Shown here: positions 1 through 64,000 of the stretch, piece after piece
Layout: each line of letters begins with the position of its first letter
Position numbering within the stretch: the first letter of the stretch is position 1
DNA from: a virus
Length of the DNA: 64,000 nucleotides
IMG/VR virus record: IMGVR_UViG_3300044823_000365
Span: 1-64,000 of that record
Direction: 5' to 3' (one strand)
The notes under the pieces: generated by a model
The model's input: only the letters and a program-made list of their open reading frames with translations
Told to the model about the DNA's origin: nothing
Database searches by the model: none
Made by a program: the position numbers and the translations under genes

Positions 1-366
1 TTCGGTCACCCTGCGAAGCTGGTCTTCGGTGAATTTGTAGCCGGATGGTCCATCCCCTCCGTCCGTTCTATTGCGGAGGATTCCCGTCCCGTTGTCCTGG
101 CGACCGAACAACTCGATCAGCGCCATCTCGGATTCGAAGGCTTCCGCTTCGTTCAGCATCGGGAAGATGACGATGAGGGAGCGGTCCTTCGGGGGGCGGA
201 CATTGTGCTGGGCGGAACAAGCTCGATTGCCTGAGCCTTTCCCTGCGTAGTAGGGAGTTCCAGCGGGGGCGAAGCCGGCCTTGCTGCGGAGCCAAAGATA
301 GGAATAAAACGTCGTCGTCGTCGGGTTCCCCTTGAGTGCTGGATTGTGTACTACGGTGTTGGGCAT
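1..366 (-). CDS. GIY-YIG homing endonuclease, N-terminal 122 aa (cut by window edge)
   Basis: The minus frame is open from an ATG at 366 to the window edge, so the C-terminus is missing. The protein carries the variant GIY-YIG core seen again at 57955-58527: SYLWLR, then GTPYYAGKGSG, then FESEMALIELFG and the NRTDGGDG loop that holds the catalytic-region Asn. This group of nucleases is usually a free-standing homing enzyme that cuts phage alleles lacking the gene. A promoter-like site lies 20-50 bases upstream and a GAGG lies about 11 bases before the ATG. The first 20 or so codons also match a fragment at 37385-37444. The family call is firm; the target is unknown. Confidence 0.85.
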   Translation of the reverse strand, partial: MPNTVVHNPALKGNPTTTTFYSYLWLRSKAGFAPAGTPYYAGKGSGNRACSAQHNVRPPKDRSLIVIFPMLNEAEAFESEMALIELFGRQDNGTGILRNRTDGGDGPSGYKFTEDQLRRVTE

Positions 367-386
367 CTTGTCTTGTCCTCAATTCA

Positions 387-415
387 AGTATACAGGGGTC
401 TGGGGATTTTCGTTA
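387..415 (-). promoter_or_regulatory. phage promoter-like site, copy 1
   Basis: Read on the minus strand this is TAAC, six bases, CCCC, nine bases, TATACT. It matches the layout of four other sites in the window (5252-5280, 37350-37378, 39917-39945, 56000-56028): a TAGC/TAAC box exactly 19 bases before a -10-like TATAMT. It sits just before the GIY-YIG gene that starts at 366. Promoter activity is inferred from recurrence and position. Confidence 0.6.
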
Positions 416-497
416 GGTACTTAAGTACTGCTGGTTAAGATGTTGATTCGTTGTAGGTTACAGACTTTGTGGAGTCAACTGGATAATTCCCGAAACT

Positions 498-677
498 TTA
501 GGCCAACTCTGACTTCGAGGTGGCATTTTCAGTCGCCATCCTCGGCTCCGGCTGTCCCCACTTGTCGCGGGCGAAGGCCTTGGCGGTCGCCTCGTCGTCG
601 TATGTGTAGTTCGTGGCTTCGGTCACCACGTACCCTTCGGCGGTCTTGACTATAAAAAGCGTCCCCTCAGATATCAT
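498..677 (-). CDS. small hypothetical protein, 59 aa
   Basis: Short minus-strand gene with an excellent ribosome site (GAGGAGG six bases before the ATG at 677); this is why the start at 677 is preferred over an upstream in-frame ATG at 719. The product is acidic with an alternating hydrophobic segment (GTLFIVKTAEGYVVTEA) that looks like a small beta-rich fold. No family recognised. It belongs to the string of short accessory genes typical of early regions in large phages. Confidence 0.6.
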   Translation of the reverse strand: MISEGTLFIVKTAEGYVVTEATNYTYDDEATAKAFARDKWGQPEPRMATENATSKSELA

Positions 678-767
678 GCGATCCTCCTCTATGACTACTT
701 TCGGTCGAGCATAGACCATTGTACCGCGAAAACCGCCCCGCCGAGCGCATTCGAAGCGGGGTTGTCG

Positions 768-1277
768 TTAGAATGTTGAAGGTTTCCCACCGCAGAGTTC
801 GACCGCGTGCTTCATCGCTTTGGCAAATCGTTGAGCATTTCCATATGTGTCAATGTTCACTTGCCAGTTGCTTACACAGAAATCAAATCTGTAGTTGCAG
901 GTTGATTCACCCGAAGGACTGATCTTGTCTTGTGCATTTGTAGTCTCGAATGACACAAGTGGAAAATTCTCCGATTCACCCTTGTAGCCTGAATAGGCTT
1001 TAATGGATGTTGGGTCTATATCAGCCAAAGAGAACATTGTAGTGGATGCCTTTTCATCATCACCAGTGACGGGCTTGCCTAATTCATTATGCATGGTTTG
1101 TCTTACCGTGCAGCCAGTGATTTTAATGGTATCATGCAACACCTTACCATCAGCGTTAGACCAATACGCATGGGTTGTACCGAATGCTTCTAGCCATTGA
1201 GCTGTTTGTTTTAGGGATTGAGCCGTAACCGACGTGCACAGAACCAGCCCGAGGATCGTTGCGATTGCGATTTTCAT
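768..1277 (-). CDS. secreted protein with signal peptide, unknown function, 169 aa
   Basis: The start at 1277 is preceded by GGAGGAAAG. Residues 1-20 form a classic Sec signal peptide (MKIAIATILGLVLCTSVTAQ) with an AxA-like cleavage site. The mature part has four Cys (near CTVRQT, CNYRFDFC and ELCGG), suggesting disulfides in the periplasm, and a C-terminal AQRFAKAMKHAVELCGG helix. The composition resembles bacterial exported proteins of unknown function more than virion proteins, so it may be a host-derived cargo (moron) gene that alters the infected cell envelope; this is inference. It lies downstream of the 1318-1557 gene on the same strand. Confidence 0.7.
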   Translation of the reverse strand: MKIAIATILGLVLCTSVTAQSLKQTAQWLEAFGTTHAYWSNADGKVLHDTIKITGCTVRQTMHNELGKPVTGDDEKASTTMFSLADIDPTSIKAYSGYKGESENFPLVSFETTNAQDKISPSGESTCNYRFDFCVSNWQVNIDTYGNAQRFAKAMKHAVELCGGKPSTF

Positions 1278-1317
1278 CTTTCCTCCCAAATCTGCTTCCG
1301 ATCAAGCATGGGCTATC

Positions 1318-1557
1318 CTATGTGTTTTTGTCAACGATTATCTTGCGAATTACGAAGCTAAAGACACAGCCAAACTGCTCTTCCACCACCTCTGCGGGTT
1401 CCAGTAGGTTTTCCACTATTGAGTCTGCCTCTTCTTTTCCAAATCGAGTAGCCTCGCTAACATCTGACACCCAAGTGCAGTGCCAGTGCAATCCTGCCAC
1501 AAAACGAGATTGCGTGAGGAACATCTCCGGGTTTTCTTCTTGTTTAAGAAACATCAT
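1318..1557 (-). CDS. small hypothetical protein, 79 aa
   Basis: Minus-strand reading frame with AGAAGAG just before tandem ATG codons at 1557/1554 and a TAG stop. The product is mixed polar with two Trp and acidic helices (GKEEADSIVENLLEPAEVVEEQ). No recognised domain. It sits between the suppressor-type tRNA and the secreted protein gene and is probably co-transcribed with both. Confidence 0.55.
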   Translation of the reverse strand: MMFLKQEENPEMFLTQSRFVAGLHWHCTWVSDVSEATRFGKEEADSIVENLLEPAEVVEEQFGCVFSFVIRKIIVDKNT

Positions 1558-1658
1558 TTCTCTTCTATCAGGGTTTGGCTAAGAACAAAATCAGTAAACC
1601 AGCCAATTTGGAGCGTCCCATAACGTTAGATTACGTTGACTACGCCGTCTGCAAATCT

Positions 1659-1731
1659 TGGGACCCCGGACGGGATATGACCCGCATCCCCGCTTCTAGA
1701 GAGCGATGCTCTGTCATTGAGCTACCGGGGT
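1659..1731 (-). tRNA. tRNA with CUA anticodon (amber suppressor type)
   Basis: The minus strand folds as a cloverleaf: acceptor ACCCCGG/CCGGGGT (7 bp), D stem GCTC/GAGC, anticodon stem TCGCT/AGCGG (one wobble pair), loop CTCTAGA with U33 and anticodon CUA at 1699-1697, a 4-base variable loop, T stem GCGGG/CCCGT (one G-U pair), discriminator C and an encoded CCA at 1661-1659. A CUA anticodon reads UAG. The T loop has six bases (TCATAT) instead of seven, which is unusual and could reduce activity or a search score. The charging amino acid cannot be told. The anticodon follows directly from the only loop placement that keeps U33. Confidence 0.8.
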
Positions 1732-1905
1732 GCCGATGAAAATTAATACCGCACAAACCCCCGCACGACGCCTAATCGATGATGGAAATAATGTCCTTGC
1801 CCTCTTCATCGACGACGAATGCCCGCACGCGCCGCCGGGCGGTCGCGGTAGTTCTTCACCATGTTGTTCTCAAGGTCCTTGCCGACGCTAAGGAGACACT
1901 GGCAG
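1732..1905 (-). other. gap with possible frameshifted small gene
   Basis: Apart from the short frame 1806-1913, a second minus frame ends at a TAG at 1772 with the plausible C-terminus AFVVDEEGKDIISIID but has no good start. The two frames would join near 1830 if one base were gained or lost. No RNA gene or terminator is seen here. Confidence 0.3.
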
Positions 1906-1913
1906 TCATGCAT
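1806..1913 (-). CDS. possible small protein, 35 aa, perhaps frameshifted
   Basis: The ATG at 1913 overlaps the end of the 1906-2064 gene. The first 25 residues (starting MHDCQCLLSVGKDLENN) look natural, with a CxC pair, but the last ten residues are Arg/Ala-rich. The +1-related frame encodes a better-looking tail that ends at 1772. Either it is a real short protein or a longer one (about 46 aa) with a frameshift or sequence error. Confidence 0.3.
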   Translation of the reverse strand: MHDCQCLLSVGKDLENNMVKNYRDRPAARAGIRRR

Positions 1914-2064
1914 TCTCGTCCTCGTTCGCGAGCACGGCATCGTAGTGCTCGGCGCACAGCCACTCTTCTTCGAGCTTTATGGGTGCCGGGCGGTCGCAGT
2001 AGATCGGGTCGCCGTCCTCGCCCGGCTCATCGTGCCAGCCCACTACGTACTCACAATTGTGCAT
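1906..2064 (-). CDS. small acidic protein, 52 aa
   Basis: Minus-strand frame from the ATG at 2064, overlapping the end of the upstream gene (TGA at 2051-2053), as expected for coupled small phage genes. The product (start MHNCEYVVGWHDE) is strongly acidic and has Cys and His residues spaced through it (C4, C24, C39, H42) that might bind a metal, although no standard zinc motif is complete. No family recognised. Confidence 0.55.
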   Translation of the reverse strand: MHNCEYVVGWHDEPGEDGDPIYCDRPAPIKLEEEWLCAEHYDAVLANEDENA

Positions 2065-2287
2065 GGGGCCTGAAATCCTCCAGGTCGATGGCGGCGGGGC
2101 ACTCCTCGGGCTTGACCGGGAACATGGCTTCCGCGAATCTGGACTGCATCGAGACGATGGCCCCCGTGTCGTCCTTGAACACCGTCTTCCCGTGGGAATC
2201 CTCGGAATACATCACCCGGAAATAGGCGGCATACACGGTCCCGTCTTTCCGAGTGACGAACAGCCCGTAATAGTCTCCTCGGTTCAA
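2051..2287 (-). CDS. small hypothetical protein, 78 aa
   Basis: The start is a TTG at 2287 with GAGGGG about eight bases upstream, since no ATG fits. The product begins MNRGDYYGLFVTRKDGTVYA and has a beta-strand-like first half, then AIVSMQSRFAEAMFP and an acidic end. No domain recognised. It is packed 9 bases after the 2297-2614 gene and overlaps the next gene, suggesting one transcription unit. Confidence 0.5.
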   Translation of the reverse strand: MNRGDYYGLFVTRKDGTVYAAYFRVMYSEDSHGKTVFKDDTGAIVSMQSRFAEAMFPVKPEECPAAIDLEDFRPHAQL

Positions 2288-2296
2288 AGCCGCCCC

Positions 2297-2614
2297 TCAT
2301 TCCTCGCGGGCCACTTCCCCCTGCAATTCCTGCTTGAACATGAAATTCCAAAAGACCCGATCAATGCCAATCGGATTACCCGCGTCATCAAGTTCAACAG
2401 TTCCTTCCCAATAGACCGTCTTGTCCGGATTGAACACCTTGAGGCGGTCCCCGGTCTTCAGCGGGAAAAGCCCCTCGTAGGACCACCGCTCCTTGGGCGG
2501 GGGCGAGATGAAACGCTCGTCCTGGAGGGCGTATACTCCGGGGATGCCCGTCTCCGTCCAGAAAAACAGCGTGCCTTTGATGACTAGGGGTGCCTCTGCG
2601 GTGAACTCTATCAT
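2297..2614 (-). CDS. hypothetical protein, 105 aa
   Basis: Minus-strand gene from the ATG at 2614. The sequence alternates hydrophobic strands and turns (LVIKGTLFFWTETGIPG, LKTGDRLKVFNPDKTVYWEG), suggesting a small beta barrel of SH3 or OB type; this is a guess from pattern only. The C-terminus is helical and acidic. No family recognised. It lies in the accessory strip of short genes. Confidence 0.5.
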   Translation of the reverse strand: MIEFTAEAPLVIKGTLFFWTETGIPGVYALQDERFISPPPKERWSYEGLFPLKTGDRLKVFNPDKTVYWEGTVELDDAGNPIGIDRVFWNFMFKQELQGEVAREE

Positions 2615-2671
2615 GATGTCCGGGGCCCGAGCGCCTTCCCGGCCCCGAGGTCGAACCGTTCCCCAAGAATG

Positions 2672-2872
2672 CTAGCAACTACCACTGGTCGGTATCCCAT
2701 GGAAAATCCTCGATGTGTAAGAAGAAGGAATATAATTCGGCGGAAAGGTGGCATACAGAACCGCCCATTCGTCGCCCTCGCGCGCTAAAAAGAGGCAGCT
2801 TCCCGAATGCGCCTCAATGCCGTATCTCTCCCTCAGGTACGCGGTCTCAGCCTTTGCTTGTTGGAGAGTCAT
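2672..2872 (-). CDS. small hypothetical protein, 66 aa
   Basis: The start at 2872 has a perfect GGAGGA ribosome site. The product opens with a charged helix (MTLQQAKAETAYLRERYG) followed by a hydrophobic strand pair (SCLFLAREGDEWAVLYATF). It overlaps the upstream gene end by 26 bases, a normal spacing for this compact strip. Function unknown. Confidence 0.55.
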   Translation of the reverse strand: MTLQQAKAETAYLRERYGIEAHSGSCLFLAREGDEWAVLYATFPPNYIPSSYTSRIFHGIPTSGSC

Positions 2873-3059
2873 AAATTCCTCCGGCGATCCTGCCGCATCC
2901 CTCGCACGGGTGGGTAATGTGGTGGAGGCGGCCCGGATGGTTGCACGGCTCGCCTATGCGCCATTTCGGGCGCTCCTCAAGGCTCCAGTCGAGGAGTCCC
3001 GGTCGGCCGGGAATGCTTTCAGGGAGGCTTTCGGAAATTGGAATCCTCTTCTTGCTCAT
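2847..3059 (-). CDS. small Cys/His-rich protein, 70 aa
   Basis: Minus-strand gene from the ATG at 3059 with AGGT upstream. Its C-terminal half carries CNHPGRLHHITHPCEGCG, a CxH...H...CxxC arrangement that could bind zinc. The N-terminus is SKKRIPISESLPESIP, likely flexible. No named family recognised. It directly follows the YacG-like gene, so two small zinc proteins sit together. Confidence 0.5.
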   Translation of the reverse strand: MSKKRIPISESLPESIPGRPGLLDWSLEERPKWRIGEPCNHPGRLHHITHPCEGCGRIAGGIYDSPTSKG

Positions 3060-3064
3060 GCTAC

Positions 3065-3241
3065 CTAATACTCTGGATCGGGCTTGTATGTTTCTTCTTC
3101 GCCAGCGGGAGCGGGCACCACGTACTTGTCCGACGCCCAAGCGCCCAAGTCCAGCAGTCGGCAGCGTTCGGAGCAGAAGGGAAACTCCGCGTCCTTCTCG
3201 GAGTCGGTCGGCTTCTTGCATGCGGGGCAAATGTGTTTCAT
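3065..3241 (-). CDS. yacG: YacG-like zinc protein, 58 aa
   Basis: The product shows the YacG signature: CPACKK near the start, then FPFCSERCRLLDLGAWASDKYVVP, giving four zinc-binding Cys and the conserved DLGxW segment. In bacteria YacG binds DNA gyrase GyrB and inhibits it; length (about 60 aa) fits the family. A phage copy could protect phage DNA topology or dampen host gyrase, which is inference. The ATG at 3241 is chosen because upstream residues in the same frame lack family similarity. It follows the small membrane protein gene by two bases and ends with TAG. Confidence 0.75.
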   Translation of the reverse strand: MKHICPACKKPTDSEKDAEFPFCSERCRLLDLGAWASDKYVVPAPAGEEETYKPDPEY

Positions 3242-3243
3242 GG

Positions 3244-3417
3244 TCAGTCGCCAAGGACGCGGCCGAGGCTGTCGGTGTAATTGTACCAGATTTCCCTGAG
3301 ATGCCGGGGGGCGAACACGAGGTAGACGAGAAACCAGAAGGACCAGATAAGGGTGAGGACGCCCCACGCCAGCGGAGCAAACAGGATTTTTACCGTGCGC
3401 TCGGCATCCATGGTCAT
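3244..3417 (-). CDS. small membrane protein, 57 aa
   Basis: Start at 3417 (MTMDAERT...; a second ATG lies at 3411). Residues about 10-35 (ILFAPLAWGVLTLIWSFWFLVYLVF) make one long or two short membrane segments, followed by a basic-aromatic tail (RHLREIWYNY). It is likely an inner-membrane protein. Its stop is two bases from the YacG-like start, so the two are probably translated together. No family recognised. Confidence 0.55.
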   Translation of the reverse strand: MTMDAERTVKILFAPLAWGVLTLIWSFWFLVYLVFAPRHLREIWYNYTDSLGRVLGD

Positions 3418-3442
3418 GGAACGCGTATCGGAAATTCTCGTT

Positions 3443-3754
3443 TTAGAAATCTTCGTCGACGACTTCGATGTACTCGGACGGGACCGGGGTGCCGACCACG
3501 ATTTCGTAGTCGGCGGTCGAGGGGAGGATTTTGGCGTCCGATGGAAGCGTGACCTCAAGGAGGGCCAACGGTTCCGCCTCGTTGAATTCGTCCCCGAGCC
3601 AGTTGGCGACCACGTTCTCGGCGTCTTCCAGCGTCTTGAAGAGATAGATGCCGTCTTCCTGCTCCATGACCCCGGCCCGCTCGCCGGTCCGGGGCCGGAG
3701 CCCCTCCTTCATGACACGATAGACGTTGGACGCGGGCGTGACGTGGAATGGCAT
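3443..3754 (-). CDS. possible ADP-ribosyltransferase/2'-phosphotransferase-fold protein, 103 aa
   Basis: The product begins MPFHVTPASNVYRVMKEGLRP and continues with GERAGVMEQEDGIYLFKTLEDAENVVANWLG. The pattern 'YHxT ... I/V ... GL.P ... G[IV]YL ... A' is that of the ART/KptA-like superfamily core, where the first His contacts NAD. The rest is a beta-rich acidic tail. The family is inferred by eye only and could equally be an uncharacterised phage domain. Start at 3754 lies 5 bases after the upstream stop. Confidence 0.45.
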   Translation of the reverse strand: MPFHVTPASNVYRVMKEGLRPRTGERAGVMEQEDGIYLFKTLEDAENVVANWLGDEFNEAEPLALLEVTLPSDAKILPSTADYEIVVGTPVPSEYIEVVDEDF

Positions 3755-3758
3755 GGTC

Positions 3759-4880
3759 TCAATTCGTACGCCAAAAAACCCCGCCACCTGGCAGGTCGTG
3801 GGTGTCGCTGTCGTAGGACGACAGGAAACGCCCCATGCCATCAGCCGCAACGACGTCAGTAGCCGCATCTTCCTCGTTGATCCCGGCGATCTCGATGGCC
3901 CGCTTCGCGGTCTCGTCGCCGTAGATGTCCTTCAGGTACTCCATGGGGTCTTTCAGAAGCTCGTCAACCTTCTCCTCGATCCACTCGTCGGAAGGCTCGG
4001 TCTCTTCTTTCTTGTCCCCGATCAATTCATGGCCCCCAGAATCGAACTTGCCCTCTTCGTCTTCTTCGCCTTCCCCGTTGTAGCGGGCAATCTCCCCCGG
4101 CTCCCAGCCGTAGGAATCCGGGGATTCCCTAATCATCCCCTCGACATCGGGGCGCAACCGCGCTTCAAGCGCCTCCTTGTCGATATATCCTTCAAGCCAA
4201 CTCTGCGTGAACGAGTCGGGCTCGTCCCTCAACTGCTCCCGCACCAGCGCTGTGGCGAACTCCTCGGCCGCATCGTAGGTGGGGGCGACCACGTATTCCT
4301 TGCTTCCGAAGCTGATCGTGGCGAAATTGGAAGCCTCATGCCAACCCCACATTCCTTCCTTGATTTCGAATCCGTGGGCGTGGAGGGGGTCTTCTTTCTC
4401 TAGGAACTCCATGACGGCCTCGACGGTCTTCGGGTCCGTGATCTCCGCTTCCACTTCCCTGCGGACTTCGGATTCGTCGGTTTCCATGCGAAGCTGCTCT
4501 CCCGGTTCCGGCTCCTCGGCCGGAACGGGCTCGGGCGTTTCAACCGCTTCTGGCGCTTCTTCGATCTCGGCCGGGGGAGGCTCCACGGCCGGGGGCGGGG
4601 CGGTGATGTGCGGGGCTTTTGCGGCGGGCTCGTCGCGCTTCACTTCCACGGGCTCCGGCGACGGCTGCTCGGTCGGGGCTGGTTCTGGTTCTGGTTTCTC
4701 ATCAGGCGGCGCGGCGGTCTTAGAGGCGGCAGCTTTTTCTGCGAGGTACTCCTCCTCAAGCTCATCCTCGTACGAGGCGAGGTTCTCATGGAGGGCGACA
4801 GCGTCGAGGGCGGCGTTCTTGACAGAGCGGAACTTGAACTGATCGGCGGCTTCTAGCGCCTCTTTCTTGATGTCGGCCAT
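3759..4880 (-). CDS. acidic Pro/Glu-linker protein, 373 aa, unknown function
   Basis: Start ATG at 4880 with GAGG nine bases upstream. Residues 1-50 are helical; about 55-130 are a low-complexity Pro/Glu/Ala linker; 140-240 form a compact domain (HGFEIKEGMWGWHEASNFATISFGSKEYVV, then QSWLEGYID); the remainder is highly acidic and ends with a basic FWRTN. The layout suggests two folded parts tethered by a disordered linker. No function is recognised. It is the first gene after the tmRNA terminator. Confidence 0.65.
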   Translation of the reverse strand: MADIKKEALEAADQFKFRSVKNAALDAVALHENLASYEDELEEEYLAEKAAASKTAAPPDEKPEPEPAPTEQPSPEPVEVKRDEPAAKAPHITAPPPAVEPPPAEIEEAPEAVETPEPVPAEEPEPGEQLRMETDESEVRREVEAEITDPKTVEAVMEFLEKEDPLHAHGFEIKEGMWGWHEASNFATISFGSKEYVVAPTYDAAEEFATALVREQLRDEPDSFTQSWLEGYIDKEALEARLRPDVEGMIRESPDSYGWEPGEIARYNGEGEEDEEGKFDSGGHELIGDKKEETEPSDEWIEEKVDELLKDPMEYLKDIYGDETAKRAIEIAGINEEDAATDVVAADGMGRFLSSYDSDTHDLPGGGVFWRTN

Positions 4881-4912
4881 GGGGATTACCTCTATCTAAA
4901 GGCATTGGGAAG

Positions 4913-4942
4913 CCAAAGAAAACGCCCGCTTGCGCGGGCGTT
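4913..4942 (-). terminator. intrinsic terminator of the tmRNA gene
   Basis: On the minus strand a perfect 9-bp GC-rich hairpin (AACGCCCGC / GCGGGCGTT with a GCAA loop, 4921-4942) is followed by TTCTTT. It lies just past the tmRNA coding piece and before the 3759-4880 gene. Confidence 0.85.
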
Positions 4943-4944
4943 CT

Positions 4945-5245
4945 CGAACCCATGCTTCTGTTACTAGGCGCACGGATAAAGCCCTAGCTACGGTCAGCTT
5001 TATGCTGCCGCGGCAAAAGCCATTGCTTTAGGAGCAGTGACAGTTATAGGTTCTGTGCCTGTTTTGCGGGTAGCCACAGCGGCCCGGTCCGTAAGCATTC
5101 GCAACGATCCTCCGTCGAAAGGCAATTTTCGGCCCCACAGATTGACGGTAATACTGCCGTCAATTGGTGGAGCCGGGGGGTCGCCATCCCCCGTCCGAAC
5201 TGATTATCACGGTGCTTGTTTTCTCTTACGAGAGATTTCCGAACA
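4945..5245 (-). ncRNA. ssrA: circularly permuted tmRNA (two-piece ssrA)
   Basis: Minus strand, in transcription order: a leader hairpin (TCTCT/AGAGA); the acceptor piece with a 5-bp T stem (GGGGG/CCCCC) and the 3' end CGGCTCC-ACCA at 5165; a linker that folds as an 8-bp hairpin (5141-5164); then the coding piece starting GGGGCCG at 5136 and containing TTTCGACGG. GGGGCCG pairs fully with CGGCTCC and keeps the G3-U wobble used by alanyl-tRNA synthetase. A pseudoknot (CGGG/CCCG with CTGTG/CACAG) precedes a reading frame ending APKAMAFAAAA-stop at 5002-5000, a typical protease tag end. The order acceptor-before-coding defines the permuted type, which needs cleavage into two RNAs. The exact resume codon and piece ends are uncertain, and the T loop (ATGGCGA) is atypical. 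Role: rescue of stalled ribosomes and tagging of nascent chains. Confidence 0.9.
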
Positions 5246-5251
5246 ACCTCT

Positions 5252-5280
5252 ATAATACGCTGGAAAGTCCGAAAAAGCTA
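5252..5280 (-). promoter_or_regulatory. ssrA: promoter-like site of the tmRNA, copy 2
   Basis: Read on the minus strand: TAGC, 19 bases, TATTAT. Spacing matches the other four copies exactly, though the CCCC block is GGAC here. It lies a few bases before the tmRNA leader hairpin, which supports use as its own promoter. Confidence 0.6.
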
Positions 5281-5310
5281 TAGTTTTGTGTTCAAAGGAC
5301 GCAGAGTAAG

Positions 5311-7308
5311 CTAGTCCTCCACCAAAAAATCTCGTTCCTGTCCTACCTGCATCGGTGAGTCGGATGCCATTTTGGATGCCCCAAAGAGTTTCAATTCGTC
5401 CTCGATCTTCGCCTTGCGGATTAGCGGGTTCTTCCAGCGGTTCAAATAGTCCTCGTCCCCGAGCAGCCCGCGGCCGATTTCGGCTGCAACTTGCTTATGA
5501 CCGGTATCCAGCTTGACCCCATGGGCTGCAAGGAAAACCATGACGCCGAAGGCGCGTTCCAGATCATCCGTATTGTGGATGCCGGGAATCCACTGGTCCA
5601 TGCCTTCCAGCAGGGCTTTGACCTCTTCCGCTGGCACGGGCTCCTCGAAGCCCTTGCCCAGCCCCCCGAGGAACGGCGTGCGGTATGAGTCGAGAATGTC
5701 GTGGGCGGAGTCGTTGTCGTACGACCTTTCGCCCCATGCGCCCGCAACCTTCACCTTGCCTTTTATCAGGGGACCGATAGGGGTCTTCGGATTGACCCGC
5801 AGTATCTTGGCGACGTTCTTCGCCCAGTTCGGGTCTCCGTTGCTGTAGATCAGGCCCGCCTTCTCAAGGCTCATGTCGGGCTTGAAGTTCGGGTTCTGCC
5901 CGTCAGCGATCCGGTTCAGCGCCTTCTTGAGGGCGCGCTCGCCCAGAGCTTCAGTCTCGAACCGCATGATTCGGCCGGAATGGAACCCCACGAGGTTGCC
6001 GGGGTTGTGAAGCTCGGGATCGGCTCCTTCGGTGCGGCAGATCGCATCCACAAACTCGTCAAGACCTATCCGCTTCTCTTCCACAATGGCTGCTGGCGAG
6101 TACCTTGTTGGGGCGGCGGGGTCTACAGCGCCGGGCATCAATGCTAAAAGCGCAGCGGGGAGCAGCGCCCGGTTCAACGGTCCTGCCGTCTTTTCCGTGG
6201 CTCCGTGGCAGCCGCAGCCGCCATCGGGATCGTTCTCGTGCGGGCAGCCAAAGTCCGGTGGGTGGGTGTGAATCTCGAACGGATGCCCGCAGGTGCACAT
6301 AGCAGCGGCCTTGCTCAGGCTGGCTTCGAGTTCCAAGCTTGCCGCCTTGTGCTGCCTCATTTTCTCTTCGCAGTCGGGGCAGATGCCGTGGGAGACGGGC
6401 TCGACGCCCTCCCGCATTACCTTCCCGCACCAAGCGCAGACTTCCTTGTGCTGCTCGGCGAGCTTCGCCTTGATGCCCATCCGCTTCAGTTCCGCTATGT
6501 CGTCGGTCAGTCCCGGCTTTACGGGCGCTGCTGGGGTGACTACGCGGACGGACGCCTCGTCGGCGGTGAAAATCTCAAGCTGCTCGGTGGTACGCCCCTC
6601 ATCCACCAGCTTTCCGTTCTCCTCGTGGACCGAGAAAAACGGTTCGCCTTCCGGCGCGTGGTCGATCACGATGTAATAGTCAACCCCGGATTTCGTCCAG
6701 CGCTCCTCCGTCGCGCCCGAGGGGTACCAACCGTGGGTGGAAAGAATTTCGCGCCACTCGTCGTCGATGAAACCCTTGGCGGTCTTCGTGCTGGAAACCT
6801 TGGCGATGCCGGACGGGAACAAGTCGGCGGCGGCCTTCTTGCATTTGGACATCGCCCTGACGGCTTCCTTGAGTTGGTAGGGGTTGAGTTGGTTCCTAAA
6901 GGCCCACGCTTTCACGCAGCGTGCGGTGTTCCCGAACTTTTGCAGGTAATCTACGGCGTGCTTCGCATAGCCGTTCGCATAGGCGGCAGACAAACTGTCC
7001 GTGGTGATCTTGCCTGCGTCGGTGAACAGCGGTTGCTGCTCCTCCACAAGATCGATGGATGCCGGAGCCATGTCTACGGTTGTGCCGTTGTCCCACTTGA
7101 CCCCTATGCGAACGCGGGTCTCGGGGAATGACCTGTCAATGCTGGGAAACGTCACATCGACGCTCTGCACTGTGCCGAGTGCTGCGCCGGGGTGAAAGTG
7201 GCGAACTCGGGAACCGATGGGGAACTCCTTGAGCATGTAGGCCTTGAGTTCGCGAAGGTCACGTGGTTCTTTAGGATTGGAACCGCTTTTTAGGAGAGAA
7301 TCGCGCAT
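5311..7308 (-). CDS. multidomain protein with zinc motifs and lysozyme-like segment, 665 aa
   Basis: Start ATG at 7308 chosen because GAGG lies seven bases upstream (an in-frame start at 7329 lacks one). An N-terminal part (about 20-100) is beta-rich. Near 290-320 is a CxxC...CxxC zinc knuckle (CAWCGK, CPDC), then a His/Cys-rich patch (CTCGHPFEIHTH, CPHEN, CGCHG). Around 420-500 is a lysozyme/transglycosylase-like segment: an acidic residue in CRTEGAD, then HNPGNLVGF, then GRIMRFETEALGERAL. A later segment (GAWGERSYDNDSAHDIL) resembles the DUF4259 start. It may be a wall-degrading or virion-associated enzyme; the active-site assignment is by pattern only. Ends with TAG before the tmRNA promoter. 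Confidence 0.6.
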   Translation of the reverse strand: MRDSLLKSGSNPKEPRDLRELKAYMLKEFPIGSRVRHFHPGAALGTVQSVDVTFPSIDRSFPETRVRIGVKWDNGTTVDMAPASIDLVEEQQPLFTDAGKITTDSLSAAYANGYAKHAVDYLQKFGNTARCVKAWAFRNQLNPYQLKEAVRAMSKCKKAAADLFPSGIAKVSSTKTAKGFIDDEWREILSTHGWYPSGATEERWTKSGVDYYIVIDHAPEGEPFFSVHEENGKLVDEGRTTEQLEIFTADEASVRVVTPAAPVKPGLTDDIAELKRMGIKAKLAEQHKEVCAWCGKVMREGVEPVSHGICPDCEEKMRQHKAASLELEASLSKAAAMCTCGHPFEIHTHPPDFGCPHENDPDGGCGCHGATEKTAGPLNRALLPAALLALMPGAVDPAAPTRYSPAAIVEEKRIGLDEFVDAICRTEGADPELHNPGNLVGFHSGRIMRFETEALGERALKKALNRIADGQNPNFKPDMSLEKAGLIYSNGDPNWAKNVAKILRVNPKTPIGPLIKGKVKVAGAWGERSYDNDSAHDILDSYRTPFLGGLGKGFEEPVPAEEVKALLEGMDQWIPGIHNTDDLERAFGVMVFLAAHGVKLDTGHKQVAAEIGRGLLGDEDYLNRWKNPLIRKAKIEDELKLFGASKMASDSPMQVGQERDFLVED

Positions 7309-7398
7309 CTGTGCCTCTATTAAAAGCAAACAAAAACAGTAAACTCAAAAGGCAACTGTTGAACTCATTGAAAAGGACTACCCACGAGGAGCTTTTTA

Positions 7399-7947
7399 AT
7401 GAATAAGAACGATGCCCAAAATAGCAGACGAGCAAAAGCTAAAGCCGAAGGGAAATGCAGAACATGCGGGGTTAAGCCCACCCCAGTGGGATACGCCACA
7501 TGCGATTCTTGCAGAGCCACCACCAAAAATTATTATCAACGCCACAAAGATAAGATGAAAGCCTATTACCAACGCAACAGGCAAAAAATCATCGAAAGAA
7601 CCAAACAATATGATGAGGCCCATCCCAGCGAACGAAGAAAGCGACTGAACAAACGACGCCGACAGAAAAGAATGAAAGCCATAAAACTTCTTGGAGAACG
7701 GTGCCGTGGGGTGACTTCTGCTGGTTGCCGTTGGGTCAACGAGGACGGAACCTACGGATGCACCGATGTCCGCATACTCCAGATCGACCATGCGAAGGGA
7801 GGAGGAGCCGATGAACTAAAGCATGGACGAAAAGCCTTCATCGGTAGCGATGGAGTAGTGATAAAAATCTTACGCGGAGAAACCAACACCTATCAACTTT
7901 TATGCCCTAATTGCAATTGGCTAAAACGGGTTTTGGGAACTGCCTAG
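7399..7947 (+). CDS. HNH homing endonuclease with N-terminal zinc knuckle, 182 aa
   Basis: Plus-strand gene with GAGGAG before the ATG. Residues 20-40 hold CRTCG...CDSC. A long basic helix follows (about 45-95, RRKRLNKRRRQKRMK). The HNH core is at the C-terminus: IDHAKGGG, then LLCPNCNWLKR, with an extra Cys pair near CRGV/CRW. It is inserted opposite to its neighbours and its 3' end overlaps the convergent gene by 4 bases. Its AT content is visibly higher than that of the surrounding genes, fitting recent mobility. Confidence 0.8.
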   Translation: MNKNDAQNSRRAKAKAEGKCRTCGVKPTPVGYATCDSCRATTKNYYQRHKDKMKAYYQRNRQKIIERTKQYDEAHPSERRKRLNKRRRQKRMKAIKLLGERCRGVTSAGCRWVNEDGTYGCTDVRILQIDHAKGGGADELKHGRKAFIGSDGVVIKILRGETNTYQLLCPNCNWLKRVLGTA

Positions 7948-8201
7948 TTTATCCTGATTTTGTCGATTGGCCTGTCTTGGGGCGTCTCGACCAGGCCGTC
8001 GTTGACCTTCTGGTCGATGAGGTCGGCGTACAGGTGGAACAGGCGGGCGAGGTCATGCCCTCGCTCCTTGCAGTTGCCGAGGGCGTATGCGCCCGGAGGG
8101 TCGAGGCTGATCGCCATCCCGGCGAAGCTGACGCCGTGATTCGTGCAGAGGAGCGTGAAAGTTTCGTACGCACGCCTCAGATCATCTGGCATGTCAGGCA
8201 T
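7944..8201 (-). CDS. hypothetical protein, 85 aa
   Basis: Start at 8201 overlaps the upstream stop as TAATG, with AAGGGG as ribosome site. Product starts MPDMPDDLRRAYETFTLLCTNHG and is mostly helical (HDLARLFHLYADLIDQKV). No known family. It forms a tight three-gene unit with the two genes upstream. Confidence 0.6.
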   Translation of the reverse strand: MPDMPDDLRRAYETFTLLCTNHGVSFAGMAISLDPPGAYALGNCKERGHDLARLFHLYADLIDQKVNDGLVETPQDRPIDKIRIN

Positions 8202-8434
8202 TAGTATCCCCTTCGCATCGGGCAGTTCAGCTTGTGGGGAAATGGTTTCTCCATCGGCTTGCCCACCCGGCCGCACTTGTTGCATTGGAATTCGCCGGTC
8301 AACTTCCCATCCTTTTCGAGCATCAGGTAGGAGAAGCCGTCGTGCATATCCTGCATGGCGCATTTGAGCTCGGCTTCCATCTCCGGCGTCAACTCAAAAT
8401 CGGAATCGTCAAATTCATCGAAGTCGTCTGGCAT
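8201..8434 (-). CDS. small zinc-ribbon-like protein, 77 aa
   Basis: Starts at 8434 by TAATG overlap. An acidic start (MPDDFDEFDDSDFELTPEMEAELK) is followed by CNKCGRVGKPMEKPFPHKLNCPM, a CxxC...H...C pattern that likely binds one zinc. No recognised function. Translationally coupled to both neighbours. Confidence 0.6.
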   Translation of the reverse strand: MPDDFDEFDDSDFELTPEMEAELKCAMQDMHDGFSYLMLEKDGKLTGEFQCNKCGRVGKPMEKPFPHKLNCPMRRGY

Positions 8435-8775
8435 TAGCCCCACCCGGTCCCGCCGCAGTCGTCGCAGCCCTTGCCGCCGCATGCCTTACATTGCAGCATC
8501 TTTTCAAGCTCCGGGTGCTCTTTAACGATCTTCATGCACTTCTCGGCTTTCGCCTTGTGGAACTCCTCGATGAGCCGCTGGCCCTCCGGCGTCTTTTTGA
8601 GCCCCGCCGTGAAGCTCGTCTTGAACACCGTCCAGGACTGCTCGGACCATGCGTCCCAGAGCTTCTTTAGCAGCCAAGTCGCAGCCGCAGCGAGCGCCGC
8701 CCAGAAGACCTGGCTCCACGAGATGCGCGGCCAGAAGGTCACGAAATAGAGCATGGTCGGGAAGCGGAAAAGCAT
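8434..8775 (-). CDS. membrane protein with DnaJ-type zinc motif, 113 aa
   Basis: Start ATG at 8775, one base past the stop of the GIY-YIG gene. Residues about 1-40 form an aromatic membrane segment (LYFVTFWPRISWSQVFWAALAAAATWLL). The C-terminus is CKACGGKGCDDCGGTGWG, the CxxCxGxG repeat of DnaJ zinc domains. A membrane-anchored small zinc protein with helical middle; function unknown. Confidence 0.6.
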   Translation of the reverse strand: MLFRFPTMLYFVTFWPRISWSQVFWAALAAAATWLLKKLWDAWSEQSWTVFKTSFTAGLKKTPEGQRLIEEFHKAKAEKCMKIVKEHPELEKMLQCKACGGKGCDDCGGTGWG

Positions 8776-8776
8776 G

Positions 8777-9505
8777 TCAAATACCCTCACTACAGAGGTT
8801 GCAAGTCGAGTTCTTAAGCCCCCGGTTGACATGCCAACGCTTGTGGCAGGACCGTTTGAAGGCTTCACTTATCGCAATACTGCCACTTGAAGACATCTGA
8901 TGCTTTTTGCCCCGATGCGCGTTAGCACAACGACGATGATACTCAACAGCATCCCTCTTGTACCATTCTTCCCAAGAGGCCTTGCGTTGAGATTCATCCT
9001 GTTGGGCTCTGGCCTTTTTGATTTTATCTACGGCTTCTTGAGAACCGTGGTACGAACCGCTGGCGATGCGCTCCTTGACAGAGGCACGGAAGCCAGCGAG
9101 ACGACATGCTTCTTGTTCTGGAGCGAGCGGTTTGCGCTTCTTGCCTTTGTTGGAGGCGCTGATCTTAGCGCGGGTCTCCGCCGAAGGCTTCCAGCCGGTG
9201 GCACCTCGTCCTCCCGCGCAAATGTTATAGCCACATTTTTGAGCGGCCAGCATCCTCACCATTATTTGCTCCCATGCTAAGCACTCTTCTTCGGAAGCAA
9301 AATCGGAGCGCAGAGAGCGGATAGTGAAATTTTCCCATCCGTATTTACGGACAGCGTTGTACAAGTGGGGCTTGCTAGCACAGGATTTCTCAGGATGAAA
9401 AATACGATACTTCTGGTTCGACCAATACCGGGCTAAGTCGGATTCTTTGGTTTTCCCGATGTAATACTTCCAGTTAAGGTTGTTCAGAATGAAGTAAACA
9501 TGCAT
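8777..9505 (-). CDS. GIY-YIG homing endonuclease, 242 aa
   Basis: N-terminal GIY-YIG nuclease domain: VYFILN near the start, then YYIGKT, LYNAVRKYGWENF, and the catalytic Glu in EECLAWEQIMVRM, then GYNICAGGRG. From about 110 on there are DNA-binding repeats of the NUMOD3 type (SAETRAKISASNKGKKR and a second basic segment). Such genes move by cutting endonuclease-free alleles. Its stop is one base from the start of the next gene. GC content is lower than neighbouring genes. Confidence 0.85.
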   Translation of the reverse strand: MHVYFILNNLNWKYYIGKTKESDLARYWSNQKYRIFHPEKSCASKPHLYNAVRKYGWENFTIRSLRSDFASEEECLAWEQIMVRMLAAQKCGYNICAGGRGATGWKPSAETRAKISASNKGKKRKPLAPEQEACRLAGFRASVKERIASGSYHGSQEAVDKIKKARAQQDESQRKASWEEWYKRDAVEYHRRCANAHRGKKHQMSSSGSIAISEAFKRSCHKRWHVNRGLKNSTCNLCSEGI

Positions 9506-9592
9506 GAAAATGGCTCCCTGTTTAGGGGAACCATGGTCGTGAATCCTTTTGCTATTATACGTAAGTACTTAATAATAAAGGACTTATACTCG

Positions 9593-10243
9593 TCAAAACC
9601 TAACTATCCATTCAAAAATTATATTGACTCCGGCCGGGAGCAATAATGGGGGTAAAGTAACGTAGTTCACAAGTACAACGCTACTGGGGTTCGGCCCCTG
9701 CCCTGGTCCGCTAGTATCAGTCGGATCGAAGTACGGCGCGGTAAGCATGTTCGTCGGCCCGCCGTTATTGATCGTGCCGCCGCCGATCAGCCCCATCTCG
9801 CGAATGCCCTGCGTGATGTTATCCGTCGTGGCGTTCACCGTGGTCTGGAAGCTGACCGTGGTGGAAAACGCGGCAAGAGGGTTGTAACTGGAATCCGTGT
9901 ACTGAATCTTGGAAAGCGGCTTGCGGAGGATTTCCTGGATGATCGCCGTCTGCACAGGGGTCGGGTCCGGCTGCGTCTCCGGAGCCCATGACGGGTCTCC
10001 AGCGCCCAGCGCCAAGCCCCATATGCCGTAAAGCGGATCGGCGTTCGTGTCCGTCGTTTCCCCGAGCGGATAGGGCGGATTGGCCGCGTTGGGGTAGGAG
10101 TTCGCCATGAGCCGGGCGAACAGGAATTTCACGCCATTGACAATGACGTTGGGGCTCCGATAGAGGACTTCGCCCGTGTCCGTCCGGTACACACGGATTT
10201 TGCCGCTCGGCTTGTACTGCGTCAAATCTTCCTTGAATTGCAT
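9593..10243 (-). CDS. virion structural protein (baseplate or fibre), 216 aa
   Basis: Begins MQFKEDLTQYKPSGKIRVYRTDTGEVLYRS, followed by NVIVNGVKFLFARLM and WGLALGAGDPSW, a pattern common in small phage baseplate/fibre proteins that sit at the distal tail. The rest is Thr/Asn/Pro-rich beta structure. It is the last gene of the minus-strand tail block. Exact role not determined. Confidence 0.55.
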   Translation of the reverse strand: MQFKEDLTQYKPSGKIRVYRTDTGEVLYRSPNVIVNGVKFLFARLMANSYPNAANPPYPLGETTDTNADPLYGIWGLALGAGDPSWAPETQPDPTPVQTAIIQEILRKPLSKIQYTDSSYNPLAAFSTTVSFQTTVNATTDNITQGIREMGLIGGGTINNGGPTNMLTAPYFDPTDTSGPGQGPNPSSVVLVNYVTLPPLLLPAGVNIIFEWIVRF

Positions 10244-10321
10244 TTTTATTCCTTCACTACGCTCTGGGTAGTCTGATTCTCGGGTTTCGGTGCCGTCCCC
10301 TGACCAACCTTTCCTACAATC

Positions 10322-11326
10322 TCAAGACCTGACTAACTCTTCAAGCTCAATACTCTCTTCGGGCTCCGGAGGAGGCGGAGGCAGGATCGTCCACTTGAAG
10401 CGGTTGCGGGGAACCGGGAAATTCAGCCGCCGCATGAGCCGGAACGTCGGGCGTCCGGGGAAAATCGCCGAGCGGCCGTCCGGAAACTTCACGAGGTAGT
10501 CCTGAGGCCCGTGGTAGAGCGCGATGTCGGGCACCGCCACGCCCTCCGGCAGGTATGTCATGTTGCCCACGGAAATCGTCTTCGGGATGCCCGGCGGGAG
10601 CAGCCCGGCCTTCAGCGTTTGCTCATCCGGGAAGCTGACCGGAGGAATGAACTCGACCGCGCCCTTCTTCGTAAGTTGAAGAAGCCGATTCTTGAATCCC
10701 GGGCCGATTGCCAGCGTCCCCGTGGGCTTTCCCTGCATGTTGTAAACGATCACGTACATCGGGCGGCCTTGCTGCTTCAGGCTGCGGCTGCGGTACTGGC
10801 GGATGACCCTGGCCGTGTCGTCCACCGTGGTCTTGGGCTTCGGGCTGTAGGTCAGTTCGATGTGGCGGACCTTCGGGGCGCGCTTGATCTTGGTCGCCCC
10901 CGTGACCACCTTCTTCTGCGTCTCGTTCACGAACGACATGGGCAGGTTGAACGTGCCCTCGAAGGTTTTCACGGTCGGGTCCGCCCCGGTCTCGTCCTGC
11001 TCCTTCGAACTGTCGGCTTCGCTTGACATCCCCTTGAACGCGGCGAGCACGGTCGCGTAAATTTGCACGATTATCTCTTCGGAAAATTCCACACTCAGCA
11101 TGAAGGACGCCACCTCGTCCAAAAGTGCGTGGACAGCCTCGGCTATTAAACCGGACATCGCTTTTGGCTGGTCTTCCACAAGCGGAATCTTCATGGAAAA
11201 CACAGTAAAATTGGGAATTCCGAGGTCAAGGTTGAGGGACACACGGGGATTGGCGTCCCGAATCGTCGTAATTTCTAAGATTCCAGTTGGCGGGCTGACA
11301 TACGAATTTTTGGCGAGTTCACTCAT
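10322..11326 (-). CDS. tail-region protein of unknown function, 334 aa
   Basis: Start ATG at 11326. An N-terminal helical part (AEAVHALLDEVASFML) gives way to a beta-rich C-terminal half and a proline run before an acidic end (PPPPPEPEESIELEELV). It lies between the IscB element and the 216-aa virion protein, in the distal tail block, so a structural role is likely but no homology is recognised. Confidence 0.5.
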   Translation of the reverse strand: MSELAKNSYVSPPTGILEITTIRDANPRVSLNLDLGIPNFTVFSMKIPLVEDQPKAMSGLIAEAVHALLDEVASFMLSVEFSEEIIVQIYATVLAAFKGMSSEADSSKEQDETGADPTVKTFEGTFNLPMSFVNETQKKVVTGATKIKRAPKVRHIELTYSPKPKTTVDDTARVIRQYRSRSLKQQGRPMYVIVYNMQGKPTGTLAIGPGFKNRLLQLTKKGAVEFIPPVSFPDEQTLKAGLLPPGIPKTISVGNMTYLPEGVAVPDIALYHGPQDYLVKFPDGRSAIFPGRPTFRLMRRLNFPVPRNRFKWTILPPPPPEPEESIELEELVRS

Positions 11327-11365
11327 CTACTTATGAAACCCCTAGCTGACAAAGATCACCAGAGC

Positions 11366-11410
11366 CCCCGCGGGAAGCCCCTGCCTTCAGGCATGGGGAT
11401 GAATGCGGGG
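11366..11410 (-). repeat. right-end nested hairpin of the IscB element
   Basis: An outer CCCCGC/GCGGGG pairing (11366-11371 with 11405-11410) encloses an inner stem CCCCTGCC/GGCATGGGG (11378-11398). Such subterminal hairpins mark the right end of IS200/IS605-type elements. It lies just after the IscB stop and may also terminate transcription. Confidence 0.7.
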
Positions 11411-11413
11411 CAA

Positions 11414-12682
11414 TTAGGTGCCGTATGCATAACCGTCTCTCCTTTGAATTATCTGAACGTACTTGGCTGAGATTCCATCTGTCTTTCCAACCTTGAAGGA
11501 AGGTTTGGCACGAACAACTACCCGTCCTACGTGGGTGCCTTTGTTCTTTCCGGTTGGAACAACAGCGCGAACAACATCTCCAGTCTCAAATCCGAAATGC
11601 TTTTTGACACCAGAACGATGACGAGTTGGGAAACCAAATTTATCCGTGCCGCACATTTGACGAGAGCCGTGTCCCGTGGCGCGAATCAACAGCGGCTTCG
11701 CGTCTTCAGGCACGATAATCTTTGTGCCGGAGACGCCGACACACGCGGCGTCAATCCCATGTGCCTTCGGCAGTCCTTGCTTAACACGATTGAACTTTGT
11801 TCTACCGCCTGTGCCAACTTCGACAGGCAGCCCGGTTGCCTTGAGAGCGTTGAATAGTGCCCAGCGGGTTGCATTAACAGCAGCGGCGTCTTTGAGCGGA
11901 GCCTTCACTTGAGTTAAAATCTTCTTCAAGCGGTCGGGGTCTTTAGCAAGAAACTTCTCGATGCTGTCTGTGTTCTTCTTGGGATTGCACTTTTCGCAAG
12001 CCAAACACAGGTTAGAAATGCGGTCTGAGCCGCCTTTAGCTTTTGGATGAATGTGCTCGATTTGCAGCGGCACATCTTTGGCATCGCAGTACGAGCACTG
12101 ACGGTTCCATTTCTCCAACAAGTACTCCCGAACCTCGTATCCTTCGAGTGTGCCCTGCTGGTATTCAACACCGGCAATCTCGGGATTTTCAATCTTTTGC
12201 ATGTCGAAGCGAACTAATTCTTGCGACAGTGTTTCGACAGGAGCCAAGCGGCGAAACCGATTAACCCAAGTCGTGGTGGTGAGCACGCGGTGCATCAATG
12301 ACGGGGCAAGCCAGCCCTCGGGTTTGGTGCGGTTGAGAAAGCGTGCTTGCCGATACCGTGTCTTGCGATTGCGCCGCCCTCTGCGAAGTGCGGCACGAGA
12401 TTCCAACGAGTTCTTTATTTCCTGTCCTCGGTGCTGCAACTCTGCACGAGAGACAACCAAGCCAGCGTTGTTGACCAACGCAATGCCTGTGACCTTTGAG
12501 CCGGGGTCAAGCTTCAACCGCAAGGGCTGAATGACTCCGTCCGAAGGTGGACGTTTAAGAATGATGGTGAATGGATAGCGACGAAAAACAGCCGCGTCTC
12601 CCGCACTCAACAGCAAGCGTGCGCGTGCCGGTGTAGTGCAGGAGAGCGGCGTCTTATCTTGTGCTAAAACAAAAACTGACAT
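11414..12682 (-). CDS. iscB: IscB RNA-guided nuclease, 422 aa
   Basis: All IscB parts are in order: an N-terminal PLMP-like segment (TPLSCTTPARARLLL, then AVFRRYPFTIIL); RuvC-I with D59 in LDPGSKVTG; an Arg-rich bridge helix (about 95-120); RuvC-II with E155 in SQELVRFDMQ; the HNH domain at 194-233 (CSYCD, IEHIHPKAKGG, SNLCLAC, CN); RuvC-III H308/D311 in KAHGIDAACVG; and a C-terminal basic domain that would read the target-adjacent motif. Both nuclease centres look intact. IscB, the ancestor of Cas9, uses an omega RNA encoded upstream of it. Length is usual for the family (about 400-500). Confidence 0.95.
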   Translation of the reverse strand: MSVFVLAQDKTPLSCTTPARARLLLSAGDAAVFRRYPFTIILKRPPSDGVIQPLRLKLDPGSKVTGIALVNNAGLVVSRAELQHRGQEIKNSLESRAALRRGRRNRKTRYRQARFLNRTKPEGWLAPSLMHRVLTTTTWVNRFRRLAPVETLSQELVRFDMQKIENPEIAGVEYQQGTLEGYEVREYLLEKWNRQCSYCDAKDVPLQIEHIHPKAKGGSDRISNLCLACEKCNPKKNTDSIEKFLAKDPDRLKKILTQVKAPLKDAAAVNATRWALFNALKATGLPVEVGTGGRTKFNRVKQGLPKAHGIDAACVGVSGTKIIVPEDAKPLLIRATGHGSRQMCGTDKFGFPTRHRSGVKKHFGFETGDVVRAVVPTGKNKGTHVGRVVVRAKPSFKVGKTDGISAKYVQIIQRRDGYAYGT

Positions 12683-12936
12683 CTAAATGTCCTCTCGGAT
12701 TGCTCCGGTAAAGTTTGCCTCGACAATGTTTCTCAGGTTTGTGTATCAGCGACCTTCCCTGCTTTATCTTTCAGGAGCATGATTGCTGAAGACAGAGCCA
12801 AAAACTGGCAAGCATTCTTGGGTGTCGTGGCCTGTGAAACGTAGTTGGTTAGAACTTAGTCTGGTCAATGTGCTCGGTGGAACTCACCAAGCCCCGCCCT
12901 TTAGGGCTGGGGATTATTGACTACGATAACCCGTAA
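12683..12936 (-). ncRNA. omega RNA of IscB with 5' guide from the neighbouring tail gene
   Basis: The 238 bases before the iscB ATG have no reading frame but hold several stems, beginning with CCCCAGCCC/GGGCGGGG (12892-12912, TAAA loop), a hallmark of the 5' part of omega RNAs. In IscB elements the guide is the roughly 16 bases just 5' of the element end; here that would be the last codons of the 12921-14978 gene (ending TTATCGTAG). The precise scaffold start is inferred. Confidence 0.75.
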
Positions 12937-14978
12937 ATGAAATACTCATCTCCGCCAGAAATCTCCCATGTTTGACTCAAGCGGGGCGCAACAAGCCCCG
13001 CCGGGTGGGTGATGTCCCAGTTCGCCACTTCGCCCGAAGGATAGGGATTCAGCGGCGTGTTAGTCGCCTTATCCACGCCGATGACCGCAATCCACCTTGT
13101 CGGCGGATTGAGCGTCGGGTCGCTGAGTGGCGGCAAGGAAGCGTCCTGCAAGAGGACGTATTGGCCGCCCTGAAGCGCATAGGCGCTCTGTAATGTCGGG
13201 GTAACCGTGCCGCTGCCTGTCTCTGTCGCCAAAGCAATCGTCTGAGCCAACGGGATTTGGAACGTGGTGCTGGTCACGTTTTGAATCTTGCCCGTGGTGT
13301 TGAACGGCGACTGTAGCGACGAACCTGTCAAACCGTTCGTGCAGCCCACGATGGTGACCCGCATGCCTTCGTGCAGGTCCAGATTCGGCGGGACGACGGT
13401 AAGCCCCCCAGCCAAATTGTCGAATGTGTAAGTTGCATTGATTCCGTCTGCAACTGTCTTTATGACGTTGAACGTGATGGTCGGCAACAGACCCCAGTCA
13501 TGCACCGAAAGGGCCGGGGACAACACCTCGCCCCAAGCCGTGACCGTCGTGGTGGGGTTGGTCGGGTCAAGCACGGGGGCTTGGATGAGCATCGGGGTTT
13601 CCGGAGGCTCTTCAACCAGTCGGATGAATATGCGCAATGTGTCCTCGATCCCGCTTGACGAGCAGTTTGTGTTCGTGTACTGCTGCTGGTAGAGCGGTTG
13701 CAACACGGACGGAAGGTCGCTATAGGTTAAGAGGTTGATGGAAGCGGAAGGCAAGTAGCCCACTGTGCCCGCCAACTGTGCCACGGAAGCCGTGGGGGCG
13801 TGCGTAAAACCGAGGGCGGCGGTGAAAGTCGTGGATGTGGAAGTCAGGACGCTAAGCTGCACGCCGTTCAGGAACGTGAAGTTCGGATCGGTCAAACCGA
13901 TGAGCTTGACCTGCTGCAAGATAGTAAATGTCGGCGCATACTTCGGAGCGAAAGTCACAGTAACCGTGGTTGGTATGGCTGGGCTTAACGACGCTGCATT
14001 TACAACAAGGTTGGTCACCGCGGGGGAAATGTTGGTCCATGTGATGGGGTTGGCGATGGGGGGGCTGCTTATACTGTCAACAGTCTCGCCATCGGATGCT
14101 GTATTCCACACCGGTTCAACCGTGCCAGGCTTTCCCGCCGTCGTCACCATCTGGAGGTTGCCGTTGGTGTCCCGCAGGAACGTGTACAGGTTGAACGGGT
14201 TCGAGGTGGGCGTGCTCGCCTGCCAGAAGACCGGAGGATTGACGAGCACGTATCCCGTCAGGGAATATAGCGACTGCTGCGTCGGGGTGAGGGTGATGTA
14301 CTGCTGTTGCGTGACGTACGCCGGGCTGATGAAGCAGTCGATGTCCTCGTCTTCGCCGAATATCGTGGTGAATTCCAGCCCGACGTGGGCTGGCTTGGCA
14401 AGGTCGATTGCGCCGTAGAGGCTCTCCACGATCTGCTGAAGCTGGGTGAGCGTGGCGATCTCGCTGAGCGAGTTGTTGCCCACGCTGACGCTGACCTTGA
14501 TGGCGTTGCGGTCGGACTGGTCGTAAACTCCGTTGCCGATCTCCTTGTAAAGCTCCTGCACCTGTATGTTGATGCCCGTGTAGGCATGGATCACGTCCTG
14601 TATGCCCTTGGCCGTGGAGCCCTCGCGGTATGCCGAGATCAATTCGATCAGCATCGTCTTGAAGTCGGTGTCGAATTGCGTCTTGCTCGGCCAGTTGGAA
14701 CTGATGTAAAGCGGATCGTTCCAGCGGCGGCGGATGTCGGGCGGCGTCAGATAGCTCGGGTTCTTGTTGACGATGTCATAGGAATAATAGTAGTCGAGCT
14801 TTCCGAGTTCCTGCGCGAGGGCGCGGAGGAAGTTCCCCCAAATTGATTGATCGTTTCTTGTTGTATAATAGTTCGCCATGCCCTGAATCAGCGAGTTCAT
14901 CCGGGCATCTTCGTATTGCAAAAGTTGCTCGCGGCTTTTCAAGTACAGTTGGTCGGGAGAGATTTTATTGTTAACCAT
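12921..14978 (-). CDS. baseplate wedge protein, tail protein I-like, 685 aa
   Basis: The N-terminal 200 residues (SIWGNFLRALAQELGKLDYYYSYDIV, TMLIELISAYREGSTAKGIQDVIHAYTG) look like the tail protein I/baseplate wedge family that packs next to the J protein. Beyond about 230 come Thr/Pro-rich modules, including the LVNAASL...LIGL...FTFLNG module also seen in the J-type and 40030-43221 proteins, and a DTNGNLQ...AGKPG...W segment common in phage receptor-proximal proteins. Start at 14978 overlaps the GIY-YIG stop by 8 bases. The TAG stop abuts the IscB element. Confidence 0.7.
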   Translation of the reverse strand: MVNNKISPDQLYLKSREQLLQYEDARMNSLIQGMANYYTTRNDQSIWGNFLRALAQELGKLDYYYSYDIVNKNPSYLTPPDIRRRWNDPLYISSNWPSKTQFDTDFKTMLIELISAYREGSTAKGIQDVIHAYTGINIQVQELYKEIGNGVYDQSDRNAIKVSVSVGNNSLSEIATLTQLQQIVESLYGAIDLAKPAHVGLEFTTIFGEDEDIDCFISPAYVTQQQYITLTPTQQSLYSLTGYVLVNPPVFWQASTPTSNPFNLYTFLRDTNGNLQMVTTAGKPGTVEPVWNTASDGETVDSISSPPIANPITWTNISPAVTNLVVNAASLSPAIPTTVTVTFAPKYAPTFTILQQVKLIGLTDPNFTFLNGVQLSVLTSTSTTFTAALGFTHAPTASVAQLAGTVGYLPSASINLLTYSDLPSVLQPLYQQQYTNTNCSSSGIEDTLRIFIRLVEEPPETPMLIQAPVLDPTNPTTTVTAWGEVLSPALSVHDWGLLPTITFNVIKTVADGINATYTFDNLAGGLTVVPPNLDLHEGMRVTIVGCTNGLTGSSLQSPFNTTGKIQNVTSTTFQIPLAQTIALATETGSGTVTPTLQSAYALQGGQYVLLQDASLPPLSDPTLNPPTRWIAVIGVDKATNTPLNPYPSGEVANWDITHPAGLVAPRLSQTWEISGGDEYFIYGLS

Positions 14979-15663
14979 GGTTAACTCGCCCCCGAGTCCA
15001 ATTTTTGCTTATTTTGTTGGGGTATATTAGCTTGCTTACACCCTCAGGACTAGTTGCCCAAATCCGCCCAATCAGTGGGCTAATCCTAGTTCGGTTGTAC
15101 GCTGCCATTCTCAAGCTGTATGCTCTGGGTTTGGGCTTGCCTTTGAAACGAACTGAAGTGAGCGTCCGCAATTTTTCTCTGAAAAGTCGCCCTTCCGGGG
15201 TTTGAAACCTTTTCTTCGCTGCCCTACTCAAACTAGTTCGATGTGCTATCGATTTTGGTCTGCCCATCTGCGCTACGCTTTGTAGTTTTTTCGTCTCCTT
15301 AGAGTGCTTTTTGCCTCCAAAACCAGCACGGCCGTACATATGGTTTTTCTTTCCCGTACGATACCGCATGATATTATCTTCGCCACCCAGTGTCATATTG
15401 TATCCGTTTTCTGGCTTATAGGACTGATACAAAAGAATGAAGTGGGTTTCCATCGCATTCAACTCGTCAAGAGTCTGGGCTTGATGAAGCACTTCAATCC
15501 TGAAATTTTCTCGACCGTATTTACGAATAGCGTGTGAAAGATGCGAATGATTGCCAGCTTTTGCAGACCTATAATGGCCTCCCCAACGTTGTTGTATAGA
15601 TTGCATAGTTTGACCGATGTACACTTTGCTGTTAACCGTATTTGTTATTTTGTAGTCCAACAC
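14971..15663 (-). CDS. GIY-YIG homing endonuclease, 230 aa
   Basis: Starts GTG-TTG at 15663: LDYKITNTVNSKVYIGQT is a standard GIY-YIG beginning, followed by LSHAIRKYGRENFRIEVLHQ, ELNAMETHFILLY (catalytic Glu) and GYNMTLGGE. NUMOD3-like repeats (HSKETKKL, SIAHRTSLSRAAKKRF) follow. It lies between the baseplate J gene, whose TAG is one codon upstream and in frame, and the start of the tail protein I gene, which it overlaps. AT-rich relative to both. Confidence 0.85.
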   Translation of the reverse strand: MLDYKITNTVNSKVYIGQTMQSIQQRWGGHYRSAKAGNHSHLSHAIRKYGRENFRIEVLHQAQTLDELNAMETHFILLYQSYKPENGYNMTLGGEDNIMRYRTGKKNHMYGRAGFGGKKHSKETKKLQSVAQMGRPKSIAHRTSLSRAAKKRFQTPEGRLFREKLRTLTSVRFKGKPKPRAYSLRMAAYNRTRISPLIGRIWATSPEGVSKLIYPNKISKNWTRGRVNHG

Positions 15664-15666
15664 AGG

Positions 15667-18600
15667 CTAACTCGCAGATGTAACGTAGTTGATTGTGATA
15701 CGCCCGTTCGACAAATATTCAGTAGACGATACCGTCACGTCCTTGGCTCCGCCCTCGTTGAACACTTGATAGGTGCAGAGATACGACAAATTGCCGGGAT
15801 TCACCACATCTTGTGGCACGACCAGCATGACCTTCTGCCAGTAGGCGGACGCCAGCGGGGTGCTTGAGTTGATCCGGTCGTTAGTGCCGATGATGTAGAA
15901 GGAGCCCGGCGTCGCCGTGGAAGCGATGTGGGCTGCGGGAATGCTGTTCGTGAGGAAATCCTGCACGGATGTGGCGCGGCGGAAAATCTGCCCCTCGTAG
16001 AGGAAGTCCACGACGGCGATTGCCTCTCCGCCGGAAGGCACAGTGCTGTCCGGCAGCACTTGCGACGTGCTGATCCAGCTATTTTGCGGAACAGTCAGGC
16101 CTGAGAAAGCCGGGTCGTTGCGCAGCGGCGTCCACGATGTTCCGGTCGGGATGACGACGCCGATGTCATACGACCCGTCGCTCTTGGCGCACTTGATAAG
16201 CGGAATCTGAACGCTCTGCACGCCCGTAATTGCCTGTATCTGGCCGATGAGTTCCGACTGGTACAGCGTGGTCTCCGCATTATCAAGCACGATGTTGGCC
16301 ACCGTGCGGATGGTCGAGTCCACCGCCTCGGGCGATGCATTGGCATCCAAGGTGACGGCCAAGGTGATGTCCACCGGGTTGGCTGTCATGGCCTTGACGA
16401 GCACGTCCGCGGCGGCGTGCTTCGTCGCCGCAAGCTCGTTGACCAATATCTGCACGTAGGCGGGGTACTGGGTCGAAAAGTCGAACGGCTCAGCGTAGAA
16501 GTAGCTGACATTCACCGTGCCCCCGTCCGGTATGGTGCCCGTGAGGATGCGGGCGATGGTCGCCGTCCCCGATACAGGATCAACCGTCAGGGTAAAGTCA
16601 ATGCCTTCTTTCTTCACCACGTCAATCACGTCGTTATTGTACGTGACCTTGATGTAGCGGCTGGCGTACGGAATTTGAGCGCCGACCAGCCCAGCCGAGC
16701 CCGCGACATCCAGCCCACCGTCCGCGCCGTACAACCCGTCCCACCCATCAAGAATGAGGGCGAGGTACGGATCGTTCACGGGATACGTCCATGCCTGGCT
16801 GCTGCTGTAGCTTGCTGGCAACCACACATTGTTCACGAACCCGTTATTGTCCAGCGTCGTCGGCAAGGTGCCGTTCAGGACTTGCGTTTCAGGCACAGTA
16901 GTGAGAGTTTGACCAACATATGTCAAACGCTCGTACAGCGCGAACTTGTTGTACGCCACGACGACCGATTGGCTGTTCCGTATGGCGCTGCCCGTTGCTA
17001 GTCCGTTATCGGCGGTTGTCGGATAGGATGATGTAGACAAAGAAATAGTAAATTGGGTCGGAGTGGCGGATGCCACAGGCACATTTGTCTGACTGTTCAA
17101 AAATAGGTTGTTAGGATTAACAAATCCGCTAAAGCTGACTAAAGACCCAGCACCAAACTCATTATTCGCCACAAGAGTAACGGTGCTGCCGGTTGCGCTG
17201 ACACTGGTCACTAACACGGACGAAGCAAGAATCTGCAAGCCGTAAGTATGATACGTGCCGAGGGCGAGGTCTGCCACTGGTACGATCTTGTAATCGACAC
17301 CCACCTTGTACAGGGTGGACAGGTCAGCGCTCCGCACGGAGAGAACGTCGATTGGATTCCCGTTCGGATCGAGCGGAACGTCCATGCCAGTATCAATCGT
17401 GACTGCGTTGGCGGACAAAGCCGTGACCGTGCCCTGCGCCGGAGAGCTTACGATGTTGACCTGAACCGTGTCCCCGGCGGCATTCGACCCGCCGTCGAGC
17501 AAAAAGTCCGAGGTGTGGATCAGTTCGATGGCTGAGCTTGGAACCATGCCCGTCAGGTCGGATTGCCCGACGATGGAGTAGATGTCCAAGACCGGCTGGA
17601 GCGTGGGCACCAAGGTGAACGGCGATTCGTAGCGCGCGAACATCGTGATGGCGTATGTGCCGCCCACAGCGCCCGTGAGGGCCGCCGCCGCGGCTTGGTT
17701 CGTCGCCGGAGTGCCGTTAAGAAGCAGGGGTATCCTAGCTTGAGTGACCGTGGAGCCCGCATACTGGTACGCCATGTCGTTGGGGTTCAAAATAACGTCC
17801 CCGTTGACGTTGTCGAACTGCGCCCGTTCCGTGCCGAGATAGAAGGTGCTTCCCAGACGGGTGACCGCGATCTCCACCGCATCGTAGAGCGGGTAGGGGA
17901 GCCCGCTGAACCCCGTGATCTGGAACTTCAGCCCGCTTACCGGAAGGAGCGGCAGGTAGGTGCTGGTCTGCCCGTAGGTGCCCGTGTTCTGGTACTCAAA
18001 GAACGCCGTCTCGTCCTGCTGGGAAAGCGTCGTTCCGCGGGTATAGATATCCACGCAGCCGAAGACGTGCTTCTGGCGGATCGGGTCCCAGTCCCGTATC
18101 ATTTCGAGGTCGCCAGCCGCCACGACCTGCGCCCCGATGATCCCCGGCGTGCTCAATGCCGTGCCGAGGTACCCGTGGCGGGTCCCGGTGTCCACGCCCG
18201 TCACCAACCGTGCTTGGATGCGGGCGGCAAGATGGGAATTGGATTCGTTGTCCGTGCCGTAGGCCGCCGGGACGAGGTTCGTGACGTTCAAGCCCGAAGG
18301 CACGCCGCTCACGACCTGCCGGATCGTTCCCGCCCCGACGTTGCCGTTCGAGCCCATGGCGCTGCACTGCGCCGGGACGCTGACCGCCCACCAGCCGTAT
18401 TCGGAATTGTAGAACGAAGACAAGTTGGAGATGTTGACCGTCGCTTGCCCCTGCGTGACGAAGTTCAACGCCGGGGTATTGGCGTCCGCCACGGTCGCCA
18501 CCACGGCTCCCTGCGGCACCGTGAAGCTGGACTGCGGCTGCTGGTACGTGTAGAACGTCAGCACGCCGGTGGATTGGCTGGCCGCCAAGGGGATCAACCC

Positions 18601-20346
18601 GGCCTGCTCGCCGAGGATGACGAATTGCCCGTTGATGAGGGTCTGGGTGTCCTGCGGGCTCAGCCCGTATGCGCGGGCGATCTGCTGCTTGTAGGGACTG
18701 GACTGGAACGGATCACTGACCCCAGTGCCCGTGGTGTCGTCTACTTGCGAGATGGCAGAAATGGACGTGCTAACGCGGGCGAACCATTCGCGCACGCTCA
18801 TGTTCGCGCACTCGATGGAGAACGGGTCGATGAAGATGTCGCGGATTTCCGAGCGGGGCGACAGGTCCAAGGTCGGAATCTGGCGTACGATCTGCCCGAT
18901 AAGCCGTCCGGCGATGTCCTCCTTGCGCTGGAGCGCGGGGACGAAATCCGTGGGACTGACGACCCTCAGGTTGACGAAGCCGCAAAGCAGCGGCCCGTTC
19001 TGCACGGACTCGTAAAGGACGTTGGTGCCCATAGTGTCCTGAATGACCGTCGAGAACAGGGCATAGAACGTGTCTTGGTTGATGAGGCTGCTGGGGATGT
19101 CCACGGAACTGAAGTTCGCGGCCATGACCGTTTGCTTGCTGGTGACGGTGTTGGTCGAGATCGTGCTCGTCGCCGTCCCGGTGTTGGGTGCCGATGGATA
19201 ATCCTGCGCGACCACATGGGCGGTGAACTGCGTGCCAGTGGCGGTGTTCGCCGTGACGATTTCGTCGTTCAAAAACACGGCGTTATTCAAGCCCGTCAGG
19301 ACGAGGACGGTGCCGGGAACAAAGCTGTTGATGGCCGTGACGGTCAGGGTGCCGTTGCTGATTTCCACGTTCGTGATGACCGCCGTGGGCACGTTTACGG
19401 CCGTGTTGGTCACCGTATTGATGACCGTCTGTTCCGTGTTGCTGACGGTTGTGACGAGGTCGCCGAACTGGGTGTAGGGCGGACTGATCCCGGCTCGGTC
19501 CGTAGAGATCATCACCCGCACGCCGATGAAGCCCGGATAGTCCGGCGTGACCCATTGCAGGATGCAGTCGGTCTGGTTCTTCTCCGCCGTGATGCCCGAG
19601 GGGGGAGCGATGGCGACCGCGAGGCCGCTCTCATACGCCAGCAGGGTGAACTGGATCGTGGGAGTGATGGCGATGACGCCGTAGTTGGCCCAGAGGACAC
19701 CGCCGTCCGTCGTGACGGCATTGGCGGTGCCCGTGTCGGCAGCAGACAGATAATCGGCATGAATGTATGTAACGGTAAATGCCACGCCGGGAGTCACAAC
19801 CGTCACGATCAATCCGTTCAGGAACGTAGCGTTCGTGAGCCCCGTCAGGTACACCTGCTTCCCGGCTGTGAGGGTGTTGCCCGGAGAAGTGATTGTGAGG
19901 GTGTTGCTGCTTAGTTGAATGTTGGTGATCGTCGCCGGGGTATTGGTGATCCACGTCGGCTGGAGCGATCCGGAGATGCCCGCCTGCACCGCGACTTGCA
20001 CGTTCCCGTTCGTGTCGGCGTACCGATAACTAGCGGCATACGTAGTCAAGGGATTCCATGCGGCATTCGGATCGTAATTGCGCCCGATCAACTGGACGGC
20101 GGTTTCGAGTACGGTCTGGTCGATAGCGACGCTGGTCGTGAAAATGTTTCCATTGGAAGATGCCGTGTACGTGGTGATCGGCGTCGTCGTGTTGTACAGT
20201 GAAAGCTCGATTCGGGTTGTCTTCGCGTCCGCCAACACAGTGACGGGCAGAACAGTGGAATCCACCGACATCGTGGTAGTGCTTGGAGGCAGGACCGGAG
20301 TCACCAGTTGCAACGGGGATAGAAGTGTTTGTGGGGTGGTAGCCAT
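15667..20346 (-). CDS. baseplate J-like protein with extra Ig-like modules, 1559 aa
   Basis: A central region carries the baseplate J hallmark: a polar VPAGTIRQVVSGVPSGLNVTNL-type segment, then AYGTDNESNSHLAARIQARL and GTRHGYLGTALSTPGI. Conserved C-terminal parts include AADVLVKAMTANPVDITLAV and LYQSELIGQIQAITGVQSV. This family (T4 gp6, Mu gp47, P2 gpJ) forms the wedge ring of contractile baseplates. The protein is about three times the usual size because of added modules of about 70 residues (139-212, 322-394 and one near 1090) with core LTGL.NA.FLNG and TQFT, plus a Thr-rich C-terminal domain. Start overlaps the HNH-like gene as TAATG; stop is TAG. Confidence 0.8.
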   Translation of the reverse strand: MATTPQTLLSPLQLVTPVLPPSTTTMSVDSTVLPVTVLADAKTTRIELSLYNTTTPITTYTASSNGNIFTTSVAIDQTVLETAVQLIGRNYDPNAAWNPLTTYAASYRYADTNGNVQVAVQAGISGSLQPTWITNTPATITNIQLSSNTLTITSPGNTLTAGKQVYLTGLTNATFLNGLIVTVVTPGVAFTVTYIHADYLSAADTGTANAVTTDGGVLWANYGVIAITPTIQFTLLAYESGLAVAIAPPSGITAEKNQTDCILQWVTPDYPGFIGVRVMISTDRAGISPPYTQFGDLVTTVSNTEQTVINTVTNTAVNVPTAVITNVEISNGTLTVTAINSFVPGTVLVLTGLNNAVFLNDEIVTANTATGTQFTAHVVAQDYPSAPNTGTATSTISTNTVTSKQTVMAANFSSVDIPSSLINQDTFYALFSTVIQDTMGTNVLYESVQNGPLLCGFVNLRVVSPTDFVPALQRKEDIAGRLIGQIVRQIPTLDLSPRSEIRDIFIDPFSIECANMSVREWFARVSTSISAISQVDDTTGTGVSDPFQSSPYKQQIARAYGLSPQDTQTLINGQFVILGEQAGLIPLAASQSTGVLTFYTYQQPQSSFTVPQGAVVATVADANTPALNFVTQGQATVNISNLSSFYNSEYGWWAVSVPAQCSAMGSNGNVGAGTIRQVVSGVPSGLNVTNLVPAAYGTDNESNSHLAARIQARLVTGVDTGTRHGYLGTALSTPGIIGAQVVAAGDLEMIRDWDPIRQKHVFGCVDIYTRGTTLSQQDETAFFEYQNTGTYGQTSTYLPLLPVSGLKFQITGFSGLPYPLYDAVEIAVTRLGSTFYLGTERAQFDNVNGDVILNPNDMAYQYAGSTVTQARIPLLLNGTPATNQAAAAALTGAVGGTYAITMFARYESPFTLVPTLQPVLDIYSIVGQSDLTGMVPSSAIELIHTSDFLLDGGSNAAGDTVQVNIVSSPAQGTVTALSANAVTIDTGMDVPLDPNGNPIDVLSVRSADLSTLYKVGVDYKIVPVADLALGTYHTYGLQILASSVLVTSVSATGSTVTLVANNEFGAGSLVSFSGFVNPNNLFLNSQTNVPVASATPTQFTISLSTSSYPTTADNGLATGSAIRNSQSVVVAYNKFALYERLTYVGQTLTTVPETQVLNGTLPTTLDNNGFVNNVWLPASYSSSQAWTYPVNDPYLALILDGWDGLYGADGGLDVAGSAGLVGAQIPYASRYIKVTYNNDVIDVVKKEGIDFTLTVDPVSGTATIARILTGTIPDGGTVNVSYFYAEPFDFSTQYPAYVQILVNELAATKHAAADVLVKAMTANPVDITLAVTLDANASPEAVDSTIRTVANIVLDNAETTLYQSELIGQIQAITGVQSVQIPLIKCAKSDGSYDIGVVIPTGTSWTPLRNDPAFSGLTVPQNSWISTSQVLPDSTVPSGGEAIAVVDFLYEGQIFRRATSVQDFLTNSIPAAHIASTATPGSFYIIGTNDRINSSTPLASAYWQKVMLVVPQDVVNPGNLSYLCTYQVFNEGGAKDVTVSSTEYLSNGRITINYVTSAS

Positions 20347-20708
20347 TATTGCCTGGACTCCTCATCAAGAATGAGCGGTTTGAGTTCTTTTACAGTAGCG
20401 TCTGACCTAAGCCGATTAGCTCGATTTGAAATCACTCTTACATTTCCTTTTGTGTAGCCAAGTTCCCGTCGTATCCGATCAACACTTGGAGAATTGTCAG
20501 TCGGTCCTGCCTTATCTTGATGGTTGAACTCAAGTCTTGTTCCAAATACCGGAAAAAATTCTGGCACCATAAGGTCTGCATCCGTAATGTCTAATGCCAG
20601 TCCCATCTCTTTGGCCCTTATTTTGGCTCTGGACACCGCCAGATACATAGGACGAGTACGTATCCAAGCGTCTCTCTGTTCTTTGCGATTTAAGTATTTT
20701 CGTTTCAT
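20346..20708 (-). CDS. HNH-like homing endonuclease, 120 aa
   Basis: Compact protein with LEFNHQDKAGPTDNSPSVDRIRRELGYTKGNVRVISNRANRLRSDAT. The 'SxDRI...GYxxGNVxVIS.RAN' pattern is frequent in small phage HNH nucleases; the usual CxxC zinc pairs are missing, so it belongs to a zinc-free subgroup or has lost them. The stop and the J-gene start share a base (TAATG). Start at 20708 overlaps the end of the upstream gene by 4 bases (ATGA). Confidence 0.65.
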   Translation of the reverse strand: MKRKYLNRKEQRDAWIRTRPMYLAVSRAKIRAKEMGLALDITDADLMVPEFFPVFGTRLEFNHQDKAGPTDNSPSVDRIRRELGYTKGNVRVISNRANRLRSDATVKELKPLILDEESRQ

Positions 20709-21505
20709 GAATTCATCCGTAAAGTAAATCCTAGCGGCGAAGCAGTCCCGGCGTACGACGACACCGTCGCCGACACTCTCACAACGGTCGGATCATTCGG
20801 ATCGAGCGTGACGGTTATGCCGATGATATCCTTCAAAATCTCGGCCGGGTCCAACGACTGCACGGTGGACTGGGCCTGCTGGACCCGCTGCATCTGCGTG
20901 AGGGCGTTCACGATCTGTGTCTGGATGTCGGTCTCCGTGATTTGGATGCCGATCTTCCGCCCGATGTACGACTTCAACGCGCACACAAAGTTGGGATAGA
21001 ACGGGCACGCGGATGTCAAAATCCACTTGAGGGCTCTTTGCACGAGCTTCGTGTTCCGAGTAGCTTGCAAGAATCCTCCGGACGACAGCTTGAAATCGTT
21101 CAAGGAGCCCAAGGCACTGCACTTCAGACAGAGCCCCTGCCGAGTGATGTAGGAGACCTCGATCAGGGGAACAACCAAGCGGATCGCCTTGTTGAACATG
21201 ATCTTGTAGAAGATGTCGCTTTCCTCGACACGGTTGGTGTCCACGACCACCTGCCAGCCGTATGCCGGGTCGTCGGAGTAGACCTCCTCGCCGGAAATCC
21301 ACATCCGCACCATGTCCGCGCCGTTGATCGGGGCCCGCATGTTGATGCTCGGCAGGCTGGCGTAGTTCAGCGTGCGGTGGTCGTTCTGGTTCACTACATA
21401 TCTTTCAAAACTTATGTCATGCGAGCAGGCTCCTATAGGCAGTCTAGTCACCGGATCGACCGTAAGAACGTTGTAATCGTAACTAATGTTACACCCCCGC
21501 TCCAA
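20705..21505 (-). CDS. tail/baseplate protein of unknown type, 266 aa
   Basis: No ATG is available near the front: the first Met in frame lies about 50 residues inside. The TTG at 21505 is the best start and overlaps the upstream endonuclease remnant by 17 bases. Features: SHDISFERYVVNQ, DDPAYGWQVVVDTN, two Cys pairs (CLKC; CPFYPNFVC) and a C-terminal LTQMQRVQQAQSTVQSLDPAEIL helix followed by strands (VTLDPNDPTVVRVSATV). It is probably structural by position. The missing ATG suggests the endonuclease insertion replaced the native start. Confidence 0.6.
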   Translation of the reverse strand: MERGCNISYDYNVLTVDPVTRLPIGACSHDISFERYVVNQNDHRTLNYASLPSINMRAPINGADMVRMWISGEEVYSDDPAYGWQVVVDTNRVEESDIFYKIMFNKAIRLVVPLIEVSYITRQGLCLKCSALGSLNDFKLSSGGFLQATRNTKLVQRALKWILTSACPFYPNFVCALKSYIGRKIGIQITETDIQTQIVNALTQMQRVQQAQSTVQSLDPAEILKDIIGITVTLDPNDPTVVRVSATVSSYAGTASPLGFTLRMNS

Positions 21506-21761
21506 GTTTTAACTGTTGCTTTCTGAACTTCCTTAGGGTTTTTCCAACCTCAACCCACTCTTCATAACTAAAATGCTTTCCCTTGCCTTTATTGCAACCA
21601 CAACTGTTCGTTTTATTTCTTTTCAAGTTACCAGCGCGAGCCGTACTCTGATTTCCGCATTCACATTTACACACCCACATCGCCCGACCTTTATGAGATG
21701 GAGCGGCAGATATTACTGTCAGCTTTCCAAATTTCTGTCCGATTAAGTCTTCTTTTCGCAT
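21489..21761 (-). CDS. truncated HNH-family homing protein lacking the nuclease, 90 aa
   Basis: The product has the first zinc module of the HNH proteins at 59108 and 37445 (GQKFGKLTVI, WVCKCECGNQ, TNSCGCNKGKG) and a short basic tail, but no HNH domain. It is therefore either a degenerate endonuclease or a DNA-binding leftover. It is embedded seamlessly: its start shares bases with the upstream stop (TAATG) and its end overlaps the TTG start of the next gene. Confidence 0.7.
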   Translation of the reverse strand: MRKEDLIGQKFGKLTVISAAPSHKGRAMWVCKCECGNQSTARAGNLKRNKTNSCGCNKGKGKHFSYEEWVEVGKTLRKFRKQQLKLGAGV

Positions 21762-22432
21762 TACTGCTGAATCTCCTGCTTGATATTGACCGCCGCGCCC
21801 GGTGCTGAAGCACGTCCGAGTTGCTCAAGCTCCCACTGCGTCGGGGCATCAAGCTGGTGCACACGGAACCTCGGCTGGGACGACCCTGCGGGGTACACAT
21901 CAACGGTGTCCTTCACTAGAACAGCGTCATATTCCGGCTTGTTGAAATAAGTGTTGATCTGGGCGAGAAGCTGCGTGATGCTGCGCAACGGATGGTTGAG
22001 CGCCTCGTTGGCCCTTTGAGCCTTATCTTCTTGTTTTTCAACAAGATTGCGAATATGATTCATGTGGAATACGGCCTCGTCCTGCCGCTGCAACTGCTCC
22101 CGCATGTAGTCCTTGATTTGCGCCATGGCGACCATCGGCAGATGATCCTCGCGCCAAACATACGAAAAATGCCCCTGCGGGCCGGGCTGCCAAGTCTCCT
22201 TCTGGAAAGTGGGAGCCAATTTTTCATCGTTGACGGCCTTGTAATACTGCTCCAGCACCCCGGCTGTCTTGCGCAACTGGGCGGCCCGGATTTGGTAGAA
22301 CTGCTGGACCGCCGCCAGCTTGCCCGTCCGGGCGTTGATCCACGAGGCGAACGCGTTCTGCTGCGTCTGGGAGTGATGCCCAAGAAAGTTGAACGGCGGT
22401 CCGGGATAAGAATAAATGCGCCCGTTAGGCAT
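21761..22432 (-). CDS. coiled-coil tail-region protein, 223 aa
   Basis: Begins MPNGRIYSYPGPPFNFLGHHSQTQQ and continues as a long, mostly helical chain (AAVQQFYQIRAAQLRKTAGVLEQYY, MREQLQRQDEAVFHMNHIRNLVEKQEDKAQRANEAL) with likely coiled coil between about 35 and 160. The C-terminus is Gln-rich. Located among baseplate and fibre genes, so a structural role is likely; no family recognised. Confidence 0.55.
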   Translation of the reverse strand: MPNGRIYSYPGPPFNFLGHHSQTQQNAFASWINARTGKLAAVQQFYQIRAAQLRKTAGVLEQYYKAVNDEKLAPTFQKETWQPGPQGHFSYVWREDHLPMVAMAQIKDYMREQLQRQDEAVFHMNHIRNLVEKQEDKAQRANEALNHPLRSITQLLAQINTYFNKPEYDAVLVKDTVDVYPAGSSQPRFRVHQLDAPTQWELEQLGRASAPGAAVNIKQEIQQ

Positions 22433-22494
22433 GTTTTTCCTCCGTTTTCAAAGGTGTAAGCGTGCCAAACTTCTTGCCGGTTAAATCCTCATGT

Positions 22495-23724
22495 CTAGTA
22501 TTCGCCATAGGTCTTTGCCGCCTCGAAAACGGAAGGCCAAGCTGCCAGAAGCTCGCCGTACTTTTCAATCGGGAAAGCCGGTATTTCATACGGGGCTGCT
22601 GCACGATATGCCCGCTGCACCTTTTGACTTTCCCGTGCTATAAACTCCGGCAACCCCCCTGCACGGGCGGAAAAAAGCCCGATGGCTCTTTTACGCCAAT
22701 CATCAACGACAGCCACTTTGAACTTTTCATCATTGGCTATTTGCCTGAGAACCTGACCAAACTCACCCAGACTTTGCGGATTGATCTGGCACACTAAGAT
22801 GTAAATGAATTCGGGAAAAGTGGGAAAGGCTATCGTCTCCAAGTCACGAACTAAATCGGCTTTTCGAGCGGACGTATGCCACATCGCATAATTGCAGTAT
22901 GCTGATGGCTTCTTAAGACAATTCATTAGCATCGTCCCGAACAGGACATCTTCCCCACGTCCCATAGGAAAAAACGGGGGGAGAAGCGTACTCGCATCCA
23001 GTCCCAGGCTCATTCCCGGACAGATCACCCAGTTAACTATTTGTGGGTTAGTCGTTGACCGGAGTACTTGTCGATTGCAAAGCACCTGTAGCATGCGCTC
23101 ATAAGAGTCGAGCTTTGACACGACTTCCGGAGCGATCAGTCCGTAATAGGCGTTTGTAGCCCCCGAATCCCCGACCGAGCCACCCGCAACAAGAGAGGGT
23201 TTAACCGCGGCGTTAAACAATTGCTCGTGCTTGCCAATGAAATCTTCGTCGCTTAGACTCTTTTCATCAACTCCATCGATGATCCAACACGTTTGGAATT
23301 CCCGGGTAGGCTTGAGCGAGTAGATAATCTCGTCGCTAGAGCCGGGAACCGCAGCGAATTTGCATACCATGTCGTCATCGATCGTGATGAATTGTTGTCC
23401 CGCCAGAACCAGAGTCAAAAAATTGCGCACCGCACCCATCGCCACATCGCCGTCGGGCAGCAAGGCATAGCGAAGAAGCTCTTCTGGGCATCCGGATCGG
23501 CGTCCCAAATCCTGAATAAATCCTTCCCGGCATGCGCGGTCCAGATGCGTGAAACTAACACCAACTTCTTCAAGCGTCTGACGATTTGGCGTTGGGTCAG
23601 TCGAGTCGTCCGCCACAACAAATCGGACATCGTGGCCGAACTCCTCGGCATTATCCCGAAGCGTCACAAGGCAACGCCTAAAAGACGCTGCCTTGTTCTT
23701 CGTTAGAATCGCTAGGGTGTTCAT
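22495..23724 (-). CDS. GT-A type glycosyltransferase-like protein, 409 aa
   Basis: Start ATG at 23724, one base after the upstream stop. MNTLAILTKNKAASFRRCLVTL and FVVADDSTD form the opening strands of a family-2-like nucleotide-sugar fold; QQFITIDDDMVCKF supplies a DxD-like metal site; MGRGEDVLFGTML fits the acceptor-side acidic motif (ED). It likely transfers a sugar to a protein or polysaccharide; donor and acceptor are unknown. Location inside a tail-fibre cassette suggests modification of a virion protein or of the host surface. Ends TAG-ACA-TGA. Confidence 0.7.
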   Translation of the reverse strand: MNTLAILTKNKAASFRRCLVTLRDNAEEFGHDVRFVVADDSTDPTPNRQTLEEVGVSFTHLDRACREGFIQDLGRRSGCPEELLRYALLPDGDVAMGAVRNFLTLVLAGQQFITIDDDMVCKFAAVPGSSDEIIYSLKPTREFQTCWIIDGVDEKSLSDEDFIGKHEQLFNAAVKPSLVAGGSVGDSGATNAYYGLIAPEVVSKLDSYERMLQVLCNRQVLRSTTNPQIVNWVICPGMSLGLDASTLLPPFFPMGRGEDVLFGTMLMNCLKKPSAYCNYAMWHTSARKADLVRDLETIAFPTFPEFIYILVCQINPQSLGEFGQVLRQIANDEKFKVAVVDDWRKRAIGLFSARAGGLPEFIARESQKVQRAYRAAAPYEIPAFPIEKYGELLAAWPSVFEAAKTYGEY

Positions 23725-23726
23725 GT

Positions 23727-26072
23727 TTATTTCACATACAGGAGGTTGTGTGTGTAAATGTACTTGCCTGGCTGTCTTCCGGCTGCAAAGTTCCTGCCTC
23801 CGCAGTGCAAGCGGCACACGCGGCGCATACCGATGGCTACAGTCTCGGTCAACATCGACCATTCAAGCCCGTTACCCACGTCGGTAATGACGTGCATCCC
23901 CGCACGCACCTGATTGGCATAGACTGGGATTTCATCGATTGACGCTCCCTGAGCGATGATGATGATTGCTTCACGAGTCGGGACCGGGGTGCTGTCGGAG
24001 ACAATAATCTCGGCGCTGTTCTCCGCTATGAGGTGGTAGCAGGGCTGGGTGCTGTAATCCATATGGATGATCTCGGCGTCCTCGGTAAGAGGCAAGCCGT
24101 TCACATAATCTTCCGCCTCACCCGCAAGAGTGTTCACGGCAAAACCGAGAATTGCATCGCAGACACGATGCGTGCCGTCGAGGAACATCTCGACCGCCGG
24201 GCATCCACCCCCGCCGCCCCCGCCGCCACCTGTGATTTCATAATAGGAACCGGACGTAAGGAACGTGACGCTCAAGCCGCTAGTGGAGTCCGTCGCCCTG
24301 AACCCGAGGTTCACGCCGGGGGATGCCGGAAGATACGAAGACGATGTGAAGGAGGGACCCGCGAACGTAGTGATCCAGCCGGAGTTGCCTCCGAACGAAC
24401 CCGTCGCGCGGTTTGTTTGCGTGCCTGCAACAATATTGCCTGTTGAGGAAATGAATTCCATCGTGATCGGGTTGTTCTGCTGCTGGAACACGACACCTGT
24501 GGGGGTAATCGCGATGGCTCCCGTGTAAGAGGGACCAGCGGGAGACACAGAGAACGAATACGCCTGCGGCGCTGTGAATCCCAAGCCCGTCGTGGTGATG
24601 GTGGCGATAGCTCCGGTGATATACGTGACTCCCGCCCCAATTGCGAATGAGGTGCCGTTCAAGTACGTGAGCGTCCCGGTGACGCTCGCGCTCAGCGTGG
24701 CGGTGCCGTTGGACGAGGACGAAGGAATCGTGGCCGTCACTGTCCATCCGGTGAGCCATCCGCTTCCATTATAGATAGCTACCCCATTCGGGGTTGTTAC
24801 TGTGCCACCAACCATGCTGAACGAAGACGAAATACTGTTGCCCGTGGCGTACTGCGTGCCAAGCTGGCGAGGCCCGATGGGGCTCGATAGGGTCACGGTG
24901 AACGTCTGGGACGTGCCGTTGGCGAGCGCCGTCGTGGGGCTGACCGAGGCGACCGTTGGCTCAACCAGCCAGTTTACCAGGATGGAATCCGTCACGCCCC
25001 CGGCCGTTCCTTGCACGGCGAACAGGTCGAACGTCTTGGGCGTGGCATTGTACCATGCGATGTCGTCCGCGATGATCGTGAGATTCGTGGTGTCCACGCC
25101 GCTCGCCGGGGCGCTTCCGTTGTAGCTCAGGTTGAAGTTCGTGCCGTCGTAAGCCACGGACGTGCGTCCCTGCCAGTAGGTGTTGTCGCCCGACAGCGAC
25201 CATGCGCTGCTCACCGCCGTGGCCTTGTCCACGGGGCTGCCGTTGTAGGTTTGGTACGCGAAGACGTTGCTGCTCGGATTGTTGTACAGCGGCAAAGTGC
25301 CGGAGACCCCTTGGTACAGCGGAATGTACGGGACCGACGTGTAGACGATGCCGCTCACGTTGACGGTCAGGGTTTGAACACCGCCAACGACAAGCGCGGA
25401 ACCCGAGGGAATGATCGTCAGCTTGCCGGAAGGCGTTGCCAGACTCGGAGCGAGCATCGTCGTGTTGGTGGCCGGAGGAGCGGAGCCGTCTCCACGATAT
25501 GGAAACATCGCGCCGTCGTCCATCCACATCTGGGTAAACGAGGGCGGGAAATTGGGACCACCACCGGCGCGAGTGCTGCTGTTGTCGCCGCCGTTGCCCG
25601 AGCCTACGCCGTGCAGCAAGCCCACGGTCGCCGACAGCCCCCCGGCTTGGCCTTGTATCGACGACGTGCAATACACATTGTAGTAGCTGACGCCCGGCAC
25701 GGCGTTCCATGAGAGGTAAAAGTGGGTGTAGTTGATCGTGACGGAGTGGCTGGACCCGGTGTGCGTGCCGTCCGGCATGACGCCGATCACGACGAACGTC
25801 CAAAAGGTGGTGCTGCTCGGGCCGCCGGATGCGCCCGAGGAGTTGAATACGGGGACGATATCGGCATAGCCCCAGCGGGTCTGGGCCGTGTTGGAGGTCA
25901 GGCCCGACCCCGTGATCGTGGCAGACGCCGAGATGCTGTCCAAACCGAAGTTGGCACCGGTCCAGCTAATGGGGACGGTGCCCGTCCCCAGCGATGCACT
26001 CACGTTAACCGTGCGGGTTAACGTTTGCGGGTTGACCCCCGATATGTTTACAGTTACAATTTCATTCGGCAT
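23727..26072 (-). CDS. fibre-like virion protein with C-terminal Hint domain, 781 aa
   Basis: Residues 1-600 are Ser/Thr/Gly-rich beta modules typical of Ig-like fibre repeats (ITWTGANFG, VASVSPTTALANGTSQTFTVTLS). A glycine run (about 616-623) is followed by a 158-residue Hint domain: CPAVEMFLDGTHRVCDAILGF, then IIVSDSTPVPTREA, and the terminal YIYTHNLLYVK with the His-Asn pair used in intein-type cleavage. This implies self-cleavage or cross-linking at the Gly-Cys border. The catalytic first Cys and the HN are present. The glycosyltransferase gene follows immediately. Confidence 0.7.
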   Translation of the reverse strand: MPNEIVTVNISGVNPQTLTRTVNVSASLGTGTVPISWTGANFGLDSISASATITGSGLTSNTAQTRWGYADIVPVFNSSGASGGPSSTTFWTFVVIGVMPDGTHTGSSHSVTINYTHFYLSWNAVPGVSYYNVYCTSSIQGQAGGLSATVGLLHGVGSGNGGDNSSTRAGGGPNFPPSFTQMWMDDGAMFPYRGDGSAPPATNTTMLAPSLATPSGKLTIIPSGSALVVGGVQTLTVNVSGIVYTSVPYIPLYQGVSGTLPLYNNPSSNVFAYQTYNGSPVDKATAVSSAWSLSGDNTYWQGRTSVAYDGTNFNLSYNGSAPASGVDTTNLTIIADDIAWYNATPKTFDLFAVQGTAGGVTDSILVNWLVEPTVASVSPTTALANGTSQTFTVTLSSPIGPRQLGTQYATGNSISSSFSMVGGTVTTPNGVAIYNGSGWLTGWTVTATIPSSSSNGTATLSASVTGTLTYLNGTSFAIGAGVTYITGAIATITTTGLGFTAPQAYSFSVSPAGPSYTGAIAITPTGVVFQQQNNPITMEFISSTGNIVAGTQTNRATGSFGGNSGWITTFAGPSFTSSSYLPASPGVNLGFRATDSTSGLSVTFLTSGSYYEITGGGGGGGGGCPAVEMFLDGTHRVCDAILGFAVNTLAGEAEDYVNGLPLTEDAEIIHMDYSTQPCYHLIAENSAEIIVSDSTPVPTREAIIIIAQGASIDEIPVYANQVRAGMHVITDVGNGLEWSMLTETVAIGMRRVCRLHCGGRNFAAGRQPGKYIYTHNLLYVK

Positions 26073-26082
26073 TTCTTCCTCT

Positions 26083-29000
26083 TTATGGCGTCGTCAACTG
26101 CGTCGGCAAAGTAGCGCCGATGCGAAGGGTTCCGTCGTTGTAAACCACCCACGTAAAGGTGCCCGTAACCGTCGTGCCGGAATCCGTTACCGAGACCGAC
26201 AAGGGGTTGCTTCCCAGAGACCCGGCAGCGAAGCCCGTCCCCGTCAGGCTGATCTGGGCGATCCCGCCGCCGAGCGAGGCCACCGCGCCAGTGATATTGG
26301 CGTTGCCCGTGGACACGGACATCTGGGCAGGCGATGTGCTCTGCACCCCGGTGGCCACGACATAGAAGGACAAATTCGGGCGCGGATTGATCGAGCTAAC
26401 TTGGCCCTGGTCGATGTACCCGAGGATTCCGGTGCTGATGCTGTCCTCATAGTCGATCCCCGAGTACAGAGTCAGGGCGGACCCCACGGACACTGTCAGC
26501 GCCTTAGTCGCGTAGGCCCCGATGCTGTCCGTGACCCGGAAGGTGATCGACTGGCTGGACCCGACGGCCGTCGAGGTGCCGCTGATGATGCCTTGGTTGG
26601 CGGAGGTGCTGAGGCTCAGCCCAGTGGGGAGCGAGCCGCTGTCGATGCTCCATGTGTACGGGGTGTTCGCACTGCCGGACGCAGCCAGTGCGAATGTGTA
26701 AGCCTGCCCGGAGATCGCCGGGGTGATTGACGTGGTTGTAATCGTCAAACCAGTCGCTTGCGATGTTAAGCTCAGCGTGGCTCGCGCAAAATTCGGAATG
26801 CCGCTGAGGCTGTCCGTGACGCGGAAAATAATAGAATCAGAAAAAATAGTGCCTGCTGGGCCTGTGATCGCTCCGGTGCTACTATTCAAACTCAGCGATG
26901 CGGGCAAGGAAGAGGGAACCGAAGTCGGATCAACCATCCATGTGTACGGCGGCACACCGCCCGATGCGGCAAGAGTGCAGTTGTACGATCCGCTGACTAT
27001 GGCGTTGGGCAGACTTGTCGTAGCGATTATCAAATCTGTTCCGGTGTTGAGATAGACAGGGGCCAAAAACGCAGACTGCCCTATCGAGTCCACCGCCAGA
27101 ACCTGGATCGGATACAGGTCGGTCGCGACCGTGGCGGTTCCGGTGGTTTCCGTCCCTACGACGCTGGAAGAGTATGTGAAGCTGCTGTAATCGCCAGCGA
27201 CCGATGCGACGGCATGGGCACCATTGAAATTGACAGTGCCGCTGATGACAACCGTATTGGTCGCGACGAAACCAATTGCATCCTGCGTCGTCACAGTGAC
27301 GGTCGCACCGCTACCCGTGATCTTGGCAATACTGTAAGGCTGGTACGGCGTGCCGGAATACGTGCCGCCGACAATGGCGTTCACGCCCTGCGTTGCACCG
27401 TCCGCCTGAAACGCCAAGCCGGACAAAATCGCATTCCCCGAGGGGGCGACCTGCCACTGGATCGGGGGCACATAATTGCTGGTTCCGTTCTCAAGGGTCA
27501 ATGTGCCCTGATACGGCACGCCACGGTCAATGACGCCAACCTTGCTTTGGTCAATGTTCAAAACAGCGGGACCGGTTTGGATCAAAAACAGAGCGCCGGA
27601 TGGGTACAAGCCTGTCCATGTATTGGCGGCACTATCGGTGACCGTAATCGGGAATGACGAGCTATACGGAGTCGGCGGCGACGGCACCAGCGCTGTCCCG
27701 GAGAAAACGCCAGAGCTACTGAAGGAAATGCCTGTAGGCAGGGCGGCTGTCGGCGAGCCCGTGCCGATTGACCAGGTGTATCCGATGCCCGTGCCGCCCA
27801 AGGCCGACATGGCAAAACCGTAGACCGTGAGGTCCACGATTGTCGGAATTACCGTGGTTGTGATTCGCATAATGTTGTTGTAGTTCCAGGAGAAGTTCTT
27901 GGATACGGTCGCACCACGGCTGTCGGTCAAGGTGAACGTGATCGGACTGCCAACAGTGAACAGCGGCGTCGGGCTGCTTCCCGGAGGCGAACTCAACGTT
28001 CCGGCAATGATGCCTGTGTTCGTCGCGAGCGTCAAGCCAACAATCGGAGCCGCACCCGAGCCGCTCGGGAACTGCGGAGAGGACCACGCGTAGGGCGGCA
28101 CTCCGCCGAAGCCCTGCAAGGTTATTCCGTTCGATGGGAACTGCGTCGTAAGCGGGGCGGCGGAGATATCCGGCAAGCTGGAAGTCAGGATGATCATCGG
28201 CTTTGCGTAGCCGATGACCACGCGCTGGTAGACATACGAGACTTGGGAAGCGTTGTTTCCCTGCACCTGAAGCCAGATGTCGAAGTAGCCCGCCTCCGTG
28301 GGCGTGCCCGTCAACCGCACCATTGTGTTCGTGACATCCAAGCCCAACAAGAGTCCCGGAACCCCGTAGGCGACGTTGTTGGACAACGGATAAATGATCA
28401 TAGGATTCGCTAGGGTGATGCCCGAAGGCGCGGTGAAGAGCGTGAGGGTGGCGGCGACGCCCATCGATCCTGCGACCGAATTTCCGGGATTGGTGGATTG
28501 GAACGTGCTCTGGTAGGTGGCCCAATTGATCGTGATGGTGCCGTGGATCGTGCCGCCAGCATCCGTGTATTCGACGATGCTGCTGCCCGTTGACAGCCCG
28601 ACCAGCGTGCCGTAAATCAAACCCGTGTTGGCGTCCAGCGAAAGCCCCGGAGGAAGCGAGGAGCCGCTTTGGACCCGCGCCGTGAGTAGGGGTTCCGGAG
28701 GCGAAACGCTGCCAGCGAGGGAAGCGGGGACTGTGGCGGTTGAGTTGAAATACGGTTTCCGTGGGTTCAGCCCAACCGCGTCCCCAATGATATAGGGGCG
28801 TGGGTAGGCCGTGAATGTCCCGATGTCGCCCGTGCTCGCCTTGTCGTTGTGCGCCGAGAACGTGTATTCGCGGGACACGCTTCCGAACGCCTGCCCGGAC
28901 TGGGTCAGCACGAGCGGGATTCGAAGCTGGGCGTTATTATAGGTGGTCGCCGGGCCGGTGGCATCCACCTGCGGCACGGTTGCATCGATAGCCAAGACGA

Positions 29001-31038
29001 TGCCGTTCGAGAGGTCGGGGGAGAGGGTTCCGCCTTGCAAGGTGTATCCGGTCAAATTGCCGCGGATAGGCAAGGTCTTTGCCGTGCTGTCGGCATAGTC
29101 CCAGTAGTGCTCCGGGTCCGCCTGCACGATGCGAATGTCGCTGATTTCGCCGATAGGCGGTGTCGCGCTCGGCACTCCGACTTGGAAGTTGACAGAAACA
29201 TTCCCCGTAGTTTTGGTCGGGCTGGAAGAATCCGACACGCTCAGGACGAACTGGTGGCCGCCTATGGATGTAGTCGGAAACCCGCCGCTGCTGACTGGCA
29301 CTTCAACACGTCCGTCTATCAGCGCGACCGTGCCATAATACGAACCATCGCTCGGGGGTGCCGTGAAAACCAAAGAGTTGTAAGGAGACTGCCCGCCGAA
29401 CACAGGAACATCCAGATTGAATTCTTGTAGGGAGAAAATGAGCGACTGGTCAATTGGACCGAATTGCAGGGCGGCGGCGATCAGCGACATCGTGTACGTC
29501 TGGGTCGCCTTGGCCCCGATAGCGTCTGTGACCTGCACAACAGCGGTATAGGTCAGACTGTAATCCGTCGTGGAATTGTAAGTGCAGGGACGGCCGCTGA
29601 TGATGCCCGTGTTCGGATCGATGCTCAGCCCGATGGGAAGAGCGCCAGCAGGGATGCTCCACTGGTACGGGGGCAGTCCGCCCGCCGTGGCGGCCGAGGC
29701 GTTGATGTTGCCCACCTGCATCTGCACCGTGTACGGAGTCCCAACCTGCGCAATGCCAAAAGTAGTGCCGAGCGGAGCCAGTGCATTGCCCTTTGCATCC
29801 GTCTGTCCGGTCGCAATTTGCACAAGAAGATCAGTAATGACCGTTACGTTCAGCGTGGCTTCATCGATGGAGAATGGAATGCTGGAATCCTGCACCGCGA
29901 ACGTCGGGGTGAATGCGCCAAGCTCAAGCGGGATGCCATTGATGACGCCGCTGCTGCTCATCGACACACCGGCGGGGAGCTCCGTGGCGGTCCACAGGAA
30001 CGGCTGGATGCCCGTGCCCGACTTAACCGTCAGGGCCAGCGTCCCGCCGAGCGCCTGCGATATGGATTTGCCGACGATGAGATTCGGGAGGGTGCTCGTT
30101 TGGATTTTCACCGGCACCGATCCGGTGGCGGATGTGGTTGTCAACTCGTACACGGGCACAATCAGTTCCAACGAGTGCGGACGGCCCTCAACGGGGAACA
30201 CGTCGATGGCCATGGTGCCGAGCAACGAGCTTGCGTTGGAGAAGCGCGTGGTGGCAACAAGCAGCTTCAATTCGTTGGTAATGGTGTCCCGCACAAAGGC
30301 GCGGGCAATAATCTCCCAAGGATTGGGAACGGCTGTCGGGCTCGACGCGTCCACGATCTCGAAGCCCTGTTGGCCGCCGATGCCGAGGTCGCCCGTGAGC
30401 CCGCCCGTGGTCGGGGTGGTCCCCGGAGCCTGCTGGTCGATGACGAAAATCTGCTGGGCGATCTGGCGGATCAACGAGGCTGGCGGAACATACTGGTTCC
30501 CGCTGTAGTCCTTGCGGACTTGAACGACGATATTCTGAGCGCCGGGGACGGAGAAGGACTTGGCGACCACGCCGGCGGAAAGAGGCAGCCAGCCCGTGGC
30601 GGTGTTGTCGGGCCAAAGAACCTGCCACTGGTCCGCGCCCGCGTAAAGCGAAGACAGGGTGAGCGTAAGCGTTTGGCCGAGCAACACAGATGCGAGGCTG
30701 AGCGCGACAGAGGATGGGGCAAAAACAGCCGGAAACGTGCGGGCGGTGGGGACATTGTTCGTTTCCCATGGGTCGGTGACCGCAACGCTCGAACTGTTGA
30801 ACCCCTGCATCGTAATTGCGTGACTGCCAGAGTTCAAAATCTGCGTGAATGTCTGCGTGCTAAGATTCCCAGTGAGCGGAACGCGTTGGACGGTATAGGG
30901 CGTCGAATCAACGGTGATGACCCAATGGTCATACTGGGAGAACAACCCGCTGCCATCCGGATAGGGGGTCCAGCTAAACGTCAAGTTATTGCTAGAATCT
31001 AAAATCCCGACCGCTGGAGCGCTGGCATAAACTGACAT
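26083..31038 (-). CDS. giant putative-Ig repeat fibre/adhesin protein, 1651 aa
   Basis: The chain consists of many repeats of about 90 residues with the 'LP.GLS...TG.I.G.P......Y....V.D' signature of putative Ig (He_PIG) domains, for example LPAGVSMSSSGVINGIP, LPIGLSIDPNTGIISGRP, LPTGLSLSTSANQGIISG. Such repeats build long, cell-surface or phage adhesins. No signal peptide or membrane anchor is seen, as expected for a virion protein. It is probably a long tail fibre or side fibre. Start lies 3 bases after an HNH gene. Confidence 0.75.
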   Translation of the reverse strand: MSVYASAPAVGILDSSNNLTFSWTPYPDGSGLFSQYDHWVITVDSTPYTVQRVPLTGNLSTQTFTQILNSGSHAITMQGFNSSSVAVTDPWETNNVPTARTFPAVFAPSSVALSLASVLLGQTLTLTLSSLYAGADQWQVLWPDNTATGWLPLSAGVVAKSFSVPGAQNIVVQVRKDYSGNQYVPPASLIRQIAQQIFVIDQQAPGTTPTTGGLTGDLGIGGQQGFEIVDASSPTAVPNPWEIIARAFVRDTITNELKLLVATTRFSNASSLLGTMAIDVFPVEGRPHSLELIVPVYELTTTSATGSVPVKIQTSTLPNLIVGKSISQALGGTLALTVKSGTGIQPFLWTATELPAGVSMSSSGVINGIPLELGAFTPTFAVQDSSIPFSIDEATLNVTVITDLLVQIATGQTDAKGNALAPLGTTFGIAQVGTPYTVQMQVGNINASAATAGGLPPYQWSIPAGALPIGLSIDPNTGIISGRPCTYNSTTDYSLTYTAVVQVTDAIGAKATQTYTMSLIAAALQFGPIDQSLIFSLQEFNLDVPVFGGQSPYNSLVFTAPPSDGSYYGTVALIDGRVEVPVSSGGFPTTSIGGHQFVLSVSDSSSPTKTTGNVSVNFQVGVPSATPPIGEISDIRIVQADPEHYWDYADSTAKTLPIRGNLTGYTLQGGTLSPDLSNGIVLAIDATVPQVDATGPATTYNNAQLRIPLVLTQSGQAFGSVSREYTFSAHNDKASTGDIGTFTAYPRPYIIGDAVGLNPRKPYFNSTATVPASLAGSVSPPEPLLTARVQSGSSLPPGLSLDANTGLIYGTLVGLSTGSSIVEYTDAGGTIHGTITINWATYQSTFQSTNPGNSVAGSMGVAATLTLFTAPSGITLANPMIIYPLSNNVAYGVPGLLLGLDVTNTMVRLTGTPTEAGYFDIWLQVQGNNASQVSYVYQRVVIGYAKPMIILTSSLPDISAAPLTTQFPSNGITLQGFGGVPPYAWSSPQFPSGSGAAPIVGLTLATNTGIIAGTLSSPPGSSPTPLFTVGSPITFTLTDSRGATVSKNFSWNYNNIMRITTTVIPTIVDLTVYGFAMSALGGTGIGYTWSIGTGSPTAALPTGISFSSSGVFSGTALVPSPPTPYSSSFPITVTDSAANTWTGLYPSGALFLIQTGPAVLNIDQSKVGVIDRGVPYQGTLTLENGTSNYVPPIQWQVAPSGNAILSGLAFQADGATQGVNAIVGGTYSGTPYQPYSIAKITGSGATVTVTTQDAIGFVATNTVVISGTVNFNGAHAVASVAGDYSSFTYSSSVVGTETTGTATVATDLYPIQVLAVDSIGQSAFLAPVYLNTGTDLIIATTSLPNAIVSGSYNCTLAASGGVPPYTWMVDPTSVPSSLPASLSLNSSTGAITGPAGTIFSDSIIFRVTDSLSGIPNFARATLSLTSQATGLTITTTSITPAISGQAYTFALAASGSANTPYTWSIDSGSLPTGLSLSTSANQGIISGTSTAVGSSQSITFRVTDSIGAYATKALTVSVGSALTLYSGIDYEDSISTGILGYIDQGQVSSINPRPNLSFYVVATGVQSTSPAQMSVSTGNANITGAVASLGGGIAQISLTGTGFAAGSLGSNPLSVSVTDSGTTVTGTFTWVVYNDGTLRIGATLPTQLTTP

Positions 31039-31041
31039 AAG

Positions 31042-31671
31042 TTAAGCTCCTACCCCAGCTTTTCGACTCATAGCTGGCAATATTTCATTGCGAAGTGTCA
31101 TCATTCGTTTTTTCCATTGATGGTTCCAGCAAAGTATTTGGTAAACCGCAGAAAATCTACTATCAATGGCACGTTTCCAACTGTGGTTCTTAAACTTTTT
31201 GCGTTCTTCCTTGCCGTCATTGTTTATGTGGTCTACAGTCAACAAATCGTAGTCGGTGACATTGCAGTTTGGCCATATACACATTTGTCCGTAATGATCC
31301 AAGACTTGCTGTTTTTGTCTTTGTTTTGCCGTCGCAGAATTATCAAGACATCGCTGGCATCTTTTCTTACCAGCGATTATTTCTCCTTTTCCGCAGGCCC
31401 CGCACGCGCCCCGTTCTACATTTGCAGCGTAAAGTTCTTTGAATCTATCCATACAAATTTTGCAACACCTATGCCCTGTTGCGATCTTTCTTACCGAACA
31501 CGACAAACAATTCCCCTTCGCTACTCGCTTCTTCCGTGCCTCTTTATTGGCATCTCTAAAATAAACCGTGCATTTCTCACACATTTTCTTGCCCGCTATT
31601 GGGGATTGTCCACAACCGCAAAGTCCCATTTCTCTATTCTTTTGTGCAAAAGTCTTCACCTTGGTTGCCAT
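31042..31671 (-). CDS. HNH homing endonuclease with three zinc knuckles, 209 aa
   Basis: Three consecutive CxCG/CxxC...CxxC units (CGCGQ...CEKC; CLSC...CKIC; CGAC...CQRC) are followed by a C-terminal HNH: CIWPNCNVTDYDLLTVDHINNDG and then ILCWNHQWKKR. The domain order resembles the plus-strand gene at 7399-7947 but with more zinc units for DNA recognition. AT-richer than its neighbours. Its stop is 3 bases before the giant fibre start and its start is 2 bases after the stop of the next upstream gene. Confidence 0.85.
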   Translation of the reverse strand: MATKVKTFAQKNREMGLCGCGQSPIAGKKMCEKCTVYFRDANKEARKKRVAKGNCLSCSVRKIATGHRCCKICMDRFKELYAANVERGACGACGKGEIIAGKKRCQRCLDNSATAKQRQKQQVLDHYGQMCIWPNCNVTDYDLLTVDHINNDGKEERKKFKNHSWKRAIDSRFSAVYQILCWNHQWKKRMMTLRNEILPAMSRKAGVGA

Positions 31672-31673
31672 GT

Positions 31674-34600
31674 TTACCCTACCTGTGTTACTACCGAAGA
31701 GGACGCATCTACCGTGACTCCGCCCAAGAACGGATTGATGCTGACCGTCTGGAGAATAACGCTGTTCGCTGTTATCGAAGCGCTGCCCGCGCTCTGGAAT
31801 GTGCTATTGACCGCGATGCTGGAGTTAAGCTGGGCGGCAGCCACGACCGTAGTAGCCGAGATATTAGTTTCGTCCAGCGTACCCGTGCCGTGCTGCTGCA
31901 AAGTCATTGTCGAGCCGCGGGTGGCAACGAAGAACGCACTTTGCGGCGTCACCCCGACCGGGACAATCAGTGCGTGGGCCGACACGGTGAGGTTCGACTG
32001 TGAAAGCACGTGCCCCGTGCTTTGCGCCGACAGCGAGATCGATCCGCCGTCGAGGATGACGCTGTCGCAGCCGACGTACGCGCCCGCCTGCACGTTGTTC
32101 ACCCACGAACAGGCAACCATGTCGATGTCGCTGTTGTACGCCATGATCGCGGGGTTGGTGAATCCTTGGAATTGCAAGCCGTTCAGGATCACGCGGCTGG
32201 TGTCGATGTAAAACGCCGCGGTCGGCCCGTCGCCGAATCCCGTGAAGCCCGTGGCGTCGATGATGGCCGGATTCGTCGCCGTGGCTTCTCTGGTGATGAC
32301 CAGACGCCCCTCGTCCTGTATGACTCGGGACAAATTGCCCAAGGCGTACTGCTTGGCGCTGCGGATGTCCCCGTCCCCGAGGGCGATGATCTCCAGGCTG
32401 GACTGCAAGTTCTGGATGGAAAACGGCACTCCGGTGTCCCGTATGACGATCGAGCACGGATGGCGGAGAACCGGGGGCAGTTCGGACAGCGCCGCGCCGA
32501 TGGTCGCTTTGGCGGTGCCGAGCGTCAATCCGGTGTTCAAATCGCTGCCGTTCACGTTGTCTACGTACAGGATGATCGATGCCTGCGTGGACTGGAGGTT
32601 CTGCCCCAATACTGTGCGGGCGGTTGGCGGGGCGATGGCGTATCCAAGATGCGGAGTTGCCAAGGAGAAGCCTCGTTGTCCCGTGGCAAGGAATCTGACC
32701 GTCTTGCGGGTGTCCTTGTTGATCGGCGGGATGAAGTCGTTTGTGTGCAGCGGGGCGTCGAACGTGTGCTCCACGTTGTTCGCGCGCATCGCCACGTAGT
32801 TGGAGTCGAAGAGGGTCGCCACCGGAGAATTTTCCAAAGTGGTGTCGTTCCAGCTAAGCTGCGCCGGAAGCATAGTGACGATGGGAAGCTCCCGATTGTA
32901 CGGGTAGACATCCGAAAGCCCGATGACCGGGGCGGCACCCGTTCCGTTTGTCGTGATCAGGGCACTATCTTCCGAATGCAGGATTTCATAATCCCGGTTG
33001 ATCACGCCCTCGCCTTGATACGGCACGTACTGGACCTGCAACGCGAGGGTCGAAGCCGGGATAAACGCCGGAAGGATCGAGCCGATCAACAGAAAGGGCG
33101 TAGTCGTCAAATTGACCGTCCCGCTGTTGCCCGGAACTATGATCGTCAATGTGCCGCTGCCAAAAACCGCCGAAGAAACGTTGTAAGCCGTGAGGCCGCC
33201 GAGACCGTTCTTGGTCCATATCAGGCGCACGGTGTCATCCCCGGAGATGCCCTTGATCTGGCATCCGTTGGCTCCGAACACAACTGTGTTGGCGTCGGAT
33301 GCCGTGTCGTAGGATACGGATTCGATGACCACGCGGGGGTCCATGGGGAAGTTGGTGTCGGACGTGTAGTTGCCGAACAAAACCGTCTCCTCGATCTGCG
33401 TGGCTCCCTTGACCGGGGCATTATAGGCAAGCTGCACGGTGTCCTGCGCCAAGACGGAGAATACGACCATGGAACTGGGCTGCACCGCGCCGCTGAGCAC
33501 GACGGTGTGCTGGACGCCATTGGACACGGAGAGCATCTGCCGGGCCACGACGTTGTAGAAATTGCCCGTCGCTAGGTCCCAAGCCCGCGTGACATAGAGC
33601 CCGTTGAGCTTCTCGTTCAGCCCCTTGCAAAGGATGGTGAATGTAGTGATTTGCGCACCGCTCACGGTCGTGACCGCGCCGCTTGAGCCCGAAACCTGAA
33701 TCCAAACCTTGGTGCCAAGGATGATGTCCGAATACTCGGGGTTGACCGCCCAGATTTGGTAGGCTTCCAAGGCTGCCTGCTGGCTCTGGACCTCGTACTC
33801 CGATATGCCGTAGACCGGGAGCACCCGGCCGGAGCTTGCATCGTAAAGAACGCCGCCCTCGATCAAGGATGGAATCTTGCGGGTATCCAGACCGATGTCC
33901 GCGGGATAGGTGACCCCTATGGTCGCGTAGATTCCGTTCGATCCGGGATCGAACGCCGTGGCGGAAAGGTTCTTGGCGAGCACCACGGTGGCCGTGGTGG
34001 AGTTCAGCCCGTTGATCTGGACCTGTCCTTGGAGCAGGGAGGCGGGGGTCACGGTGCCAGCCGAGAAATTGCTGACCAAGGCGGTCACGCTTACCTCGGT
34101 GATGGTCGCCTTCGAGGATTGGGGGAGGGAGATTGCGAACGAGTCCCCCACGGCCCATGCGCTCCCGTTCGTCCCGGTGGCCTTCTGGCCGATGGTGATC
34201 TTCCGGGTCGAGTAGAATGTGCGCAGGTCGCTGCTGAACCCGTTGGAAAACCCGTCGAACGTGCCGATGGTGGACACGTTGGCGATCGACAGGGGATTCA
34301 CCCCGAGATAGTAGTCGAGCAGCGAGCCGACGGCCTCCGTCTTGTTCCCCTGCGGGTCGCCGAAGCGGCTGATCGCAAGGCTGGTCCTGCCCGTGATCAA
34401 ATCCGCGAAGCCCTTCCGCATCAGGTCGTCCGTGTCGATGCCGGAGAGGTCGATAGTCGTGCGGGTGTCAACGACCTCGGACGGGAAAACCTGGTCGGCG
34501 AGCTTTTGGTCGTAGCGGCCGGAGATGCGCGTGGCGAGCGTCCCGGTGCTGGACACGCCCGAGGAAGAGTCGGCGCAGCCGAAAATGTTGCTCGCAACGT

Positions 34601-35531
34601 CGAAGCTGCCCGTGTTGCGCTGGAAGACGACCGCTACCGGCATGGCGTAGCTGTAGCCGTCCATGGTGCCGAGGGAGTTGTTGACGTTCCCGTCGCCGCA
34701 GCGCCACAGGCCCGTGTCGCCGTTGACGCCGCCCATGCTTGTAAATTCGTAGATGGGCAAGCCGACAAGCGGGGAGACGCCTAGCGTAGTGCTGGGCCGG
34801 GACGCCTGTCCGTAGACGATCTGGCCCGGATCGCCCGTACCATTCGTGATGTAATTGCTGCTGGGAACTCGGGCGGTGGCATACCAGAATCCGAAGGTCT
34901 CCTGCGTGAAGTCGTAGTCGAGCGCCACCCGCTGGACGTTGATGCGCCACTGGATTTGCGCGCGTTCGGTCGTGAACAGCCCTTGGAACGGATCGACCGA
35001 ATCGTCCGGCACGAGCTTGGCGTTCGACGGGTCGGGCAGGATGCCGCCGTAGGGGAAGAAATATTTCGGGCCGGGACTCAGCGGGTCTTGGTAATAACCA
35101 GAATTGGACGAAGCGATGGGATTGAGCGCCTGATACCAAAGTTCAAGGAACACGATGTACAAGCAGGCGTCCTCATTCCCCGACACGAGGGCCGGGGGCA
35201 AGGGAAGCTGCACGCGGTTCAGAGTCAGGTCCGAGGAAAGCTGCCCCTCAATAGTGACGACTTGCCCGTTGAAAAGTGTGTCGAATGATGGGATAAAGAA
35301 CGTGTTCGGATTGTTGATGTTGAACTGGAACGGCGCATACGTGGTGCTGCCAGAGGTCACGCCAAAATTGGCAACAAGCTTGCCCCGTTTATAATCCTGA
35401 AGCTGCTGGATCAAGTTCAAATCGGCATCGGTGACTTCGTGATCGTGGAGGGCGATTATCGATAACAGGGCCTTATTGGACGGATCAAGCGTGCGGCTCA
35501 CGAGGGTGGGGTACTGGAATGTGCTGGCCAT
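31674..35531 (-). CDS. large tail protein with C-terminal beta-helix, 1285 aa
   Basis: The start MASTFQYPT at 35531 is preferred because the upstream stop overlaps it as TAATG. The N-terminal half matches phage tail/baseplate proteins in composition (HEVTDADLNLIQQLQDYKRGKL, YIVFLELWYQALNPI). From about 1020 the chain shows right-handed beta-helix rungs (YVDNVNGSDLNTGLTLGTAKATIG, VILNGLQFQGFTNPAIMAYNSDIDMVACSW) as in tailspikes and pectate-lyase folds. It may bind or degrade host polysaccharide; no catalytic residues can be assigned. Confidence 0.65.
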   Translation of the reverse strand: MASTFQYPTLVSRTLDPSNKALLSIIALHDHEVTDADLNLIQQLQDYKRGKLVANFGVTSGSTTYAPFQFNINNPNTFFIPSFDTLFNGQVVTIEGQLSSDLTLNRVQLPLPPALVSGNEDACLYIVFLELWYQALNPIASSNSGYYQDPLSPGPKYFFPYGGILPDPSNAKLVPDDSVDPFQGLFTTERAQIQWRINVQRVALDYDFTQETFGFWYATARVPSSNYITNGTGDPGQIVYGQASRPSTTLGVSPLVGLPIYEFTSMGGVNGDTGLWRCGDGNVNNSLGTMDGYSYAMPVAVVFQRNTGSFDVASNIFGCADSSSGVSSTGTLATRISGRYDQKLADQVFPSEVVDTRTTIDLSGIDTDDLMRKGFADLITGRTSLAISRFGDPQGNKTEAVGSLLDYYLGVNPLSIANVSTIGTFDGFSNGFSSDLRTFYSTRKITIGQKATGTNGSAWAVGDSFAISLPQSSKATITEVSVTALVSNFSAGTVTPASLLQGQVQINGLNSTTATVVLAKNLSATAFDPGSNGIYATIGVTYPADIGLDTRKIPSLIEGGVLYDASSGRVLPVYGISEYEVQSQQAALEAYQIWAVNPEYSDIILGTKVWIQVSGSSGAVTTVSGAQITTFTILCKGLNEKLNGLYVTRAWDLATGNFYNVVARQMLSVSNGVQHTVVLSGAVQPSSMVVFSVLAQDTVQLAYNAPVKGATQIEETVLFGNYTSDTNFPMDPRVVIESVSYDTASDANTVVFGANGCQIKGISGDDTVRLIWTKNGLGGLTAYNVSSAVFGSGTLTIIVPGNSGTVNLTTTPFLLIGSILPAFIPASTLALQVQYVPYQGEGVINRDYEILHSEDSALITTNGTGAAPVIGLSDVYPYNRELPIVTMLPAQLSWNDTTLENSPVATLFDSNYVAMRANNVEHTFDAPLHTNDFIPPINKDTRKTVRFLATGQRGFSLATPHLGYAIAPPTARTVLGQNLQSTQASIILYVDNVNGSDLNTGLTLGTAKATIGAALSELPPVLRHPCSIVIRDTGVPFSIQNLQSSLEIIALGDGDIRSAKQYALGNLSRVIQDEGRLVITREATATNPAIIDATGFTGFGDGPTAAFYIDTSRVILNGLQFQGFTNPAIMAYNSDIDMVACSWVNNVQAGAYVGCDSVILDGGSISLSAQSTGHVLSQSNLTVSAHALIVPVGVTPQSAFFVATRGSTMTLQQHGTGTLDETNISATTVVAAAQLNSSIAVNSTFQSAGSASITANSVILQTVSINPFLGGVTVDASSSVVTQVG

Positions 35532-35953
35532 TATGCTGAGACTCCTATTGCGGCGGCGCTGCATTCGCCGCAGCTTTGCTTTCCATCGCGAAGCGCCCTA
35601 GCGGAGACTTTCACCAGCCTTCCGCATTTGCACTTGCATTCCCAAACAGCGCCCGTCCCGGTCCCCTGCTTTCTCGACCCGGCACGCCAAACCACCCAAA
35701 GGTCGCCGAACCGCTGATTCACGAGGCTGTAATGCTTTTCCATCTTTGTGCGCTTGAGTCGGCTCCGGGCGCAACCACAGCTTTTAGCCGATCCGTCCAA
35801 CAGACTTTCGCTGCGGATGGGTTTTCTGACCCCACACTCACACTTGCACAGCCAATAGGTCTTGGAGCACCTTGACTCTGCCCGGCCTTCTACATAGAGA
35901 AATCCGAAAGTCAGTCCTTTCAAGTCCTTAAAGGTTGTTCCCGGCTTACCCAC
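35531..35953 (-). CDS. HNH-family DNA-binding remnant, two zinc modules without nuclease, 140 aa
   Basis: Two copies of the module G..FG.L.V......W.C.CECG.......L..G...SCGC: residues about 13-62 (WLCKCECGVRK, SCGCARS) and about 80-132 (VWECKCKCGRLV, SCGECSA). In intact relatives (59108-59827) two such modules precede the HNH nuclease, which is absent here. Either a nuclease-less derivative or a regulator made from one. Stop overlaps the start of the next gene. Confidence 0.65.
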   Translation of the reverse strand: MGKPGTTFKDLKGLTFGFLYVEGRAESRCSKTYWLCKCECGVRKPIRSESLLDGSAKSCGCARSRLKRTKMEKHYSLVNQRFGDLWVVWRAGSRKQGTGTGAVWECKCKCGRLVKVSARALRDGKQSCGECSAAAIGVSA

Positions 35954-36017
35954 CTATGGTTACGCCCCCGTCCTCGTTTAAGGAAACCGTAGTCGGCTAA
36001 CCTCCGGGCATTGATTT

Positions 36018-36712
36018 TCAAAGGGCGTCAACGCGGTCTTTTTGATTGGTGTATATTTTACCGATGCGGGTTAGGAATTCTTTGGGCAACATGCTGCCCT
36101 TCATCAAGTTGCAGGGGTAGCAACACGATACTGTATTATCCTTCGTATATCCGAGTTTGCTGTCTTGGCGGTCAATGCCGCTGTAGGTAAGTCCCCCGCC
36201 GCTCCGAGTTTTCAATGTGTTGGATGGAACAGCATTACAGTAAAAGCAGCCTGACTCAATAAGTTGCTTAATTTCATCCGTTTAGCGGTTAGCTCTTTTT
36301 GCAAGCAGCCACAGCTTTGTGTCATTCCATTTCGCAAGGCTTGACTTCTGATGATTTTTATAGCGCCGCAATCACATTTGCATATCCATGTCGTTACGGC
36401 CCAGCCCGTTGCATAACAAATCGTCGAACCACGTTCTATCACGGACAAACGTCCAAACCTTCTTCCGGTGAGATCGATCAAGCTCGGATTGCCTTGTCTG
36501 TTAAGATTCGCCATGCGTTGGGACGCCGATTCCCTACTTAAACATCCGCAGCTTCTCGTATTTCCGCTACGTAGACTGCCTCTTCGCACTACAACAACAT
36601 TTCCGCAATCGCACTGAGCTTTCCACATAACTTCTTGCTTATTGTTTGCGGTTTGTTCAAGAACTGTCAAACGTCCAAATCGTTTTCCAGCCAAAGCAAT
36701 TATGTTTCCCAA
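36018..36712 (-). pseudogene. HNH homing endonuclease broken by frameshift/deletion
   Basis: The first frame (36212-36712) gives two zinc modules (GKRFGRLTVL, CDCGN, RSCGC; GRRFGRLSVIE, CKCDCG, QSCGC). The HNH part continues in another frame from about 36285 down to 36018: IKQLIESGCFYCNAVPSNTLK, then GIDRQDSKLGYTKDN and SCCYPCN. Compared with 59108-59827, about 25 codons between QSCGC and the CxxC are missing and the frame is shifted, so no full protein can be made without frameshifting. Nothing suggests a programmed slip site. Confidence 0.8.
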
Positions 36713-36752
36713 TTAAGTCCCCCTCTAATAGAAGGAGTTCAATAGTCATAAC

Positions 36753-37298
36753 ATGGGTGGATACAATTTTTTAGACCAGCCGATTGTCGCAAGTCGGCTA
36801 ATACAGCCGACCGATGACGACAGTTTTTATACGCCGGGGCCTAACAACCATTACGGATACGCCTGCGACGGGAATTTTTACTTGGACGGGGTCTTGCAGG
36901 CGGGGCATCCGCAGGCGTCGTGGTTCACGGAAAGCCCCAACGCCTACCGGGGAGACGGAGCGCCGTTTCCCACGGCCGGGCTGATTTTGCTTTCCCCCGT
37001 GGCCCTAACGATACTGGACCAGGGCACGCCGACGCTCGACGCCACGAAGCTGCCCCTATGGATGCTGTTTCTTTTGTCGGATTTCTATGCGCTCGGCAAC
37101 AATTTTGATAGCGGATTAAACGGCTGGACGCCCTCCGGGCTGGCGTACGCCGACGGCGTGATCAGCGTGATCTATTCTCCGGACTCCGGCAATATCTCGC
37201 CCGCTTCACCCCCGATTACCCCGCCCCCGATAGACACCGCGATGGTTGTTACTTTAGATTTCTCCCAGGACACAGTTTATTTGGATGTGGCTCTATAA
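36753..37298 (+). CDS. plus-strand protein of unknown function, 181 aa
   Basis: Isolated plus-strand gene. AAGGAG lies about 15 bases before the ATG, a rather long spacing. The product opens MGGYNFLDQPIVASRLIQPTDDD and has Tyr/Gly/Pro-rich beta structure with one hydrophobic stretch (LPLWMLFLLSDFYAL). Composition resembles virion or fibre-associated proteins (SPVALTILDQG), but there is no recognised family. It lies within the decaying endonuclease patch and may be cargo or a small structural protein. Confidence 0.55.
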   Translation: MGGYNFLDQPIVASRLIQPTDDDSFYTPGPNNHYGYACDGNFYLDGVLQAGHPQASWFTESPNAYRGDGAPFPTAGLILLSPVALTILDQGTPTLDATKLPLWMLFLLSDFYALGNNFDSGLNGWTPSGLAYADGVISVIYSPDSGNISPASPPITPPPIDTAMVVTLDFSQDTVYLDVAL

Positions 37299-37349
37299 TT
37301 CTTTGGAAACCGTACCTTTAAGTATATTATACTCAATAGTTTGAGCGGG

Positions 37350-37378
37350 TAGCCATTTCCCCACGCCCGCTGTATACT
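37350..37378 (+). promoter_or_regulatory. phage promoter-like site, copy 3
   Basis: Plus strand TAGC, 19 bases including CCCC, TATACT, followed by AGGGG. It shares GCTGTATACTAGGGGT with the copy at 56000-56028. Transcription would start at or near the ATG of the GIY-YIG remnant at 37385 and run antisense into the HNH gene 37445-38038. Confidence 0.6.
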
Positions 37379-37384
37379 AGGGGT

Positions 37385-37444
37385 ATGGAGTTCTACTCCT
37401 ATCTTTGGCTCCGCGGCAAGGATGGTTTCGCCCCCGCTGGCACT
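37385..37444 (+). pseudogene. GIY-YIG endonuclease remnant, first 20 codons
   Basis: MEFYSYLWLRGKDGFAPAGT matches the start of the left-end gene (FYSYLWLRSKAGFAPAGT then PYYAGKG) with similar DNA sequence. Similarity stops exactly at 37444, one base before the stop codon (37447-37445) of the convergent HNH gene. The rest of the GIY-YIG gene is not found nearby. Confidence 0.75.
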
Positions 37445-38038
37445 TTAAGAGCCAGCCTGCTGCGGGACTGCGTCCTGCTTCCCAGTGTAGAAATGTTTCA
37501 TGATGTCTGAAAGCCAACCCTTAAATTCATCAATGGCCATATCGGCCTTAGCCTGGTTGCAACGCTTACAGCAAGGCACCGCGTTATCTGGCAGGTAGCC
37601 TCTCTCGTTGTCTATACGGTCTATCCCGTTGTATATATAGTCGGTTCCGCCGTGGGCTTTCTTTGGTCGAGTAGGGTATACCATGATTTGCTTTGGAGAT
37701 GTTCCGCAATAATAACAGTTGGAACTCGTCAGACTTTTGAACAATTCTAGATTGAGAGCAAACTGTCTGCCCTATTTTGATGCTCGATGCTTGTAGTTGT
37801 CATACAACTTTCGCAAAGCCACAGTATCCCCGCCTCTATGCACGATACAGCCACAACTCAAAGTTGGACGAGTGATAGTCAGGCTTGATCCCGGCACAAG
37901 CTTTTCATTACCGCAATCACAGCGGCAAAGCCAATAAACAGTTTTGCTTCCGCTTGGAAAGTGTCGGACTTTGTCAGTCAGGGCAATTACAATCAATCTG
38001 CCAAACCGTTTTCCTATCAAATTTTGTCTGTTTCTCAT
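37445..38038 (-). pseudogene. HNH homing endonuclease with single in-frame amber codon
   Basis: One frame runs from the ATG at 38038 to the TAA at 37445, interrupted only by TAG at 37774-37772. Before it: GKRFGRLIVIALT, WLCRCDCGNEK, LSCGC, YDNYKHRASK. After it: GRQFALNLELFKSL, NCYYCG, NGIDRIDNERGYLPDNAVPCCKRCNQAKADM. Relatives have a Lys, Arg or Gln at this point (K-x-G), so TAG arose by a point change. It encodes about 196 residues plus the amber site if suppressed. With the CUA tRNA at 1659-1731 it could still be expressed; otherwise it is a pseudogene. Confidence 0.8.
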
Positions 38039-38053
38039 TATTTCTAATACACA

Positions 38054-38473
38054 TCATACGTAAAAGTCGTGTCTTCCGATCTTAACGGTGTGCGGATGGT
38101 CGGTGGGATTGTTCACGATGTTGCGGAAGAACCAGCCAGAGGTTGTGTACTGTAAGTCGGCGTAGTAGTGGGCACCTTGCGTGCAGTCGGCGGGGTCGGT
38201 TTGAAAGCTTTGGGCCGTGGCGACGCAGAACGCGTACTGTGAGTCGCCGTCTTTCGGCTCAAGGTTGAACTCAGGGTCGGATGGTACGCTCATACTCGTG
38301 AACTGGTTCTTGCCATAGATCACATCGTGGAGTGCGTGGGCAAAGCCGGGCGCGCCCACACGGTTCACGATGACGTGCATCACAGCGTCCATTCCTTCGT
38401 CACCCTCGCCTCGGGCTTCCTTCCAAGCCACGAGCGCAAGGCTTTGTATGTCGTTGTCGTCTAAGGTAATCAT
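38054..38473 (-). CDS. SleB/CwlJ-type cell wall hydrolase, 139 aa
   Basis: ALVAWKEARGEGDEGMDAVMHVIVNRVG contains the Hydrolase_2 motif (EARGE, catalytic Glu 19) followed by VIYGKNQFTS, the standard SleB/CwlJ layout; a second half (CTQGAHYYAD...VKIGRHDFYV) completes the small domain. These enzymes cleave peptidoglycan as lytic transglycosylase-like amidases. It has no signal peptide, so in a phage it would act as an endolysin needing a holin or as a virion hydrolase. Located near the RlpA-like gene. Confidence 0.8.
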   Translation of the reverse strand: MITLDDNDIQSLALVAWKEARGEGDEGMDAVMHVIVNRVGAPGFAHALHDVIYGKNQFTSMSVPSDPEFNLEPKDGDSQYAFCVATAQSFQTDPADCTQGAHYYADLQYTTSGWFFRNIVNNPTDHPHTVKIGRHDFYV

Positions 38474-38506
38474 GAATGAAATCTCCCATAATAGGGGGTC
38501 GGAAAG

Positions 38507-38839
38507 CTAATTCGGCTCGATCGGCGCGTTCAGGCTGATCATGCGGATGTCCAGCACGCCGATGCCACCCTCTGCCAAAGACATCATGCCGTTGAGTTCG
38601 GCTTCCGAAAGCTCGCATCTGGCCCCGAGCTCCCTCAGGGTGCCGCATTCCTCCTCCGTGAGCGGCTTGTTGGCCAGCAGGTACTCGTTGGCCCATTGGG
38701 TCAGAACGACGATGTCGTCCTCGCCGTGCTCGTCGGTGGGAACCTCCGTCTTCCCGTTCTCGTCGGCTCGGGCGGCAAGGGACATGAAAAGGCAAAACCC
38801 CGCCAGCACGTGGGTCGTCGGGGTCTCGCCGTCTTCCAT
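38507..38839 (-). CDS. hypothetical protein, 110 aa
   Basis: Start ATG at 38839 chosen for GAGGAAG four bases upstream and a clean 17-base gap to the previous gene; a TTG at 38890 would overlap it. Features: HVLAGFCLFMSLAARADENG, a short hydrophobic helix, then an acidic helical C-terminal half (LTEEECGTLRELGARCELSEAELNGMM). Possibly membrane-associated. No family recognised. Confidence 0.55.
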   Translation of the reverse strand: MEDGETPTTHVLAGFCLFMSLAARADENGKTEVPTDEHGEDDIVVLTQWANEYLLANKPLTEEECGTLRELGARCELSEAELNGMMSLAEGGIGVLDIRMISLNAPIEPN

Positions 38840-38856
38840 GTCTTCCTCGAACACGG

Positions 38857-39222
38857 TTACCTCGGAGGATTGGCTTTCGATTCTGTCCAAGAAACGGGGA
38901 TGGGGGGATCACAGGTCGGGCAGCCCTTGGAGGTGACGCCGCGGTTGCATTCTTCCGAATGGCGGGGCGTGTCCGGCTCATGAGGATCGGCAGCGGAATG
39001 AATGCGGGGAGCCGATGGCGGATCGCCCGGAACCGGGGGAGTCCCGGCTTTCACCATCTTTTCGATCTCGGCGTCGGGAATGGTCGTTGCGCGGTTGTTG
39101 ACGCAATCCCACAGGCGGGCGATTGCCATGCCCTCCTCGGGATGGATGCCGCGGGCGGCATGGGTCTCAAGCAGATGGATCAGATATTCGTGCAAAACGT
39201 CGGGGAGATTGAGTATCTTCAT
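38857..39222 (-). CDS. hypothetical protein with Cys-rich tail, 121 aa
   Basis: Start ATG at 39222. The N-terminal helix (MKILNLPDVLHEYLIHLLETH) resembles short phage adaptor helices; the middle is Pro-rich; the tail holds HSEECNRGVTSKGCPTCDPPIP with three Cys and one His that may bind metal. Follows the RlpA-like gene by 12 bases and is probably co-transcribed. Confidence 0.55.
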   Translation of the reverse strand: MKILNLPDVLHEYLIHLLETHAARGIHPEEGMAIARLWDCVNNRATTIPDAEIEKMVKAGTPPVPGDPPSAPRIHSAADPHEPDTPRHSEECNRGVTSKGCPTCDPPIPVSWTESKANPPR

Positions 39223-39234
39223 ACTCCCCTAATA

Positions 39235-39849
39235 CTAGTCCCGTCCAGAAATCGGCGATACGGCGAGCGACACGGCCTCCAAAGCCAACGGGGATTCAAG
39301 CTCGATCAGATCGGCCTCAAGGACCGCGGATTCAGGCTCCACATCCACAATGACCTGAATCAGAACCGTAGCGGTTCCCTGTTGAATATAATCCAGTTGT
39401 TCGGCTGCGGCTTGGGAAAGGTCTGCGACCCTATGGAGAGAATGTGCTGGGCCGCGATCGGTGATCTCCACGATGACCGATTTCCCGTTGCCAAGATTGG
39501 TGATCTGGACCATGGTGCCAAGGGGAATACCCCACGTAGCTGCGGTCGGCTTGCGGTAGTCGAAACGGTTGCCATTGGCCATTCGTCTTCCCTGCCAATA
39601 ATGGCGTCCATAGAATGATGCCTTTCCCAACCAATGGGGCTTCTCGTCCCTACATACGTGCCAATCGCAATAGACCAGCTTGACGTGACTTGCCGGGTGT
39701 TTCTTGTGAGACGCAGTGCCAATTGAACCGTGGTTACTATGAACCGTGTCCTTCTGCGCCTTAGTTCTGTGAGTCGCTGCGAACGTTGGGGGCGTCCACA
39801 GCAGGGCCGCCATGAGTGTCATACCGACCACCCGAAGTAGTGTCTGCAT
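39235..39849 (-). CDS. rlpA: RlpA-like double-psi barrel protein with signal peptide, 204 aa
   Basis: Residues 1-24 form a signal peptide (MTLMAALLWTPPTFA). From about 72 the RlpA core is clear: GKASFYGRHYWQGRRMANGNRFD, then IPLGTMVQITNLGNGKSVIVEITDRGP and ADLSQAAAEQL, which includes the catalytic Asp of the family. RlpA-type proteins are periplasmic lytic transglycosylases that cut denuded glycan strands. The last 40 residues are a Glu/Leu-rich extension not found in typical members. It has its own promoter-like site and is probably part of a lysis or envelope-remodelling unit. Confidence 0.85.
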   Translation of the reverse strand: MQTLLRVVGMTLMAALLWTPPTFAATHRTKAQKDTVHSNHGSIGTASHKKHPASHVKLVYCDWHVCRDEKPHWLGKASFYGRHYWQGRRMANGNRFDYRKPTAATWGIPLGTMVQITNLGNGKSVIVEITDRGPAHSLHRVADLSQAAAEQLDYIQQGTATVLIQVIVDVEPESAVLEADLIELESPLALEAVSLAVSPISGRD

Positions 39850-39916
39850 GTGTTCTCCTAAGGTTTCAGTTTTCCCGAGCTAAGGCTGCCAATCTCGCGC
39901 CATACCTCCTCAAAAC

Positions 39917-39945
39917 ATTATAGGATACTCAGGGGTAAAAAGCTA
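39917..39945 (-). promoter_or_regulatory. phage promoter-like site, copy 4
   Basis: Minus strand TAGC, six bases, CCCC, nine bases, TATAAT. Same spacing as the other copies. It lies about 70 bases before the RlpA-like gene start and after the end of the 40030-43221 gene. Confidence 0.65.
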
Positions 39946-40029
39946 CTCCTTTTGTATCCTAGTTCTATCTAATACTCGATAGCGGAAAAAGTTGAGGAAA
40001 ACTCTAATAATGCCAGTGGTTTCAAAGCT

Positions 40030-43000
40030 TTACGACAGGCTCACGATTCGCTGCGGCAGGTGCGGCTCGTAGATGAATGTGTCCGATGCCATCGCCCGAC
40101 CGACGCAAATGATCCATTGGACCGGACCTACACTAGCATCAGGCGAGCCCGTTATCAATGATGAGTAGTCTTGGGTTAAAATTCCACCTTTACCAACATA
40201 AAGCAGCCCGCCGACCGTGAAGCTCGCCCCGGCGGCTTGAAACGCCCCGCCGTAGGTGGTGCCGCATTCCGCGGTGCCGCCCGCGGAAACCGCGGTCAGG
40301 GTCGCCCCATCGACGAACGGGAAAAGGACCGTGCCGCTGTTCGCCACGCCCGTGGTCTCCGGGGTTGGCGGATAGTCCGTGGGCGGGGAGTCCGTGTAGG
40401 CGAAGTTCGCCGTGAACTGGGTGGGGCTGGCGGTAACAATTACGGCCGACTGCCCGTTGAGGAACGCCGCCCCGGTAAGCCCGTAGAAGAAAGCGGTCTG
40501 CCCGGCTGTGAAGCTGTTAATGCAAGTGACCGTCAGGACATCGCTTATCACCGAGACTTCGGTGATCGGGGCGGTGAGGTGCCCCCGCACGATTGTGGGG
40601 TCGATGGGGGCGATCCCGCCGTCCGGCTGGATGCTGAAGGCCGTCAGCGCCGACATGCTGCCATCCGCCGTGAATTGCTTGGTGTTGTTCGTCGCGCTTG
40701 ACGGCACCTGCAAGGAGGGAGCCGCAGGCCCGGATTGGATCATGGTGAACGAGCTTCCCGCCCCTACTGTCTCCGTCGAGGAGAACGAATGGCTCGCGAT
40801 GACCTGCACCACGTCTCCCTCGGCGAAGTTGCCGTAGCCCGTGAACGACTGGCTGATCGGAGGCGTAAAGGACGGATCGGTGGACTCGGTCAGGATAGCC
40901 ACGCTGTTTTGCAGCACGGTCACCGTGTAGAGTTCTCCTGAGTCCGTGCCCTCCCAATTGAGCGTCCCGGCGTAGGTGTATTCCCCGGTCGCCCGGATCG
41001 TGAAGGTGGTCTGGTTGGTCACATTGCCCGTGAGGTCGAAGTCCGCTTGGTCGAAAGCCACGGGGACGCCGGGAGAGCCCGCAGGCACGACCGTGGCGAC
41101 GGACACCGACTCGACCGCGAAGCCAAGCTGCTGCGCCAGCGCCAACAGGCTGTTGGCGGTATTGATCTGATCATTGATCGCGTTGACTGCCTGTTGCTGA
41201 TATTGCATGAGCGCGGCGTAGCTGATGTTCGTCCGCAGCATGGCCATCTGCACGGGAATCGGCTGCCCTTGTACATCCGGACGGGCTAGGAACGCGTTCG
41301 GGTCGAAATTGATGCCGGACCACCCGCTCGCCCCGGCTCCCGGCGCGCTGTCGTTCGCGTAGGTGACAACAGGGGCTACAGGAATGGCGAGCAACGGCGT
41401 GCCGGGCGTCCAAGCACGGTTGCGGATCGCCACATCCGCTTTCAGCGCCGTGTAGGCGGTCTGGTCCCCGAGGGGATTCAGCGCCCCGTTCAGCGTCCCG
41501 AAATAGGTGACGGCGAATTGGACGAGGTAGGGGTCTTGCGCCAGCAGGGAGACCGTGTTGGTGTTGAAGTCCCGCCAGAACTGCGTGAAGCGGTCCACGA
41601 GGGTCGCTTGGGCGAACTGATCGTACACGAAACGGTTCCCGAGGCGCGGAGATTCGTACGTCACATCGTTCCGGATGTCCAAGGTTGCCTGCGCCACGAC
41701 CTCGTTGAAGATGGCGGCGATGGCGGTCGGGTATGTGCAAGGCGTCGGATATTCAGCGGTTCCCGTTCCAAGCGTGGCGGTAGTTGTGCTGGCGTAGTTG
41801 ACGCTGGTCGGTTTGTAGTCGAGGTCGGAGCCTGTCGTGCCGCTGAGGTAATTGGCATCCTGATAGGCATCCCACGTCTTGGACCTCGTGTAACCGAGCA
41901 AGGCGGCCTCCACGTAGGACAGCTTCCACAGGGTAAGCTGCTGCTGCGCGGTCGGCATCGCTTTCAGCGTGTCGGTGAACGGGATATCCTTCGGCGTATC
42001 GCTCACGCCGGTTCCGCCGAGCACGTTGTTCCACGGCACGGCGTTGGCCGCCAAGCTCGCCATGGACGGCTGGATGTACGTCGTGAACGCGTTCTGGTAT
42101 TGGGGCAGCCAATTGCCAGCGCGGCCGTTGCGGCAGATGTCGATGTAGAACAGCCATGCGGACGTGACATACGGATCAAAGCCGGAAGAAACTACGGAAT
42201 CGAGATTGATGTAGTGGATCAAATCCTTCTGAAGGTTCGGCTGCCGCACCAAGAGATTGGGATTGCTGTAATCCGCGTCGCCGGGCTCCACGGTGTTGCC
42301 GGTGAGCGACGGGACGATGCTCACGATATTGCTTTGGTACGTCTGCGCGGGCATCTGGTAATCCGAGATGATCGTGCTGGGATCGGGCACCGCGCCGATC
42401 ATGGAGGAATTCGGATTGAACGCCGGGCCGTAGACCGGGGTGGTTGTCGATTGCATCTGGGCGACATACAGCGGATCGGTCAAGCTCTGTCCCGCGGGCG
42501 GGACCGTCCCATCGAGGGGCGGAACGATTTGCTGCGTGCCGAGAGTGTTGCCGCTGTAGCCCGTAATGGACGCCGGGGGATTGGCCGCCGGGTTGCCGAG
42601 GTTGGGCAGCCCAAGACTGCATTGGCTGAACGAGAAGTTTGCGTTGAAATTCAGGTTGGGCTTGAGCGCCGCGAACGCCGCCAAGGAGGAGAAATTGAAG
42701 CCGTTCCAGTTGAACATGCCGTCCGGCAGCAAGTTCGGGAGCGACGGAAGCTTGGGCAGGTTCCAGTTGCAGACTTGGTTCAGCAGGAGCGCCAGCGAGT
42801 TCAGAACGGACTGCACCATCTTGAGGAGGTTCTGCTCCATCGCCGCGAGCAGGGCGATGTTCTGCGTGGTCGCTTGGACCAGCGCAACGACATCTTTCTG
42901 GAACTGGTTGACTTCCTGCAAGAAAGCGAGCGAGTCGGCGATGTACTTGAACTTGCGGGGATTGCGCTTAAGCTGCCCGTCCACGGCCAGCTTGTTCATG

Positions 43001-43221
43001 TCCGTGTAGGTCTTGATCTTGGCTAGGACAAGCTGCTGCTTCTGGAGCAGCCAGTGGTTGGCTTCCGCGATGTTCCGTTCCAGCCAGCGTCCGTCTTCCA
43101 GCGCTTTGTGGTAGTACTTCTCGATTGTGGGATCGCCGAGCGGGTTGTGCCGATTGATCGCGCCCTTGGCCGTGATCGGCCACATCAGCACGCTTGACGG
43201 AATGATGGGAGGGGTAGACAT
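40030..43221 (-). CDS. large virion structural protein, 1063 aa
   Basis: The N-terminal 180 residues are helical (EKYYHKALEDGRWLERNIAEANHWLL...QKDVVALVQATTQNIALLAAMEQNLLKMVQSVLNSLALLLNQVC), then Asn/Pro-rich, then an unusual low-complexity middle. The C-terminal 250 residues are beta modules, one matching the SFTAGQ...YGLTGAAFLNG...TQFTANF module of the J-type protein. It sits between the hub/spike cluster and the RlpA gene. Baseplate or tail-tip role is inferred from position. Start shares TAATG with the GIY-YIG stop. Confidence 0.6.
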   Translation of the reverse strand: MSTPPIIPSSVLMWPITAKGAINRHNPLGDPTIEKYYHKALEDGRWLERNIAEANHWLLQKQQLVLAKIKTYTDMNKLAVDGQLKRNPRKFKYIADSLAFLQEVNQFQKDVVALVQATTQNIALLAAMEQNLLKMVQSVLNSLALLLNQVCNWNLPKLPSLPNLLPDGMFNWNGFNFSSLAAFAALKPNLNFNANFSFSQCSLGLPNLGNPAANPPASITGYSGNTLGTQQIVPPLDGTVPPAGQSLTDPLYVAQMQSTTTPVYGPAFNPNSSMIGAVPDPSTIISDYQMPAQTYQSNIVSIVPSLTGNTVEPGDADYSNPNLLVRQPNLQKDLIHYINLDSVVSSGFDPYVTSAWLFYIDICRNGRAGNWLPQYQNAFTTYIQPSMASLAANAVPWNNVLGGTGVSDTPKDIPFTDTLKAMPTAQQQLTLWKLSYVEAALLGYTRSKTWDAYQDANYLSGTTGSDLDYKPTSVNYASTTTATLGTGTAEYPTPCTYPTAIAAIFNEVVAQATLDIRNDVTYESPRLGNRFVYDQFAQATLVDRFTQFWRDFNTNTVSLLAQDPYLVQFAVTYFGTLNGALNPLGDQTAYTALKADVAIRNRAWTPGTPLLAIPVAPVVTYANDSAPGAGASGWSGINFDPNAFLARPDVQGQPIPVQMAMLRTNISYAALMQYQQQAVNAINDQINTANSLLALAQQLGFAVESVSVATVVPAGSPGVPVAFDQADFDLTGNVTNQTTFTIRATGEYTYAGTLNWEGTDSGELYTVTVLQNSVAILTESTDPSFTPPISQSFTGYGNFAEGDVVQVIASHSFSSTETVGAGSSFTMIQSGPAAPSLQVPSSATNNTKQFTADGSMSALTAFSIQPDGGIAPIDPTIVRGHLTAPITEVSVISDVLTVTCINSFTAGQTAFFYGLTGAAFLNGQSAVIVTASPTQFTANFAYTDSPPTDYPPTPETTGVANSGTVLFPFVDGATLTAVSAGGTAECGTTYGGAFQAAGASFTVGGLLYVGKGGILTQDYSSLITGSPDASVGPVQWIICVGRAMASDTFIYEPHLPQRIVSLS

Positions 43222-43997
43222 TAGCTGTTCTCCTTACAGCTTTGCCATCTACGTCGTGAAGCGCACGATTTAGAGCAATAAATTCTTCTATTACGCTCTT
43301 TGAATTTTATGAAGAATGTCTTCATGCAAGTCGGGCATGTTTTTTCAAGGAGCGGTTTACTCTTGGCTTTTTTGGAGGCGCTAATTCGTTGTGCCCGTAA
43401 CAAGCGGGCTCCGCAATTAGTTGGGTCGTGATGCCATCGTAAGGCCCGCTTAGACTGCCCTTGTTTCCACTGTTCGGTATGTTCTATTGGGGAATGTGTC
43501 AATCTCCATGCTTGAGCCACCTTCCTGTTTTCCTTTGCAGACGATGTAGCAAAAGCGAGAGCGTGTTTCTTGCGATTCTCCGGATTTGCAAACCTCTTTC
43601 GTTGGGCGGCCGAAACATTGGTTTTAGTACTTGGACGATTCATAATTATTTTCATCAGCCCACTCATTTTCAAACAATGCTCCGAAGAATAGGAGCCCCC
43701 AACCCCGCCATCACGAATGTTATACCCGACAACCGGATTCTGACTGGCTGTAGCCTTAACAAGCAGTTTTTCGTGGGCGCAAATTTCCACATCAGTCTGT
43801 CCTTGGAAGAGCGGATGAATCGACCAAACTGTGGAGGGATATTTCTGCATCGCCGCAAAAAGGCGAGAACGTCCTCGGTATTTTTCGGTCTGAGCACACC
43901 AAACCTTTTCTCGAAGATACTTGTCCAAATCCGACCTTATCGTCTTGCCTATATAAAGCTTTAGGTTTTGAGAGTTTACAATCGCGTAAACGAACAT
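43221..43997 (-). CDS. GIY-YIG homing endonuclease, 258 aa
   Basis: Start MFVYAIVNSQNLKLYIGKT at 43997 is preferred (AGGAG upstream, family-like start). Further motifs: LFAAMQKYPSTVWSIHPLF, the Glu in ICAHEKLLVKA, and GYNIRDGGVGG. Basic NUMOD-type repeats follow, and the C-terminus has a small zinc finger (CPTCMKTFFIKFKERNRRIYCSKSC). The stop overlaps the ATG of the structural gene 40030-43221. AT-rich relative to both sides. Confidence 0.85.
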   Translation of the reverse strand: MFVYAIVNSQNLKLYIGKTIRSDLDKYLREKVWCAQTEKYRGRSRLFAAMQKYPSTVWSIHPLFQGQTDVEICAHEKLLVKATASQNPVVGYNIRDGGVGGSYSSEHCLKMSGLMKIIMNRPSTKTNVSAAQRKRFANPENRKKHALAFATSSAKENRKVAQAWRLTHSPIEHTEQWKQGQSKRALRWHHDPTNCGARLLRAQRISASKKAKSKPLLEKTCPTCMKTFFIKFKERNRRIYCSKSCASRRRWQSCKENS

Positions 43998-44101
43998 GCC
44001 AGAAACACACTCCTGTAAGTGCTTTTGGTGGTTCAAAAAGTGGAGGCTGCTGTTTTTCCGGTTTGCTGGAAATATACTGTATCATGTTCATATGTTTGAT
44101 A

Positions 44102-46477
44102 CTAGCTGTTTTCATCGCCGGGAACGGGTTGCTGAGAGCCTTGATTTGAAACAATATCCGGTGCCTCGATGGTGTGCCGCACAAGGGACATCTCGATGGA
44201 CTTCTGCTGCGTGAAAATCTTGTCCACCTTGGTGACGTGCCGCCAATTGGTGCATTCGGTGATGAAATCGCCCGTGCAGTTGTATTGGAGGTTCCCCTTG
44301 TGGGTGATGTCGATGTCGCCCTCAAGCTCTATGCGCAACGCCTTGTACTGCTTGTTCGGCCTTATGACGATCTCGCAGCCGCCGAGCAACGTAGCTGTGA
44401 CCGAGCGCCCCTGCTTGTCAGCGCCAATGACTGCGACCAATCCGCCGTCCGTGTCGAGCAAAATGGATTGGCCGGAAACCGGGTTCGACCCTACGCGCAC
44501 AAGGATGTCCCGTGTGGAATGCAGGTCGAGAGACAGCCCGTGCTGGTCCATCGCCGTGTTGCCTGTAGTGCTGGGATCGCTCGGGACTGGCGTGCCGCTC
44601 CACGCGGCCGTGTTGAACGGAAGCATGTTGAGAGTCGGCTGCCCCGCTACCGTAAGGTTGTTGAAAGCATAGATGCTGTCGCCAGCGCCATAGTTGGGGC
44701 GTCCCGGCGAATAGGCGTCCTTGCGACTTGTATCGCCCACAGCGTAAGCCGTTTTGCCCGGGCCATCCTGATAGCCGTTTATGAGATGGCGGCGTTTGGC
44801 GGCGGGGTTCCTAGCGCCGAGGCGCACGGCGGCGGAGCCGTCGAGCGCAGCGCGAAGCGAGACATTCTCCGCTCCTGTCTTGTTGTAGCCCTGCGTGTCC
44901 ACGCCGGAGTCTCCGGGCTTCAGCTTGACGCCGCTGGCGGTCCAGTACTGGAGCGTGCGCGCAGCGGGGGCATCGCTCTTGCTTCGGATTTGCGTCTGCA
45001 CCGTGCGGCGGGCGTTCGGCAATCCCGTATCGTCCGCGCCGAGCCGGATCACGGCCTGACCCAACGCCTGAACATCCAACGCCTCTTCCTCGTCGCGGTT
45101 CTTGCCGACGACCAGCTTGGCCGATCCCACGAGATGGGCTTCCAAGGAGCGCCCGGCTCCGTGCGGGTGCTCGTAATTTCCGGCCAAGGGGATATTTTCC
45201 TTCGGCAGCGTCGAGCCGATCTCGAAGCTCGTGAAGCCTTCCTTGGTCACGTCCAAGCGGGTCGTGTTGTACTCGTAGGGGAAGCGGATCGCCATGCAGG
45301 AGGCGGCCAAGCGCGCTTCGGCATGGTCTGCGGAATCAACCACGGGGAAATACGCCGACTCCACGTCCGCTCCGAAGCGTCCGTTAGCTGAGGTGCTGTT
45401 AGGACTGATGAACAGGCTCGGCTTGAGGACCTTGCCGTATGTCAGCTTGTCGAAGCGGTTGTACCCGACCAGCGTGCCCGCCGCTTTTTCGAGGATGAAA
45501 GCCCGCCGTGCCGGGGTCACGCCTTCTGCCAATGCGGGGCCTACCGGCTTTTGGCTGGTGTCGTCCGGGTGGTCCCAGCCCTGCATGACCGTGAAAGTTT
45601 CGCTGTCGTACGCCACTTGGCCGCTGGGGCTGACGACCGTGGTACGACCCCACGGATCGGCATTCGTGCCGAGGATCGTGTCCTGCAAGTCCGTCTGGAT
45701 GGTTTCTATCGGCGGAACGTAATCCAGCGAGTATTCCTGCACCAGCTCGGTGTTTTCCGCGAACGGGATCACGTCCTGCTTGCCGCTGACATAGCGATCC
45801 GACGGCTGCGCGCCGGGCTGCAAGTAGGCGATATATTCTTGAGAGCCGTCCGGAAGGGTGACAGGTGCCAAACCGGGCGCATTCGGGCGATTGATCGGGC
45901 CTTGGTACGACAAGCCGCCGCCGGTCACCGTGACTTTGCGTGCGGCTATCTGCGTCCAGGTGCGGCGGTCGGTGTCGAGCTTGTCCCTGCTGAAGTCCGA
46001 GCCCAATCGGTCCCAGCCCTGGTCGATCTTTTCCGAGTAGCCCCCGGTGAACGACGATGTCTTCTGCCCCGGAAACGCCTTGCGGTACGTGCCGCGGAGG
46101 CGGTCGCTGTATCCCTGAAGCTCCGAGCCCTCGACGAAACGCTGGGAGATGGCGTCCATGTGCCGTATCGTGTCGCTGTTCACCCAGCTTAGGATAACGG
46201 TGTCGCTGAAGCCGCCGGTATAGTCGATATTGGCAGCCACGCACACGGAGGATTGCTCCGGCATGTACACCTCGCCGCCTGTCGCCGAAGAAGACGAGGC
46301 GGGGAACCACTGCACTTCCTTGTAGATGATCGCGGTGCCGACTTCTTCAAGGGTCAGGACATGCCGCTCATAGTCCACTGTGAGGACGCGCGCGATGAAC
46401 GGCTTGAACTTGACATCGTCGCGCCGCCTGTCCACCAGCGATTCCCTGTAGAGTCTCCTGTTGTCCTCGACTATCAT
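44102..46477 (-). CDS. baseplate central spike-like protein, 791 aa
   Basis: The N-terminal stretch (KPFIARVLTVDYERHVLTLEE...AIIYKEVQWFPASSSSATGGEVYMPEQSSVCVAAN) looks like the OB-fold that starts gp5/gpV-type spikes. The C-terminal 250 residues consist of repeated strands (LDLHSTRDILVRVGSNPVSGQSILLDTDGGLVAVIGAD, LEGDIDITHKGNLQYNCTGDF), which fit the intertwined beta-helix of membrane-piercing spikes. The next upstream gene is the hub-like protein, supporting the assignment. Stop is TAG; reading through would add about 22 residues. Confidence 0.65.
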   Translation of the reverse strand: MIVEDNRRLYRESLVDRRRDDVKFKPFIARVLTVDYERHVLTLEEVGTAIIYKEVQWFPASSSSATGGEVYMPEQSSVCVAANIDYTGGFSDTVILSWVNSDTIRHMDAISQRFVEGSELQGYSDRLRGTYRKAFPGQKTSSFTGGYSEKIDQGWDRLGSDFSRDKLDTDRRTWTQIAARKVTVTGGGLSYQGPINRPNAPGLAPVTLPDGSQEYIAYLQPGAQPSDRYVSGKQDVIPFAENTELVQEYSLDYVPPIETIQTDLQDTILGTNADPWGRTTVVSPSGQVAYDSETFTVMQGWDHPDDTSQKPVGPALAEGVTPARRAFILEKAAGTLVGYNRFDKLTYGKVLKPSLFISPNSTSANGRFGADVESAYFPVVDSADHAEARLAASCMAIRFPYEYNTTRLDVTKEGFTSFEIGSTLPKENIPLAGNYEHPHGAGRSLEAHLVGSAKLVVGKNRDEEEALDVQALGQAVIRLGADDTGLPNARRTVQTQIRSKSDAPAARTLQYWTASGVKLKPGDSGVDTQGYNKTGAENVSLRAALDGSAAVRLGARNPAAKRRHLINGYQDGPGKTAYAVGDTSRKDAYSPGRPNYGAGDSIYAFNNLTVAGQPTLNMLPFNTAAWSGTPVPSDPSTTGNTAMDQHGLSLDLHSTRDILVRVGSNPVSGQSILLDTDGGLVAVIGADKQGRSVTATLLGGCEIVIRPNKQYKALRIELEGDIDITHKGNLQYNCTGDFITECTNWRHVTKVDKIFTQQKSIEMSLVRHTIEAPDIVSNQGSQQPVPGDENS

Positions 46478-49185
46478 TAATCGTCCGCTCCCTTGAACTG
46501 GTCAAGCTCCGTCGAAGTGTTCGGCGTTGCACCAGCCCCCGGCGCAATTGTCGGGGGCGTGTTGGCGAACTGGGCCGCCGTCTTGCCCGGCCCGGCTCCG
46601 GCCGCTGGCGAAGGCGGCGTTGAGTTTATATTCTGCATCACTTGACGGGCATTCTTGACCGGAGAGACCGCCCCAGTTACTAATACGTCGATCAATTGAT
46701 TCCCGGCATTTTGTGTCTGGCTTGCTAGCGATGCATCAAGCTGCCCCTGTATGTCGGGCTGCATAGTATTGAGCAGTTGCGTATCGTTGCTGGTCTGGCT
46801 GCCGGAATAATCGAGGACTATCACCGTATCCGTGTCCGCTTCGTTCTGTATCTGGGCCAAGGCGCTGATAAGCTGGCTGGACGGACTCGACGTGGCCGTA
46901 GGCGTGCCGAGGCCCGCGAACAGGAAGGAGTTAGTGGCGTTCAGGACATTGATGTCCTGCTGGCTCTCCTGTGCGTTTCCGCTCACATCAGTAGGTTGGG
47001 CGACGTAACCCAGTTCCGTGACATCCTTGATAACCGTGCGGAGGTCTTTGTAGCGGCCCCACGGGAAAGGAGCCAGTACTTCGTATCCCTTGCCGTCCGT
47101 GTACGGGATGACGCTGCTTGTGCCGCCGTCGCCTCCCCAAACGTCCCTGAAATACTGATTGTCTACAAGCCGCGCATTGACATAATACGAAGTGTCCTGC
47201 TTCACGACATAGCTGGCGCTTGCTGTGTCGGGCTGGAAAACCCAAGTCGAAGCGAGGCGCTGCGAGGTCAAGGTCCGCAGGATATAGTCATCGGCAGTCG
47301 GCTGCACTTCCGGCGTAGCGGGCAGGGAGCCCGGCTGGTTCGTGGGTATAGCGGGGGAATCCTGGGACTGGCTGCCGCTGGATGTGCCGCCTTGCGCGAG
47401 CGAGGCAAAATAGCTCTGGTAAAACTGGAGGCTGTTTCCGGGGGACTGCTCGGGATTCGGGCCTGTCGAAGCGTTCGAAGAGTTGTCCTTTGTCCATTGG
47501 TACACAAGATTCGGGGCGCTGTAGAAATACGTGTAGGGCGCTCCGTTGGAATCCGTCGCCTGCGCGGGGATCAAAACCCTGCGGCGGATAGAGTCGCACA
47601 TGATTGTCATGGTGGCGTTGCCGCCCACCTGGTACTGGATGCTGAGGCTCTTGACGTACCCGTAGAAATCCTTGTGCGGGAAATAGATCGGAAACCCGAG
47701 CTTCAGTTCCGGGCGCAACGGTATAGTAACCGTGTAGGTGCGGTACCCGCGATTGGCCCTGACAGTCTCCACCACGGCATGGATGCTGAGAGCTAGCTTG
47801 TCATCCCCGATCCATGGCACCTTGATCGTGGGCTCCTCGCGCAGCCCGAATTTCTTGAGCTTGTCGATGTCGATCCATTCGCCCACGGAAAGAAGCACAT
47901 CGTTATACGCAATCTGCATGCCGGGATTGAAGTTCCCCATGCAGGTCACGCGGGTTTTACGGATTGCCGCTTGGTCCTCCGTCTCGTTTTCCGTGAGGAT
48001 TTCGGACAAGAAAACAACAAACGGATTGGTCTGCTCCTGGATTTCCGTCAGGGGATTAGAGGCGCTGGAATATGCATCTCCGGACCCTTGCGCGGTTTGC
48101 GAAGTTTTTTGATTCATCGGACCAAGGTTTGTCACGTCAAGGTTGTACAGAGGCGGCTTGATGATGATCTTGCCGTCCACGTCCTGATAGCCCTCAAACT
48201 CTATGGCTTGGATGAGTTGGCGGATGTTCTCCAGCCGAGACACGATCTTGTTGTTGAATTGATTAAAGCCGGTCATCGTCGCGTCCGGATGGTATCCCCT
48301 GATCATGCCGTAGTATATGTCCGCCTGCTGGTCGGGCGTAGCCTTTGTCGGCGACGCTACCGACTGCGCCGGAAGCGTGTTCTTCGCCCTGCTGTTTATG
48401 ACATCGGAAAGTTTCACCTGCGATTTGTCGAGGACATCCTTGTACGAAACCCCGTAAATGTGGACATCCTTGGCAATGCCCGACAAAATCGCCTGCCACT
48501 TGGCGATGTAACCGGCGGAGACCGCCGCAGAGTATCTGTCGGACTGGAGGGACGGCGAGTCCTGGTTCAAGTTAGTTTGCTGGAATCCCGCCGTGTTGAG
48601 CCCGTAGACGAACATCGCCGCGAGGATCAAATAGGGGTTTTTGAAAGCGAAGATGGTGCTCCAGTTTACAGCCTCCACATGGCTGTCTATCGCGGTCTGT
48701 ATGGAGGGGCTCAAGTTGATCTGCATCAATTCTAGGAAGTGCAGCGTGCCGTGGCACTGCACGGATATCTCAAGGAGTCTGCCGTTGTCCGAATATCCGA
48801 TATGCGATACCAAGCCCTTGAAGACGCGGCGGTACACCGTGTCGCCGTTGCTGGCGAGAAAGTACCCCTTGGCAAAGATTTGCACCTCCATCATCGTCTG
48901 GATGAGGTTGTTGCCGCCCGGCATCATGTACAGGTTCTTCAGATAGTTGGGCACCTGAAGGCCGAAGGACGCCTGCGGAACCAAAGCCTCCGTGTCGTAC
49001 CCGGCATTGAACGAGGTCACATGGTCGTTGAAGTTCACGATGCTGTAGTGCGCTTTCGTGTTGGGATCGTCGATGAAATAATTCAGCAGGTAGGGCAGAC
49101 CCTCAAGGTACACGACAACATCGGGGGCGGTCTTGATTATTTCCCGCTCCTGCACCGTCTGCGAAATGTTGCGGATCGTCGACAT
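46477..49185 (-). CDS. baseplate hub-like protein, 902 aa
   Basis: VVYLEGLPYLLNYFIDDPNT...FNDHVTSFNAGYDTEALVPQASFGLQVPNYLKN and later KIIIKPPLYNLDV, then VETVRANRGYRTYTVTIPLRPELKLGFPIYFPHKDFYGYVKSLSIQYQVGGNATMTIMCDS match the general pattern of gp27/XkdQ-type hubs, in which a 'G.P......Y.v.s....y..GG..t' segment recurs. The C-terminal 250 residues are Gln/Thr/Pro-rich and probably flexible. Stops and starts overlap by TAATG at both ends. Confidence 0.65.
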   Translation of the reverse strand: MSTIRNISQTVQEREIIKTAPDVVVYLEGLPYLLNYFIDDPNTKAHYSIVNFNDHVTSFNAGYDTEALVPQASFGLQVPNYLKNLYMMPGGNNLIQTMMEVQIFAKGYFLASNGDTVYRRVFKGLVSHIGYSDNGRLLEISVQCHGTLHFLELMQINLSPSIQTAIDSHVEAVNWSTIFAFKNPYLILAAMFVYGLNTAGFQQTNLNQDSPSLQSDRYSAAVSAGYIAKWQAILSGIAKDVHIYGVSYKDVLDKSQVKLSDVINSRAKNTLPAQSVASPTKATPDQQADIYYGMIRGYHPDATMTGFNQFNNKIVSRLENIRQLIQAIEFEGYQDVDGKIIIKPPLYNLDVTNLGPMNQKTSQTAQGSGDAYSSASNPLTEIQEQTNPFVVFLSEILTENETEDQAAIRKTRVTCMGNFNPGMQIAYNDVLLSVGEWIDIDKLKKFGLREEPTIKVPWIGDDKLALSIHAVVETVRANRGYRTYTVTIPLRPELKLGFPIYFPHKDFYGYVKSLSIQYQVGGNATMTIMCDSIRRRVLIPAQATDSNGAPYTYFYSAPNLVYQWTKDNSSNASTGPNPEQSPGNSLQFYQSYFASLAQGGTSSGSQSQDSPAIPTNQPGSLPATPEVQPTADDYILRTLTSQRLASTWVFQPDTASASYVVKQDTSYYVNARLVDNQYFRDVWGGDGGTSSVIPYTDGKGYEVLAPFPWGRYKDLRTVIKDVTELGYVAQPTDVSGNAQESQQDINVLNATNSFLFAGLGTPTATSSPSSQLISALAQIQNEADTDTVIVLDYSGSQTSNDTQLLNTMQPDIQGQLDASLASQTQNAGNQLIDVLVTGAVSPVKNARQVMQNINSTPPSPAAGAGPGKTAAQFANTPPTIAPGAGATPNTSTELDQFKGADD

Positions 49186-50312
49186 TAGCCACCTCCGGTT
49201 GGTGGCGGGGGCGGAGACGTAGGAGCGAACAGCCCCGTCTGGTACACCGTATTCATTATGGGCGACGAATCCACCGTGGTCGTGTCAAGACTCGGCAGCA
49301 AAGCGTTCTGGGTCTCGACCTGTATCGCCGGAGACACAACCGTAGCCGATGGCTGTACTGGTTCAGGCTGGGTCGGAGGCAAGTACTGTGCCGGGGTAGC
49401 GGCGTTCGCCGGAATCCCCTGCGAGGAGCTAGCTGTCGAAGACAACCAAGCGGCGTAGGAATGCCCCCTTTGTACACCGCTCGAAAGCTGGTTCTGGTAC
49501 GGGGAGCCGCTGCGGAACCGCTCGATCCATGCTACGAATTGGATGTTGAACGACGCCAGCCACGGCTCGTCGGCGTTCTGGGTGATCGTCAGGGTGTCGA
49601 ACATGCCGAACCAGTCGAAGTTCCCGACGATAAGCTCCACGTCCGCGTGCATCTTGATCCTGCGGCGTGCAAAGTCCGCCGCCAGCGGACCCTCGGCTAC
49701 CTGCTCGCCCTCGAACCAGTAGCCGTTGTTCTCGAATACCATCTGAAGCTGCTCAAGGTTGCGGTACGATTCCGAGAATTGCTGGTACTTGTCCGTGATG
49801 CCGAAGGCGAAATACTGCCCGGCCGTCTTGCCGCTCAGGTTGACATTGACGGAGTCCTCGCCCCATACGCCGATCTGCCATCCGGCGCGGGTCATCGCCT
49901 GCCCGTCGAGGGTCGTGCGCGAAATTGCCACCTGCGCGGGATTGATGAGGAACCTGTACACCGCCGGGACGTTATTGCTAGTCTGCTGGTTCGCAGAGGT
50001 GGACCCCCGGTTCTGGAGCCGGATGATCACGTAGTCGATGTATGGCTCCATGGCCGCCGCGACGTAGAAGTCGCTTTGCTCAACAAGGGCTGTGCGTGTC
50101 GAGCCCGGAGCATACCCTTTCTGGTCCGGAGACTGCTGTCCACCGGCGGTCCATGCGCTCTGAAACTGGGTCGCCTCGCCCGCCGGGTTCACCGGGGTGG
50201 GGATGATCCGTTTCTCGCCGCGGATGGGAATCTGCGTGGGCGATACGGTAGCGTTGTCATTCACGCCGCTCGGCCTTACGTCGCTGATATCATTAGCGGG
50301 CTGGTTTGCCAT
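49185..50312 (-). CDS. baseplate/tail protein, 375 aa
   Basis: Central part: VYRFLINPAQVAISRTTLDGQAMTRAGWQIGVWGEDSVNVNLSGKTAGQYF, the 'FLINP...G...WG.d...i.lsGkTg' pattern of small baseplate proteins in contractile and siphophage tails, then SFNIQFVAWIERF. N- and C-termini are Pro/Gln-rich tails. The C-terminal half of the following SLT protein has the same domain, so they likely contact each other around the tail tube end. Confidence 0.65.
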   Translation of the reverse strand: MANQPANDISDVRPSGVNDNATVSPTQIPIRGEKRIIPTPVNPAGEATQFQSAWTAGGQQSPDQKGYAPGSTRTALVEQSDFYVAAAMEPYIDYVIIRLQNRGSTSANQQTSNNVPAVYRFLINPAQVAISRTTLDGQAMTRAGWQIGVWGEDSVNVNLSGKTAGQYFAFGITDKYQQFSESYRNLEQLQMVFENNGYWFEGEQVAEGPLAADFARRRIKMHADVELIVGNFDWFGMFDTLTITQNADEPWLASFNIQFVAWIERFRSGSPYQNQLSSGVQRGHSYAAWLSSTASSSQGIPANAATPAQYLPPTQPEPVQPSATVVSPAIQVETQNALLPSLDTTTVDSSPIMNTVYQTGLFAPTSPPPPPTGGG

Positions 50313-50315
50313 GGT

Positions 50316-51827
50316 TTATCCGTATGTGCCCTCGCTTGTTGCGGGTCCGGCTGCCTGCAAGGTGCTCGGCAGGCTGCTCGAAGTCGTCTGTTGCGGCTGA
50401 GAAGTAATCGGCGTAGGAACATACAGCGCTGTAAACGTCCTTTCTACTTGAAATACAAAGTTAAAAGACCAACTAAAAGGTTTTTCTGCGTCTTGGTTCC
50501 AGCTTAGGGCCTTGAAATAGCCAAGATAGACGTTGTTCTTGAATTCCATGGCCACCCAGCCGCGACTGAACACGTCGTTGTTCCGGGCGTTCTGCTGGAA
50601 CGTGCTGAGTCCTGTTTGCGTTGACCAAGTCGTCGTACTGGTTTGCTGCTGCCCCGTGTGATAGCTCGCATAGTTCGGGTTGTAGAACCAGACGTTGCCG
50701 TTCATCTGGAACATCTTCAGGAATTCCACGAAGCAGTCCTGAGCCGCCACCCGCATGGCGTTGGGCTGGGCGATGAGCGCCAAGTCCTGAGCGTAGTCCC
50801 CCACGGTTTTTCCCTTTCCGGTCGTGAACGCCTGAGTAACAAGGGTGGTGACATCGGACGGTATGCTGGCGACGCTGAACCAGTCGGTCAAGCCGTACTG
50901 GTTCATGAACACGCCCGTGCTGCCCGTGCCGCTGATAAGGTCCGGCTGCATGCCCCAGAACGTCACGTGCTGCCCGGTGCGGGACGGCGTGCGGACGTAG
51001 ACATGCTTGCTCATAATTTCGAGAGTTTGCAGCCCCGTGTTCAGTTGCAGGACTATGGGCTGGCCGGTATTCGCCGGGTTCTTCAGGAACTCCCCCGTCT
51101 GCTGGTTCAGGTAAATCTTGAACGCCACGGGCTGCACCGTCTTGCGGATGCGGGAATTCCCGGTGACCAAAGTCGTGTCGTCGTACCAAGCGGTCGCGCT
51201 CAGGCTGCTGTCGGCGATCTGGAGCGCCGTGACGACAGGCTCTTGGGAATCGGGCGGCGGCGCGGGAGCCAGCAACTGCGCGGAAGTCGATGCGGGGGAC
51301 GTGGCCTGCCCCGCCGAGTTCATGGTGTTTTGCAGCGCTGGCGAGGCGAGCGTGTCCGATGTGCTCCCTGCGTTTGCCGCCAGCTTGGAGACGTTGTAAA
51401 CATAGTTTTGCGTCTCGTTGTACGGCGGGATGCCGCCGTATTTGTTGACAGCGCCCGGCCCGGCGCTGTATGCCGCCAAGGCGGTCGGATAGTTCCCGTA
51501 TGTGCTGTACTGCTGGGACAAGTAGTACGTGCCCGCCTCCATGTTCTGCTGCGGGTCGTTGATGTCCGTGAAATACGGAAGCCCGGTCGATTGGAAAACC
51601 TGTCCTGCGGGCGCGGTGAGGCCGTTGAATGTGCTCGGCTCCACCTGCATGATTCCCACTGCGCCAGCGGGGGATGTCAAGGGTGCACCGGATCGGTCGT
51701 ACTGGTTCCCGCTTGATTCGACTTGGGCGACCGCCTGTACGACGTTCGAGTCGAGCCCGTATTGATTCGCAAACGACTGCAAACTCTGCGACACGGATGA
51801 AGGAAGGTTGATCGTTGTAACAGGCAT
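50316..51827 (-). CDS. tail-associated lytic transglycosylase fused to baseplate domain, 503 aa
   Basis: Residues 15-150 form an SLT (goose-lysozyme-like) domain: AVAQVESSGNQYD with catalytic Glu37, GAVGIMQVEPST, then YPTALAAYSAGPGAVNKYGG. Such domains cut peptidoglycan locally during DNA injection. Residues 220-480 resemble the neighbouring 375-aa protein (RGWVAMEFKNNVYLGYFKALSWNQDAEKPFSWSFNFVFQVERTF), a virion attachment part. Position next to the tape measure fits a tail-tip enzyme. Confidence 0.8.
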   Translation of the reverse strand: MPVTTINLPSSVSQSLQSFANQYGLDSNVVQAVAQVESSGNQYDRSGAPLTSPAGAVGIMQVEPSTFNGLTAPAGQVFQSTGLPYFTDINDPQQNMEAGTYYLSQQYSTYGNYPTALAAYSAGPGAVNKYGGIPPYNETQNYVYNVSKLAANAGSTSDTLASPALQNTMNSAGQATSPASTSAQLLAPAPPPDSQEPVVTALQIADSSLSATAWYDDTTLVTGNSRIRKTVQPVAFKIYLNQQTGEFLKNPANTGQPIVLQLNTGLQTLEIMSKHVYVRTPSRTGQHVTFWGMQPDLISGTGSTGVFMNQYGLTDWFSVASIPSDVTTLVTQAFTTGKGKTVGDYAQDLALIAQPNAMRVAAQDCFVEFLKMFQMNGNVWFYNPNYASYHTGQQQTSTTTWSTQTGLSTFQQNARNNDVFSRGWVAMEFKNNVYLGYFKALSWNQDAEKPFSWSFNFVFQVERTFTALYVPTPITSQPQQTTSSSLPSTLQAAGPATSEGTYG

Positions 51828-54800
51828 TATTGGTTACCGCCCATCGCAATTCCGTGCGGCCCCAGACGCCTGGCTGGCCTTCCCGTGATGGTGTTGGGAT
51901 TTTCGCCTGCCCCGCTACCGGTCACACTGTTTTGCGCTTCCTGCCTCTGGGTGACCTCCGCCAAGTAGTAGTTAGTTGTGAGCGTGATAGTACCCGCTTG
52001 CTTATCTTCTGTCTTCCACGCAGCGCCAGACTGAACCAGCGAGTTCAACTTGCTGGCGCTCTTATCGAAATCCGCCAAGGAGTAGGTGACCGAGCCCTTA
52101 GTCATGTCCGCCGTTCCCCCGGCGGCCATCAGGTTGGCCATGACCCCTCCGGCGTTCCGCTGGAGCGTCTCGGTAACGGCTTGGTTGCTTTTGGCGGCGG
52201 CGGCATATAGCTGATACATCCTGCCTTCCTCGCCGATGTCCCCGGCCGTGATCGGCTTTCCGGCACCCGTGTACTTTTGCAAGATACCGTCTATGGAATC
52301 GGAAAGGGTTTTCACATCCGCCGCGTTTTGGGGCGTGGTTTCCAAGCCCCGTCGTTTCCTCTGTATGGCTTCGAGCCTGACCGATGCTGCCTCCCTTTCG
52401 TCGGCGGTTTTGGCCGAATCCATGGCTTTCATTTGCTCGTTTGCCTGCTTGTCCAGGCTTTCCGTGGCTGCGATCAGTTTCTTGTGGAATTCGGGCGTGC
52501 TTATTGCCGCTTGGGCTGCCGCCCTGGACCCCGGGCTGGTGCCCGTGATCCGGTCCATGATCTTGGTTGTTATGCTGATGAGGTCGTTGAACCACTTGCT
52601 GAACGCGTTGGCGATTATGTCCCCGGTCGTCTGCGTGCGCAAGCCCGCCATGCGCGCCTTCTCCATCGCCTCGGACCGGTCTTTATTGTCCACCGTCTGG
52701 TTCCATTGGAACATTTTTACGCTGTATTCGCCGGTGGTATCGGTGTTGGCGGCAATGCCAGCCAGATAGGTGTGGTTCTCCTTGATGGCGTCTACTACCT
52801 CGTCGGGTGTCAGCGCGTCTATGTCCTTGTCGGCGAGTCCGACCTTTCCGTTCTTCATGGTCATCTTCAGCCCGTCGGGAAACTTTTTGGCTTCCTTCAA
52901 GAGCGTCCTAGACAGCATGATGTAATCGTTTCTCTTCTGGTTGTCGGTCTCCCCCATCGCCCCTTCCATGCCTGCGAGCATTCCCGGCACGAGCTTGGGG
53001 CGCTGCAAGGCTATGTCATTCATGGTCTGTTCGGTGAAGCCCTCGAATCCCGGTATTTGCAGGGCGGCCGTCATTCTAAGCCTCTGCTCGTCAGAAAGCC
53101 CCTGCGCCCCTCCCTTCCTCATAAACTCTTCCGGTGTCGTCTTAGCTATCCGCATCACCATTTCCGCTGCCGCTTCGTTTCTTGCCGCCAGTCCGGCCGG
53201 GGTCTGACCGTAGTTCAAGCCGGAAGCCAAGCCGAGGGCGGTGGGGCTTTGGGCTCCGGCATAGCGCATCGTCGACATGCGCAGGAGCGTGATGGCTTTT
53301 TCCCTGCTGCTCCTGTCGCTTTCGCTCAGGGTGTTCAACCACGGGGTCAAAGCGTCTTCCAATTGATTGAGGGTCTTTTGGGCGTCAGGCCCCTGTAATT
53401 GCTCTAGCCCAGGTAACTTGTCCGCCATGGGACCGAGTTCTCCCCTTGCGGCTGCAAGGGTTTGGGTCAGGTCCGCTGTAGCGCCCGACTGGATGTTTTC
53501 CCTGAGCGCGGGCATGTGCTGCAAAAGGAAGGTGTTCATCGGCAGCGCTTGCATGCCCTTGGCGGGACCGCCAGCCGTCAAGAAATTCATGTACGATTTC
53601 AAGTCCTCTGCACCGAAGCGCCCGGTCTTGCTCATTTCCGCAAGCGCCCCCAAGGCTCCGTCGAGCCCCTTGTTCATGCGGCCGAAGGCGTTGGTGATTT
53701 CATCTACGATTTCGATGTATTTTGTGGTGGACAACCCGGCGGCAGAGGAGGCCTTGGCTACCCTGATGAAAAAGTCCTCGCTCTGCGACAAGGTTTGCGC
53801 GTATTGGTCCGCGAGCTTTACGGTTTCCTTGATGCCCTCCACATCGGTCATTCCCGCCACGCGCCCCGCGCCCACGGCGATCCGTTGGTAGCGCCCGAAC
53901 CCGCCGACGCCGAAATCTTCCCCGCCTTCGACTCCCTCGGCCGCTGGCCTGCCGCCTTCGCCTGTAACAAGCTCACGCATGCCGACACCGCCCTCTTGCA
54001 GCGCTTGGGCGATCTTGACGTTGCGATCAAAGCTCAATCCGAGACGCGTGAAAGGGGTTGCGGGCGTGAGATTGTGGCGGGCTTCGTCGAATCCCGCGAT
54101 GCCCGGCTGGGCGAACAACCCCGCCTTGCCGAGGGAGGATTCCATGTCCTTGTTCTGCTGGGCCTGCTTGTCGAAGCCCTCGCGGAGAAGCTCTATGACG
54201 CCCGCCGCGGCGGCGAGCGGGAGAGCGGCTGCGGCCAACCCCCCGGCGGCTTCGCCGACTCCGCCTTCCACGGCTCCGGCAACCATAGAAGCTCCGGTCT
54301 TGAGCATGCCGCCTCCGCCATGCTTGAACGCCTCATCTTCGCCACCTACACCACTAAGAAACACTTTTCTTGCTGCTCCGCCAAGCCCCATTCGCTCGGC
54401 GACTGCCTCGCGCGCTGGGCCTTTAGCGAAATCCAGCGGTCCCTCAAGCTTCAGGCGTCCAGCGTTTTGTCTGACCCATTCTTGGGCTTGAACTTTTTTC
54501 TCTTGGGCTGCGGCGATGTTTCCGTCAACACGGGCCTTTTTATACTCAGCAACTCGGCCTTTGATCTCCGCCCCGGCCGCGTATTTATCCATCCTTGCGG
54601 CGAAGCCCTTGCCGATACCGATCTCCGCAAAAGCCTTGGACATGCTGTGGACTTGCCGGGTCATGTGGCCGATATTCGTGCTGCGCAAGCTGCGGTTCAA
54701 GTTGTTCCAGTTCCCAACCGTTTCTTCAACCATCTTGGAGAATTTCTTCATTTGCTCGGTGTTCATCTCGATGGCTTTTCCGCTCGCGTCGATGGATTTT

Positions 54801-55243
54801 TCGTTCTCCTTTTGCCAGCGCGTAAGCTGCTCCAAAGCGCGCCCGGCTTTCTTGTACTCATCTGTGTTCTTGCCAGTGAGTTTCAGTACTTTCTCTTGGC
54901 CTGCTTTGATTTCCTCTACGATTTTCGAGGCACGGTCCAAGCTCTTCGTGTCGAACATGCCGCCCTTGGTCTTGCGGGCAAACGACTGGATGGCCTGCAT
55001 CGCTTCTTTCGCGTCCGTCAAGTACTCAAGCGAAGCTTTCAGTTCAAACGAGAGGTTCTCGAATTCCCGCGCGGCGTGCTGCGCGTACGAAGGCGTCTTC
55101 TGGAGTATCTCGTCCAAAGCCACGAGCAGGGCTTTGTTGTCCTTGGCCATCTGGGACATGGTAGACACAGCCTCGTTTAGCTGCTGGTTGGCTTGCGGCT
55201 GCTGCTCGGATACGCCTTGCGGGATGTTGGGTACGTTTGGCAT
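51827..55243 (-). CDS. tape measure protein, 1138 aa
   Basis: Long Ala/Lys/Glu-rich helical protein with coiled coils (1-200 and again towards the C-terminus) and a hydrophobic Gly/Ala segment near 310-345 (GAVEGGVGEAAGGLAAAALPLAAAAGVIELL) like the membrane-active part of tape measures. It is the longest helical protein in the block and is followed by the SLT and hub genes, the usual order. At about 1.5 angstrom per residue it would set a tail near 170 nm, which is inference. Start at 55243 lies six bases after the upstream stop. Confidence 0.85.
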   Translation of the reverse strand: MPNVPNIPQGVSEQQPQANQQLNEAVSTMSQMAKDNKALLVALDEILQKTPSYAQHAAREFENLSFELKASLEYLTDAKEAMQAIQSFARKTKGGMFDTKSLDRASKIVEEIKAGQEKVLKLTGKNTDEYKKAGRALEQLTRWQKENEKSIDASGKAIEMNTEQMKKFSKMVEETVGNWNNLNRSLRSTNIGHMTRQVHSMSKAFAEIGIGKGFAARMDKYAAGAEIKGRVAEYKKARVDGNIAAAQEKKVQAQEWVRQNAGRLKLEGPLDFAKGPAREAVAERMGLGGAARKVFLSGVGGEDEAFKHGGGGMLKTGASMVAGAVEGGVGEAAGGLAAAALPLAAAAGVIELLREGFDKQAQQNKDMESSLGKAGLFAQPGIAGFDEARHNLTPATPFTRLGLSFDRNVKIAQALQEGGVGMRELVTGEGGRPAAEGVEGGEDFGVGGFGRYQRIAVGAGRVAGMTDVEGIKETVKLADQYAQTLSQSEDFFIRVAKASSAAGLSTTKYIEIVDEITNAFGRMNKGLDGALGALAEMSKTGRFGAEDLKSYMNFLTAGGPAKGMQALPMNTFLLQHMPALRENIQSGATADLTQTLAAARGELGPMADKLPGLEQLQGPDAQKTLNQLEDALTPWLNTLSESDRSSREKAITLLRMSTMRYAGAQSPTALGLASGLNYGQTPAGLAARNEAAAEMVMRIAKTTPEEFMRKGGAQGLSDEQRLRMTAALQIPGFEGFTEQTMNDIALQRPKLVPGMLAGMEGAMGETDNQKRNDYIMLSRTLLKEAKKFPDGLKMTMKNGKVGLADKDIDALTPDEVVDAIKENHTYLAGIAANTDTTGEYSVKMFQWNQTVDNKDRSEAMEKARMAGLRTQTTGDIIANAFSKWFNDLISITTKIMDRITGTSPGSRAAAQAAISTPEFHKKLIAATESLDKQANEQMKAMDSAKTADEREAASVRLEAIQRKRRGLETTPQNAADVKTLSDSIDGILQKYTGAGKPITAGDIGEEGRMYQLYAAAAKSNQAVTETLQRNAGGVMANLMAAGGTADMTKGSVTYSLADFDKSASKLNSLVQSGAAWKTEDKQAGTITLTTNYYLAEVTQRQEAQNSVTGSGAGENPNTITGRPARRLGPHGIAMGGNQ

Positions 55244-55248
55244 TTAGG

Positions 55249-55899
55249 TTACTTCGTCTCGGCCTCGGGCTTCATCGTCACTGAGTCATAAAGCTCGGCG
55301 ACCGATTCGTCGATGATCGCTTGGCTGGCCGCTTCGATTTGCTGCGCGGCGTTCTCGAAGAGACGTTTCTCGATCTCGGTCATGACGGTGCTGTCGGGAA
55401 ATTCCTTCCTGAGACGGTCCTCGATGTTCTGCGCGTGCGTCATCACGACCTTCCAGAGGAGCTCCATCACTTCCTGACCCCAACTCAGGATCAGGTTGCG
55501 GAACACCACCTGCAAATCGCGCACGGACTTCTGCGGGTCGGTCGGATCGGCGACGAACCGCTTCTCCGGGGGGAGCTTGCGGATGTCGATCCCGTCGATC
55601 CAGCTAATGGCGCGAGAAAGGATTTCAGCCTTCACCCGCTTGACCCATAGGTAACCCTTGAATTCATCCGACGCCTGAATCGAGAGCATCTCGTCCGAGG
55701 TTGGGATGTTCGAAATCTTCAGGCGCACCGTCTTGCCCTTCGACCGGAGCGTGAGGATTTCCTCCAGCTCCTCGATACCGAAGCCTTTGAGCCCGGCGAT
55801 CACTTCTTCAATAGATTGGGGGACCGCTTCCCCGTCGCCCGAGGGGGCGATCACTTCCATCTCTTCCTTGGCTGTTTGCACTGAGTCTTTGTCTTCCAT
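55249..55899 (-). CDS. tail assembly protein upstream of tape measure, 216 aa
   Basis: Start ATG at 55899 with GGAAGGGA ahead. The product is helical, beginning with an acidic disordered stretch, then IEEVIAGLKGFGIEELEEILTLRSKGKTVRLKISNIPTSDEMLSIQ and ISWIDGIDIRKLPPEKRF. A protein of this size and place, directly before the tape measure, is often the tail assembly chaperone; no frameshift site was identified. Function by position only. Confidence 0.55.
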   Translation of the reverse strand: MEDKDSVQTAKEEMEVIAPSGDGEAVPQSIEEVIAGLKGFGIEELEEILTLRSKGKTVRLKISNIPTSDEMLSIQASDEFKGYLWVKRVKAEILSRAISWIDGIDIRKLPPEKRFVADPTDPQKSVRDLQVVFRNLILSWGQEVMELLWKVVMTHAQNIEDRLRKEFPDSTVMTEIEKRLFENAAQQIEAASQAIIDESVAELYDSVTMKPEAETK

Positions 55900-55961
55900 A
55901 TGTCCCTTCCTGTTAATCGGTCTCGCAGGCGAAAAAGCCGATTTCGTTGTACGTGCTGCGA

Positions 55962-55988
55962 AATATATTGTATTGCCTTTGTTTTCAA
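55962..55988 (-). promoter_or_regulatory. possible sigma70-like promoter for the tail block
   Basis: On the minus strand TTGAAA (55988-55983) lies 15 bases before TATATT (55967-55962), upstream of the 55899 start. The spacing is shorter than ideal (17), so this is only a candidate. Confidence 0.35.
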
Positions 55989-55999
55989 CACTATACAGA

Positions 56000-56028
56000 T
56001 AGCTGTTTTCCCCCCAGCGCTGTATACT
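56000..56028 (+). promoter_or_regulatory. phage promoter-like site, copy 5
   Basis: Plus strand TAGC, six bases, CCCC, nine bases, TATACT, then AGGGG. It lies 20 bases before the ATG at 56048 and serves the two plus-strand genes 56048-56894. Confidence 0.65.
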
Positions 56029-56047
56029 AGGGGTGGAGGCAGACACC

Positions 56048-56242
56048 ATGGAGATCATCAAGGACAGAAACGGGAAACCCGAAGGGGTTATTCGCAAGTT
56101 GGCCGGAGACCGAGAAGTGCTGACTAGCAACTCCGGCAACCAAAAGGCCTACTACGATCCCAACACGAATGCCACATACACGCCCGGCGGCAGCAAGATC
56201 GGAACCGGAAACCGCCTAGTCGGCATGGCGGGGAGAAAGTAA
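56048..56242 (+). CDS. small polar protein, 64 aa
   Basis: Start ATG at 56048 with GGAGG upstream; an earlier in-frame ATG at 56033 is too close to the promoter. Product MEIIKDRNGKPEGVIRKLAGDREVLTSNSGNQ...TPGGSKIGTGNRLVGMAGRK is a Gly/Asn-rich polar chain. A 'V.D..G.p.G......G......' start is common in small phage proteins of unknown role. Ends one base before the next gene. Confidence 0.6.
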   Translation: MEIIKDRNGKPEGVIRKLAGDREVLTSNSGNQKAYYDPNTNATYTPGGSKIGTGNRLVGMAGRK

Positions 56243-56243
56243 A

Positions 56244-56894
56244 ATGAACCCGCAAACAGAACAAGACATCCACCTGATAGCAGCGCCGTTCCGCTTCGTC
56301 AAGGCTTGGTTGCAGATTCTCCTGTTCATCATCGTCGCGCCTATCGTCTTCATCGTCTGTCTCATCAAGTGGATGCTTACGGGCGAGCCCATTATGAGTC
56401 CTGATGAGATCATCCTGGCGAAGTGGGCTATTATTCTTCTCTCCCCCGTATGGATTCCGCTGCTCGGCATAATCATCTGGGTGGTTTCAAAACGCCTCAA
56501 GGAAAGAGAAGCAGAAAAGCTGCGTGCAAAAGAAGTCGCAGAAGAACTCCACGCAGAAGGCCTAGATGACATCAACATCCATGACCTAGCAGCCGTTGCA
56601 ACAGAGAGAGAGCTTGACCTTGAGGACTTGATAGATGCCCGGTACGTACTCTGGTGCAAAAGGAGCGTGGAAACCCTTGCTTCTCCGAAGGCTGATCTCA
56701 GCAAAATGTGTCTAGGAAAATGCGCTTTTTGCCAAAAACAGGTTCCGGCAATCGGTGGCGATAACCAAAACGATTGGACGACACTCACTGCGTATCACGA
56801 TGCGTCTTGCCGATGGATTGAAATGCAGGGGGAGGCGTTAAACATGTACAGGAGCACACCACTTTATCGGTGGCCGATGTATCGGTCCTCCTAA
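56244..56894 (+). CDS. membrane protein with cytoplasmic zinc-like tail, 216 aa
   Basis: Two membrane helices (about 20-45 LQILLFIIVAPIVFIVCLI and 60-82 WAIILLSPVWIPLLGIIIWVV), then a charged helix (KERE...ELHAEGLDDINIHDLAAVATERELDLEDLIDA), then CLGKCAFCQKQVPA...YHDASC with a CxxxCxxC...H...C pattern that may bind zinc. Plus-strand gene in a minus-strand block, driven with the small gene upstream; its end overlaps the convergent gene by 4 bases. Could act in lysis or superinfection control, but that is speculative. Confidence 0.6.
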   Translation: MNPQTEQDIHLIAAPFRFVKAWLQILLFIIVAPIVFIVCLIKWMLTGEPIMSPDEIILAKWAIILLSPVWIPLLGIIIWVVSKRLKEREAEKLRAKEVAEELHAEGLDDINIHDLAAVATERELDLEDLIDARYVLWCKRSVETLASPKADLSKMCLGKCAFCQKQVPAIGGDNQNDWTTLTAYHDASCRWIEMQGEALNMYRSTPLYRWPMYRSS

Positions 56895-57958
56895 CGGTAC
56901 TTCCGCATCTTCTCCAAGTGCAGGTTGATCGGGTCGAACTCGAAATCGTCCCGCACCTTCGTCGCACCCGGCAGCGGCTTCCTGCCCAACCGCAAGGCCT
57001 GCTGCCGAGCCCTGATTTGCGCTTCCGTGAAAATCTCGTACCGCTCGTCCACGATGCCGGGCTTGTCGGTGCCCCGCTCCTTCCGCAGCTTCTCAAGCTT
57101 GCGCTTCTGCGCCTCCGCCTCGGCTTCCATCTGCCTCTGCCAAGCGTCCATGAGGCGCTCGTGCTTGTCGCCTTCCAGCATGCCCTTGAGTTCCCGTTTC
57201 AGGTCGGTGATGCTGTCTCCCGCATGCGCCCATCCGTCGCCCGCATCATGGGCAGCCACCGTGGCGGACACGATTTTTTCCCACGGCTCCATCGAATCGG
57301 TCTCCAGCGAGCGTGCCACGCCCTTTAGCTCGTTGCCGATGGGGTCGGCGGACCTTCCGGCCCACGGGCGGACGATGAACAGCGAGTTGAAGTTCTCCTC
57401 CAGCCTGCGCTTCGCCTGCTCCCGGTACGTGCACAAACTGGCCCAAGCCCTGGCGTGGTTGGGCGGTGCCATGATCTTCACCTGCTTGCCGTCCGGCATG
57501 CTGACGATCTTGTTCTCATACGAAGTCAGCCTCTCGCCCTTGCCGAACCACAGGTTCTCGGAGGATTGCGTCGTCACATAAGCCGACAAATACGGGTAAA
57601 GCGATACATCGTATTCGCTCATGCGCTTCACGACCTCGGCGAGCGAGCGGATTTCCGCAGCGGACATGCCCTCGATCTCCTTTGCGGCGAAGGACGTGGA
57701 CAGCAGGAGGGAGTTCAGGATGAAGTCGCTGGGGTCCTTGATCCACCGCTTCAGGGCGAGGCGCTCCTGCGGGTGCAAGCCGCGGACCCAGCCGACTTGG
57801 CCGCCATCGACGAGCAGCGGGCGTATCCGGGCTCCCACCTCGACAAGCTCCTCGCAATTGTCAACGATCTCTTTCTTGACCCGCTCGATCTCTTCTATCG
57901 GGGCCTTCTGCAACTCGCCGCTGTGGATTCGATTCATTAACTCCGCCCCAAGGCTCAT
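56891..57958 (-). CDS. helical protein in tail-assembly region, 355 aa
   Basis: A largely helical, charged chain: N-terminal ELMNRIHSGELQKAPIEEIERVKKEIVDNCEELVEVG, middle WIKDPSDFILNSLLLSTSFAAKEIEGMSAAEIRSLAEVVKRM, and a coiled-coil-like C-terminus (RQMEAEAEAQKRKLEKLRKER). No catalytic motif. It probably acts in tail assembly, judging by its place between the chaperone-like gene 58527-59120 and the tape measure block. Start overlaps the GIY-YIG stop as ATGA. Confidence 0.55.
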   Translation of the reverse strand: MSLGAELMNRIHSGELQKAPIEEIERVKKEIVDNCEELVEVGARIRPLLVDGGQVGWVRGLHPQERLALKRWIKDPSDFILNSLLLSTSFAAKEIEGMSAAEIRSLAEVVKRMSEYDVSLYPYLSAYVTTQSSENLWFGKGERLTSYENKIVSMPDGKQVKIMAPPNHARAWASLCTYREQAKRRLEENFNSLFIVRPWAGRSADPIGNELKGVARSLETDSMEPWEKIVSATVAAHDAGDGWAHAGDSITDLKRELKGMLEGDKHERLMDAWQRQMEAEAEAQKRKLEKLRKERGTDKPGIVDERYEIFTEAQIRARQQALRLGRKPLPGATKVRDDFEFDPINLHLEKMRKYR

Positions 57959-58527
57959 AATTCCTCCCTTGACCAGCGGCGGGCATTAAGGAGCCGCATT
58001 AACTCAGACTGGGCGGCCCGTCTGGCTTTTGACTTATTCCAAGCCTTTTTTTGAGATTCACTCATTCGATTGCGAGTTTCCGTTGAGTGGTGTTTGCCAA
58101 ACATCGAGTTCTCTTCGCCGAATCTTGGAAGGGGCGCGAATGTTGTCTTTTTTCCTTTCCGTTGTTTGGACATTTTCTCTCTGGTTTTGGCGGATGCTTT
58201 AGTGCCGAGACGGTGCCGACGTAAGTTTTCTTTGGCCTCCATAGTAACTCGGTACCCCGAGGTGCCTTCACCTCCGTCCGTTCTATTGCGGAGAATGCCT
58301 GTGCCGTTGTCCTTGCGCCCAAAAAGATCGATGAGAGCCTTTTCGGACTCAAAAGCCAAAACCTCAGAATCCATGGGGAAGACTACAATTCGCGAACGGT
58401 CATCGGGTATTTGGCACGGGCGACCCCTGTTCCTAAACAGCCTTGGCCCACTGCCCTTCCCGGCGCAATAAGGCGTGCCGTCTTTACGAAGCCACATATA
58501 CGTGTAAAACTGTTGCTGTTTAATCAT
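57955..58527 (-). CDS. GIY-YIG homing endonuclease (variant core), 190 aa
   Basis: FYTYMWLRKDGTPYCAGKGSGPRLF corresponds to the two GIY-YIG strands (GTPY...AGKG); then VLAFESEKALIDLFGRKDNGTGILRNRTDGGEGTSG. NUMOD3-type repeats follow (METKENLRRHRLG, SAKTREKMSKQRKGKK, HSTETRNRMSESQKKAWN). Close relative of the left-end gene. It is wedged between two assembly genes: start and upstream stop share TAATG, stop and downstream start share ATGA. Confidence 0.85.
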   Translation of the reverse strand: MIKQQQFYTYMWLRKDGTPYCAGKGSGPRLFRNRGRPCQIPDDRSRIVVFPMDSEVLAFESEKALIDLFGRKDNGTGILRNRTDGGEGTSGYRVTMEAKENLRRHRLGTKASAKTREKMSKQRKGKKTTFAPLPRFGEENSMFGKHHSTETRNRMSESQKKAWNKSKARRAAQSELMRLLNARRWSREEL

Positions 58528-59120
58528 TAGACATACTTCCTGACCGCGTTCTTGGGATCGGCCTTGGACGGCCTTTTCTCGGCGGCTTCGACCGTCTTCG
58601 GATCGATCTTGACTTCGTTCGCGGGGGGAGGCGCAGTCGGCGGAAGCCCCTCGGGAGAAGCCGGGGTCAGCCCCCGTCCTCGGGAATTCCTGAGCATTTC
58701 CTGCTCGATCCTGCGGGTTTCCAGCAGCTCCTGTCGGCCGAATTTCGTCTCCATCTCCTGCTCCACTCGGTCCATGATGCGTTCGCGCTCCACCTCGGCC
58801 TCCTGTATCCTCCGGACCATCCTGCTGGGTTCCGGGGCTTTATAGAGACCGACGGTCTTGAACAGGCGGGAAGCCGGGAGGCTGCCCTTGTAGATCAGGA
58901 AAACACGGTAAATAACGGTCAAAGGGATGGCTTTCAGCACGCGCATGGCGTCCTCGGGCGAGGAAATCTTCAGTCCCGACACTTCCGTGAGGGCACGCGA
59001 AAGTACCGCCCTCAGGCGGTCGTCATCCTTAGGCCCTACGTCGATCTTGAACTCTTCCCGCCACTTCACATCACGAAAAACAAACACATACTGTAGTAGC
59101 TTTACTTCTACTTTTGCCAT
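58527..59120 (-). CDS. tail assembly-type protein, 197 aa
   Basis: Begins MAKVEVKLLQYVFVFRDVKWREEFKIDVGPKDDDRLRAVLSRALTEVSGL: a strand pair followed by helices, as in small proteins that follow tail tube genes. IPLTVIYRVFLIYKGSLPASRLFKTVGLYKAPEPS and a charged coiled-coil (VERERIMDRVEQEMETKFG) follow; the C-terminus is Pro/Lys-rich. Likely an assembly chaperone by place and size; not proven. Start overlaps the HNH gene by 13 bases. Confidence 0.55.
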   Translation of the reverse strand: MAKVEVKLLQYVFVFRDVKWREEFKIDVGPKDDDRLRAVLSRALTEVSGLKISSPEDAMRVLKAIPLTVIYRVFLIYKGSLPASRLFKTVGLYKAPEPSRMVRRIQEAEVERERIMDRVEQEMETKFGRQELLETRRIEQEMLRNSRGRGLTPASPEGLPPTAPPPANEVKIDPKTVEAAEKRPSKADPKNAVRKYV

Positions 59121-59827
59121 ATTTTGAACTCCGCCACTCGCTGCAAATGCGATAAGAAGTCGTCATGGGGCAAATCGCGCTTGGCATACTGACAGAATTG
59201 GCAGCACGAAACAACATTTGAAAAAAGGTACCCCCTTGTGTTGTCCTTGCGATCTACCCCGTTGGCTTGTAACACACCATCTTTATCCGCTCGGCTGGCG
59301 CTGGGCTCCTTGCCACAGTAGTAACACGGCTTGCTAATGAGTGTGTAAAACAGGTCATTTGTTAGTGCCCATATGTATCCCTTCCGTTTGGCGGTGTTTT
59401 TGTATTTTTCAAGGATGCTGTGTTTGGCTGCGTCTCCGGGTTGGCACCCTCGTCTGGCCTTTTCTCGCTGTAAACACCCACAACTTTGTGTATTTCCGGT
59501 CACTAAATTGCTGCTGCAAACTTCACATTCTGTCCCACATTCGCAGCGTACTTTCCAAGGTACGCCGTTCGTTTTAGCTGGCTTGCCTGTATCTCCCACA
59601 ACCACAAGTCTCCCAAACTTACGCCCCAGCAAATTCTTACGCCTATTTTCACGTGTCCTTTCCCTTTGCCAGCATCCACAACTTTGCGAGCGGCCCTGTA
59701 ATAGGTTTCCAATACGGACACTGCGCTCATTACCGCAGTCGCATCTCACTATTGCGTATGCTCGGGTTAAAGCCTTCGGAGGAAGCCCCACAACCGTTAA
59801 ACGCCCAAATTTCTGGTTTAATTTCAC
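59108..59827 (-). CDS. HNH homing endonuclease with two zinc modules, 239 aa
   Basis: The intact member of this group in the window. Two DNA-binding modules (NQKFGRLTVV...CDCGNE...SQSCGC and GRKFGRLVVV...CECGTE...TQSCGC) are followed by the nuclease: KPCYYCGKEP, GVDRKDNTRGYLFSNVVSCCQFCQYAKRDL. The second Cys pair and Asp-Arg-Lys-Asp segment fit a zinc-stabilised HNH. It serves as the reference for the broken copies at 21489, 35531, 36018 and 37445. AT-rich. Its 3' end overlaps the start of the 58527-59120 gene. Confidence 0.85.
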   Translation of the reverse strand: MKLNQKFGRLTVVGLPPKALTRAYAIVRCDCGNERSVRIGNLLQGRSQSCGCWQRERTRENRRKNLLGRKFGRLVVVGDTGKPAKTNGVPWKVRCECGTECEVCSSNLVTGNTQSCGCLQREKARRGCQPGDAAKHSILEKYKNTAKRKGYIWALTNDLFYTLISKPCYYCGKEPSASRADKDGVLQANGVDRKDNTRGYLFSNVVSCCQFCQYAKRDLPHDDFLSHLQRVAEFKIWQK

Positions 59828-59973
59828 CGTGAACTACCTCTCTATACAAAACTAAAAATCATCAAACCGCATTTAACTATCAGATTGCTGCTCATCTTAA
59901 ATACCGTAAACCAAGCTCTCCATAGTATTAGTCAGCAGCAAGTGCCCTTCTGGCTTGATCACCAGAAGTTTGC

Positions 59974-59998
59974 GGGGGTTGGCCTCTCCCCAACCCCC
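59974..59998 (+). terminator. strong hairpin in the leader of the primase-helicase gene
   Basis: GGGGGTTGG/CCAACCCCC with a 7-base loop, followed by TTTCTC and then the ribosome site of the 60014 gene. A second stem (CTTCTGG/CCAGAAG, about 59947-59967) precedes it. It can act as a terminator or attenuator for plus-strand reading; the T run is short. Confidence 0.5.
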
Positions 59999-60013
59999 TT
60001 TCTCAGGAGAGTA

Positions 60014-62983
60014 ATGGAAAATCAGATCGAAACCATCACACCCGCCGACAAGCAGTTGGAAGAGATAAAGTCCGGTGCGCGAATCCTTTTCAATCCCAAG
60101 CAACTGGTTGAGGTGCGAATACGTCTCTGGGACGGCTATTGGCGCGGGTTCTATTTTAACGACCATGAACGCATGGCACAAGTTGTCTATCAACTTGATC
60201 AAGACTCCCGAATTCAAAGCATCTATTACGTTTTCAACGAAATCGACCAAAAGCTGGCCGAGTATCGGCAAAAATGCGGGTGTGACAAGTGCATCCGCGG
60301 CGGGCTGATCGTTGCCAATCCCACAGACGAACAGGTCGAGAAAATCCTCACCGGACCCACGCAGCACCTTACGGAAAATGATGATGTGAAGAATATTCGA
60401 TGGATATTCATCGACGTGGACACCATGAGAGCCAAGGGCTTCGAGCATGAAAGCTCCACGGCAGAAGAAAAGCGGGAAACCCAAAAAGTAGCGCAGCGAA
60501 TCATTAAATACCTTGACTCCAAGGGCTGGCCGAACGCCTTGCTGGCGGATAGCGGCAACGGATACCATATCCTGCCGAGGATCAATCAGGGCAACACACA
60601 GACCAACATTGAGTTGCTGGTGGATTGCCTAAGGGCCTTGACTAAATTCAACAGCGACGCCGCCAAGGTTGACGATGCGGTTTTTAACCCGGCGAGACTG
60701 ACTCGTGCCTATGGCACAACCACGCGCAAAGGCACAAGCACTGAACAGCGGCCGTATCGCCGCAACCGCATAATTCCCCCTCAGGGGGCAATTTCGGTTG
60801 TACAGTTCGACCAGATTTTGGAGCTTGGCGGGTGCGCCCCCAAGGCGGAAAAGGCCCGTGGAGAAATGCCGCTTGTCCTCCCGGATTTCGACCCGCAAGA
60901 CTTTTTTGACTACTACGCCAAACTGAACGCCTTCCATATCACGGGCGAAACCACCTGGCAGGGCAAGCCCATCAAAGTCACTGACATATGCATTACCGCT
61001 GGCCACAAGCACACGGGAAGCGGCCTTACGGGCTTCATCATTGGGGACACCTTCGGTTACCATTGTTTCAGCGACGACTGCACGGGCGTCACAATTGCTG
61101 ATGTACTGCGCAGGCTGAACGAGGAATACGACCCCTACCCCCACTCGATCTGGCCGGACGACAGCCTCAACTGGGCGAACATCGACGCTGCGGAAGAAGC
61201 GGTAATAGAAGACGCAAAAACGTTTGCGGCGGAGGAGATATCGGATGAGCCCGATAAGCCCGCCCTCGCCACGCCTTCCCGGAGCGAAGACACGGAAGAG
61301 GTGGAGATTAGCAACCAAGCCGTAGCCGGAGACGCCAGTGACGAGGCTGTCATCAAGATTGCTCCCCCCCAAAAAGACAAGAAAAAGAAGAAACTCAAGC
61401 CCGGCGAGAAAAAGCGCCTCAAGAGCGCGCTTCCCAATGAATTGACATGCCAGATCATCGCGATGGTTCTGGAAGACCCCGTGAATACTGCACCTGATTT
61501 TCTTGCCGTCATCGAAAAGTTGCGCCAAGTGGAAAGTCTCGTCAAGATTCGCATCGCGGCGGTGCTGGATGCGATCTTCCAGTACTACGGGGCCTATAAG
61601 AAGCTTCCGAATAGGGTGCAACTCAAAGACTACCTCCTCAATGACACGGATTTCTCCAACGCGAGTGGCATGAAGGAGCTATTGGAGTTCGTTGATGGGG
61701 TGAAATTCGACCCCGGCCGGACCTTTGCGGTCACGGCCCGAAGACTGTTTCAAGAAATCGACTATATCGACGAAAAGGTCGCTTGGCTGACAGGCTGGGA
61801 CTACCTCAAAAACGAAGAGTTGGCTGTCGCCGACCGCATGGATATAGCCAAGCAAATCATGGTGGGGCGCTGGCAGTCCACCATCAATACAAGCCCCGAA
61901 CTTCGTGCCGAACCTTGGCAGCGTTCCGCTTATGAAATCTTCGAGAGCTTCCAGTTGGATGTGCGGGGAAGCAATGATAGGCGGAAATTCAAAACCGGAT
62001 TTCCCACCATCGACAACTCAGGCATGAACGTTGGGCTCGATGGTGAGCGTTTTATCGGTGTCTATGGCCCCGCGGGGAGCCGCAAATCGACCACGGTCCT
62101 GTCCTTGGCGATGAACTTCGCCCGGCAGGGGAAGCACGGGTTGTTTCTCGCCGGGGAGCATCTGCGCATGAAAGTCCTAAAGAGGCTTACTTTGATGTAC
62201 GCCTACCATCTCCGGGACAATCCGGAGGTGGGCCTGCTTCCTACCCTCTCGGGCTGGGAGGGGTTGAACTGCGTTGCGACAGAAGATGATCTGGTAAAGC
62301 TGAACATCGTCCTTAACGAACTCTACAACATGACCGCGGTGCCGGGGCTTCTGCAAGTCCAGAACATCAACAACCTAACTCGTGGATCGGAGGATAAGTG
62401 GGCGGCCATTGAGGGTTATATTGAAGCCTCTTTCCAAAAAATGCCCTATGACTTCGTTGTGATTGACCCCCTCGACAGCGTTATGCCAGTAAGCGGCTTG
62501 GGAGAAAGCCACTGGATCGAATGTGCGGAAATGCTGGAGCGGCTGTTTGACTTTAGCCGAGACTTTCACGGAAACGAAGAGCGCGGCAGGGGCATGCTGA
62601 TTTTGGGCACAGCCCAGTTTAATTCCAAGGCACGCCGAGAGATTGAAAAAGTCCAACAGAAGAACGAAGGCCCCGATAAATACTACGACGATCTTGAGGC
62701 TTTGATGAAGCAGGACAGCTTCATCCAGTATTTCACCACCATAGGGCAGAAATGCGACCTAGCCATTGGCGTCTGCCCGTATATTAAAAATGGCAGCCGT
62801 GGCATGCTTATACAGGGTCGCCAGCGGGACGGCGGGAATTTTAACAGCCTAGAGTTTCAAATTGACGAGAACTCCAACTTAATGATCGAAGCCGAAGACG
62901 GTTTTCTGGTGAAAAGGGTCAATCCCGAGCAGCTTGTTCAGGAACGGATCATGCCGCTGGATTCCTATGATGAAGGGCTATGA
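60014..62983 (+). CDS. AEP primase-helicase fusion, 989 aa
   Basis: Start ATG at 60014 with AGGAGAG upstream. Residues 125-250 match the archaeo-eukaryotic primase (PrimPol) core: IFIDVD (metal Asp 134/136), LADSGNGYHILPRI, and VDDAVFNPARLTRAYGT, then RPYRR. A 340-365 segment (GYHCFSDDCTGVTIADVL) is His/Cys-rich, then a Lys-rich linker (450-470). The C-terminal half is a RecA/DnaB-type ATPase: Walker A GPAGSRKST (685-693), Walker B FVVIDPLDS (about 815), then an ILGTAQF sensor strand and a GRQRDGG arginine-finger-like loop. It would unwind DNA and make primers at the phage fork. First gene of the plus-strand replication module. Confidence 0.85.
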   Translation: MENQIETITPADKQLEEIKSGARILFNPKQLVEVRIRLWDGYWRGFYFNDHERMAQVVYQLDQDSRIQSIYYVFNEIDQKLAEYRQKCGCDKCIRGGLIVANPTDEQVEKILTGPTQHLTENDDVKNIRWIFIDVDTMRAKGFEHESSTAEEKRETQKVAQRIIKYLDSKGWPNALLADSGNGYHILPRINQGNTQTNIELLVDCLRALTKFNSDAAKVDDAVFNPARLTRAYGTTTRKGTSTEQRPYRRNRIIPPQGAISVVQFDQILELGGCAPKAEKARGEMPLVLPDFDPQDFFDYYAKLNAFHITGETTWQGKPIKVTDICITAGHKHTGSGLTGFIIGDTFGYHCFSDDCTGVTIADVLRRLNEEYDPYPHSIWPDDSLNWANIDAAEEAVIEDAKTFAAEEISDEPDKPALATPSRSEDTEEVEISNQAVAGDASDEAVIKIAPPQKDKKKKKLKPGEKKRLKSALPNELTCQIIAMVLEDPVNTAPDFLAVIEKLRQVESLVKIRIAAVLDAIFQYYGAYKKLPNRVQLKDYLLNDTDFSNASGMKELLEFVDGVKFDPGRTFAVTARRLFQEIDYIDEKVAWLTGWDYLKNEELAVADRMDIAKQIMVGRWQSTINTSPELRAEPWQRSAYEIFESFQLDVRGSNDRRKFKTGFPTIDNSGMNVGLDGERFIGVYGPAGSRKSTTVLSLAMNFARQGKHGLFLAGEHLRMKVLKRLTLMYAYHLRDNPEVGLLPTLSGWEGLNCVATEDDLVKLNIVLNELYNMTAVPGLLQVQNINNLTRGSEDKWAAIEGYIEASFQKMPYDFVVIDPLDSVMPVSGLGESHWIECAEMLERLFDFSRDFHGNEERGRGMLILGTAQFNSKARREIEKVQQKNEGPDKYYDDLEALMKQDSFIQYFTTIGQKCDLAIGVCPYIKNGSRGMLIQGRQRDGGNFNSLEFQIDENSNLMIEAEDGFLVKRVNPEQLVQERIMPLDSYDEGL

Positions 62984-64000
62984 GTAGAGAGAACAAAGAC
63001 GAAGGATTTGCAAAAATCCGGAACGGCATAAATAAGCATATCAAGGAAGGCAAGCTTCATCCCTTTGATCTTGGCATCTATCTCTGGCTGCACCTGAACT
63101 GCAACTGGAAGACTGGGGTGTGCCGACAAACGGCCCTTGGTATCGCGCTCAATGGATTCAACGACGCGGGCTTAAAAGAGACAATTCAAAAGTCACTCCG
63201 CAGGCTCCGGAAGCACGGATACATCAACTACCCGAAGGGGGTTGGTAAGCGGGGTGGATACCTAATCGTAATTCATAAATTTGAACCCTCGGCACTGAGG
63301 GGATACCGCATAAACGCTTGGTTCTACACGGATAAAGTGGAACCACGGTTGGAGGAAATAAACGGTGGCAGCCACGGTAAAGCAGACGGTGAAGCCGCGG
63401 TCGAAGCAGCGGTGGATGCGCTAGTGGAGGAACAGCAGAGACACAGTGAGGACACAGTGGAGGCACCTATTCCAGACGTTCCAGACCTCCAAACTTCCAG
63501 ACCGGCCAGACCTGCCACACTCCCCGTTGTTGTTGAGAGTGAAAATTCCCCCGAGGAAACAACGGATCAACCGATGGAATCTCAAAAGCCAGAAACCGTT
63601 CAATGGTCGGACGATAGGTGGGTCGATCCAAAAGCTGGGAAGTTCCAAGACCGTAAAGCAATTCCCTATAGACCCAACCGGCGGGCAACCGAGGAGAAAA
63701 AGCAGCCCATTCACACCCCCCTGTCGGCGCGTAGGGATGCTTGGACACCCGCGGATCGCCTCGCGGACCAGTTTTTCGACCAACTAGGTAAGTTGAGCAA
63801 GTTCAAGGATGATTTTGAGAATGGTCTTTGGTCGGTCCCGCTGAGGGACTTGCTCAACAAAGGCACAACCTATGAACACATTTCCCAGTGCATTAGGTGG
63901 GCCTTGCTGGATTCCGCCTTTTGGGTGGAGGCCGTCAACAAAGCCGTGAGTAAAGGCCCCGTAAAGATGTTTGTCGATAACTTCTCCAAGATCGAAAGCG
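62980..64000 (+). CDS. winged-helix-like replication protein, first 340 aa (cut by window edge)
   Basis: The ATG overlaps the helicase stop (ATGA) and the frame is open to the window end. Residues 1-100 (MSREN...GINKHIKEGKLHPFDLGIYLWLHLNCNWKTGVCRQTALGIALNGFNDAGLKETIQKSLRRLRKHGYINYPKG) look like the helix-turn-helix/winged-helix start of phage replication initiators (DnaD/RepA-like). A disordered, Pro/Glu-rich linker (about 125-235) follows and a further helical domain begins near 260. Probably loads the helicase; inferred from fold pattern and neighbour. Confidence 0.6.
   Translation, partial: MSRENKDEGFAKIRNGINKHIKEGKLHPFDLGIYLWLHLNCNWKTGVCRQTALGIALNGFNDAGLKETIQKSLRRLRKHGYINYPKGVGKRGGYLIVIHKFEPSALRGYRINAWFYTDKVEPRLEEINGGSHGKADGEAAVEAAVDALVEEQQRHSEDTVEAPIPDVPDLQTSRPARPATLPVVVESENSPEETTDQPMESQKPETVQWSDDRWVDPKAGKFQDRKAIPYRPNRRATEEKKQPIHTPLSARRDAWTPADRLADQFFDQLGKLSKFKDDFENGLWSVPLRDLLNKGTTYEHISQCIRWALLDSAFWVEAVNKAVSKGPVKMFVDNFSKIES

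Follow-up and report, generated by a model that had tools for sequence, protein, structure and literature searches.

The window analysed here, 64,000 nucleotides long, is the first 64 kb of the 155,256-bp IMG/VR record IMGVR_UViG_3300044823_000365 (G000), a phage genome encoding a portal protein, a clamp loader and DNA polymerase A. On its minus strand, at approximately 5282-4918 and between same-strand genes at 5311-7329 and 3759-4880, an acceptor piece is followed by a 28-nt spacer and then by a coding piece, which is the permuted gene order of a two-piece tmRNA (Table 1). An earlier note had read the locus as a circularly permuted phage tmRNA with the acceptor ahead of the coding piece, perfectly paired acceptor strands with a G3-U signal, a promoter-like TAGC-19-TATTAT and a 9-bp terminator. 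All of these elements were recovered: the acceptor stem is paired at 7/7 positions, carries G3-U70 and is followed by a CCA end, the promoter-like site lies at 5280-5252, and there is a terminator at 4945-4918, although its stem measures 12 bp rather than 9 bp. The tag frame ends in small nonpolar residues and a stop, and the resume codon is GTC, not GCN. The coding piece alone folded no better than shuffled sequences (z -0.37), and a generic sigma-70 scan found no promoter at the gene.

Table 1. Features of the two-piece tmRNA gene, in window coordinates.
Feature	Position	Strand	Basis
Promoter-like site TATAGC-19-TATTAT, with GGACTTTC in the spacer	5252..5282	-	Motif in relatives
GUAAG, 5' strand of the helix joining the pieces	5225..5229	-	Pairs with CUUAC 5095-5091 in RF04321 alignment, no mismatches
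Acceptor piece: T stem GGGGG/CCCCC, T-loop ATGGCGA, CGGCTCC, ACCA	5165..5200	-	Alignment, stem pairing
T stem strands	5192-5188/5180-5176	-	5/5 pairs
T-loop ATGGCGA	5187-5181	-	TTCGANT instead in all seven relatives
Acceptor 3' strand CGGCTCC-ACCA	5175-5165	-	Stem pairing
Intervening spacer, 28 nt, predicted to be removed	5137..5164	-	Between acceptor strands; processing by analogy with known two-piece tmRNAs
Acceptor 5' strand GGGGCCG	5130..5136	-	7/7 pairs, G3-U70 identity pair
D-region AAAATTGCCT and TTCGAC (5119-5114)	5114..5129	-	CC at 5122-5121 in place of the GG of relatives
CUUAC, 3' strand of the joining helix	5091..5095	-	RF04321 alignment
Tag frame VTAPKAMAFAAAA-stop, resume codon GTC after TATAACT	5000..5041	-	Stop at 5002-5000; homologous sister-phage tags
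Coding-piece 3' motif CGCCTAGTAACAGAA	4956..4970	-	Aligned to alpha_tmRNA consensus ACCuGGCAACAGAA; G005 shares it, G006 has a related form
Intrinsic terminator, 12-bp stem, GCAA loop, T tract	4918..4945	-	Nearly identical terminator in G007

The gene scored 43.4 bits against the Rfam model tmRNA_permuted (RF04321; cut-off 47, E 1.9e-7) and 29.4 bits against alpha_tmRNA (RF01849; E 6.6e-7), both E-values being calculated for this stretch. The tmRNA region reached no gathering cut-off in an Rfam scan of the whole window, and ARAGORN did not report it. The covariance search proposed in the earlier note nevertheless leaves the identification standing: the score misses one cut-off by 3.6 bits, the E-value is strong, and the sister-phage copies do pass. 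A covariance model built from eight phage copies, the window copy included, gave 108 bits in the window and no other credible match in G000; the clade's own tmRNA model found none in G014 or G024. Judged from sequence, the window match is above chance, as relatives score over the cut-off and have a homologous tag and 3' end. Homology places the gene firmly among the permuted tmRNAs, as a variant that falls short of the Rfam cut-off and lacks the usual elbow. Low RF04321 matches in G012, G029/G030, G018 and G020 proved, when the sequences were inspected, to be adjoining tRNAs or fragments of one-piece tmRNA; those in G009 and part of G005 were dismissed by score as adjoining tRNAs or one-piece tmRNA pieces.

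Relatives were gathered through DNA polymerase A, yielding an IMG/VR jumbo-phage clade with records of up to 463 kb and one isolate, Tunturiibacter phage Tunturi_5 (308,711 bp, circular, PP885688). One record, G001, is identical to G000 and is a duplicate. Searches of phage DNA with the tmRNA region or with 24 kb of the window gave no match, and a DNA polymerase profile run against bacterial genomes found no relative, hence no host was assigned by polymerase. Permuted tmRNA scored over the cut-off in seven related phages (51.6-86.4 bits): Tunturi_5, G005, G006, G007, G011 and the later-found G018 and G025 (85.1 and 69.6 bits for this pair). The Tunturi_5 gene, which has a long tag, occupies an unannotated gap (PP885688.1:157899-158195) and goes unmentioned in the paper on that phage.

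Across the eight phages, acceptor and T stems were paired in 96/96 cells, 21 of which had changes on both sides, compared with 78% paired and 7.5 double-change cells for shuffles and at most 57% and 5 cells for slid partners. All eight have a 7/7 acceptor stem and the invariant G3-U70 (U-G) pair. The tags of G000, G005, G006, G007 and G025 are clearly homologous, with APKA, an Ala-rich end and a conserved stop position; sister-phage counterparts of VTAPKAMAFAAAA are ATAPKALAMAAAA, ANAPKAMAMAAAA and ANAPKAMAAHA. Upstream, ACTT(Y)..TANNAT was present in 7/8 phages, and a terminator-like stem followed the gene in the relatives inspected. Because stems, U-G pair, tags, promoter-like motif and terminators are shared across the clade, the permuted tmRNA gene is, on this comparison, old and kept in these phages. 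Tags in G011 and Tunturi_5 were unusually long, at about 30 or more residues. G000 holds a second copy of the promoter-like motif, with a TTGACA-like -35; a phage-wide promoter motif was not established (3 sites v 1.2 expected).

The T-loop and D-loop of the window copy depart from consensus, a point the earlier note had overlooked. Contacts between a TTCRA T-loop and a D-loop GG are thought important for tmRNA folding; the usual elbow contacts are G18-Psi55 and G19-C56, and G19-C56 is regarded as universal. This elbow, typical without being a strict criterion, was present in 7/7 homologues, all with T-loop TTCGANT and a GG one base ahead of TTCGAC or its equivalent. Only the window copy differs, with ATGGCGA in the T-loop and, at the place of the GG, CC (GCC). 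The altered loops are complementary in register, permitting 19C-56G, 18C-57G and 17G-58C. As a 3-bp match anywhere between two such loops would be expected about 0.6 times by chance (our own estimate), only the in-register match carries weight, with a chance of about 1 in 64 given that both loops changed, and in one lineage only. We rate the complementarity as suggestive. Among other viral contigs, ATGGCGA as the loop of a paired T stem was found only in the duplicate record G001, the identity of which makes an assembly error less likely, though the two records are perhaps not independent.

Outside the window, at G000:75650-75974, lies a full-length class A RNase P RNA (209 bits v cut-off 100), the match covering positions 1-367 with all conserved motifs tested kept. 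In these respects it is like bacterial class A RNase P RNA (RF00010); it differs in sitting inside a tRNA array, among the 24 tRNA-like hits of G000 and between tRNA-Cys and tRNA-Gly, and in that no RnpA was found in G000. With the duplicate G001 excluded, RNase P RNA was present in 11 clade phages (G000, G005, G006, G007, G011, G014, G018, G020, G024, G025 and G034). In most carriers it is flanked by tRNA-Cys/Asp and tRNA-Gly(UCC) in the same array, a shared position that speaks against contamination. On the polymerase tree, a single gain within a subclade of 18 rows (fork support 92/89) would account for this distribution, the members without it being incomplete records; none was found in circular Tunturi_5 or in long outgroup records. 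SmpB was found neither in the 32 clade records nor in G000 and, with RnpA also not found in G000, host proteins would be needed. In G020, approximately 450 nt separate the RNase P RNA from a one-piece tmRNA upstream of it.

RNase P RNA counts as a hallmark of cellular genomes and has served as a genome-completeness check, in which megaphages showed only tRNAs and a tmRNA (PMC8172020). We found no report of a phage RNase P RNA in the literature searched, which is no proof that none exists, and the term is absent from two jumbo-phage overviews. An 'Acinetobacter phage' match was rejected as bacterial chromosome beside a prophage. MW495066.1 (Microcystis phage MaAM05, a 274-kb record) contains an unannotated RNase P RNA (251.8 bits, 1369-1768 of the stretch examined); the PhiMa05 genome paper lists purB, lysU and fusA, and a bacterial origin of the MaAM05 stretch is possible.

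Tunturi_5 grows on Acidobacteriota, and from kinship we infer this phylum as the likely host of G000. We examined 41 Acidobacteriota genomes, reached from a 16S pattern typical of the phylum and including Edaphobacter lichenicola M8UP30, presumably the species now named Tunturiibacter lichenicola. None had a permuted tmRNA over the cut-off (0/41). ARAGORN reported a one-piece tmRNA in 19/20 Acidobacteriota loci, with tags such as AEPQFALAA, and the four loci checked scored 164-196 bits with RF00023. Five other clade phages carry a one-piece tmRNA (G020, G021, G026, G034 and G037); because the G021 tag, AEPQLALAA, resembles Acidobacteriota tags, these genes were probably taken from hosts. In the DNA polymerase tree the permuted form extends across the inner clade and the one-piece genes fall in a nested group, which fits an old permuted gene later replaced by the one-piece form; the alternative is repeated swaps. 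The phage permuted genes match beta and alpha models and share a 3' ACAGAA motif, and this short motif and the model scores point to an ancestry shared with the permuted genes of proteobacteria, not to a fresh permutation.

The same matches and motif would also fit capture of the gene, which the earlier note offered as one option, from a host with permuted tmRNA (an alpha- or betaproteobacterium or a cyanobacterium), and G000 is placed with Acidobacteriota phages by kinship only. We consider this very unlikely, as permuted genes are distributed over the polymerase-tree clade, including Tunturi_5 on its Acidobacteriota host. Host capture is unsupported if G000 and its kin infect Acidobacteriota, as the one cultured relative does; with no permuted gene over the cut-off in the 41 genomes of this phylum and the one-piece form in 19 of the 20 loci, simple capture is unlikely. 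The spread over the clade instead indicates a gene old in phages, the first donor of which may have been such a bacterium. A different doubt concerns function: a decaying or dominant-negative tmRNA, its elbow lost, would be inactive or compete with host tmRNA. Loss of the elbow consensus in the window copy alone and the low RF04321 score are in keeping with this, and there is a precedent in phage DS6A, the CDS-less tmRNA form of which is reported to be inactive or to compete with host tmRNA (PMC11915505). However, 12/12 stem pairs, G3-U70, ACCA, TTCGAC, the tag frame, the promoter-like site and the terminator have been kept despite sequence divergence, and the loop changes are complementary in register, not random; we therefore regard this reading, whether the tmRNA is broken or tuned so as to hinder host rescue, as unlikely.

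The reading we favour, and hold to be probable, is a real and probably working two-piece tmRNA of a Tunturi_5-like jumbo phage, which would use host SmpB and belong to a phage RNA-processing and translation set. Weighing against it are the divergent elbow, the RF04321 score below its cut-off, the ARAGORN miss, the GTC resume codon and the shuffle-like folding of the coding piece. Gene order, covarying stems, tag frame and homologues are observed; the steps from transcription through processing and charging to tagging, by analogy with known two-piece tmRNAs, and the proposed purpose would be as follows. A single transcript from the gene's own promoter would end at the terminator at 4918. RNase P would cut ahead of GGGGCCG and 3' trimming would expose ACCA, leaving acceptor and coding pieces bound to each other through the 7-bp acceptor stem and one further helix. 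Host AlaRS would charge the RNA via G3-U70, host SmpB and EF-Tu would deliver it to stalled ribosomes, and the ribosome would append A-VTAPKAMAFAAAA, marking the product for host proteases. With the tRNA array and RNase P RNA, the tmRNA may form a phage RNA set sustaining translation during infection. The likely gain would be rescue of ribosomes stalled on host or phage messages degraded in infection, and the phage RNase P RNA would increase maturation capacity for the 20-odd tRNAs and the tmRNA. Because this RNA keeps its place in jumbo phages, next to the tRNAs and tmRNA that depend on it, the idea that phages take over RNA processing becomes open to test. Tunturi_5 has the permuted form and its host genus the one-piece form, so that phage and host tmRNA can be distinguished by their sequences within a single infection.

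A bolder reading, which we think doubtful, joins two proposals: that RNase P RNA, tRNA array and two-piece tmRNA form a self-made RNA-processing and rescue module of the clade, partly replacing host functions, and that the window tmRNA has a rewired elbow in which 17G-58C, 18C-57G and 19C-56G replace G18-Psi55 and G19-C56. If true, the window would encode a tmRNA with altered recognition, its elbow formed by Watson-Crick kissing contacts. The altered elbow is a probe of how far the universal G19-C56 contact can change.

Phage two-piece tmRNAs have been published for methylophage Melnitz and pelagiphages, a survey of 18,146 phage genomes having yielded 53 two-piece structures (PMC9004378), so the novelty implied in the earlier note was overstated, and a bare two-piece phage tmRNA is a further member, not a new kind. 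The present gene resembles these in being a permuted ssrA on a lytic-type phage genome. The Melnitz ssrA, however, is alphaproteobacterial-like, from lineages with permuted forms, whereas here the host phylum of the cultured relative has the one-piece form, and RNase P RNA is found in the phages as well. With alpha-, beta- and cyanobacterial permuted tmRNAs (RF01849, RF01850, RF01851, merged as RF04321) it shares gene order, the G3-U70 acceptor, TTCGAC, an Ala-ending tag and 3' ACAGAA; the window copy differs from them in its T-loop ATGGCGA and D-loop CC, and G011 and Tunturi_5 differ in their long tags. Huge phages likewise encode trans-translation parts, namely tmRNA and SmpB genes (Al-Shayeb 2020, PMC7162821), but in this clade SmpB was found in 0/32 records, and eight phages have a permuted tmRNA, five a one-piece form. 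What deserves follow-up is that the tmRNA form does not match the host's, that the phages have an RNase P RNA, and that the elbow has changed.

Other features of the record were noted in passing. A tRNA-like gene on the minus strand of the window (1731-1659) has a CUA (amber) anticodon, a D-loop without GG and a six-base T-loop, TCATAT. A HEARO RNA (12921-12708, minus strand, 120 bits) immediately precedes an RRXRR-HNH (IscB-like) nuclease gene (12682-11414, minus strand). Inteins or homing-endonuclease domains are present in several genes, including that for DNA polymerase A (G000:79913-81631, 86187-89027, 98213-100561 and 127371-131432).
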